Assembly (NCBI GenBank): GCA_009930495.1
Contig: RZYB01000009.1
Coordinates: 1-35,726, forward strand
Length of the DNA: 35,726 nt
Source of the DNA: Deltaproteobacteria bacterium
Lineage (GTDB): Bacteria > Desulfobacterota > Desulfovibrionia > Desulfovibrionales > Desulfomicrobiaceae
Direction: 5' to 3'
Shown here: piece after piece, positions 1 through 35,726 of the stretch
Numbering within the stretch: position 1 is the stretch's first letter
Layout: every line of letters starts with the position of its first letter
Notes under the pieces: generated by a model
The model's input: only the letters and a program-made list of their open reading frames with translations
What the model was told of the DNA's origin: nothing
Databases searched by the model: none
Translations under genes and position numbers: made by a program

Positions 1-99
1 GACGACCAGCTGCCCCGTTTCTTCCAGGATGAAACCCTTCCCCCGCACAACGTCGGATGGAATTTCACCGCCGCCGAGTTGCAGGGCGCCAAGGTTTAA
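1..99 (+). CDS. C-terminal end of a probable aldehyde:ferredoxin oxidoreductase-family protein (5' truncated by the window)
   Basis: Frame 1 is open from the first base to a TAA at 97-99 and encodes 32 residues, DDQLPRFFQDETLPPHN and on to a final GAKV. The pattern of LP, RFF, then acidic residue and LPPHN resembles the extreme C-terminus of tungsten-dependent aldehyde:ferredoxin oxidoreductases, which are common in sulfate reducers. That identification comes from memory of the family tail and rests on few residues, so only the presence of a coding 3' end is reasonably supported. The reading frame stops just before a 13-bp hairpin, as expected at a transcript end. Confidence 0.45.
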   Translation, partial: DDQLPRFFQDETLPPHNVGWNFTAAELQGAKV

Positions 100-112
100 C
101 GTTTTTCAACCC

Positions 113-144
113 GTTGTCCGGGCACCATGCCGTGTCCGGACAAC
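113..144 (+). terminator. Hairpin after the first gene, possible terminator without U-tract
   Basis: GTTGTCCGGGCAC (113-125) pairs with GTGTCCGGACAAC (132-144) around a 6-nt loop, giving 13 pairs with one G-T wobble. It starts 13 bases after the stop codon at 99. No run of T follows on the plus strand, so it may act as a 3'-end stabilising hairpin rather than an intrinsic terminator. Confidence 0.45.
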
Positions 145-227
145 GACGCAGACATGCATCGTACCCCTGGCGATGGCCAGTGGACGAGCCGGGACGCCAC
201 CCCGTATCCGCGAAGGATCCGTGGCGA

Positions 228-333
228 TGATCGCGAGCGAAGGAGAACGCCGCCACAAGGCGCGTCCCTGAATATGCCTGATTTGATATAGTCCGGCGAA
301 TACGTGTCTCGATATATATAACGCTCGCGATCA
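228..333. repeat. Widely spaced 12-bp perfect inverted repeat
   Basis: TGATCGCGAGCG at 228-239 is repeated as its exact reverse complement at 322-333, with 82 bases between. The right arm directly follows the TATATATA island. It could be a long-range stem in a crcB leader RNA or paired binding sites; chance is not excluded in GC-rich DNA. Confidence 0.4.
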
Positions 334-361
334 CCGGCGGCATGCTGAATCGATATCCCCA

Positions 362-399
362 CCCGGTCCGGACTTGGCGCCCGTCGCGCCCGGACCGGG
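362..399. repeat. 10-bp perfect inverted repeat with nested inner stem
   Basis: CCCGGTCCGG (362-371) and CCGGACCGGG (390-399) are exact reverse complements. Inside the loop, GGCGC (376-380) and GCGCC (386-390) can form an alternative or inner stem. No T-run follows on either strand, so it does not look like an intrinsic terminator. It may be part of a structured leader or an operator. Confidence 0.45.
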
Positions 400-645
400 G
401 TCAGTGGAAAACAAGGCCTTACGGGTCATGACGCGTCGGCGGAATACGTGCGTTCCCAGGGAATGTCGTGCCTGGTTCGTGGCATTCCCCCAGGAACGCC
501 CGTGATTTTTTGGCGCTTTCGTGTTGACGCTCCCGCAAGGCCGGAGCATCCCTTGTGGCCAGAGCAATGTGGGTTCAGCCGGGCGTCGCGTGGTCTTTCC
601 CGGTGGACGGGTTGTTTTTTTCGTTTCGTATCCAAGGAATGAACG

Positions 646-1017
646 ATGAAATTTGTTTGGATCGCCCTGGCGGGAGCCATGGGCACATTGTGCCGGTATT
701 GGCTTTCGGGCTTGGTCTATGATTTGCTGGGGCGGGAGTTTCCCTGGGGAACCTGGGCGGTGAACATTCTGGGGGCTTTTTTGTTCGGCTTGGTCTGGAT
801 CATGGCCGAGGAGCGGGGACTGCTCTCGGCTCAGGCCAGGTTATTTATTTTGACCGGATTCATGGGCGCGTTCACGACCTTTTCGACCTTTATTTTTGAA
901 AGTGGCGGCCTGCTCAATGACGGGCAGTGGCTGAAACTCATGCTCAATGTCGGCGGACAGAACGCGGTTGGCTTCCTGGCCCTGTATCTGGGCACGGGCC
1001 TGGGCCGGCTGGTGTAG
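646..1017 (+). CDS. crcB: Fluoride ion channel CrcB/Fluc
   Basis: This 123-residue protein has the usual length and four-helix hydrophobic pattern of the CrcB/Fluc family, dual-topology membrane channels that export fluoride. Visible family motifs are GAMGTLCRYW near the N-terminus, PWGTWAVNILGAFLFG around residues 33-48, and GFMGAFTTFSTF around 72-83, the segment carrying the pore-lining polar and phenylalanine residues. A Shine-Dalgarno AAGGA (634-638) lies 7 bases before the ATG. The next gene follows after 9 bases, so the two are almost certainly co-transcribed. No fluoride riboswitch was recognised upstream. Confidence 0.95.
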   Translation: MKFVWIALAGAMGTLCRYWLSGLVYDLLGREFPWGTWAVNILGAFLFGLVWIMAEERGLLSAQARLFILTGFMGAFTTFSTFIFESGGLLNDGQWLKLMLNVGGQNAVGFLALYLGTGLGRLV

Positions 1018-1026
1018 GGAGGTGGC

Positions 1027-2268
1027 ATGAACAAACTTGTCGATGTCAAGATAGTCAGGATTTTTTTAGATGAAGAGGCTCGCCACCAGGGCCGGCCAAC
1101 CCATGAGTCCATCGTGAACGAGGCCCGGCAACGTGGCTTGGCCGGCGCCACGGTCAGTCGCGGAATCATGGGATTTGGGGCCAGCAGCTTGCTGCACACG
1201 GCCAAGATCTTGCGCTTGTCCGAAAATTTGCCGGTCATGGTCGAGATCGTGGACGTTCCGGCCCGGATCGCGGCGTTTCTTCCGGTGCTCGACAACATGG
1301 TCGAGGCGGGAAGCGTCGTGGTCGTGGATGGGCAGGCTATCTTTCATCTGCCGTTGCGTATCCGGGACGTGATGACTCCGAACGTGGCCACGGTCGGGCC
1401 CGAAACCGCCCTGGGCGAAGTTTTGGATTTGCTGTCGCGACGGGGGGTCAAGGCCGTGCCGGTCATGGATGGAGGCACGCCCGTGGGTATCATCACCGGG
1501 GGTGACCTGCTGGCCAGGGCCGGCATGCCGTTGAGTCTCGACGCGCAGTGCGCCCTGCCGACGGCCATGCGCGATGAACATGTCCGCTGTCTGGATTTCA
1601 AGAATCTGCGGGCTCGGGACATCATGACCTCGCCGGTGCGGACCATCAATATCAAGACCATGGTCCGCGATGCCCTGCGCCACATGGCCGAGGGCGGGGT
1701 GAAGCGTTTGCCCGTGGTATCCGACGATGGACACTTGCTTGGCATTGTCAGCCGGGCCGACGTGCTCGCGGCCATGGGCCATGCCTCGGTCGTGGCCGGT
1801 CATCTCGATGTCTTGCCCGAGGGCATGCACGAGTCGGCGCGGGACGTCATGTACCGCGATGTGCCCACGGCCGGATTGGACACGCCCCTGACGTCCATCC
1901 TGGAACAGCTCGTCGCCTCGCCCCTGCGTCGGGTGGTCATCATCGATGCGGACAGGAAAATTTTGGGCATGATTCATGATCGGGATATCCTGGCCCATGT
2001 CGCCCGACGCGAGGCACCTGGAATTTTGGGTGGCCTGATCAAGGCCCTGTCCCGGAGCGCCCCTGGAGGCTCGGAGCTGGCGGGAGTGGCCAAGGACATC
2101 ATGGACACCGGGGTCATCACCGTGAGCCCGGACACCCCCCTGTCCAAGGTGATCCAGACATTGGTCGAACGCGGGATCAAACGTGTCGTGGTGGCGGATG
2201 GCGAGGGGCGATTGTGCGGGATGGTGGATCGGGACGCGGTCCTGAAAAGTTTGGCCGGTGGGTACTGA
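1027..2268 (+). CDS. DUF190 domain protein with four CBS domains
   Basis: This is a 413-residue cytoplasmic protein. Residues about 5-105 match the DUF190 family, a PII-like fold whose genes are often found beside crcB. Four CBS repeats follow at roughly 113-165, 196-250, 272-327 and 357-410; the first opens with RIRDVMTPNVATV, and each has the typical DVM/DIM start and a GI/GM followed by D-D/A-L end. CBS pairs usually bind adenine nucleotides and regulate an attached or partner protein. GGGAGGTG just before the ATG is a strong ribosome binding site. The 9-base spacing after crcB suggests a nucleotide-sensing partner of fluoride export; that role is inferred from position only. Confidence 0.85.
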   Translation: MNKLVDVKIVRIFLDEEARHQGRPTHESIVNEARQRGLAGATVSRGIMGFGASSLLHTAKILRLSENLPVMVEIVDVPARIAAFLPVLDNMVEAGSVVVVDGQAIFHLPLRIRDVMTPNVATVGPETALGEVLDLLSRRGVKAVPVMDGGTPVGIITGGDLLARAGMPLSLDAQCALPTAMRDEHVRCLDFKNLRARDIMTSPVRTINIKTMVRDALRHMAEGGVKRLPVVSDDGHLLGIVSRADVLAAMGHASVVAGHLDVLPEGMHESARDVMYRDVPTAGLDTPLTSILEQLVASPLRRVVIIDADRKILGMIHDRDILAHVARREAPGILGGLIKALSRSAPGGSELAGVAKDIMDTGVITVSPDTPLSKVIQTLVERGIKRVVVADGEGRLCGMVDRDAVLKSLAGGY

Positions 2269-2285
2269 ACCCAGCCGGCCCGGGG

Positions 2286-2873
2286 CTAGCTTTGGCGGGC
2301 GTTGTAAACGACCCGGCCGCTGGATCGAAACCAACGGAAGAGCTCCAGGGCCTCGGCCCGGAGCAGCCCTTCCTCGACGTCGATACCCCGTCGGGTCAGT
2401 TCGTTTTTCCAATCCGGATGAATGGGGCCTTCGTCGAAGCCGGTCAACTCCTCCAATTCCGGTCCGCTGCCGGCGATGCACAGGTGACGTATGCCGGACC
2501 AGAGCACGGCTCCGAAACACATGGCGCACGGCCGCCAATTGACCACCAATTCGTGTTCCGGAAGAGCGCCGCTACCCAGATCGTAAGTCTGTAGCCGTTT
2601 TTGGGCCAGGGACAGAGCCATGATCTCGGCGTGGGCGCTGGAGCAGCTGGTGGGCACGACCCGGTTCACGCCCATGGCCACGAGGCGACCGCTGGCTCGT
2701 TCAAAAACTCCCGCCGCGAAAGGGCCTCCCGTGTCGTGCTCGACATTGGCGCGCGCGAATTCCAGGACCAGGCGCATGCGGTCCTCGGGGTTGGGCAGGA
2801 ATTCGGGAAGCTCCGCGACGCGGCGTTGGAACCAGTCCGGAGTGGTTAAAACGATTTCACAAGGATGGGGCAT
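2286..2873 (-). CDS. Cytidine/deoxycytidylate deaminase-superfamily protein (guanine deaminase/TadA-like)
   Basis: The product, about 195 residues, carries the zinc signature of the CDA/TadA fold: AHAEIMAL (zinc His and catalytic Glu at about residues 81-83) and NWRPCAMCFGAV (two zinc Cys at about 116 and 119). The PCxMC spacing and the preceding HAE are typical of nucleobase or nucleoside deaminases such as guanine deaminase and of TadA. The N-terminal helix and a longer C-terminal part (WKNELTRRGIDVEEGLL) resemble the guanine/nucleoside deaminase branch, but the substrate cannot be fixed from sequence alone. Two ATGs lie in tandem; GGAGG is 1 base before the first (2876) and 4 before the second (2873), so I chose the second. 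It lies 33 bases downstream of fhs, and its stop faces the convergent CBS gene. Confidence 0.8.
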   Translation of the reverse strand: MPHPCEIVLTTPDWFQRRVAELPEFLPNPEDRMRLVLEFARANVEHDTGGPFAAGVFERASGRLVAMGVNRVVPTSCSSAHAEIMALSLAQKRLQTYDLGSGALPEHELVVNWRPCAMCFGAVLWSGIRHLCIAGSGPELEELTGFDEGPIHPDWKNELTRRGIDVEEGLLRAEALELFRWFRSSGRVVYNARQS

Positions 2874-2909
2874 CATGCCTCCGTGGTTTGAGTGCGAGAG
2901 ATGGAACGT

Positions 2910-4586
2910 CTAGAACAGGCCGCTGATCCGGCCCGTGGCGTCGATGTCGATTTTTTCCGCCGATGGTGTTTCGGGCAATCCGGGCATGCGCATCATGTTG
3001 CCGGTCAGGGGGACCAAAAAGCCCGCTCCGGCCGCGATTTCGATTTCGCGGATGGTGACCACGAAGTCGCGGGGACGGCCATGCAGCCTGGGATTGTCCG
3101 AAAGAGAGCCTTGGGTCTTGGCGATGCAGACCGGGAGATGATCCAGGCCAAGGCGTCTGATCTTGTCCAGGTCGAGCAGGGCCCCGGGCGCGTACTCCAC
3201 TGCGGCCGCGCCGTAGACGCGGGTGGCGATGATCTCGATTTTTTCGCGCACGCTTTGTTTCCAGTCGTAGAGCGGTTTGTAGCGCGCATTGCAATTGTCC
3301 GCCGTGGCCGCCACCAATTCGGCCAATTCCTCGGCTCCCGCGCCGCCTTGGTCCCACCCGTCCATGATTGCGGCCTGGACGCCCATGAACTGGCAATGCT
3401 CCACGATGACCTGATGCTCCTCGCTTGTGTCCGAGGTGAACCGGTTGATGGCCACGATGGGCGTCAGGTCGAACAGGCGTACATTTTCAATCTGCTTGGT
3501 CAGGTTTTCCAGGCCGCGAGCCAACGCCTTGGCGTTGGGCACGCCCAGATGCGCCAGTTCCACTCCGCCGTGATATTTGAGGGCGCGAACCGTGGCCACC
3601 AGCACCACCGCGCACGGGTCGAGGCCGGCGGATTGGCATTTGATGTCCAGGAATTTTTCGCCACCCAGATCAAAGCCGAAGCCAGCCTCGGTGACCACGT
3701 AATCGGCCAGACACAGGCCGGTGCGGGTGGCGATGACACTGTTGGTTCCTTGGGCAATGTTGGCGAAGGGACCGCCGTGCATGATGGCCGGGTTGCCCTC
3801 CAGGGATTGGATCAGGTTGGGCTTGATGGCCTCCTTGAGCAGGGCGGCCATGGCTCCCTGGGCATTCAGGTCGCGGGCATGAATGGGCTCGCGGTGCGGC
3901 GTGAAGCCGACAAAGATGTCGCCCAGGCGGCGTTTGAGATCGGGCAGATCGTCGGCCAGGCATAAAATGGCCATGATTTCCGAGGCCGCGGTGATGTCGA
4001 AGCCCGTTTCCCGTGGCACGCCGCCCGCCAGCCCGCCCAGACCACAGATCACGCGCCGGAGCGAGCGGTCGTTCATGTCCATGACCCGTTTCCAGGCCAC
4101 GGTTCGGCTGTCCAGATTCAGGGACCGCGCCTTGCTTTGAAGGTTGTTGTCGATGAGCGCGGCCAACAGGTTGTTGGCTTTTTCGATGGCCGCGAAATCA
4201 CCGGTGAAATGGAGATTGATGTCCTCCATGGGCAGGAGTTGGGAATGGCCACCGCCCGTGGCCCCACCCTTGATGCCAAAGACCGGACCCAGGGATGGCT
4301 CGCGCAGAACGACCATGGCCTTTTTGCCGATGCGGTTCAGGCCGTCGGCCAAGCCGATGGACACCGTGGTTTTGCCTTCGCCGGCCGGCGTGGGGGTGAT
4401 GGCCGAGACCAAAACCAGTTTGCCGTATTTGCACTGATCTTTTTCGGCCAGGCGCAAGGGCAGCTTGGCCTTGTACCGTCCGTAGGGTTCGAGTTGGTCG
4501 TCATCGAGTCCGAGCTTGGCCGCGATATCTCGGATAGGAAGCATTGTAGAGGCTTGGGCGATGTCGATGTCGGATTTGACGGCCAT
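2910..4586 (-). CDS. fhs: Formate--tetrahydrofolate ligase
   Basis: The 558-residue protein matches the family length. It catalyses ATP-dependent formation of 10-formyl-tetrahydrofolate from formate, feeding one-carbon metabolism and, in sulfate reducers, the methyl branch of the reductive acetyl-CoA pathway. The nucleotide-binding loop TPTPAGEGKTT is at residues 64-74, followed by GLADGL. Other family blocks are REPSLGPVFGIKGGATGGG, the INLHFTGD block, GGPFANIAQGTNS, TEAGFGFDLGGEKF and, near the C-terminus, VPLTGNMMRMPGLP. A ribosome binding site GGAGG lies 9 bases upstream. The gene starts 18 bases after the murB stop, so murB-fhs-deaminase probably form one minus-strand transcript. Confidence 0.97.
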   Translation of the reverse strand: MAVKSDIDIAQASTMLPIRDIAAKLGLDDDQLEPYGRYKAKLPLRLAEKDQCKYGKLVLVSAITPTPAGEGKTTVSIGLADGLNRIGKKAMVVLREPSLGPVFGIKGGATGGGHSQLLPMEDINLHFTGDFAAIEKANNLLAALIDNNLQSKARSLNLDSRTVAWKRVMDMNDRSLRRVICGLGGLAGGVPRETGFDITAASEIMAILCLADDLPDLKRRLGDIFVGFTPHREPIHARDLNAQGAMAALLKEAIKPNLIQSLEGNPAIMHGGPFANIAQGTNSVIATRTGLCLADYVVTEAGFGFDLGGEKFLDIKCQSAGLDPCAVVLVATVRALKYHGGVELAHLGVPNAKALARGLENLTKQIENVRLFDLTPIVAINRFTSDTSEEHQVIVEHCQFMGVQAAIMDGWDQGGAGAEELAELVAATADNCNARYKPLYDWKQSVREKIEIIATRVYGAAAVEYAPGALLDLDKIRRLGLDHLPVCIAKTQGSLSDNPRLHGRPRDFVVTIREIEIAAGAGFLVPLTGNMMRMPGLPETPSAEKIDIDATGRISGLF

Positions 4587-4604
4587 GGGTGTGAACCTCC
4601 GGGA

Positions 4605-5477
4605 TCAGGGTTTTGTGGGTCGCGACGGGCAAAGGCACTGCTCCAGTTCCAGTTCCTGGCCGAAACGTTCGCGCACGGTGGCGCGGCACAGTTCGACCAG
4701 ATCAAGTACGTCCTGGCAGGTGGCGTTGCCAACGTTGACGATAAAGCCGGCGTGCTTTTCCGAGACTTGGGCCCCGCCGACGCGCCTGCCCTTGAGGCCG
4801 GCCTGGTCGATGAGCTGGGAGGCATAGGCTCCCTCGGGGCGTTTGAACACGCTGCCGGCCGACGGAAACTCCAGGGGTTGTTTTTCCTTGCGCTTGGCCA
4901 GGATGTGTTTTCGCGTGGCCAGAAGTTCCTCGGGCGTGGCCCGGGGCAGGTCCCAGGTCCCGGACAGGATGACGGCGTCCCGCAATCCCGAGGATCGACG
5001 GTAACCAAAGCCACAATCGCGCTTGGGGATCTCGATGACATCGTTGGCTGGCGTCAGGATGGTCACGCTGACCACATGCTCGGATATTTCCTGGCCATGG
5101 GCTCCGGCGTTCATGAACAGGGCGCCGCCCAGGGTGCCGGGGATGCCGGACAGGCATTCGACGCCGCCCAGGCCATGGCGCGAGGCGTCCAGAACCCAGG
5201 CGTCCAAGATCGTGCCGGCTTCGGCAAAAAAAAGCGTGCCGTCGCGGCGGGTCGCCCTCATCTCGCTGGTGGAGATGATGGGCAGCAGGATTTCTCCATC
5301 CGGGAAAAGGGTGTTGGCGCCGCCGCCGTGAATCCAAAAGGGGAGGTCGCGGGCGCGATGAGAGCGCACCACGTCAATCAGCTCGGCCTGGGATTCGGGA
5401 AAATACATGTCTCGAGCCCTGCCGCCGATGCGGTAGGAGCTGTAGCGGTCAAGGGCGATGTCGTGCAAATGTTTCAT
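4605..5477 (-). CDS. murB: UDP-N-acetylenolpyruvoylglucosamine reductase
   Basis: MurB is the FAD- and NADPH-dependent enzyme that makes UDP-N-acetylmuramate for peptidoglycan. The protein (290 residues from this start) shows the FAD-binding blocks SSYRIGGRARDM and IHGGGANTLFPDG, then CLSGIPGTLGGALFMNAGAHG and FGYRRSSGL, and the active-site block PSAGSVFKRPEG with the catalytic Ser, followed by GGAQVSEKHAGFIVN. The size and these blocks fit the shorter type II group. An in-frame ATG 14 codons upstream (5519) would add a charged, non-conserved tail (MARDRDSPHHPRED) and has no ribosome binding site; I prefer 5477, preceded by GGGAAG, although the spacing is short. It is divergent from the Rrf2 regulator. 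Confidence 0.93.
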   Translation of the reverse strand: MKHLHDIALDRYSSYRIGGRARDMYFPESQAELIDVVRSHRARDLPFWIHGGGANTLFPDGEILLPIISTSEMRATRRDGTLFFAEAGTILDAWVLDASRHGLGGVECLSGIPGTLGGALFMNAGAHGQEISEHVVSVTILTPANDVIEIPKRDCGFGYRRSSGLRDAVILSGTWDLPRATPEELLATRKHILAKRKEKQPLEFPSAGSVFKRPEGAYASQLIDQAGLKGRRVGGAQVSEKHAGFIVNVGNATCQDVLDLVELCRATVRERFGQELELEQCLCPSRPTKP

Positions 5478-5580
5478 GTCTTCCCGTGGGTGATGTGGCG
5501 AGTCGCGGTCGCGCGCCATTCTTGACGCGGGGACGGTTTGCGGCTAGCCCTGAATAAAAAAGCAACCAGTTGAAAATTAT

Positions 5581-6036
5581 ATGAAACTCTCGGCAAAAAC
5601 ACGGTATGCGTCCAGAATTCTTCTTGATCTGGCGCTGTCCGACAACGGTTCCCCGCAGCGGGTGCAGGATATCGCCGAACGGACCGGTATCACGGTTCCG
5701 TTCATAGAGCAGATCATCAAACCGCTCAAGCATGCCGGATTGGTCGTCAGCAAGCGTGGCGCTTCCGGCGGCCATCAGCTTGGCAAATCCACTGATTCCA
5801 TTTCCCTGGGTGATATTGTGCGTATCATGGAGGGCTCGGCCGAATTGTCCGTGTGCCTGAGTTCTCCGGAACGGTGCGCCCGGGCCGAGGGTTGCCCGAC
5901 GCGCGCGGCATGGCGCCGGGCAACCGATGCGATGCTGCGCGAACTGGACGCCATCACCGTGGCCGACCTGATGCGGAACGGTCACGAGGGCTGTCTGGGG
6001 CTGGCGATGATTTCGACGCCAACGTCACGAGGATGA
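5581..6036 (+). CDS. Rrf2-family transcriptional regulator with possible Fe-S cysteines
   Basis: The 151-residue protein begins MKLSAKTRYASRILLDLAL, the hallmark of Rrf2/IscR-type winged-helix regulators. The recognition region VQDIAERTGITVPFIEQIIKPLKHAGLVVSKRG is at about residues 28-60, followed by the wing GASGGHQL. Three cysteines lie in VCLSSPERCARAEGCPTR (C-x6-C-x5-C), the position where IscR, NsrR and RsrR bind an iron-sulfur cluster. A redox, iron-sulfur or NO-sensing role is therefore plausible; the target genes are unknown. There is no good Shine-Dalgarno before the ATG. The gene is divergent from murB across about 100 bases and lies 38 bases before argJ, so it could regulate either side. 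Confidence 0.85.
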   Translation: MKLSAKTRYASRILLDLALSDNGSPQRVQDIAERTGITVPFIEQIIKPLKHAGLVVSKRGASGGHQLGKSTDSISLGDIVRIMEGSAELSVCLSSPERCARAEGCPTRAAWRRATDAMLRELDAITVADLMRNGHEGCLGLAMISTPTSRG

Positions 6037-6074
6037 CACGTTTTGGGCGCATGGTTTTCACACCTGGAGGTTCC

Positions 6075-7253
6075 ATGATTTCCGTTCCCAAGGGCTACCG
6101 GTTTTCCACCGCCAAGTGCGGTTTCAAACGTCCAGATCGTTATGATTTGGGGTTGGTTGTGAGCGAGGCTCCGGCCGTGGCCGCGGCCGTGTTCACCACG
6201 AATGCGTTTCAGGCCGCTCCCATTGTGGTCGCCCGGGACGTGCTGGCGGCCAATCCTCGTGGTGTTCGGGCCATCGTGGTCAATTCCGGCCAAGCCAACG
6301 CCTGCACCGGCCAGGAAGGTCTGGACAACTGTCGGGCCACCTTGGGGATGTTCGCGGCCCTGGGGCTTGGTGGGTCCGAAATTCTGCCCGCGTCCACCGG
6401 CGTCATCGGCGATCAGCTGAAGATGCCCTTGTGGCGCGAGGGCAGTGCCCAGATCGCGGCCAACCTGGGGACCGTGGGGCTCGTGGACATGGCCCGGGCC
6501 ATCATGACCACGGATACTTTCCCCAAAATGGCTGGCCGAGAGTTGGCACTGGGGTGTGGCGAGGTGCGACTGGCCGGATTCTGCAAGGGCGCGGGCATGA
6601 TCTGCCCGAACATGGCGACCATGCTTGGCTTCGTGTTGTGCGACGCTGGCGTGGATCAAACATGGTGGCAGGAGGCCTTGCGACGTTGCGTGGCCAAGAG
6701 TTTCAATGCCATCACCGTGGACGGTGACACCAGCACCAATGATTGTGTGTTCGCCCTGGCCAATGGCCTGGCCGGCACCGTCGCTATCGAGGATTTGGAC
6801 CGCCTGGAAGCGGCATTGTTGGATGTCTGCCAGGACCTGGCCTACAAGATCGTGCAGGACGCCGAGGGTGGAACCAAGGTCATGCGGGTGCGGGTCGTCG
6901 GTGCCGCGACCCGGGACGACGCCGAGCTGGCCGCCCGGGCCGTGGGCAATTCGCCACTGGTCAAGACCGCCCTGTACGGTCGGGATCCCAACTGGGGCCG
7001 GATCGTGGCCGCCTTGGGTCGCAGCGGCGCGTCCTTTGTCCCCGAGGACGTGGTCGTGCGGATCGCGGGCATGACGATTTTCGAGCACGGCACTCCGGTC
7101 CAGGCCGATTGGGATAGTCTGCTGGCTTCGGCCCTACGCCGGGACAGTGTCGATATCGACGTCCAGCTCGGGGCGGGGGATGCCGAAACCATGTTGCTCG
7201 CGTCTGATTTCACCGAGGAGTACATCAAGATCAATGCTGAATACCGAACCTGA
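6075..7253 (+). CDS. argJ: Glutamate N-acetyltransferase / amino-acid N-acetyltransferase
   Basis: ArgJ transfers acetyl from N-acetylornithine to glutamate in the cyclic arginine pathway and may also use acetyl-CoA when bifunctional. The protein is 392 residues. The self-cleavage site is CPNMATMLGF, with the nucleophilic Thr at residue 182; the precursor splits there into alpha and beta chains. Other family blocks are IVVNSGQANACTG (about 67-79), LPASTGVIG (104-112), AIMTTDTFPK and, in the beta chain, DGDTSTND and GRDPNWGRIVAALGRSG. The frame stays open upstream into the Rrf2 gene, but the ATG at 6075 has GGAGG 5 bases before it and fits the family N-terminus. Its end overlaps the HD gene by 20 bases. 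Confidence 0.96.
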   Translation: MISVPKGYRFSTAKCGFKRPDRYDLGLVVSEAPAVAAAVFTTNAFQAAPIVVARDVLAANPRGVRAIVVNSGQANACTGQEGLDNCRATLGMFAALGLGGSEILPASTGVIGDQLKMPLWREGSAQIAANLGTVGLVDMARAIMTTDTFPKMAGRELALGCGEVRLAGFCKGAGMICPNMATMLGFVLCDAGVDQTWWQEALRRCVAKSFNAITVDGDTSTNDCVFALANGLAGTVAIEDLDRLEAALLDVCQDLAYKIVQDAEGGTKVMRVRVVGAATRDDAELAARAVGNSPLVKTALYGRDPNWGRIVAALGRSGASFVPEDVVVRIAGMTIFEHGTPVQADWDSLLASALRRDSVDIDVQLGAGDAETMLLASDFTEEYIKINAEYRT

Positions 7254-7863
7254 TGCCGTGACCACGGTTGACCATGCCTGGAAGCGGCTGGCGGATTTTA
7301 TTTTCGAATTGGGCATGTTGCGGAAGACGCCGCGCACTGGGTACCAGTTTTTGGGATCTGGCGCGGAGAACGTGGCCGAGCATTCTTTCCGCACGGCCAT
7401 GATTGGCTATGTCCTGGCCTCCAAGGCCGGGGCGGATGTGCCCCGGACCGTGTTTTTGTGCCTGTTTCACGATGTGCACGAGGCACGTATCGGCGATTTT
7501 AATTACGTCAACCGTATCTACAACACCTCCAACCCGGAGCTGGCCTTGGAGCATGCGCTGGAGGGAACGGGCCTGAGCGACGCCGCCGTGGGTATGTGGC
7601 ATGAACTTGAAGCCGCCGAAACCCTGGAGGCGCGGTTGGCCCAGGACGCGGATCAACTCGATTTCATCGCCAATCTGAAGGAAGAGCAGGATCTCGGCAA
7701 CCCGTATGCCGCCAAATGGCTGGAGCACGCCCTGCCTCGCCTCAAGACCGACATCGCCCGCGAGCTGGCCCAGGCCATTCAGAACACGGATCAGTCCGAG
7801 TGGTGGTTTGCCCGGCCCGATGCCTCGTGGTGGCGCAGGGGGAACGGCAAGCCCCGGACGTGA
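7234..7863 (+). CDS. HD-domain hydrolase, YfbR/HDDC2-like (probable 5'-deoxynucleotidase)
   Basis: From the ATG at 7234 the product is 209 residues. It has the HD-superfamily metal-binding set: ENVAEHSFRTAM (His50), LFHDVHEARIGDF (His79-Asp80, with His82-Glu83) and DADQLDFI (Asp138 or Asp140). The AEHS, HDxxEA and GD pattern is characteristic of the YfbR/HDDC2 group, which hydrolyses deoxynucleoside 5'-monophosphates. Substrate specificity is inferred from this group. The start overlaps the argJ 3' end by 20 bases, indicating translational coupling; a longer frame from 7147 would overlap argJ by over 100 bases and begins with a low-complexity Ser-rich stretch, so I rejected it. Confidence 0.8.
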   Translation: MLNTEPDAVTTVDHAWKRLADFIFELGMLRKTPRTGYQFLGSGAENVAEHSFRTAMIGYVLASKAGADVPRTVFLCLFHDVHEARIGDFNYVNRIYNTSNPELALEHALEGTGLSDAAVGMWHELEAAETLEARLAQDADQLDFIANLKEEQDLGNPYAAKWLEHALPRLKTDIARELAQAIQNTDQSEWWFARPDASWWRRGNGKPRT

Positions 7864-7864
7864 G

Positions 7865-8449
7865 ATGATCCGAATCCGCCTCTTCCAACAGCGCGCGCGG
7901 TGGATGCTTTTCTGTTTTTCCCTGTCCACGCTTCTGCATGCGGCACCGGTATGGTTTCTTTTGTTCGGTCCGGTCCACGATCCGGCCAAGCCGCTTGAAA
8001 TAGATCTGAACGCCTTCAATTCATATCGGGAGCGCGTTTTTCGGGAATTAAGCCGTAACGCCCATCCCGAGGAACCGTTGCCACCCGTGCAACTGGCCGT
8101 CATGACCCAGACCCGGCCCGAACGGAAAGTCCGGCTGTCCGCGCCACTTGAGGAAGAGGATTTGACCCGGGTGCGGGTCATCCAACGGGCCATTTTGGGG
8201 CTTTGGACGAGGATGTATTGTCCGGAGGCCGGGTCCGCATTGGTTCGTCTGAATATCCTGGAAGACGGCCGTATTGGCGGCTATGCCGTGACCCGCTTGA
8301 ACGGGAATGCGGAGTTCAAGGCTTTTCTGGCCTCTTTTTTAACGACGTTTCAGGCTTCGTATGCCGATCAGGCCGGTCCTGGCCGGATGATGAATCTGGA
8401 GTGTGAATTCGTGGTCAAGCCCAACGCCGCGTCCAGGGGGCGTTCATGA
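7865..8449 (+). CDS. Single-pass membrane protein with TonB/TolA-like C-terminal domain
   Basis: This 194-residue protein has an N-terminal membrane anchor at about residues 13-34 (WMLFCFSLSTLLHAAPVWFL) after a basic stretch, a Pro/Glu/Arg-rich linker, and a C-terminal domain at about 102-190. That domain has the layout of the TonB/TolA C-terminal fold: a helix and WTRMYCP, then strand LVRLNILEDGRIGGYAVTR, NGN and the helix AEFKAFLASF. Such proteins link inner-membrane energy to the outer membrane, but no ExbB/ExbD or TolQ/R genes lie beside it, so the role is uncertain. The start ATG follows the HD gene stop by 1 base, and its stop overlaps the next ATG (ATGA). Confidence 0.6.
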   Translation: MIRIRLFQQRARWMLFCFSLSTLLHAAPVWFLLFGPVHDPAKPLEIDLNAFNSYRERVFRELSRNAHPEEPLPPVQLAVMTQTRPERKVRLSAPLEEEDLTRVRVIQRAILGLWTRMYCPEAGSALVRLNILEDGRIGGYAVTRLNGNAEFKAFLASFLTTFQASYADQAGPGRMMNLECEFVVKPNAASRGRS

Positions 8450-8934
8450 ACGTCGCGGTCATGTCCGACACGCATTTGGAGTGTCCGGATCGGGCGCTTG
8501 AAACCGTCATGGAACGGTATTGTCGCCGGGCCGATGTGCTCTTGCACTGCGGGGATTGCGTGGGCGAGGAAACCTGGGCCTATCTGAACAGCCACCCCCG
8601 TTTTTACGCGGTCCAGGGGAACTGTGACCTGCCGCCCTTGCGTGGCGCCCTGCCCAGTTTGCGTGAAGTGGAGCTGGACGGATTCCGCCTGGGGATGGCC
8701 CATGGCTGGGGGCCAAGGTCGCGGGTGTGGGCCACCGTGGCCAGTCAGTTTCCCGGCGTGGACCTGGTTTGCTATGGCCATACGCATATCCGGGACTGGC
8801 GGCGTCTCGAAGGCGGCGGGTGGATTCTCAATCCGGGCTCTGTGTTCTGGCCCAGGAGCGGCATGGCTGGCTTGGCGATGCTGACGCTGAAACGCGGGCA
8901 TGATCCGACGCTGGAATGGATCGACCTGTCGTGA
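8446..8934 (+). CDS. Metallophosphoesterase, YfcE/MJ0936-like phosphodiesterase
   Basis: The 162-residue protein is a compact calcineurin-like phosphoesterase. All five metal-binding motifs are present: SDTH (Asp8, His10), HCGD (Asp37), GNCD (Asn59), AHGW (His86) and GHTHI (His112, His114), followed by NPGSVFWPR. The small size and motif layout match the YfcE/MJ0936 family, which hydrolyses phosphodiesters in vitro; the cellular substrate is unknown. It overlaps the upstream gene by 4 bases and is the last gene of the argJ string, ended by the terminator at 8954. Confidence 0.9.
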   Translation: MNVAVMSDTHLECPDRALETVMERYCRRADVLLHCGDCVGEETWAYLNSHPRFYAVQGNCDLPPLRGALPSLREVELDGFRLGMAHGWGPRSRVWATVASQFPGVDLVCYGHTHIRDWRRLEGGGWILNPGSVFWPRSGMAGLAMLTLKRGHDPTLEWIDLS

Positions 8935-8953
8935 ACAGGGTGCGCGAAAAAAA

Positions 8954-8980
8954 AGCCCGGCGTGAACGTCGGGCTTTTTT
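8954..8980. terminator. Bidirectional intrinsic terminator between convergent genes
   Basis: AGCCCGGCG (8954-8962) pairs with CGTCGGGCT (8967-8975) around a TGAA tetraloop, nine pairs including one G-T. Six T follow on the plus side, and a run of A precedes it (8947-8954), giving a T-run for the minus strand. It separates the plus-strand phosphoesterase from minus-strand ppiD. Confidence 0.92.
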
Positions 8981-9007
8981 GCGTGTGGTGGGGAAACGCG
9001 GTGGCGT

Positions 9008-10915
9008 TTAGTTTTCCAGAACTTCCGGGTTGAGGATGCGCACGTCCGCCTTGGAACGCAAGTCGGCGAGGAAGGTTTGGATCATTTGTTCTTCGGTGCG
9101 TTGGTTCAATGATTGGATCCAGAGTTCCTTTTCCTTGGCCCAGTCTTCCGCGGAAGGCGGAACGACACCGCTGGCCTTGGCCACGATGAACCCGTCTTCC
9201 ACCTTGTAGCTGGACGGCAACCAGGAATCGGCCGTGGCGTTGAACGCGGCGTCGACCACTGCCGGGACCATGCCAAGTCCGGGGATGCTGCCCTGGCGTC
9301 CAAAGGACTCGGTGATGGTCAGGTCCGGGGCCTGGCCCGAGGGCAGGTTCCCGTTGGCGCGCAAGGACTCAAGAGCGGCATCGGCGGCAATCTTGGCCCG
9401 TTTCGCGGCTTCGTCCCTGATGACGATCGCCTTGATTTCGTCCTTGACCGTGTCCAGCGGTTTTGTCGTCGCGGGCGTGTTTTCGATTTTGGTGGCCAGG
9501 ATATAGCCTTCGGCCAGGGGAATGGGGTCCTGGGTCGTGGCGTTGACGGCCAAATCGAACAAGGCCGCGAGATCCTCGGGTTTGAGCGCCGCCAATTCCG
9601 AGGGGGCGTTGGTTTTGGTGAAGAGTTCGGATTCGTGGACTTTGAGGCCCTGACCAAGGGATTGAGCCACGGCCTGAAGATCCGATCCGGTCAGGACCAG
9701 TTCCAAGGCTTGGTCGATGGTATCCTGCAAGATTTCCGTGGCGCGATCCTGGGCGATGGTCTCCTTGATCTCGGCTTTGACGGCATCCATGGGGGTGTAT
9801 CCGGTCGTCTTGGTGTCCTCGACCTTGATCAGGTGAAAGCCAAACGCGGTTCGGATGGGGCCGCAGACTTCCCCCTTGGCCGTGGCGAAAGCCGCGTCTT
9901 CAAAAGGTTTGACCATGCGGCCGCGACCAAACCAACCCAAGGCCCCACCCGTGGATGTTCCGGATGGATCTTCCGTGAACGCGGCGGCCACATCCTCGAA
10001 TTTTTTACCGGCGGTCAGTTCCGCCTGGACGGCTGCCATCTTGGCGGTGGCTTTTTCTTCTTCGGCCTGGGTTGCGTTTTCATCGAGCCGGATCAGGATA
10101 TGCCGGGCGTTGACCTGTTCCTCGATTTTGTAATTTTCCTTGTGCTTGGCATAGTATGCCGCGATTTCCTCGTCCGGAACCGCCTCCTGGTTGGCCAGGG
10201 ACCGTGGACTCAGCTCCACGAAGGCGACCTTGGCCGTGGCTGGCACCGTGTACTGGGTTTTGTGGGCGGTGTAGTATTCCTGGATTTTTTCGTCGGTGGC
10301 GTTGACCTCGTGTTCATGGGCCTTCCAGGGGTAGAGCAGGTAGGAGACGGTCGTCGTGCCACGTCCGTAATCGTAATAATCCCGCGCCTGATCCTCGCTG
10401 ACCCGGCCGGGCAGCGCGAGATAGTTCTGGATTTTGTCCATGATCAGGTTGCGCATGAAATCGGATTCGAACTGACCGGGCGTCAGGCGGTTGCTTTTGA
10501 GCACGGTCTGGTATTTTTCCGGATCAAAGATGTTGCTGTCGTTTTGGAAAGTCGGGATGAGGTGGATTTCCTTGGCCAACTCTTCCTTGGACACGACCAA
10601 GCCAAGGGCCGTGGCTTTTTGGAGCAGGAGTTCCCGCGTGACCATTTGATTGAGAATTTGGTCCTTGAACCTGATTTGCGCCAGAAATTCGGAGGTCAGG
10701 CCCGGGTTTTGGCGGCGCGCAGTGTCCAGGTTGCGTTGCAACGTTTCCTGAAAGTCCCGGATCAGGATGGGCGCGTCGTTAACCGTGGCCACCACCGTCG
10801 TGGAATCGGTGCCGGACGGACTCATGCCAAAGGCCAATACGAAAACAGCGATGATGATGCCAAAAACAATTTTGATTCCCCAGGATTGGGCGCCCTGGCG
10901 CAAAATATCGAGCAT
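9008..10915 (-). CDS. ppiD: Periplasmic folding chaperone / peptidyl-prolyl isomerase PpiD
   Basis: The 635-residue protein has the PpiD layout: a short cytoplasmic start MLDILRQGAQSWGIK, one membrane helix at about residues 15-30, a SurA-N-like chaperone region (about 35-200, including VNDAPILIRDFQETL), and a parvulin domain at about 267-368. The parvulin signature is ARHILIRLDE, then FEDVAAAFTEDPSG, GGALGWFGRGRMVKPFEDAAF and TAFGFHLIKVED. A second, more divergent region follows to the C-terminus (RILNPEVLEN). PpiD is anchored in the inner membrane and helps fold exported proteins near the Sec translocon. GGAGA precedes the ATG. It lies downstream of aconitase on the same strand, with a hairpin between them. 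Confidence 0.92.
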   Translation of the reverse strand: MLDILRQGAQSWGIKIVFGIIIAVFVLAFGMSPSGTDSTTVVATVNDAPILIRDFQETLQRNLDTARRQNPGLTSEFLAQIRFKDQILNQMVTRELLLQKATALGLVVSKEELAKEIHLIPTFQNDSNIFDPEKYQTVLKSNRLTPGQFESDFMRNLIMDKIQNYLALPGRVSEDQARDYYDYGRGTTTVSYLLYPWKAHEHEVNATDEKIQEYYTAHKTQYTVPATAKVAFVELSPRSLANQEAVPDEEIAAYYAKHKENYKIEEQVNARHILIRLDENATQAEEEKATAKMAAVQAELTAGKKFEDVAAAFTEDPSGTSTGGALGWFGRGRMVKPFEDAAFATAKGEVCGPIRTAFGFHLIKVEDTKTTGYTPMDAVKAEIKETIAQDRATEILQDTIDQALELVLTGSDLQAVAQSLGQGLKVHESELFTKTNAPSELAALKPEDLAALFDLAVNATTQDPIPLAEGYILATKIENTPATTKPLDTVKDEIKAIVIRDEAAKRAKIAADAALESLRANGNLPSGQAPDLTITESFGRQGSIPGLGMVPAVVDAAFNATADSWLPSSYKVEDGFIVAKASGVVPPSAEDWAKEKELWIQSLNQRTEEQMIQTFLADLRSKADVRILNPEVLEN

Positions 10916-10950
10916 GGATTCTCCGACGGGAAAGTCTGAGGGTTAGAGAA

Positions 10951-10980
10951 ACGGGAAATCCGGATTTCCGGATTTCCCGT
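10951..10980 (-). terminator. Perfect 14-bp hairpin between acn and ppiD, probable terminator
   Basis: ACGGGAAATCCGGA (10951-10964) and TCCGGATTTCCCGT (10967-10980) are exact reverse complements around TT. On the minus strand it lies 8 bases after the aconitase stop and is followed by TTCTC rather than a full T-run, so it may terminate only partly and let some transcription run into ppiD. Confidence 0.7.
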
Positions 10981-10988
10981 GCGAAATG

Positions 10989-12911
10989 TTATTTTTGCCG
11001 GTCGTTGACGGCATTGAGCAAGCCACCGGCCTTGATAATGGCGATTTCGGACTCCGTCAAATCATGGGCCAGGGCAATGACTGTTCCCGAGGATGTCCGG
11101 GCGGTCAAGGGAGCGTTCGGAGCCAGGGAGGTCAGATCGAAAGCCAGGACGTCGCCTTCGGCGAGCTGGTCGTAATCGGCCGCGCTGGCCAGGACCAGTG
11201 GCAGAATGCCGAAGTTGATCAGATTGGCCTTGTGGATACGGGCGAAGCTCTTGGCCAGCACGACGCGCACGCCCAAATGCCGTGGCGCCAGGGCCGCGTG
11301 CTCGCGGCTGGAGCCCTGACCGTAATTCTCGCCACCAAGAATGAGCCCTTGTCCGGCCTGCTCGGCCCTGGCCACGAAATCTTTGTCCACGCGCTCGAAG
11401 ACATGGCGGCTGATGGCCGGAATGTTCGAGCGCAGGGCCGTGATGGCCGCGCCGGCGGGCATGATGTGGTCGGTGGTGATGTTGTCACCGACCTTGATCA
11501 GCACGGGCAACTCCAAGGTATTCGGGAGGCGGTCGAAGGGTGTCAGCGCGACGATGTTCGGCCCGCGCAGGATTTCCACGTTGGATCCGTCCTGGGGGGG
11601 ATAGGCGAAAAGGTGGCGAATGGACGGTGCCCCGGCCGGGAGGGACGGCGCGGTGATGGGTTTGGTCCAGGTGGCCGGATTCGTGAACTTGCCGTTCAAG
11701 GCGGCGAAAGCGGCGGTGATGGGGCTGACGAGGTAGATTTGTCCGTCCTGGGTGCCGCTGCGACCCTCGAAATTCCGATTGAAGGTCCGGGCGCTGACGC
11801 CACCGCTGTTGGGCGAGCCGCCCATGCCGATGCATGGACCGCAGGTGCATTCCATCAATCTGCCGCCGGCATCCAGAATATGGTCGATCAACCCTTCGCG
11901 CATGAGCATTTTGAGAACTTGCTTCGATCCGGGAGACAAGAGCAAGTCCGTGTTGGCCGCGATATGCTCGCCCTTGAGAATCTGGGCCACGCTTTGCAGA
12001 TCCGAGAACGAAGAGTTGGTGCAGGAGCCGATGGCCACTTGGTCGACGGTCAGGCCATCGAGTTCCGCCACGGGCACCACGCGGTCGGGCATGTGCGGCT
12101 GGGCGGCCAGGGGGACCAGGGCGCCAAGATCGATGTGGACTTCCTGATCGTAGGCGGCGTCGTCATCGGCGGCCAATGGACTGAAATCCTTTTCGCGGCC
12201 CATGAGGGTCAGGAAGGCCTTGGTTTGTTCATCGCTGGGAAAAATGGACGTGGTCGCGCCCAGTTCCGCGCCCATGTTGGTGATGGTGGCGCGCTCCGGA
12301 ACGCTCAGGGTCGCCACGCCAGGGCCGCAATATTCCATGACCGCGCCCACGCCGCCCTTGACGGACAGCAAGCCCAGGAGATGCAAAATGACATCCTTGG
12401 CCGAGGCATATCCGGTCAAGGCGCCAGTGAGCCAGACCTTGATCACCTTGGGCATGGTGATGGTATACGGTTCTCCGGCCATGGCCAGGGCCACGGACAG
12501 ACCGCCGGCGCCCATGGCCAGACTGCCGATGCCGCCGGCCGTGGGCGTGTGCGAGTCGGAACCGATCAGGGTTTTGCCTGGAATCGCGAAATTTTCCAGA
12601 TGCAATTGGTGGCAGATACCCGTTCCCGGAGGTGAAAAGACAATGCCGTACTTGGCCGCGATGCTGCGCAGGAAGCGGTGGTCATCCGGGTTGCGGAAAC
12701 CCATTTGCAGGGTGTTGTGATCCACGTAGCTGACGGACAGCTCGGTTTTGACCCGGGGGAGGCCCATGGCTTCCCATTGCAGGTAGGCCATGGTTCCGGT
12801 GGCGTCTTGGGTCAGGGTTTGATTTATCTTGATGGCCACCTCGCTGCCGGCGGCCATCTCGCCGGTCACCAGATGCGCGGCGATAATTTTACGAGTGAGA
12901 TTTTGTTGCAT
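10989..12911 (-). CDS. acnA: Aconitate hydratase
   Basis: Aconitase interconverts citrate and isocitrate with a [4Fe-4S] cluster. The 640-residue protein is shorter than E. coli AcnA (about 890) and resembles the compact form found in Aquifex and many deltaproteobacteria. Cluster cysteines are in IGSCTNSSF (C297) and CTCGPCIGMGG (C357, C360). Other family blocks are SVSYVDHN, GTGICHQLH, LIGSDSHTPTAGGIG and, in the swivel domain, GENYGQGSSREHAAL (about 520-535). AAGGAG lies just upstream of the ATG. The gene symbol is by function; acnA versus acnB style naming is not certain for this short type. Confidence 0.94.
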   Translation of the reverse strand: MQQNLTRKIIAAHLVTGEMAAGSEVAIKINQTLTQDATGTMAYLQWEAMGLPRVKTELSVSYVDHNTLQMGFRNPDDHRFLRSIAAKYGIVFSPPGTGICHQLHLENFAIPGKTLIGSDSHTPTAGGIGSLAMGAGGLSVALAMAGEPYTITMPKVIKVWLTGALTGYASAKDVILHLLGLLSVKGGVGAVMEYCGPGVATLSVPERATITNMGAELGATTSIFPSDEQTKAFLTLMGREKDFSPLAADDDAAYDQEVHIDLGALVPLAAQPHMPDRVVPVAELDGLTVDQVAIGSCTNSSFSDLQSVAQILKGEHIAANTDLLLSPGSKQVLKMLMREGLIDHILDAGGRLMECTCGPCIGMGGSPNSGGVSARTFNRNFEGRSGTQDGQIYLVSPITAAFAALNGKFTNPATWTKPITAPSLPAGAPSIRHLFAYPPQDGSNVEILRGPNIVALTPFDRLPNTLELPVLIKVGDNITTDHIMPAGAAITALRSNIPAISRHVFERVDKDFVARAEQAGQGLILGGENYGQGSSREHAALAPRHLGVRVVLAKSFARIHKANLINFGILPLVLASAADYDQLAEGDVLAFDLTSLAPNAPLTARTSSGTVIALAHDLTESEIAIIKAGGLLNAVNDRQK

Positions 12912-12938
12912 GGAAGCTCCTTTTCTGGGGGCGTGTGG

Positions 12939-12968
12939 AAAAAAGGCTCCCAGCCGGAGCCGGGAGCC
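12939..12968 (-). terminator. Intrinsic terminator for the minus-strand EPSPS-like/coiled-coil pair
   Basis: Read on the minus strand, GGCTCCC (12968-12962) pairs with GGGAGCC (12951-12945) around a GC-rich loop and is followed by six T (12944-12939). It is 13 bases downstream of the small gene's stop. Confidence 0.88.
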
Positions 12969-12981
12969 TCGAAACTTGGAT

Positions 12982-13254
12982 TTACCACGTGGATTTTAAA
13001 CGTCGCAAGGCAACCATCCGAAACTGGATTTCCGTGTCCATGCGAAGTTTGTCATGCTGCAGACGGAAGATTTCATCGTGAAAAAGAATGCCCCGGGCCG
13101 GATCCTCGTCGTGGAGAAGCTGCTTGACCCTGGCCTGGGCCGCGGCCTGATCGGCCCGCAAGACAGCGATTTCCTGTTCGATGGTTTCAATCTGCCGTGA
13201 TGCGGATTCGTTTGCGTTTGGGCTTGTCGTCATGGGTGTCGTCGGGCTGTTCAT
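12982..13254 (-). CDS. Small coiled-coil protein, function unknown
   Basis: The 90-residue protein has no family I recognise. After a Thr/Ser/Pro-rich start it is charged and helical: RQIETIEQEIAVLRADQ, then a break at HDEDPARGILFHDE, then a second helix with LQHDKLRMDTEIQFR, a pattern suited to a helical hairpin or coiled coil. Its start overlaps the 3' end of the EPSPS-like gene by 68 bases (46 if the ATG at 13233 is used), and a clear terminator follows, so it is probably translated from the same message. Neither possible start has a good ribosome binding site. Confidence 0.6.
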   Translation of the reverse strand: MNSPTTPMTTSPNANESASRQIETIEQEIAVLRADQAAAQARVKQLLHDEDPARGILFHDEIFRLQHDKLRMDTEIQFRMVALRRLKSTW

Positions 13255-14827
13255 CGGCTCGGGCCAGGTGAATGAAGTTTTGGGGTTCGGGCAGGTTCAT
13301 GAAAATTTTCCAGAACCATGGCCACGCCGAGGAGATGTTATCGGCATTGGCCAGGCAGATTCCGGGATGATTGAAGGAAATCAGGGCGCAGGCCAAGGTC
13401 CAGAAAGGTCCTGGACTTTGCCACGCGCTCTCGACCGGGCGTTTGGCGGCGGGCAGGCCGAGTTTCAACAAGCCGGGTTCGATGGCGTATCCAGCACCCA
13501 GCGCTTCGAGCAGATCCTGGGCATGGTCCACGTCTTCGTGCGTGGTGTCGAGCGTGATGTGGCACGGCGCCTTGAGTCCCAGCCCCATGGCCAGGATAAG
13601 GGGCAGGTATTCCTGGCACGAGGTGATGTCGATGGCGATGCTGGACGGCCGGTTTGTCATGCGGGCCGAAATGAAATCCGCCTCGATGGTCGTGCGCAAG
13701 CCAAATTCGTACAGGATGTCCATGACGTCCTGGAGGTGCGGGGTGAGGGTGGGCCATTTGCCGCGCAAGGTCACCACTCCGTCGTTGAAAAACGGCATGA
13801 CCAACAGGTGCAGGCTCATCAGCGGGTCGATGGGGATATCCGCGTGGGAAATGTCCAGACTCACTGGCGGGGCGGGTATGGTGATGGTCTGCCCTTCGAA
13901 TTGGAGTTCCGGGATGTATTGCTGCAGAAAAGCGATTCCCTTGCGGAGGAGTTTGCTATTCCAATAGGTTTCGGCAAGACGGATGGTCAGCCCCGTTTTG
14001 AAGGTCGTCGCGGCGACGGCCAGGGCGAGAATGAATTTTTTCGAGATGCCGGGGGGAATGGCGATGTCTTCGGGAACCTGCCCGCTGGATTCAAGGCGTA
14101 CCGGCAGGCCGTTGCTGTGGGGTTCGATGGCGGTCAGACGCGCTCCAAGCTTGGGCAGCAGATCCTGAATCGGCCGGAGATCGAGAATTTTGAGTTTGGT
14201 CGAGCCCGTGAATTTGGCCTTGGTCACTTGGCCCAGCGCCAGACAGAGAAGCAAATAAAAATGAAATTTGCTTTGTCCGGCGTACAGGATCTTGTTGTCC
14301 ATGGACCAGGAGTCGGTCGGCTGGATGGCGCAGGCGTGGTTGATAAAGACTATGTTGAAGCCGCAAAGATTGAGGGCGTTGATCAATTCCAGCGAAATAT
14401 CGTTCCCTTGAAATGGCGCGACATGCAGTGGTTTTGAGTTGGTCGCCCCCAAAAAGAACATCATGCTCCGCAAGATCTGGTCACGCGGCGCGTCGAGATC
14501 GATGTTGACAGGCTTTCTGCGCGGAAAAAGGCACAGCGGCTTGTCGTTGGAGGAATGCTTTTCGACCCGGGCATAGGCGAGGTTGTTGGTGAGATGAAAT
14601 ATTTTTTTGAGGATTTGCGGTTCGAGGCTCTCGTTCGTGGCTGTCTCGCGCCATGTTTGCCACAATTTTTTTTCTTGATTTGGGTCGGTGATGCCAAGAT
14701 TCTTGGCGCGTCGAGCACCTGCGGCCCTGGCTAACAGGCCGGTGCGCGCGGCAAGAATGGATACGAGTTTTTCATCGAGTTGGGCCAGTTCCTGGGTCAG
14801 GGAGAGGGAATGATATTTGTCGGCCAT
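13187..14827 (-). CDS. Fusion of chorismate-mutase-like and EPSP-synthase-like domains, both apparently missing catalytic residues
   Basis: From the ATG at 14827 the product is 546 residues. Residues about 7-60 resemble the AroQ chorismate mutase first helix (LTQELAQLDEKLVSILAAR and ITDPNQEKKLW). Residues about 105-520 follow the EPSP synthase layout, with LDLRPIQDLLPKLGARL (216-232) and PPGISKKFILALAVAA. By-eye alignment to E. coli enzymes suggests losses: CM Arg11 is Thr and Arg51 is Gln; in the EPSPS part the KS of the first loop becomes Q117-I, the NAGT loop reads AGQSK, and SSQ becomes SKK. It could be a regulatory or repurposed paralogue, or a divergent active enzyme. The C-terminus is highly charged (DDKPKRKRIRITAD). 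A TTG at 14848 is an alternative start; neither start has a clear ribosome binding site. Confidence 0.7.
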   Translation of the reverse strand: MADKYHSLSLTQELAQLDEKLVSILAARTGLLARAAGARRAKNLGITDPNQEKKLWQTWRETATNESLEPQILKKIFHLTNNLAYARVEKHSSNDKPLCLFPRRKPVNIDLDAPRDQILRSMMFFLGATNSKPLHVAPFQGNDISLELINALNLCGFNIVFINHACAIQPTDSWSMDNKILYAGQSKFHFYLLLCLALGQVTKAKFTGSTKLKILDLRPIQDLLPKLGARLTAIEPHSNGLPVRLESSGQVPEDIAIPPGISKKFILALAVAATTFKTGLTIRLAETYWNSKLLRKGIAFLQQYIPELQFEGQTITIPAPPVSLDISHADIPIDPLMSLHLLVMPFFNDGVVTLRGKWPTLTPHLQDVMDILYEFGLRTTIEADFISARMTNRPSSIAIDITSCQEYLPLILAMGLGLKAPCHITLDTTHEDVDHAQDLLEALGAGYAIEPGLLKLGLPAAKRPVESAWQSPGPFWTLACALISFNHPGICLANADNISSAWPWFWKIFMNLPEPQNFIHLARADEQPDDTHDDKPKRKRIRITAD

Positions 14828-15035
14828 GCGTCTTGCGAAGGGTACCAAAATTGGTTGATAAGTGAGTTTGTATGTTGCTGGGATGGATTAAATGTCAACT
14901 ATCGCATCTAACAGGAAGAACCCTGGCTACGCAAGCGAATAATGGCCGCTCGTGCGGGATGATTTGGTTGTCATCCAAAAGTGTGACAGTTTGCACGGGA
15001 CGATGACGGCACGAAGCGGTCGCGACACCGCGTAT

Positions 15036-15063
15036 TTGCTTGAGGAGAAGGGGTTGATAAAAA
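15036..15063 (+). promoter_or_regulatory. Presumed sat promoter overlapping a Rex-like site
   Basis: TTGCTT (15036-15041) could be a -35 element, with TAAAAA (15058-15063) as a weak -10 at 16-base spacing. The assignment depends mainly on the matching arrangement at the aprBA promoter. A second possible -35, TTGACA (15077-15082), has no convincing -10 at the right distance. Confidence 0.35.
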
Positions 15064-15071
15064 AATCACAA
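15054..15071. promoter_or_regulatory. Rex-like operator upstream of sat
   Basis: TTGATAAAAAAATCACAA has the TTG-N12-CAA outer dyad and an exact TCACAA half-site typical of the NADH-sensing repressor Rex (general consensus TTGTGA-N6-TCACAA). It differs at only two positions from the dyad before aprBA. Rex is an established repressor of sat in Desulfovibrio vulgaris. A weaker match, TTGTGAAAATAAAAACAA, lies at 15125-15142 near the ribosome binding site. Confidence 0.6.
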
Positions 15072-15166
15072 AACAATTGACAAGATGGCGGTTGCGACGC
15101 AGAGTGCGGTCTCCATCCTGTTATTTGTGAAAATAAAAACAAACCATATTTAGGAGGATCCGCATT

Positions 15167-16435
15167 ATGGCTCTCGTACCCGCTCATGGTGGAAAAGGTC
15201 TGGTTTGCTGTCTGCTTCAGGGTGCCGAACTGGCTGCCGAACAGAAAAAGGCCGAGACCCTGAAGAAGATTGAAATCAGCCCCCGCGCCAAGGGTGATCT
15301 GATTATGATGGGTATTGGTGGATTCAGCCCGCTGAATGGTTTCATGACCAAGGCTGATTGGAAGTCCGTGTGCGAGAATTACACGCTGGCCGATGGTACC
15401 TTCTGGCCCGTGCCCGTGACATTGGACACCGACGAAGTCGTGAAGGTTGGCGAGGAGATCGCCCTGTTCGACCCCAAGAAGGGTGTGTTCATGGCCACCA
15501 TGAAGGTCACGGAAGTCTATGAAATGACGGAAGCTGACAAGAAGTGGGAAAGCGAAAAGGTTTACAAGGGCCAGGGCGAGGATTCCGCCGATGACAAGTT
15601 CTGGGAAGTGGCCCTGAAGGACCATCCCGGCGTGCAGATGGTCATGGCGCAGAAGAAGTACAATGTTGCCGGTCCGGTCAAGGTTTTGTCCGAAGGCGAC
15701 TACCGTGATCGTTTCCCCGGTTGCTACATGACCCCCGCCGAGGCTCGCAAGACTTTCGAGGAAAAGGGCTGGAGCCGTGTTGCCGCTTTGCAGCTGCGCA
15801 ATCCCATGCACCGTTCTCATGAATACCTGGCCAAGATCGCTTGCGAAGTTTGCGACGGCGTGTTCATCCACTCCCTGGTCGGCAACCTGAAGCCCGGCGA
15901 TATCCCGGCCGAAGTCCGTATCAAGTGCATCGACAAGCTGATCGATCTGTACTTCGTCAAGGCCAACGTCGTTCAGGGTGGCTATCCGCTGGATATGCGT
16001 TACGCTGGTCCTCGCGAAGGCTTGTTGCACGCCACCTTCCGTCAGAACTATGGCGTGTCCGACATGCTCATCGGTCGTGACCACGCTGGTGTCGGTGATT
16101 TCTACGGCCTGTTCGAGGCTCAGGAGATTTTTGACCGTGTTCCCAAGAATTTGGGCGCTGGCAAGGATCTGGTCACCCAGCCGATGAAGATTGACTGGAC
16201 CTTCTACTGCTACAAGTGCGACGGCATGGCTTCTCTGCGCACCTGCCCGCATAGCAAGGAAGACCGTGTCGTTCTTTCCGGCACCAAGCTGCGCAAGGCT
16301 CTGTCCGAGGGTGCCGAGGTCGTTGACCATTTTGGCCGCGATGAAGTCCTCGTGATCCTGCGCGAATACTATTCGAATTTGACCGAAAAGGTTGAAATCA
16401 AGATGCAGGGTGCTGCTTCCGGCGCCAAGATGTAA
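15167..16435 (+). CDS. sat: Sulfate adenylyltransferase (ATP sulfurylase)
   Basis: Sat activates sulfate with ATP to adenylylsulfate plus pyrophosphate, the first cytoplasmic step of sulfate respiration. The 422-residue protein is the single-domain dissimilatory type. ATP-site motifs are [14 protein letters not shown] (the QxRNPxHxxH motif, about residues 207-220) and [12 protein letters not shown] (about 303-314), plus VVLSGTKLR near the end. A zinc-binding set CYKC and CPHSKED is at about 346-367. TAGGAGGATCC before the ATG is a strong ribosome binding site. Codon use is visibly biased to a small set (CGT, GGT, AAG), as expected for a highly expressed gene. A hairpin without U-tract follows. 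Confidence 0.98.
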
Positions 16436-16448
16436 TTTTGTGTTCCTG

Positions 16449-16481
16449 TCGCGTGGAAAGACTCCGTGTCTTTCCACGCGA
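16449..16481 (+). terminator. Perfect 14-bp hairpin after sat, no U-tract
   Basis: TCGCGTGGAAAGAC (16449-16462) pairs exactly with GTCTTTCCACGCGA (16468-16481) around a 5-nt loop, 13 bases after the sat stop. TCAGGG follows instead of T-run. It could be a 3' stabilising or processing hairpin that leaves partial read-through into aprBA. Confidence 0.6.
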
Positions 16482-16527
16482 TCAGGGTCGGTGCGATGCT
16501 CGGCCTTGTGGCGGCATAAACAACCGG

Positions 16528-16556
16528 TTGACACCTACAGGGTGTATTGATAAAAG
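16528..16556 (+). promoter_or_regulatory. Presumed aprBA promoter
   Basis: A perfect -35 TTGACA (16528-16533) is followed after 17 bases by a weak -10, TAAAAG (16551-16556). The -10 lies inside the Rex-like dyad at 16547-16564, so a bound repressor would block it. Confidence 0.5.
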
Positions 16557-16564
16557 ATTCACAA
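16547..16564. promoter_or_regulatory. Rex-like operator upstream of aprBA
   Basis: TTGATAAAAGATTCACAA keeps the TTG and CAA ends and the TCACAA half-site, and is nearly identical to the dyad before sat. It overlaps the -10 region of the presumed aprBA promoter. Confidence 0.6.
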
Positions 16565-16638
16565 GCCGAGCGTTAAATTTTTCCCGTGTATTTCGGGCCT
16601 GTGGCTAAGTTGTTTTAAACTCTTTAATTGGAGGAATT

Positions 16639-17127
16639 ATGCCAACCTTTGTTGATCCGGCAAAGTGTGATGGATGCAAGGGCGGTGAGAAGACTGCCTG
16701 CATGTACATCTGTCCTAACGACCTGATGATCCTGGACCCGGTGGAAATGAAAGCCTATAATCAGGAGCCGTCCGCTTGCTGGGAATGTTATTCCTGCGTT
16801 AAAATTTGTCCCCAGGGTGCCATCACCGCTCGTCCCTACGCTGACTTTGCTCCCATGGGCGGTACATGTATCCCCCTGCGTGGCGCCGAAGATATCATGT
16901 GGACTGTACAGTTCCGGTCTGGCGAAGTTAAGCGTTTCAAGTTCCCCATCCGCACCACTGTTGAAGGTTCCATCAAACCCTTCGATGGCAAGCCCGAAGG
17001 CGCTGATCTTGAGAGCGAACTTCTGTTCACTGAGGCCACGCTGAAGGCACCCAAGGAAGCCTTGGGCAAGAAGATCGAAGTTGGTGAAGCTGACCTGAAG
17101 GTCACTTTCAAGTCCGCCGTTGCCTAG
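16639..17127 (+). CDS. aprB: Adenylylsulfate reductase, beta (iron-sulfur) subunit
   Basis: AprB carries two [4Fe-4S] clusters that pass electrons to the FAD of AprA during reduction of APS to sulfite and AMP. The 162-residue protein has the expected length. The cysteine sets are visible: C10, C13, C21 and C25 (CDGCKGGEKTACMYICP, with the family's characteristic insertion) and C47, C50, C53 and C57 (CWECYSCVKICP). The tail of about 60 residues is the part that wraps around AprA in known structures. GGAGG lies 6 bases before the ATG. The gene is 37 bases ahead of aprA and shares its strong codon bias. Confidence 0.98.
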   Translation: MPTFVDPAKCDGCKGGEKTACMYICPNDLMILDPVEMKAYNQEPSACWECYSCVKICPQGAITARPYADFAPMGGTCIPLRGAEDIMWTVQFRSGEVKRFKFPIRTTVEGSIKPFDGKPEGADLESELLFTEATLKAPKEALGKKIEVGEADLKVTFKSAVA

Positions 17128-17164
17128 TTGGCGCTTTTAACGAAAGAAATTTCAGGAGGAACAC

Positions 17165-19150
17165 ATGCCTCAGATTCCTGTTAAAGATACGATCAAGGGC
17201 TTGGCCCTTGCCGAGCCGGAAGTCGTTGAACTCGAGACCGACGTTCTTATGGTCGGTGGTGGTATGGGTAACTGCGGTGCCGCTTTCGAAGCCTGCCGTT
17301 GGGCCGACAAGCTCGGCGTGAAGGTGATGCTGGTCGACAAGGCCGCCATTGATCGTGGTGGCGCGGTTGCCCAGGGTCTTTCCGCTATTAACACCTATAT
17401 CGGTGAAAACGAACCGGACGATTATGTTCGCATGGTTCGTACCGACCTCATGGGCTTGGTCCGTGAAGACTTGATTTTCGATTTGGGACGCCACGTGGAT
17501 GATTCCGTTCATCTGTTCGAAGAGTGGGGCCTGCCCTGCTGGATCAAGAAAGACGGGAAGAATTTGGACGGTGCCCAGGCCAAGAAAGAAGGCTTGTCTC
17601 TGCGCAAGGGTGATGCCCCTGTCCGTTCCGGACGTTGGCAGATCATGATCAACGGTGAATCCTACAAGGTCATCGTTGCCGAGGCCGCCAAGAACGCCCT
17701 TGGTTCCGACCGTTATATCGAACGCCTGTTCATCGTGAAGCTGCTTCTGGACGCCAAGGTTCCGAATCAGATCGCTGGCGCGGTGGGCTTCTCCGTTCGT
17801 GAAAACAAGGTGTACGTCATCAAGGCCAAGACTATGTCCGTGGCTTGTGGCGGCGCCGTTAACGTTTACCGCCCTCGGTCCACCGGTGAGGGTCTGGGTC
17901 GCGCTTGGTATCCTGTGTGGAACGCTGGCTCCACCTACACCATGTGTGCTCAGGTCGGCGCTGAAATGACCATGATGGAAAACCGTTTCGTCCCGGCTCG
18001 TTTCAAGGACGGTTACGGCCCGGTCGGCGCATGGTTCCTGCTGTTCAAGGCCAAGGCCACCAACTCCAAGGGTGAGGATTACTGCGTCACCAACCGCGCC
18101 ATGCTGAAGCCTTACGAGGATCGCGGCTACGCCAAGGGTAATGTCATCCCCACGTGCTTGCGTAACCACATGATGCTGCGCGAAATGCGTGAAGGTCGCG
18201 GCCCCATCTACATGGACACCGCCACCGCGTTGAACACCACGTTCGCCACCCTGTCCAAGGCCGAGCAGAAGCACCTTGAGTCCGAAGCTTGGGAAGACTT
18301 CCTGGATATGTGCGTGGGTCAGGCCAACCTTTGGGCCGCCATGAACATCAAGCCTGAAGAACGTGGCTCCGAGATCATGCCCACCGAACCTTACCTGCTC
18401 GGCTCCCATTCAGGTTGCTGCGGCATCTGGGTTTCTGGTCCGGACGAAGCTTGGGTTCCCGAGGAATACAAGGTCAAGGCCGCCAACGGTAAGGTTTACA
18501 ACCGCATGACCACGGTCAATGGTTTGTTCACCTGTGCTGATGGCGTTGGTGCTTCTGGTCATAAGTTCTCTTCCGGTTCTCACGCGGAAGGCCGTATCGT
18601 TGGCAAGCAGATGGTCCGTTACGCTGTTGATCACAAGGATTTCAAGCCCACGCTTGATATCGCTGCTGATGCCCTGAAGAAGGAAATCTATCAGCCGTGG
18701 TACACCTACGAGCAGTTCAAGGGTGCTTCCACCGATCCGGTTGTCAATCCGAATTACATCTCCCCGAACAACTTCATGATGCGTCTGATCAAGGCCACCG
18801 ATGAATACGGCGGCGGTGTTGCAACTTTGTACACCACTTCCGACAGACTCCTCGACACGGGTTTTACCCTGCTCGACATGCTGGAAGAAGATTCCAAGAA
18901 GTTGGCTGCCCGCGACCTGCACGAACTGCTGCGTTGCTGGGAACAGTACCACAGACTGTGGACCGTCCGTCTGCACATGCAGCACATCCGTTTCCGTCAG
19001 GAAAGCCGCTATCCCGGCTTCTACTACCGTGCTGACTTCATGGGCCTGGACGATGCGAAGTGGAAGTGCTTCGTGAACTCCACGTTCGATCCGAAGACCG
19101 GTGAAACCACGATCTTCAAGAGAAACTACTACCAGATCATCCCTGACTAG
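17165..19150 (+). CDS. aprA: Adenylylsulfate reductase, alpha (flavoprotein) subunit
   Basis: AprA is the catalytic FAD subunit that reduces APS to sulfite; it belongs to the fumarate reductase flavoprotein family. The 661-residue protein matches the family. The dinucleotide-binding start is DVLMVGGGMGNCGAAFEA (about residues 27-44) with VMLVDKAAIDRGGAVAQGLSAIN following. Other blocks are GRWQIMINGESYK, ACGGAVNVYRPRS, the ENRFVPARFKDGYGPVGAW region near the substrate site, GSHSGCCGIWVSGPDE, and VNGLFTCADGVGASGHKFSSGS contacting FAD. AGGAGGA precedes the ATG. It ends immediately before a strong terminator. Confidence 0.98.
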   Translation: MPQIPVKDTIKGLALAEPEVVELETDVLMVGGGMGNCGAAFEACRWADKLGVKVMLVDKAAIDRGGAVAQGLSAINTYIGENEPDDYVRMVRTDLMGLVREDLIFDLGRHVDDSVHLFEEWGLPCWIKKDGKNLDGAQAKKEGLSLRKGDAPVRSGRWQIMINGESYKVIVAEAAKNALGSDRYIERLFIVKLLLDAKVPNQIAGAVGFSVRENKVYVIKAKTMSVACGGAVNVYRPRSTGEGLGRAWYPVWNAGSTYTMCAQVGAEMTMMENRFVPARFKDGYGPVGAWFLLFKAKATNSKGEDYCVTNRAMLKPYEDRGYAKGNVIPTCLRNHMMLREMREGRGPIYMDTATALNTTFATLSKAEQKHLESEAWEDFLDMCVGQANLWAAMNIKPEERGSEIMPTEPYLLGSHSGCCGIWVSGPDEAWVPEEYKVKAANGKVYNRMTTVNGLFTCADGVGASGHKFSSGSHAEGRIVGKQMVRYAVDHKDFKPTLDIAADALKKEIYQPWYTYEQFKGASTDPVVNPNYISPNNFMMRLIKATDEYGGGVATLYTTSDRLLDTGFTLLDMLEEDSKKLAARDLHELLRCWEQYHRLWTVRLHMQHIRFRQESRYPGFYYRADFMGLDDAKWKCFVNSTFDPKTGETTIFKRNYYQIIPD

Positions 19151-19161
19151 TTTATGGGCCA

Positions 19162-19193
19162 AAAGGCTGCGGGTCCGACCCGCAGCCTTTTTT
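19162..19193 (+). terminator. Intrinsic terminator after aprA
   Basis: AAAGGCTGCGGG (19162-19173) pairs with CCCGCAGCCTTT (19179-19190) around TCCGA, followed by a T-run to 19193. This is a strong terminator 11 bases after the aprA stop, so qmoABC is probably not expressed only by read-through. Confidence 0.93.
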
Positions 19194-19204
19194 CTGTACC
19201 AGGA

Positions 19205-19270
19205 AATAGAATGGTCTATGTATGATCTGTAACCTCTGGTAGTTATAGATCATACTTGGGCCATTCTATT
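19205..19270. repeat. 29-bp-arm inverted repeat with 8-nt loop just upstream of qmoA
   Basis: The left arm (19205-19233) begins AATAGAATGG and the right arm (19242-19270) ends CCATTCTATT. Aligned as a stem, 25 of 29 positions are complementary. The loop is CTCTGGTA. It starts 11 bases after the aprA terminator and ends 42 bases before the qmoA ATG, with no T-run following. It may be a large 5'-leader hairpin of the qmo message, an extended operator, or a small palindromic mobile repeat. Confidence 0.85.
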
Positions 19271-19312
19271 CATTTTTATGGCCTTCAACATGAGTGTTCT
19301 GGGAGGAATCTA

Positions 19313-20554
19313 ATGGCTAGCAACAGCATACTTGTCATAGGTGGTGGATTCGCAGGACTCACCGCCGCCCTTGAGGCCGCTGAAATCGGTCATGAGGTCT
19401 TCATCGTGGAGAAGACCCCATTTCTGGGTGGACGCGTTATGCAGCTGAACAAGTATTTTCCCAAGTTGTGTCCCCCATCATGCGGCTTGGAAATTCAGTA
19501 TCAGCGTCTCAAGAATAATCCGAAGGTCAAATTCTTCACCATGGCCGAGGTCACCAAGTTGGCGGGCAGTGTTGGGAATTATGATGTCACCGTGCGCATC
19601 AAACCCCGGTGCACGGCCCCGAACAGTCCCGATCTTTCCTCTTTGTGCGCGGATTTATCGACAGAGGTGAGCAATGATTTCGAGTTTGGCCTGTCCACGC
19701 GCAAAGCCGTGTACATGGATGCTCCCTTTGCGTTTCCCCAGCGCTATGTGGTCGACAAGGCGGCCTTGAGTGACTCGGACAAGGCCAAGGTTGCCGGGTG
19801 CGATTACATTGATCTGACCGAAACAGAAAAGGAAATCACGCTTAATGTCGGTTCCATCATCATCGCCACGGGATGGAAGCCCTATGATGTGACAAAGTTA
19901 ACCAATCTTGGTGCCGGCGCGGTCAGGAATTGTATTTCCAATATGCAGATGGAGCGCTTGGCGTCTCCGTACGGTCCGACCGAAGGAAAAATTTTGCGTC
20001 CTTCGGATGGTCTTGCTCCGAAAAAAATTGCGTTCGTCCAGTGTGCAGGGTCTCGTGACGAGAATCATCTGCATTTTTGCTCCTATATTTGCTGCATGGC
20101 TTCCTTGAAGCAGGCGCAGTACGTACGCGAGCAGTACCCTGACGCGGAAGTTACCATTTACTACATCGATTTGCGGACACCGGGACGGTACGATAATTTT
20201 GCCAAGAAAGTCCTGGCCGATGAAAAGGTTTTCGCCGTCAAGGGTAAGGTTGCCGCCGTCGAGCAGGGCAAAGCAGGCGATGACGTTTGGGTCACCGTCG
20301 AGGATGCCGTTTCGGGAACCAAGTCGGTCGAACGATTTGATTTGGTGGTTTTGGCCACGGGAATGCAGCCCAGCTTGGCCGGCTCGTCATTGCCGATAGA
20401 TGTGCCTGTCGATTCCGAAGGCTTCATTATCGGGGGCGAGGAGAAGGGCATTTTTGCCGCTGGCTGTGCCAAACAACCGCTGGATGTCATGAAGACGGCC
20501 CAATCCGCGACGGGCGCCGCCATGAAAGCCATTCAGACGGTGAGAGGGAGGTAG
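19313..20554 (+). CDS. qmoA: Quinone-interacting membrane-bound oxidoreductase complex subunit A
   Basis: QmoA is a soluble flavoprotein related to heterodisulfide reductase subunit HdrA and part of the Qmo complex, which passes electrons from the quinone pool to AprBA. The 413-residue product has the FAD-binding start ILVIGGGFAGLTAALEAAE at about residues 6-24, LGGRVMQLNKYFPKLCPPSCG (about 38-58), the HdrA-like block VQCAGSRDENHLHFCSYIC, and GIFAAGCAKQPLDVMKTA near the end, where the flavin is bound. The frame is open upstream, but GGGAGGA at 19301-19307 fixes the ATG at 19313. Three bases separate it from qmoB. Confidence 0.96.
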   Translation: MASNSILVIGGGFAGLTAALEAAEIGHEVFIVEKTPFLGGRVMQLNKYFPKLCPPSCGLEIQYQRLKNNPKVKFFTMAEVTKLAGSVGNYDVTVRIKPRCTAPNSPDLSSLCADLSTEVSNDFEFGLSTRKAVYMDAPFAFPQRYVVDKAALSDSDKAKVAGCDYIDLTETEKEITLNVGSIIIATGWKPYDVTKLTNLGAGAVRNCISNMQMERLASPYGPTEGKILRPSDGLAPKKIAFVQCAGSRDENHLHFCSYICCMASLKQAQYVREQYPDAEVTIYYIDLRTPGRYDNFAKKVLADEKVFAVKGKVAAVEQGKAGDDVWVTVEDAVSGTKSVERFDLVVLATGMQPSLAGSSLPIDVPVDSEGFIIGGEEKGIFAAGCAKQPLDVMKTAQSATGAAMKAIQTVRGR

Positions 20555-20557
20555 GAC

Positions 20558-22846
20558 ATGGCCGAAAAAATTGGCGTATATTTTGATGAAGCGAGTCTCG
20601 GCGGACTTTTGGATATCCAGAAGCTCTGCGAGGGCATTCGGAAAAAATGGGACGCAGTGTGTCCCGTGGTCAAGGTGCATCCCCGACTGGCCACGCCCGA
20701 AGGACATGCCTTGATTCAGGCCGACATTGACGCCGGCCTTATCGATGCCGTGTGCGTGTGCGGTTCATCGCCGCGCGTGGAGTGGGATTGTTACCAGTTC
20801 ACGGGTGTTCAGCTTGATCGGGTCAATTTGCGCGAGTTGTGCGTGCTCTGTTATCACGACCCCAGCGGACAGACCCCCACACCCGGACATACCCCGGAAC
20901 TTTTGCACAAGATGGCCAATGATTATGTAAACATGGGCATCGTGAAACTGCAGAAGTCCAATGTCCCCGAAGACGGCGCGGTTGACGCGGTCAAGCGTGT
21001 GCTGGTCATCGGTGGTGGCTGGACCGGTCTGAGCGCGGCCCTGGATGCCGCGACTCTTGGATATGAGGTCGTCGTGGTCGAGAAAGGCGAGGCGCTTGGC
21101 GGTGCCGCTGCGGTCATGTATAAGACCATCCCCTTCAATTATCCCTACGACGCGGCCCACGAGACCGGGATCGAGAAAAAGATCGCGGATGTGCAGTCCC
21201 GCGAGAACATCGAGGTTCTTTTATCCAGCCAGATCGCGAGCATCGCCGGCGCGCCTGGTCGGTACACGGTGACCATTGATGTCGCTGGTTCGGAAAAAGT
21301 GGTGGAAATCGGCTCCGTGGTCATCGCCACGGGTTGGGTGCCCCAGGACACGGCCTATCTGAAGCCTTTCGGATATGGGAAATTGAAGAACGTCGTCACG
21401 TCGCGCGAGTTTGAACAGATGGCCAAGTCTGGCTCCATCGCGCGCAAGTCCGATGGATCAACCCCGACCAAGGTCATGTTTTTACTTGGATTCGGCGATA
21501 AGCTTCAGCCTTTCGAGGTCAAGGAGCAAGAGGCCCGGGCCGCCGCTGCCGTTGCCGCCGAGGTCAAGGAGAAGGATGACTCTCCCAAAACCAACTTCGT
21601 CAAGCAGGATACATACAAACACCTGCTGTACAGCTCCGAGTTGACCTCCTTGACCGCCCTGAAGCAGGCTAATTATGTCCGGGAATTCAACCCCAATGGC
21701 GTGGCCATGGTTGTTTACGAGCATATGATGGTGCCCGGGATCAACGAGCTCTACTACAAGGCAGCGCAAAACGATCCGAGCGTGATGATGACCAAGGGTG
21801 TCATCAGCGATATCCGCGATGGCGGCGATGGCGACATTGTTGTCGTTCTCGAGGACACCCTGTTGGGCTCCAAAGTCGAGGTCGAAGTGGACATGCTCGT
21901 CCTGCCCACGGCCATGGTCCCGTCCACGGCCCTGGATCCGATCCTCAAGCTCCAGTACCGTCAGGGACCGGCCATGCCCGATTTGGATCTTTTCAGCGGG
22001 TACGCGGATTCCAATTACATCTGCTTTCCCTATGAAACCCGCCGCACCGGTATTTATGCCGCGGGCACGGTCCGTCAGCCCATGACCCTGGCCACGGCGG
22101 CGGTGGATGCCGCTGGCGCGGCTTTGAAGGCCGTGCAGTGCTTGGAATCGGCCAATCGGGGCATGGCCGTTCATCCCCGCTCTGGCGATCGTTCCTTCCC
22201 CAAATTCAATCTGGTTCGCTGCACCCAGTGCAAGCGTTGCACGGAAGAGTGTCCGTTTGGCGCCCTGGACGAGGACGAAAAGGGCAATCCAATGCCGAAC
22301 ACGTCTCGCTGTCGTCGCTGTGGAACATGCATGGGCGCCTGCCCGGAACGTGTTATCTCCTTTGACAACTACAATGTCGATCAGATCGGTTCCATGATCA
22401 AGCAGGTCGAAGTGCCCGATGACATGGCCGTTGGCGGGCCGCGTATCCTGATTCTGGCCTGCGAGAACGATGCCTATCCGGCACTGGACATGGCCGCCCT
22501 GCGCGGGAAGACGTGGAGTCCGTATGTCCGCATCATCCCGGTGCGTTGCCTTGGCTCCGTGAATACAATCTGGATTGCCGATGCCATGTCCAAGGGTACG
22601 GACGGCTGCCTGCTTTTGGGGTGCAAGTATGGCGAGGATTACCAATGCCACTTCATGAAGGGTTCGGAATTATGCAATCGCAGAATGGCGAACGTGGGTG
22701 AAACGCTGGGCAAGCTCGGCATCGAGACGGAACGTGTCCAGCAGTACCAGGTTGCCATCGATGAGTATGATATCGTTCCGGGAATGATTGATAAATTCGT
22801 TGATGATATCGTCAAGCTTGGCCCCAATCCGTTCAAGGGATACTAG
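20558..22846 (+). CDS. qmoB: Quinone-interacting membrane-bound oxidoreductase complex subunit B
   Basis: QmoB, 762 residues, is a second HdrA-like flavoprotein fused to an MvhD-like domain. The N-terminal region to about 140 has cysteine sets such as CVCGSSPRVEWDCYQF and CVLCYHDPSG. The FAD-binding loop RVLVIGGGWTGLSAALDAA is at about 147-165. Two [4Fe-4S] ferredoxin motifs are at about 554-566 (CTQCKRCTEECPFG) and 585-597 (CRRCGTCMGACPE). The last 135 residues resemble the hydrogenase delta subunit MvhD, with ACENDAYPALDMA, VRCLGSVNT and GCLLLGCKYGEDYQCH. The protein is cytoplasmic and thought to bridge QmoA, QmoC and AprBA. It starts 3 bases after qmoA. Confidence 0.96.
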   Translation: MAEKIGVYFDEASLGGLLDIQKLCEGIRKKWDAVCPVVKVHPRLATPEGHALIQADIDAGLIDAVCVCGSSPRVEWDCYQFTGVQLDRVNLRELCVLCYHDPSGQTPTPGHTPELLHKMANDYVNMGIVKLQKSNVPEDGAVDAVKRVLVIGGGWTGLSAALDAATLGYEVVVVEKGEALGGAAAVMYKTIPFNYPYDAAHETGIEKKIADVQSRENIEVLLSSQIASIAGAPGRYTVTIDVAGSEKVVEIGSVVIATGWVPQDTAYLKPFGYGKLKNVVTSREFEQMAKSGSIARKSDGSTPTKVMFLLGFGDKLQPFEVKEQEARAAAAVAAEVKEKDDSPKTNFVKQDTYKHLLYSSELTSLTALKQANYVREFNPNGVAMVVYEHMMVPGINELYYKAAQNDPSVMMTKGVISDIRDGGDGDIVVVLEDTLLGSKVEVEVDMLVLPTAMVPSTALDPILKLQYRQGPAMPDLDLFSGYADSNYICFPYETRRTGIYAAGTVRQPMTLATAAVDAAGAALKAVQCLESANRGMAVHPRSGDRSFPKFNLVRCTQCKRCTEECPFGALDEDEKGNPMPNTSRCRRCGTCMGACPERVISFDNYNVDQIGSMIKQVEVPDDMAVGGPRILILACENDAYPALDMAALRGKTWSPYVRIIPVRCLGSVNTIWIADAMSKGTDGCLLLGCKYGEDYQCHFMKGSELCNRRMANVGETLGKLGIETERVQQYQVAIDEYDIVPGMIDKFVDDIVKLGPNPFKGY

Positions 22847-22856
22847 GAGGAGCGCT

Positions 22857-24080
22857 ATGTCCAAAACTACAAAGATTGAGCCAGATCTTCAGTTCGTTAA
22901 AGAACTCCAGGAGGTTGGTGGCGTTGATCTAAAAAAATGCTATCAGTGCGCGACGTGTTCCGTAGCGTGTCCGATGTCTCCCGCCGAGAATCCCTACCCA
23001 AGGAAGGAAATGATTTGGGCGCAATGGGGGCTGAAGGACAAGCTGCTTAATGATATTGATATCTGGCTGTGTCATAATTGCGGGACATGCTCGGAGCTGT
23101 GCCCACGAGGCGCCAAGCCTGGTGATTTGCTCGCCGCGCTGCGCAACATGACCTACCGCAGACTTGTTCCGCCTTCCATCATCGGCAAATGGATGAGCTC
23201 TCCCAAGCATCTCCCGATCCTGGCTGGGATTCCGGCCGCTATCTTTGCCATTATTTGGATGATCAGAGCTGCTTTCGTCGGCTTTTTCCCGGTGGAAGAG
23301 GATGGACGGATTGTCTACGGCAATTTGTTTCCCGGCGATTTCACGATCGATCCCTTGTTTGGCCTGGTGGCCATTTTCGTGGCCATTTGCTTCGGGCTTG
23401 GGGTCAAGAACATGGTCGAAGGCTTCAAGGCCAATGTCTCCCAAACTTTTGTCATCGGCTACAAGAAGCCGTCCTTGAAGGACGCCATCATCGACACGGT
23501 GAAGTACGACATCCTGCAGCATAACCGCTTCAAGAATTGCGTGGACAGCCCGGAAGATGGCGAGCGCGTCAAGGGGCACCAGATTCTGTTTTATGGATTC
23601 GTGGCCTGCTTCATCGTGACTTCCATCGTGGCCGTGGCCCATTGGGGTGGCAAGGTCATTCATTTGTTGGGACCCATCGGTCATACGCCGATGCCCTTGT
23701 GGCATCCCGTCAAGATTCTGGCCAATGTCGGCGCGGTGTTGCTGGTGACCGGCCTGACCCTGCTGACGCGCAGACGCTTGAACGCCAACACCAAAAAAAC
23801 CGTTTCCAGCTATTATGATTGGTATTTGCTAGGCGTGATTTGGGCCGTGACCTTGACCGGCATCGGTTCGGAAGTATTTCGCCTGGCCGGCGTGGCTCCC
23901 GTGGCGTTTTTTACCTATTACCTGCATCTGGTTAGCATTTTCATGCTGATCGCGTATCTGCCCTGGTCCAAGTTGGGCCACTTGGTGTACCGGACAACGG
24001 CGCTCATCTACGCCCGGTACGTTGGACGTTTGCCCATTGGCGAAAAGCTCATCGAAGACGACAAAATCTTTGTTATTTAA
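22857..24080 (+). CDS. qmoC: Quinone-interacting membrane-bound oxidoreductase complex subunit C
   Basis: QmoC, 407 residues, is the membrane subunit: an HdrC-like iron-sulfur part fused to an HdrE/NarI-like cytochrome b. Cluster cysteines are C28, C31, C34, C38 (CYQCATCSVACP) and C72, C75, C78, C82 (CHNCGTCSELCP). Six hydrophobic segments follow, for example LPILAGIPAAIFAIIWMI, LFGLVAIFVAICFGLGV, ILFYGFVACFIVTSIVAVA and FFTYYLHLVSIFMLIAYLPW, with histidines suited to haem b. It takes electrons from menaquinol. AGGAGG lies 6 bases before this ATG; an upstream in-frame start inside qmoB was rejected. The next gene follows after 15 bases. Confidence 0.96.
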   Translation: MSKTTKIEPDLQFVKELQEVGGVDLKKCYQCATCSVACPMSPAENPYPRKEMIWAQWGLKDKLLNDIDIWLCHNCGTCSELCPRGAKPGDLLAALRNMTYRRLVPPSIIGKWMSSPKHLPILAGIPAAIFAIIWMIRAAFVGFFPVEEDGRIVYGNLFPGDFTIDPLFGLVAIFVAICFGLGVKNMVEGFKANVSQTFVIGYKKPSLKDAIIDTVKYDILQHNRFKNCVDSPEDGERVKGHQILFYGFVACFIVTSIVAVAHWGGKVIHLLGPIGHTPMPLWHPVKILANVGAVLLVTGLTLLTRRRLNANTKKTVSSYYDWYLLGVIWAVTLTGIGSEVFRLAGVAPVAFFTYYLHLVSIFMLIAYLPWSKLGHLVYRTTALIYARYVGRLPIGEKLIEDDKIFVI

Positions 24081-24095
24081 TTTAAGGAGGACATC

Positions 24096-24761
24096 ATGTC
24101 TGAAGCTCGCAAGATTTTTCCGATGGATACGTTTGTGGCCTATCTGAAGGGCGAAGGTGGCAGTTCCGTTGAAGAATTGTTGACCTACATGACCCAGAAA
24201 GACTTGGATGCCGACTCCACCCCGTTCGCGGCCGCCCTGGCCAAAGCCTGGATTTACGAGCAGCATCCCGAATTGACGAAGATGTCCAAGGGACAGGTTG
24301 TTGAATTGGGCCAGTCTGTCTCCGTCGCCCCCATGCCGATCAAGGCCAAGGCCGAGATTGATGACGTTTTCGCCAAGCTGGCCGACTACAAGGGGCAGAT
24401 CAATGCCAAGGCCGCCCAGATCGACGAGTTGAACAAGGCTTTGTCCGCCAAGGACGCCGAAATTGCCGCCCTGTCCGCCAAGGTCAAGGAATACGAAGGC
24501 CAGAAGAAGGGCGAGGCCGAGTCTTTGTTCGTTACCACCGAAGCCCGCATTGTTGAGTTCACGGGCAAGCTTGAAGCCCTGCTCAAGGAAGTCGAGGAAG
24601 TGAAAAAGACCGGCGTGGTTGTCGCGGGCGTGGCGGGCGTGGCTGCTGCTGGCGCGGCCCCGGCCGCCGAGGCCGTTGGCGCGCCGGCTGAAGCCGCCGC
24701 TGGTTCCGATTTTGGTTTCTCCGGTGGATCCCAGGATCCGTTTGCTGATTCCAACTGGTAG
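24096..24761 (+). CDS. qmoD: QmoD-like protein encoded at the end of the qmo operon
   Basis: The 221-residue protein matches in position and general design the conserved hypothetical gene that follows qmoABC in Desulfovibrio (DVU0851 in D. vulgaris, sometimes called qmoD). It has a globular start (MSEARKIFPMDTFVAYLKGE, to about residue 85), a coiled coil at about 90-175 (INAKAAQIDELNKALSAKD and following heptads), an Ala/Val/Gly-rich flexible stretch at about 176-208, and a Gly/Asp/Phe-rich tail (FGFSGGSQDPFADSNW). There are no metal-binding cysteines. A role in coupling or stabilising the Qmo-Apr interaction is a guess. AAGGAGG precedes the ATG, and a strong terminator follows. Confidence 0.75.
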   Translation: MSEARKIFPMDTFVAYLKGEGGSSVEELLTYMTQKDLDADSTPFAAALAKAWIYEQHPELTKMSKGQVVELGQSVSVAPMPIKAKAEIDDVFAKLADYKGQINAKAAQIDELNKALSAKDAEIAALSAKVKEYEGQKKGEAESLFVTTEARIVEFTGKLEALLKEVEEVKKTGVVVAGVAGVAAAGAAPAAEAVGAPAEAAAGSDFGFSGGSQDPFADSNW

Positions 24762-24786
24762 AATCCAGTCGAGGATCGATATCAAG

Positions 24787-24816
24787 GGCTTCTCCGGAAA
24801 CGGGGGAGCCTTTTTT
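24787..24816 (+). terminator. Intrinsic terminator of the qmo operon
   Basis: GGCTTCTCCG (24787-24796), loop GAAA, and CGGGGGAGCC (24801-24810) form a ten-pair stem (two G-T), followed by six T. It marks the end of qmoABCD and the last core-type sequence before the AT-richer accessory region. Confidence 0.93.
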
Positions 24817-24981
24817 CATTGGGGTGCGTAGGATAACGTTCGGATTAGGGCAGAATCGAGGTGTTGGTTCCCAACCATGGGCTTGGCAGCAGTGACGCGT
24901 CTAGGTTATGCGCGTGGATAAAGACACCGGAATTGATTGCGTTGGGATTTTTTGTCTAATTTTTGAACATGGAGGATTGCC

Positions 24982-25863
24982 ATGCGGTTTTCTCGGAATT
25001 TCGTTCTTGTTCTTGTTGTCGTAGTGCAGGTATTGTTTGGATGCTCGTCAGAACCCGAAGAGACCACGCAGGCTTCTCAGGATGCTGATACACAGGTTGT
25101 GGAATCCGAGACTCCGATACGTGAAGATATCGTGGAAACAGAGAGTGCGTCGCCTTCCTCGGAGAATGAATATGTTTTAATTGCTCCGAATATGTCTCGG
25201 ACATTCACATTGACAGTTCCTGTCCCATTTTTGCATGCCACCGACCATTCTTCAAGTCTTGAAATTGAATACGCTATAACAGGTAACTCATGGGAAGATA
25301 AGGGGTTGCAGGTTATGATTGACAACTCTTTTATTTCTCCGAATATGGCAAGTATATGGACTGTTCGAAGTGATATCTCTACTGCAACGGAGATAATCAA
25401 GCAGTACAGCCCTCTCGATACAAGAGGGTATAAGGCCGCAATTACGATGGGACACGGGGATACTCTTGTTGAAACAGGTCGGCCATGGGAGTTTCGTGAG
25501 CAGGGCAACAAGCCGTTGTTTGAGTTACGACAAAAATGGAATGTTGCTGAAGATGTAGATGATTCCCTTTTTGAACTCAAAACCTACGCATTTTATCAGG
25601 CTTCGATTACTTTTACAGTTGTGTGCCCGGATGAAGACAGCCTTTCCCGTATTGATAAGGAGTCGAATGGTAATTTCATAAATTTAGCATTTTGGCCGCG
25701 CCACGTGGCCTATAACAATGGTTTGGAGTTGCAAGAACGGGATATTTCCAAGGATAGCCACCGGACCCATGTTCCTGTAACCTTAGACAAGGAGATGAGC
25801 GGGTGTAAGGGTATATCCATTCGAACCGCTAGCGAGAATTTCTATGAATTAACCAGTTTCTGA
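24982..25863 (+). CDS. Predicted lipoprotein, function unknown
   Basis: The 293-residue protein has a lipoprotein signal peptide: MRFSR, a Val/Leu-rich core, then the lipobox VLFGC with the modified Cys at residue 21. Ser at +2 suggests the outer membrane by the E. coli rule. A Glu/Thr/Ser-rich linker of about 40 residues follows, then a domain with many beta-strand-like segments (FTLTVPVPFLHA, LEIEYAITGNSW, ASITFTVVCPDED) ending in TASENFYELTSF. I recognise no family. GGAGG lies 6 bases before the ATG. Its base composition is clearly AT-richer than the sat-qmo genes, and it sits alone between the qmo terminator and the defence genes, which suggests acquisition by transfer. Confidence 0.75.
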   Translation: MRFSRNFVLVLVVVVQVLFGCSSEPEETTQASQDADTQVVESETPIREDIVETESASPSSENEYVLIAPNMSRTFTLTVPVPFLHATDHSSSLEIEYAITGNSWEDKGLQVMIDNSFISPNMASIWTVRSDISTATEIIKQYSPLDTRGYKAAITMGHGDTLVETGRPWEFREQGNKPLFELRQKWNVAEDVDDSLFELKTYAFYQASITFTVVCPDEDSLSRIDKESNGNFINLAFWPRHVAYNNGLELQERDISKDSHRTHVPVTLDKEMSGCKGISIRTASENFYELTSF

Positions 25864-26069
25864 AGTATGTTAGCCTGATGTCTGTATGGGAAATCTTGGG
25901 CTGATGTTCAAACCACCCTCTAAATGTCACGACTAAGGCCTCATGATTTATCTCAAAACGTGTTCAATTTTCCTAGACCGATACATTGTGAGCAGATCCA
26001 GTCTTGGCGGCTTCCTTCGGCTGCCCACATTTGCTATGGCGCGACACCTGTGGATGGGGATTGTTATCG

Positions 26070-27671
26070 ATGTCCATGTCTAAGGTAATTCGAAAAAAGA
26101 TTGCCAGGATTAAGGCCGGCAGTCCGCCGAGGTTCATGGATCTTTTTGCAGGTTGCGGTGGGATTTCTCTCGGCTTTGCTACCGCCGGATTTGAACTGAT
26201 CGCATCGGTTGAACTCGACCCTCTGGCCGCAGAATCTCACGGAGCTAACTTTGCGAGTGTCAGTCATGGGATAAATCGGATGGCTCATTTCAAGGCTCGC
26301 GACATCACGAAGGAGGACCCGGCGTCGATCTTTAGTGATCTTGGCATCAACGGTGCGGTAGATGAGCAGGTGGATGTGCTTGTTGGTGGCCCGCCATGCC
26401 AAGCCTTTGCCCGCGTCGGGCGTGCCAAGCTGCGTGCCGAGGCATATCGGCGGAAGGAGGATGACGCTGATATAGCTTTTTTGGTGGATGGTCGCGTGAA
26501 TCTGTGGCAGCGATACCTACATTACGTCCGTGAGACCAAGCCTCTGGCACTGCTGATGGAGAACGTGCCGGACATCCTGAATCACGGGGGTAAGAATGTC
26601 GCCGAGACCGTGGCTGAGCACCTCCAGAATGAGGGATACGTTGTTCGCTACACATTGCTCAACGCTTCTTGGTTTGGAGTTCCGCAAACTCGTGAACGTA
26701 TGTTTCTAATCGGGGTGCATAGAGACCTCGACCAGGACGTTGTCTTCCCGTCGCCGACCCACTTCGCGGTGCTGCCATCTGGTTACGGGGGCACCAGAGC
26801 CTCTGCGCGGAAACTGATTCCGCAAAGCGCGATGCAGGGCTTGCAGTCTGAACACAGTCACTGTTGGATCAATGATCCTATTGTTGAAGATAGTCTGCCG
26901 CCGACAACCACTGCAGGCGAGGCGCTTGCGGATCTTCCTCCAATTTTCGCCCTTGACTTATTGGACAATGGTCAGATCGCTCGCGGTAGAAAAGACCCTG
27001 GCGAGCCCGTGGAGTACACGTCGGACAAACCTACAACAGCGTGGTCGCGCTTGATGCGGCAGTGGCCGAATTTCGGCACCAATGATCACACCACGGGACA
27101 TGTGATCCGCTACCTTCCGCGCGATTACAAGATCTTCAGTCTGATGGATGAAGGTTGGCAATATCCCGAGGTCTGGCGATTTGTAGAAGAGAAGCGACAG
27201 CAACTGCTCAACAAGCATTGGAAGTCGGGGAAAGGCAAAGGAACCGAAACTGCACAGATGCAGGAACTCATCAAGGCATGGACTCTTCCGTACGATCCCG
27301 GTAAGTTCCCAAACAAGTGGTGGAAACTTTTTCGGAACAAGCCGGTACGTACACTCCTGGCACATCTTGGCAAGGACTCATACAGTCATATTCATTTTGA
27401 CAGTGAGCAGGCCAGAACCATTTCGGTACGGGAAGCTGCTCGATTGCAATCATTTCCTGACGGATTCGTTCTTCGCGGAAGCATGAATCCTGCTTTCAAA
27501 CAGATTGGCAATGCCGTGCCACCACTTGTTGCCTACGCCATCGCGATGGCTATGCGGTCGATGATCGGTTGTCAGACGATACCCGACATGCGTACGGATC
27601 TGCTTGGTTTGCAAAAAAAGACCTTAGTTACAACTACGGGAAGGAATTGCGAGGTAAAATGCGTTTCCTGA
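26070..27671 (+). CDS. DNA (cytosine-5)-methyltransferase of a restriction/defence operon
   Basis: The protein (533 residues from this ATG) carries the C5-cytosine methyltransferase motifs in order: I, FMDLFAGCGGISLGF (about 23-36); IV, VGGPPCQAFARVGR with catalytic Cys110; VI, LLMENVP (about 162-167); VIII, QTRERMFLIG (206-215); a long variable target-recognition region of some 230 residues; IX, SVREAARLQSFPDGF; X, FKQIGNAVPPLVAYA (about 480-494). It would mark host DNA with 5-methylcytosine. The frame runs back to a TTG at 26004, but GGGGA lies 9 bases before the ATG at 26070, where methyltransferase-type sequence begins. It is the first gene of a five-gene overlapping series; its stop overlaps the next start by 13 bases. 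The recognition sequence cannot be read from the protein. Confidence 0.95.
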   Translation: MSMSKVIRKKIARIKAGSPPRFMDLFAGCGGISLGFATAGFELIASVELDPLAAESHGANFASVSHGINRMAHFKARDITKEDPASIFSDLGINGAVDEQVDVLVGGPPCQAFARVGRAKLRAEAYRRKEDDADIAFLVDGRVNLWQRYLHYVRETKPLALLMENVPDILNHGGKNVAETVAEHLQNEGYVVRYTLLNASWFGVPQTRERMFLIGVHRDLDQDVVFPSPTHFAVLPSGYGGTRASARKLIPQSAMQGLQSEHSHCWINDPIVEDSLPPTTTAGEALADLPPIFALDLLDNGQIARGRKDPGEPVEYTSDKPTTAWSRLMRQWPNFGTNDHTTGHVIRYLPRDYKIFSLMDEGWQYPEVWRFVEEKRQQLLNKHWKSGKGKGTETAQMQELIKAWTLPYDPGKFPNKWWKLFRNKPVRTLLAHLGKDSYSHIHFDSEQARTISVREAARLQSFPDGFVLRGSMNPAFKQIGNAVPPLVAYAIAMAMRSMIGCQTIPDMRTDLLGLQKKTLVTTTGRNCEVKCVS

Positions 27672-29680
27672 TACTAAGAATTCTCACCCACAGCGAACTT
27701 GGAATGTTCCACGAGTATCGCCGGCAGGGAAAGGAAGGTTCAAAGCAGCGCGCTATCAACTTTGATTGGGATGTGGTGGACCGCGTATTCCCTGCGGCCA
27801 AGGATTCCGATCTCATCGAAATGGATCTGCGGTACGACACCGATGATGGTGTCAGCAGGACGCGCCAGTGGTTGAAGCGGCAGGAGAAGAATTGGCGCCT
27901 TGAGGGCAATTGTCCGACTGATAAGTGTTACCACTTCGTCTCCCCCGGCTGCTTATTTGCCATGGAGATCGAGGCGGGCTCAACCCCGGCCGTAGGCTCA
28001 TGGGCGGTGTTTTCCGCAGATCATGCGGTGACAAAGGCGATACTCGCTGACGGAGAAAGCAGCCGATTGGCAAAGTCGGCAATGATCGCTCTTCATGACG
28101 AAGAGGGGGCGCGGACTTGGCGTACTCTGAGCAAAGCTCGGCCTGATCTTTTCGTGGCATCTCAGAGGGAATCGGCTGAGATTCCTGCCTTTGAAAAGGT
28201 GCGCCAGAACGGGGTTGAACTTGCCCCCAATCCTGCACGTCTTGTGCAAATCCTGGCGGCTGTGGGGCACACAATGCCCTCGGCTGTTGCAGACTTGTTG
28301 GACAACGCCATCAGTGCAGACGCCACCGAAATTACCATCACATTCGGTCGACCTGACGGCGGCCATGGTCGGTGGATGAGTATCGCCGACAATGGCTGCG
28401 GTATGGACAAAGTCAAACTGGCTGAGGCGATGCGAATTGGAAGCAATTCCGATTACGAGGGCAATAGCCTAGGCAAGTACGGTTACGGTCTGAAAGGGGC
28501 ATCCTGGTCACAGGCCAAGGTATTCACTGTTGTGACCAAATGCGATGGCGCGCAGGCAAATCATCTCACATGGGATGTCGATGACATGGACGGGTGGATA
28601 GCCAAGTCAGACACATTGGAGCCATGGGAGCAGGAGGCGACGGCTCTCGGAAATCATGGAACAGTCGTGCTCTGGGAGGATATGCGCCCTCCGCAGACTA
28701 AGCCGGCAGCGCGAGGCCTCGATCCCTACTCGTCCGAAATAATGCTACTGGAACGCCATCTCGCACTGGTTTTTCATCGTTTCCTAGAAGGCACGGCTGC
28801 TGGCCGGAAAAAAGTGACGATCACTATTAACGGCAACCGAGTCGAACCCAACAACCCCGTGGGCCACCCACTGGCGATTCCATACGACGCGAAACCCATC
28901 CGTATACCGACCGAAAACGAGGACGGTAAGGTGCTTGTGCAGGCCCATCTTCTTCCTACAGAGGACGAAATCGCCGCATACCACGCTGATGGAGGCCCAG
29001 ATGCCGCACGCCGTGCCTTGGAATTGATCGGTCTTCACGGTAAACGAAACGAAACTCAGGGACTCTTCATCTACCGCCATGACCGCCTTATCAAGTGGGG
29101 CGGCTGGCATCAGATGTGGGAAACCAATGACGAGAAAACCAAGCTCGCACGCGTGATCGTCAACTTCGACAAGGTGTTGGATGACGCCTTCAAGATCAAC
29201 ATCAGTAAACAGATCGTTCAGTTGCCAATGCAGCTTCAGACTGAAATCAAGATCTTAGCCAGCGTAGCCCGCAAAGACAGTCAGAAGAAGTACCGGCGCC
29301 CGCGTCAACCTAATGGAGCGTCATCACCCTCTTCTTCGGCTCAGGGCTCAAACCGTCAGGGAAGTGCAGGTGGTCCCAGGACCGGGAGTGGATCAGCGCC
29401 TGGAACTTCGCCAGCATCTTCTGGAACAACGGTGGCACCTGCTGCTCCACTTCCGAAGGTTGGCATCAAAGAGGTCAAGACAGATAAGTTTGTTTGGAAG
29501 TTGACGAAGGGAATGACTGGCTCCGTCGACATCCAGGTCAGTGAACTCAATCCGAGCCTGTCTGCTCTGGTGAGACAGATCCAGACAGATCCTCAAGCGC
29601 TTGTACACTTGGCTACCTTCCTTGGTAGGTTGGACGAGATGGAGGCCCAGAAGCAACTGATGGCAGGAAAAGATTCTTGA
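27659..29680 (+). CDS. GHKL-type ATPase (MORC/MutL-like) of the defence operon
   Basis: The 673-residue protein has an N-terminal domain of about 180 residues starting MRFLILRILTHSELGMFHEYR that I do not recognise, then a GHKL ATPase module. The N box is AVADLLDNAISADA (about 208-221), the G1 box IADNGCGMD (242-250), the G2 lid SLGKYGYGLKGASW (about 270-283), and the G3 Thr in NHGTVVLW. After a transducer-like domain comes a low-complexity Ser/Gly/Pro linker (about 545-600) and a C-terminal domain of about 70 residues. Such ATPases clamp DNA on ATP binding. The usual catalytic Glu of the N box appears as Asp. I chose the ATG at 27659 (GAGG 6 bases upstream); a TTG at 27569 would overlap the methyltransferase by 103 bases. 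Confidence 0.85.
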   Translation: MRFLILRILTHSELGMFHEYRRQGKEGSKQRAINFDWDVVDRVFPAAKDSDLIEMDLRYDTDDGVSRTRQWLKRQEKNWRLEGNCPTDKCYHFVSPGCLFAMEIEAGSTPAVGSWAVFSADHAVTKAILADGESSRLAKSAMIALHDEEGARTWRTLSKARPDLFVASQRESAEIPAFEKVRQNGVELAPNPARLVQILAAVGHTMPSAVADLLDNAISADATEITITFGRPDGGHGRWMSIADNGCGMDKVKLAEAMRIGSNSDYEGNSLGKYGYGLKGASWSQAKVFTVVTKCDGAQANHLTWDVDDMDGWIAKSDTLEPWEQEATALGNHGTVVLWEDMRPPQTKPAARGLDPYSSEIMLLERHLALVFHRFLEGTAAGRKKVTITINGNRVEPNNPVGHPLAIPYDAKPIRIPTENEDGKVLVQAHLLPTEDEIAAYHADGGPDAARRALELIGLHGKRNETQGLFIYRHDRLIKWGGWHQMWETNDEKTKLARVIVNFDKVLDDAFKINISKQIVQLPMQLQTEIKILASVARKDSQKKYRRPRQPNGASSPSSSAQGSNRQGSAGGPRTGSGSAPGTSPASSGTTVAPAAPLPKVGIKEVKTDKFVWKLTKGMTGSVDIQVSELNPSLSALVRQIQTDPQALVHLATFLGRLDEMEAQKQLMAGKDS

Positions 29681-32037
29681 TGGGTGCTGTTCAGATTGTC
29701 GGCGTCTTACAACATAGGCCAGCGTGGACTGACCGCCTTGCCGATTCATGGCGATACTGGAAACGGCTTGAGGAGCTTCTGCGTTCAGACCCGAAATGGG
29801 TGCAGCAGCAGGTCGATTCGGTGTCAGCGGAATCGCTTCGTGTCTTGCAACACCTGCCTGATCCAAAATCCATCACCCCTTTCCAAGGGCGAGGGCTTGT
29901 CGTTGGCTACGTGCAAAGCGGTAAAACGGCAAACTATACCGCTGTTGCCGCCCGTGCCGTGGATGCAGGTTACCGTATGGTGATCGTCCTGTCTGGCATT
30001 CATGACTCTCTAAGGAATCAGACTCAGAACCGCCTTGAAAGGGAGCTGACCGGCAATCAGAGCAACTGTGTACTTGACGATAGCTGCCAAGCGTGGATTA
30101 CGCTAACGACGCCAACAGAGGACTTCAAGGAACAGGACGGAAATATCCTCCAACTGGCAGGGCCGTTTCTTGCTGTCGTGAAAAAGAACGTCCCAGTGCT
30201 CCAGAAATTGTGTCGTTGGCTGGAGGCATCACAGTCTGATCTTGATGATCTGCCAGTCTTGATCATTGATGACGAGGCCGACCAAGCGTCCATAAATACC
30301 AAGGGCAATCGGCCGCTTGATGCATCTGTGAGCGATGATGACGACTATGATGAGAATCTCGCACCGTCCCGAACCAATGATCTTATCCGCTCGATTTTGA
30401 AGCGGACAAAGAAGGCGGCCTATATCGCCTACACGGCAACTCCGTTTGCCAACATCCTTATCAACCCGGAAGCTATTGATCGAAATGTTGGTGAAGATCT
30501 GTTCCCCAAGGACTTCCTCATTCAGTTGCCTCGGCCTAGGGGGTATACCGGCACGGAGGAGCTGTTCGGCGTTTCGGCCCAAGGGCGCGATGTCCTTCGG
30601 ATCGTCGCTGAGGAGGATGTGAAGGCACTGCGGGGAGCCCGCAGGCGCAGGAAGAGCGAGATCATCCTGGAACTGGCATCTGACACCTTGCCGAATTCCC
30701 TGACAGAAGCTCTCGTTTCGTTTTGCTTAGCCGGTGGAGTGCGGATTTTACGAGGACATACAGGCAAGTCCAACACAATGCTTGTGCATGTGAGCCAACG
30801 GACGGCTGAGCAAAGTCGCATCGCCGACGCCATTCGTGACCAATTGGATCTGTGGCGAGAAGCTGAACGACAAGGGCAGCATCTTGAAGCGATCTTTGGT
30901 CCGGTATGGGAAGGGATGAAGGCAGGTATTAATGTCCCGGCCAAAGATGAAGCCGTTCTTAAGGTTGCTGTCGGGGTCCTTCGGGAACTTCTGGTCTTGG
31001 AACTCAACAGCGTCACGGGTGAGAACCTGGAATATGACGAGAAGCCCGGCAGACATATTGTCGCAGTTGGCGGTAATCGTCTTTCCCGAGGTTTAACACT
31101 GGAGGGGCTGACTGTTTCGTATTTTCTGCGAACCGCCTCAATGTGCGACACGTTGCTTCAGATGGCACGATGGTATGGGTTTCGTCACGGCTACGAGGAT
31201 CTCATACGGATATGGACAACTGACGGTATTGCCCGTTGGTTTTCCGAATTGGCTCTGGTGGAACAGACGCTGCGCGACTCCATCGTCGCCTTGGCTCGTG
31301 CCGGCCGTCGGCCTGATCAGATGGCTATCCGGTTGCGATCGCACAGCGATCTTTTACTGACGGCGCGTAACAAAGCCCGAACAGCATTATCCCAGCAGGA
31401 TTCGTGGTCAGGTGAACATCCGCAAACAGTCCTTTTGCCGTTGTCAGACCACGCGACGCTACAAATCAATCTCGACCTCACAGATCGCTTTATCGAGGAA
31501 GTCTCTCCCTCGGTAAGATGCCATGGCGGAATGCTTGCGCGAGACGTGTCACCGGAAGTCATTGCGGCATTCTTGCGTGGTTACCACATCCACGAAGACA
31601 TCGTCGTCTTCCGCAATGACCTGCTGGCCGATTGGATCATGGGGCGTGCGGCAGTCGACGAACTGACGGACTGGTCCGTTTTTGTGGCGTCACCCGCCGA
31701 CGGCAAGTCGGTAACATTGGGCGGTCGGGAGGTCGGCCTCGTCCGTCGTAAACGCATCAGCAGCGAGAGTATTGGCATCCTGACTGACCCTGCACACGAG
31801 GGCGTGGATCTGCCCAGGGGATCGGATGCTTACAAACGGGAAAGCGGTGCTTATGACGCTGAAGCTATGCGCGCTGCCAGACCTTCCACTCAGGGACTTC
31901 TTCTGATCTATCCGTTGGACCCGGAGTATCTCGGTATTTCTTACAGGGAGCCGGTTATAGCATTGGCATTGAGCTTGCCGCAAACTTCGGATGCGGGAAC
32001 AACCTGGATTGTGAACAGCATGGTGTCCAATGGATAA
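29680..32037 (+). CDS. Z1-domain protein, superfamily II helicase-like ATPase
   Basis: The 785-residue protein has a P-loop GYVQSGKTANYTAVAARA (about residues 76-93, Lys82), Walker B LIIDDEADQASINT (about 193-206), a motif III-like AYTATPFANI (about 249-258), then VAVGGNRLSRGLTLEGLTVSYF (461-482) and the arginine-finger-type motif LLQMARWYGFRHG (about 491-503). The SGKTxNYT and QMARWYGFR blocks are hallmarks of the Z1 domain, found in restriction-like operons with MORC/MutL-type ATPases. It probably translocates or remodels DNA and feeds the nuclease partner; nuclease activity of its own is not shown. Its ATG overlaps the stop of the GHKL gene (TGATG). Confidence 0.9.
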   Translation: MGAVQIVGVLQHRPAWTDRLADSWRYWKRLEELLRSDPKWVQQQVDSVSAESLRVLQHLPDPKSITPFQGRGLVVGYVQSGKTANYTAVAARAVDAGYRMVIVLSGIHDSLRNQTQNRLERELTGNQSNCVLDDSCQAWITLTTPTEDFKEQDGNILQLAGPFLAVVKKNVPVLQKLCRWLEASQSDLDDLPVLIIDDEADQASINTKGNRPLDASVSDDDDYDENLAPSRTNDLIRSILKRTKKAAYIAYTATPFANILINPEAIDRNVGEDLFPKDFLIQLPRPRGYTGTEELFGVSAQGRDVLRIVAEEDVKALRGARRRRKSEIILELASDTLPNSLTEALVSFCLAGGVRILRGHTGKSNTMLVHVSQRTAEQSRIADAIRDQLDLWREAERQGQHLEAIFGPVWEGMKAGINVPAKDEAVLKVAVGVLRELLVLELNSVTGENLEYDEKPGRHIVAVGGNRLSRGLTLEGLTVSYFLRTASMCDTLLQMARWYGFRHGYEDLIRIWTTDGIARWFSELALVEQTLRDSIVALARAGRRPDQMAIRLRSHSDLLLTARNKARTALSQQDSWSGEHPQTVLLPLSDHATLQINLDLTDRFIEEVSPSVRCHGGMLARDVSPEVIAAFLRGYHIHEDIVVFRNDLLADWIMGRAAVDELTDWSVFVASPADGKSVTLGGREVGLVRRKRISSESIGILTDPAHEGVDLPRGSDAYKRESGAYDAEAMRAARPSTQGLLLIYPLDPEYLGISYREPVIALALSLPQTSDAGTTWIVNSMVSNG

Positions 32038-33022
32038 CGGCCTAACTCCAGCGCATTGGTCCCAGCTCCGGCCCATGCGACCCCAGAGCGAGGACGCTCT
32101 CACAGTCATTCCAATTGTTGTTGATGGAAACGAAACCTGCTTGTCTTCGGCGATGGATTATGCCGGGCAGCTTCACCTGCTGATTCCTGTGGAACATGGC
32201 CCTGTCGGAGCGCTGCCATCGGATCTTAATGGATTGAAAGTGAGGCACCGCCGCCTGGACACAGGGGCGGTTCTCGATCTTTCTGCGCCTCCGTCACACG
32301 AACAGGTTTTCACCCCGTTCTGCAGCGAGATTGTGGATGCTGTCGTACGTCAGTCTCGCGAACCATGGAAAGCTGTGGCCGCAACTATCCGTGCATGGCA
32401 GTCAGCCTGGAAACCAGCTCGGCAAGCCATAGACAAGATCGTCCAAGTCGGTCTCTTTGGCGAATTGCTGGTGCTTCGCTCACTGATGATTCCGACGCTA
32501 GGGCCAGCGGCCGTCGATCAGTGGCGTGGGCCGGACTCTGAGCGTCACGATTTTGTGGGGGATCAACTGCACATTGAGGTTAAGACCACGCGCAAGAGCC
32601 GCCCGGAGCACGAAATCTCCCGCCTCGATCAGTTACGCACTTCTTCCGGGTGTCGCCTGCTCTTTGTTTCCATCCTACTAGAGGAGAGCGTTGGTGGCGA
32701 CGAGTCGTTGGCAACTCAGGTGGACGCCGTTGTTGATCTGCTGCGGGGAGATGCGGCCGCGTTGGACTTATTCATGACGAAGATAGCCAATATGGGGTGG
32801 TCTGAGGAAGTGAGGAACTCCGGAGAGCTTCTTCGCTTTTTCTTGCGAGGAGCTGAAGTCTACGCCGTGGATGATGACTTTCCCCGACTTCCAGACGATT
32901 TTTTCCCGCCGACGGGCGTAGTCTCGGTGAAGTACACAATTGACCTTGCAAATTTGCCATCGCTAGGGATGGATGAAGTTGAGGAGATCATCAAGGCTGC
33001 GAACCATGGCTGCGGGTTCTGA
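32030..33022 (+). CDS. PD-(D/E)XK-motif protein (DUF4420-like), candidate restriction nuclease
   Basis: The 330-residue protein has an N-terminal beta-rich part and a nuclease-like core. GLFGELLVLRSL (about 141-152) supplies Glu145, and RHDFVGDQLHIEVKTTRK (about 172-189) supplies Asp174 and the E183-V-K185 pair. Glu, then D-x8-E-x-K, is the PD-(D/E)XK nuclease arrangement. The architecture, and its place after a Z1 gene, match the 'PD-(D/E)XK motif protein' family DUF4420. It is the best candidate for the DNA-cutting subunit, with Z1 as motor. The start overlaps the Z1 stop by 8 bases, and the end overlaps the vsr start. Confidence 0.8.
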   Translation: MDNGLTPAHWSQLRPMRPQSEDALTVIPIVVDGNETCLSSAMDYAGQLHLLIPVEHGPVGALPSDLNGLKVRHRRLDTGAVLDLSAPPSHEQVFTPFCSEIVDAVVRQSREPWKAVAATIRAWQSAWKPARQAIDKIVQVGLFGELLVLRSLMIPTLGPAAVDQWRGPDSERHDFVGDQLHIEVKTTRKSRPEHEISRLDQLRTSSGCRLLFVSILLEESVGGDESLATQVDAVVDLLRGDAAALDLFMTKIANMGWSEEVRNSGELLRFFLRGAEVYAVDDDFPRLPDDFFPPTGVVSVKYTIDLANLPSLGMDEVEEIIKAANHGCGF

Positions 33023-33467
33023 CGATTCCGGCTCAGGAGGAGCCAGCGCACGAAAAGGTCGGAAGTCCAAGCGTTTACCGCTGACAAGATCTGAGAACAT
33101 GGCCCGCATTCGGAGTAAGGACAGTCAGGCTGAGATGAAAGTGCGCCGCGCGTTCTGGGCGGCCGGACTCCGTTACCGTCTGCACGACAATCGACTACCG
33201 GGGCATCCGGATTTGGTATTTTCCGGCCGCCGCACTGTTGTTTTCGTTCATGGTTGCTTCTGGCATTGCCACGAAGGATGCAGCAACTTTCGCATCCCGA
33301 AGACTCGCACAGAGTGGTGGGCAGCAAAGCTTTCTCGTAACAAGGCGCGTGATGCTGATGTAAGCGTTCAGCTGAAGGCGATGGGATGGGATGTTGTGGT
33401 GATATGGGAATGTGAGGTCAATGACGCAAGGCAGTTGGATTTATTAATAGAAAAATTCAAGAAGTGA
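33006..33467 (+). CDS. vsr: Very short patch repair (Vsr) endonuclease
   Basis: Vsr nicks beside T:G mismatches made when 5-methylcytosine deaminates, so pairing with the C5-methyltransferase makes sense. The product (153 residues) matches the family: SENMARIRSKDSQAEMKVRRAFW, then GLRYRLHDNRLPGHPDLVF with catalytic Asp69, FVHGCFWHCHEGC (His82, Cys84, His87, His89, Cys92; catalytic and zinc residues), TEWWAAKLSRNKARD, and VVIWECEV with the last zinc Cys136. The Gly/Ser-rich first 25 residues are not typical of Vsr. I chose the ATG at 33006; an ATG at 32973 is possible. It overlaps the preceding gene by 17 bases and is the last gene of the operon. Confidence 0.93.
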   Translation: MAAGSDDSGSGGASARKGRKSKRLPLTRSENMARIRSKDSQAEMKVRRAFWAAGLRYRLHDNRLPGHPDLVFSGRRTVVFVHGCFWHCHEGCSNFRIPKTRTEWWAAKLSRNKARDADVSVQLKAMGWDVVVIWECEVNDARQLDLLIEKFKK

Positions 33468-33589
33468 AAGTACTTCTCACGTAATTAATAAAATCAAATA
33501 AAAATTTTGGTATTCATTCGTGCAGTTGCCTGCAGTATTGTTAACCAAATTATTATAATTATATATTACTTACTTGGTGGCCCATCAAA

Positions 33590-33635
33590 ATCCCAGCTAA
33601 AGCAATTTGTGCGCTTTGACTGGGATCTCTTTTTT
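33590..33635 (+). terminator. Intrinsic terminator downstream of vsr
   Basis: ATCCCAG-CT-AAAGC (33590-33603) pairs with GCTTT-GA-CTGGGAT (33613-33626), twelve pairs with a 2-nt internal mismatch and a 9-nt loop, followed by CTCTTTTTT. It lies 120 bases after the vsr stop and just before the ERF-like remnant. Confidence 0.8.
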
Positions 33636-33661
33636 GTTCTCGGTCCAATAAAGGAGTAATC

Positions 33662-33808
33662 ATGCATGACCACAATTATTGCTCATCAGAAACAACGAAG
33701 CTCGCCAAAGCCTTGATCCAGGTGCAGCGTACCTTGCAGCCAGCGACCAAGGACCGCCTCAACCCTTTCACCCATTCCAACTACGAAGTATGCTGTAATT
33801 TGTATTGA
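33662..33808 (+). pseudogene. Truncated N-terminus resembling an ERF-family phage single-strand annealing protein
   Basis: A small frame of 48 codons begins MHDHNYCSSETTKLAKALIQ and continues to QPATKDRLNPFTHSNY, then ends EVCCNLY-stop. The LAKAL, then Q-x-x-L-x-P-x-x-K-D, then NPF-x-x-S-x-Y pattern resembles the start of ERF-superfamily phage recombinases, where NPFFKSKYADL is typical. The similarity breaks off right after SNY, as if the rest of the gene was deleted. AAAGGAG lies 6 bases before the ATG, a strong ribosome binding site. Intact ERF proteins are about 200 residues, so this is a remnant, or a new small protein. Confidence 0.6.
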
Positions 33809-33861
33809 AGTCGTCATCCAGATGTCTGCAATGGAACAGGGTCAATGAAAACGAGGCCGCG

Positions 33862-34332
33862 ATGAAATACTGGCTGATGAAGACCGAACCAGGATGCTTT
33901 TCCATCGACGATCTGGCGGCCTTGCCCAAGCAAACCACGTCCTGGGACGGGGTTCGCAATTTTCAGGCCCGCAATTTCATGCGCGATGAGATGCGCGTCG
34001 GAGATTTGGTGTTGTTCTATCACAGCGTGACCGCGCCCGGCGTGGTCGGGATCGCCAGGGTGGAACGGGAGGCGTACCCCGATCATACGGCCTTTGATCC
34101 CGATGACGCCCACTATGACCCTCGTTCGACTCCGGACAAACCATTGTGGGTCATGGTTGACGTGCGTTTTGTTGAAAAATTCTGCGCGCCGGTTTCGTTG
34201 CGCGCCATGCGCGGGATCAAGGGCTTGGAAGGAATGGAACTGCTGCGCAGGGGATCGCGGTTGTCCGTCATGCCCGTGACCGAAGCGGAATTTCGAATTG
34301 TCCGCGATCTGGGTCGCCAGGCGCTGAAATAA
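33862..34332 (+). CDS. EVE domain-containing protein
   Basis: The 156-residue protein is a single EVE domain (PUA/YTH-like fold, as in human THYN1). Family blocks are MKYWLMKTEPGCFSIDDL, TSWDGVRNFQARNFMRDEMRVGD, LVLFYHS, PGVVGIARVEREAYPDHTAFD, PLWVMVDVRFVEKF and LLRRGSRLSVMPVTEAEF. The hydrophobic cage that reads modified bases in this fold is expected in the WDGVRN, YHS and RGSRLSVMP regions. Standalone EVE proteins are widespread in Proteobacteria; their target (modified DNA or RNA) is unsettled. GAGG lies 5 bases before the ATG at 33862. Codon use is like that of the core genes, so it probably belongs to the chromosome rather than the island. Confidence 0.93.
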   Translation: MKYWLMKTEPGCFSIDDLAALPKQTTSWDGVRNFQARNFMRDEMRVGDLVLFYHSVTAPGVVGIARVEREAYPDHTAFDPDDAHYDPRSTPDKPLWVMVDVRFVEKFCAPVSLRAMRGIKGLEGMELLRRGSRLSVMPVTEAEFRIVRDLGRQALK

Positions 34333-34363
34333 AAAAGCGCCGCGCCAGGGACAGGCGCGGCGC
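34331..34363 (-). terminator. Intrinsic terminator of the liv genes (minus strand)
   Basis: GCGCCGCGCC (34337-34346) and GGCGCGGCGC (34354-34363) are exact complements around a 7-nt loop. Six A at 34331-34336 give the T-run on the minus strand. On the plus strand the same hairpin follows the EVE stop but lacks a T-run. Confidence 0.9.
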
Positions 34364-34388
34364 GTGTGGGACCACGTGCGCGATGGGA

Positions 34389-35105
34389 CTAGGAATGGCC
34401 ACCGCCGAGATAGGCGCCCTGGACCTGTTTGTTGGAGAGCAGGGCGCTGGCCGAGTCCGAAAGAACGATATTGCCAACTTCCATGACATAACCCCGGTTC
34501 GCCAGTTTGAGCGCGGCCTTGGCGTTTTGTTCGACCAGGATCACGGTTACACCGGATTTGTTGATTTCCCGCACGGTGTCGAAGATGGATTTCACCAATA
34601 TCGGGGCCAGGCCCAGGCTGGGTTCGTCCAGGAGCAGGATTTTCGGATTAGCCATGAGTGCCCGTCCGATGGCCAGCATCTGCTGTTCACCGCCGCTCAG
34701 CGTGCCGGAAAGTTGCTTGCGGCGCTCCTCCAGGCGGGGAAAAAGTTCGTAAATCCATTTCCGGCTCTTGGCGATGCGCTCGGTATTGGTCGAGGTGAAC
34801 GCGCCCAGCATCAGATTTTCTTCCACCGTCAGGGTGGTGAAGACGCGCCGCCCTTCGGGGCTTTGGGTGATTTTGAGCTTGACGATCTCGTGGGCTGGAA
34901 GCTTGTGCAATGCGGTCTCCTGATAGTGGATGCTTCCACTGGAAATATGAACCAAGCCGCTGATCGCGTTGAGTGTCGTGGATTTTCCCGCGCCATTGGC
35001 GCCAAGGATGGTCACGATTTCCCCCTCGTCCACTTCCAGGTTGATGCCATGCAGCGCTTCGACATTGCCGTAATTGACCCGTAAATTTTCGATTTTGAGC
35101 AGCAT
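34389..35105 (-). CDS. livF: Branched-chain amino acid ABC transporter ATP-binding protein LivF
   Basis: LivF is one of the two cytoplasmic ATPases of the high-affinity leucine/isoleucine/valine importer. The 238-residue protein shows Walker A LGANGAGKSTTLNAISGL, the Q-loop region ITQSPEGRRVFTTLTVEENL (the RR-F-L-TVEENL form is typical of LivF), signature LSGGEQQMLAIGRALM, Walker B ILLLDEPSLGLAP, and VEQNAKAALKLANRGYVME. AAGGA lies 8 bases before the ATG at 35105; a TTG two codons earlier is less likely. It starts 9 bases after livG ends. Confidence 0.95.
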   Translation of the reverse strand: MLLKIENLRVNYGNVEALHGINLEVDEGEIVTILGANGAGKSTTLNAISGLVHISSGSIHYQETALHKLPAHEIVKLKITQSPEGRRVFTTLTVEENLMLGAFTSTNTERIAKSRKWIYELFPRLEERRKQLSGTLSGGEQQMLAIGRALMANPKILLLDEPSLGLAPILVKSIFDTVREINKSGVTVILVEQNAKAALKLANRGYVMEVGNIVLSDSASALLSNKQVQGAYLGGGHS

Positions 35106-35114
35106 ATTCAATCC

Positions 35115-35726
35115 TTATTCGGAGTCGACGCCCAGGTAGGCCTCGATGACACGCTGGTTGGCCTGGATCTCGGCCGGTGTCCCGGAGGCGATTTTGCTGC
35201 CATGCTCCAACACGACCAAGGACGAGCACACACGCATGACCAAGCCCATGTCGTGTTCGATGAGCAAGGTGGTGATGCCGCGCCCCTGGATTTCGTGAAT
35301 GAGCCGGATCAGGTCCTGGGTTTCCTGGTCGTTCATTCCTCCGGCGGGTTCGTCGAGCACGATCAACTTGGGTTTGGTGGCCAGGGCCCGGGCAATTTCC
35401 AGCAAACGCTGGTTGCCGTAGGACAGATTCTTGGCCTTGTTTTTCCATTCGTGACTCAGACCCACGAATTCCAGCTCCGCCATGGCGTGGCGCAGGGCCT
35501 CGGCTTCCTCGATGCGTTGGGCCGGAGTCCGGAACATGGCGGCCAAGGACCCGGAGCGCATGCGGCAGTGGCAGCCGGCGAGAACGTTTTCCAGCACGGT
35601 CATGTTCTGGAAGAGGCGGATGGTTTGGAACGTGCGCGCGATGCCGCTTTCGACAATGGCGTGGGTGGGGAGGCCGACCAGATTCCGCCCATCGAAGAGA
35701 ACCGTGCCCGTGTTGGGCTGGTAATT
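35115..35726 (-). CDS. livG: Branched-chain amino acid ABC transporter ATP-binding protein LivG (5' end outside the window)
   Basis: The frame is open to the window edge, so the N-terminus with Walker A is missing. About 203 residues are visible. Upstream of the internal Met at 35603 the frame continues with GTVLFDGRNLVGLPTHAIV and GIARTFQTIRLFQN, the LivG pattern, then MTVLENVLAGCH. The signature is NLSYGNQRLLEIARALA, Walker B LIVLDEPAGGMNDQET, and the H-loop LLIEHDMGLVM. The long insertion between ENV and the signature is typical of LivG. The permeases and binding protein presumably lie further along the minus strand, outside the window. Confidence 0.95.
   Translation of the reverse strand, partial: NYQPNTGTVLFDGRNLVGLPTHAIVESGIARTFQTIRLFQNMTVLENVLAGCHCRMRSGSLAAMFRTPAQRIEEAEALRHAMAELEFVGLSHEWKNKAKNLSYGNQRLLEIARALATKPKLIVLDEPAGGMNDQETQDLIRLIHEIQGRGITTLLIEHDMGLVMRVCSSLVVLEHGSKIASGTPAEIQANQRVIEAYLGVDSE

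Follow-up and report, generated by a model that had tools for sequence, protein, structure and literature searches.

In 2020, Gao and colleagues reportedly identified the defence system MZA and tested it. A literature search with the Mza protein names returned unrelated papers, and MZA turned up in survey tables only. The third type of MORC operon of Iyer, Abhiman and Aravind was predicted in 2008 to combine a MORC protein with an SFII helicase and an RE-fold E-D-ExK protein, and that paper proposes that the MORC subunit loops DNA between recognition and cutting sites (PMC2292703). In CglI and NgoAVII, a C5-methyltransferase is combined with an R-protein, which joins a PLD nuclease to a B3 domain, and with a Z1-containing ATPase. 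This ATPase is active only together with the R-protein on DNA bearing unmethylated sites; the data favour translocation ahead of cutting (PMC4267653, PMC5737866). A preliminary description of the locus analysed here knew of little experimental work on such operons and thus overlooked both MZA and CglI/NgoAVII; the biochemistry of the latter shows the action of the Z1 ATPase.

The locus lies in a stretch of 35,726 nucleotides of desulfobacterial DNA (hereafter the window) and consists of five genes on the forward strand, whose frames are all open and whose junctions overlap by 13, 1, 8 and 17 nucleotides. Translation reproduced the coordinates, the gene order and the overlaps of the preliminary description, and each of the five proteins was assigned by Pfam as it had forecast. 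The C5-cytosine DNA methyltransferase (DCM; 26070-27671, 533 aa; PF00145, E 3e-58) retains all motifs, including DLFAGCGG, PPCQ, MENVPD and IGNAVPP. It is followed by a MORC-family GHKL ATPase related to MzaB (27659-29680, 673 aa; HATPase_c_3, E 2.5e-25) and by a Z1-domain SF2-type ATPase related to MzaC (29680-32037, 785 aa; PF10593, E 2.5e-63; MzaC model, E 1.1e-120). The latter carries the P-loop GYVQSGKT, DDEAD, YTATPF and QMARWYGFR, and its segment DTLLQMARWYG matches the 2008 consensus DThhQXuRhFG with Y for F; a PADLOC type II helicase model also matches this protein (E 2.2e-36). The DUF4420 PD-(D/E)XK nuclease-like protein, which is related to MzaD (32030-33022, 330 aa; PF14390, E 4.3e-66), has the motifs GEL, HDF and EVK, and its core E145-D174-E183xK185 is unchanged across 30 relatives. 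The Vsr mismatch endonuclease (33006-33467, 153 aa; PF03852, E 2.9e-28; TIGR00632 above cut-off) keeps its catalytic and zinc motifs GHPDL and HGCFWHCHEGC. Pfam detects no PLD domain in the five operon proteins. A promoter scan ahead of the operon found none, and it is uninformative because it covers one promoter type.

The same five-gene order occurs on an Azospirillum plasmid and in a gammaproteobacterial MAG, where the operon is found on two contigs (L002 and L097) and shows 85-86% nucleotide identity over window positions 25985-33461. The order DCM-MORC-Z1-DUF4420 occurs at more than 10 further loci. Because the gene order is repeated in unrelated bacteria, the operon is not a chance arrangement. 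On the Azospirillum plasmid, the operon is followed directly by a gene for another large GHKL-like protein, whose C-terminal region is probably a nuclease (L079:15030-17093).

The MORC protein contains the GHKL boxes LLDNA, DNGCGM, GKYGYGLKGAS and GTVV. The segment GLFIYRHDRLI near residue 468 conforms to the MORC signature GhXhhpXXRhl (PMC2292703) and identifies the protein as a true MORC, not just a paraMORC. MzaB models match it with E-values of 1.8e-42 and 1.5e-47, and its predicted structure outside the N-terminal domain matches the MORC2 and MORC3 ATPases (E about 1e-14). In this model, the GHKL and S5-like ATPase module spans about residues 190-545 (28226-29293, boundaries approximate). 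A low-complexity linker of residues 548-597 (29300-29449), which has a pLDDT below 50 and is poorly conserved in the alignment, connects to a small C-terminal domain.

The operon resembles MZA in that proteins related to MzaB, MzaC and MzaD follow one another in the same order according to PADLOC and NCBIfam models. However, it lacks MzaA and AIPR (MzaE), carries an extra domain on the MORC protein, and includes DCM and Vsr. The MzaB, MzaC and MzaD models match with E-values of 1.5e-47, 1.1e-120 and 3e-22, corresponding to 162, 404 and 79 bits against equivalog cut-offs of 850, 1500 and 420 bits. No gene for MzaA is present in the operon, and the host genome contains only sub-cut-off matches to it, apparently housekeeping sigma factors; AIPR has no match in the whole host genome, which is 97.55% complete. 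With MzaA and AIPR missing and the scores below the equivalog cut-offs, an assignment to MZA proper was rejected. The MzaA model NF041931 has matches below its cut-off in 10 of 14 control genomes and, with up to 429 bits, in the host; its use is advisable only with that cut-off applied.

With the third operon type of 2008, the locus shares the MORC protein, the helicase with the C-terminal domain now named Z1 and the RE-fold E-D-ExK protein; DCM and VSR are frequent in that type, and both are present here. The domain assignments, the reading as restriction-modification and the attribution to Iyer and colleagues in the preliminary description were all correct, as judged by Pfam and by the operon type and motifs of that paper. 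CglI and NgoAVII share with the locus the C5-methyltransferase and the Z1-containing SF2 ATPase, and their B3-type recognition domain may have a counterpart in the window, as suggested by fold only. However, their nuclease is of the PLD type, whereas that of the window is the PD-(D/E)XK protein DUF4420. Their recognition domain resides on the nuclease, whereas the recognition-type domain of the window resides on the MORC ATPase, and the window adds Vsr.

This domain comprises residues 1-165 of the MORC protein (27659-28153) and is a putative DNA-recognition domain marked by a QxKNWR motif. The preliminary description called the MORC gene correctly but missed this separate domain. Long and short MORC proteins differ in length by this domain of approximately 165 residues, which is strongly conserved among the long ones and absent from canonical MzaB and the short ones. 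It has no entry in Pfam or PADLOC, and a weak DUF3000 match of a single member (E 0.0019, below cut-off) was dismissed. A plasmid search with the domain alone retrieved two MORC proteins and a 381-aa Deinococcus protein, whose gene adjoins those of Vsr and a cytosine methyltransferase. In the Deinococcus protein and in Rhodovastum and Azospirillum relatives, the domain is followed by NOV_C/DUF3883. The MORC and NOV_C versions align with an hhalign probability of 98.8% over 149 columns and have the motif QxKNWRxxG in common. DUF3883 has been counted as a presumed type II restriction enzyme group in a survey of archaeal systems (PMC10609329).

An AlphaFold2 model of the domain alone, built from 13 sequences, has a pLDDT of 80 and a pTM of 0.79. 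When this 13-sequence model was compared with solved structures by Foldseek, BfiI ranked first (probability 0.99, E 0.009), and the UbaLAI B3 domain with DNA took ranks 2 and 9; the E-values of the B3 matches to BfiI and UbaLAI lie between 0.009 and 0.08, none being below 0.001. The plant B3 domains VAL1, NGA1 and FUS3 recur in the list, and GFP-like barrels are interleaved with probabilities of about 0.1-0.25. Sequence-profile searches with three profiles of the domain reached neither a solved B3 protein nor any other solved structure. The predicted fold is suggestive, though no proof, of a B3-like, DNA-binding domain. The domain could bind protein instead of DNA.

A GTDB contig scan with the Z1 protein yielded 48 loci, from which profiles were built. 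These loci show three layouts. Window-like loci encode DCM, a long MORC (about 670-700 aa), Z1 and DUF4420, mostly with Vsr and never with AIPR, and they form one clade of the Z1 tree (SH-aLRT 100). The second layout combines a short MORC (about 500 aa), Z1, DUF4420 and AIPR, mostly with DCM and often with Vsr; AIPR was verified by Pfam in three such loci. The third, mainly actinobacterial, has the order MORC, DUF4420, Z1. The N-terminal domain is also found on other effectors. The NOV_C/DUF3883 loci L078, L080, L081 and L100 carry the homologous domain, a methyltransferase (46-51% identity in the pairs compared) and Vsr nearby, but they have a single nuclease effector in place of MORC-Z1-DUF4420. 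Whole-genome sampling revealed two further fusions of the domain, one to a McrB-like AAA protein that has a DUF2357-PDDEXK_7 partner (L092) and one within a 649-aa protein beside a HerA-like ATPase (L093). A free form of about 180-200 aa is encoded between DCM and Vsr in L094 (5917-8462) and in the Sinorhizobium meliloti locus L107 (7950-10517), in both cases divergent from an AIPR-type MORC-Z1-DUF4420 operon; there it is possibly a specificity subunit of an MZA-like system. Because the domain is free in these AIPR-type relatives, its fusion to MORC is dispensable. On a Rhodovastum plasmid (L080:8953-17866), a MORC-fused and a NOV_C-fused domain flank one junction with a single DCM and a single Vsr. 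The phage collection contained no NOV_C-type relative.

The domain is linked to one clade of methyltransferases. A C5-methyltransferase lies beside it in all 25 domain loci, which encode 26 domain proteins, and Vsr is present in the examined stretch of 20 of them, the exceptions being L004, L005, L007, L008 and L097. In a methyltransferase tree from which near-copies were left out, all domain-linked enzymes placed, including that of the window, fall within one METHYLTRANSFERASE clade. Among 399 genomes sampled evenly from one phylum, with the domain-linked kind of methyltransferase defined by an E-value of up to 1e-70, the domain was found in 5 genomes and the methyltransferase in 6, and all 5 domain genomes are among those 6. 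Without the centre genome, which was chosen for having the system, 4 of 4 would fall among 5 of 398 by chance with a probability of about 5e-9. A smaller tree showed a strict one-to-one pairing, which had to be abandoned when loci were fetched by methyltransferase similarity. The methyltransferases of these loci (L108-L113) sit inside the domain-linked clade. However, L110, L111 and L112 have no detectable copy of the domain, and L108, L109 and L113 are McrBC-like with a first protein that starts with a different N-terminus; HMMER --max and hhalign found no hidden copy in their McrB-like proteins. The link is therefore one-way: the domain always occurs with the clade, and some members of the clade pair with other effectors. 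The three McrBC-like loci (L108:6956-12249, L109:5857-11296 and L113:7882-13136) encode DCM, a protein of about 555-565 aa in the McrB position, a DUF2357 protein and Vsr. Their McrB-position proteins share another conserved N-terminus, ERQ...SNSAK...FPPEDEVYF, possibly a second recognition module for the same methyltransferase clade. In L010, L096 and L080, the MORC domain versions group with that of the window, and the methyltransferases group with that of the NOV_C locus L081. Partner methyltransferases thus appear to have been exchanged within the clade, as a site, or a close family of sites, common to the clade would predict.

The operon stands in a region of sulfate respiration. Upstream are genes for sulfate adenylyltransferase, aprB, aprA, two HdrA-like genes in the QmoA/B position and qmoC, and downstream are an EVE-domain gene and a LivF-like transporter gene. 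In 7 of the 8 congeners examined, the qmoC end (window position about 24820) joins the EVE gene (about 33850) directly without an operon; the eighth aligned at the EVE gene only. A segment of 24820-33850, with approximate edges, is therefore an insertion relative to these seven. The GC3 of the five operon genes is 0.55-0.60, compared with 0.69-0.71 for the Qmo and EVE genes, and the similarity to the MAG, which belongs to another phylum, starts at 25985 and stops at 33461, the ends of the five-gene unit. The empty sites, the GC3 and the bounded similarity indicate that the unit was acquired horizontally as a block. The preliminary description was right about an insertion, but it took the position beside sulfate-respiration genes as proof; the empty congener sites are the evidence. 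Among 16 genomes of the genus, a Z1 protein occurs in only one other, G004, where it is 34% identical, of another subtype and in another place; this is an AIPR-type relative with MORC, Z1, DUF4420 and AIPR and a divergent DCM and Vsr (L077:8221-18291). Neither an integrase nor a clear terminal repeat was found at the ends of the insert. Between Vsr and the EVE gene lies a short frame starting MHDHNYCSSETTKLAKALIQVQRTLQPATKDRLNPFTHSNYE (33662-33805) that is similar to the N-terminal part of ERF-family phage recombination proteins (Pfam E 0.0068, below cut-off); it may be the scar of a mobile element. A lipoprotein-like frame of 293 aa (24982-25863) with a very low GC3 of 0.435 and no Pfam or NCBIfam match lies within the insert but outside the block common to the other carriers.

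The operon is very probably a restriction or defence system. We slightly favour a scheme in which it acts as a horizontally acquired, CglI-like ATP-dependent restriction-modification system, whose MORC domain reads the unmethylated site. The methyltransferase would mark a specific site of the host DNA, and the MORC protein would read the same site, if unmethylated, through its N-terminal domain. The GHKL ATPase would then close as a dimer clamp on DNA and engage the Z1 ATPase, which would translocate as in CglI and NgoAVII, and the DUF4420 PD-(D/E)XK subunit would cut, thereby protecting the host from phage. Vsr would repair T:G mismatches arising from deamination of 5-methylcytosine and so limit C-to-T mutation at the methylated sites. 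The preliminary description had the GHKL clamp and the Z1 motor detect the site; the distinct N-terminal domain is the better candidate and probably is the reader of the methyltransferase's site.

The matches to the MzaB, MzaC and MzaD models would also fit a plain MZA-type operon, in which methyltransferase and Vsr form an adjacent independent cassette, MORC-Z1-DUF4420 senses cues other than an unmethylated site, for example structures from phage replication or recombination, and the N-terminal domain either binds a protein partner or replaces AIPR. In keeping with such independence, second-layout loci often have their DCM on the other strand or show none (L034, L038, L045, L047 and L048), and no fused form combines the domain with AIPR. 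However, all five genes of the window overlap on one strand, and the domain follows one DCM clade onto the unrelated NOV_C and McrB-like effectors, which an MZA-specific role does not predict. Because L094 and L107 carry both the free domain and an AIPR-type operon, the domain is no simple substitute for AIPR, and we consider a plain MZA-type operon rather unlikely. Modification-dependent systems are known to have McrB-like and GHKL partners, and EVE- and B3-like readers of modified bases exist. Such partners and readers, together with the fusion of the domain to a McrB-like protein in L092, would suit a type IV-like restriction in which the domain recognises modified DNA and the methyltransferase competes, regulates or is policed. 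However, the 5-methylcytosine methyltransferase of the operon would expose the host to attack unless the sites differ, and the Z1 systems that have been measured, CglI and NgoAVII, require unmethylated sites (PMC4267653); modification-dependent restriction is thus improbable here. Least of all do we expect a decaying mobile remnant with no present function. The ERF-like phage gene stub just downstream, the restriction of the subtype to this one sampled genome of the genus and the absence of a scanned-type promoter ahead of the operon would agree with decay, but five open overlapping frames have kept every catalytic motif, and a copy in a MAG of another phylum is 85-86% identical at the nucleotide level.

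Operons of this kind have already been predicted; what is new is the recognition-type domain on the MORC protein and its modular reuse on other effectors. The text of the 2008 paper, figures apart, mentions neither such a domain nor such reuse (PMC2292703). The machines that bear the domain are MORC-Z1-DUF4420, the NOV_C/DUF3883 nuclease, a McrBC-like ATPase-nuclease and a HerA-linked protein. On balance, we lean towards the view that the domain is a portable specificity cartridge tied to one C5-methyltransferase clade and used on at least four restriction machines as well as a free subunit. If this is true, the task of reading the site in a restriction enzyme would here fall to a MORC ATPase. 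In animals and plants, MORC ATPases condense chromatin and silence transposons, and their way of locating DNA is still under debate. A bacterial MORC that bears a putative recognition domain of its own and shares an operon with the matching methyltransferase, a motor of a known class and a nuclease makes the 2008 proposal of a restriction origin of MORC directly testable. The QxKNWR domain also provides a sequence handle for finding restriction systems that today's defence scans name only in part.
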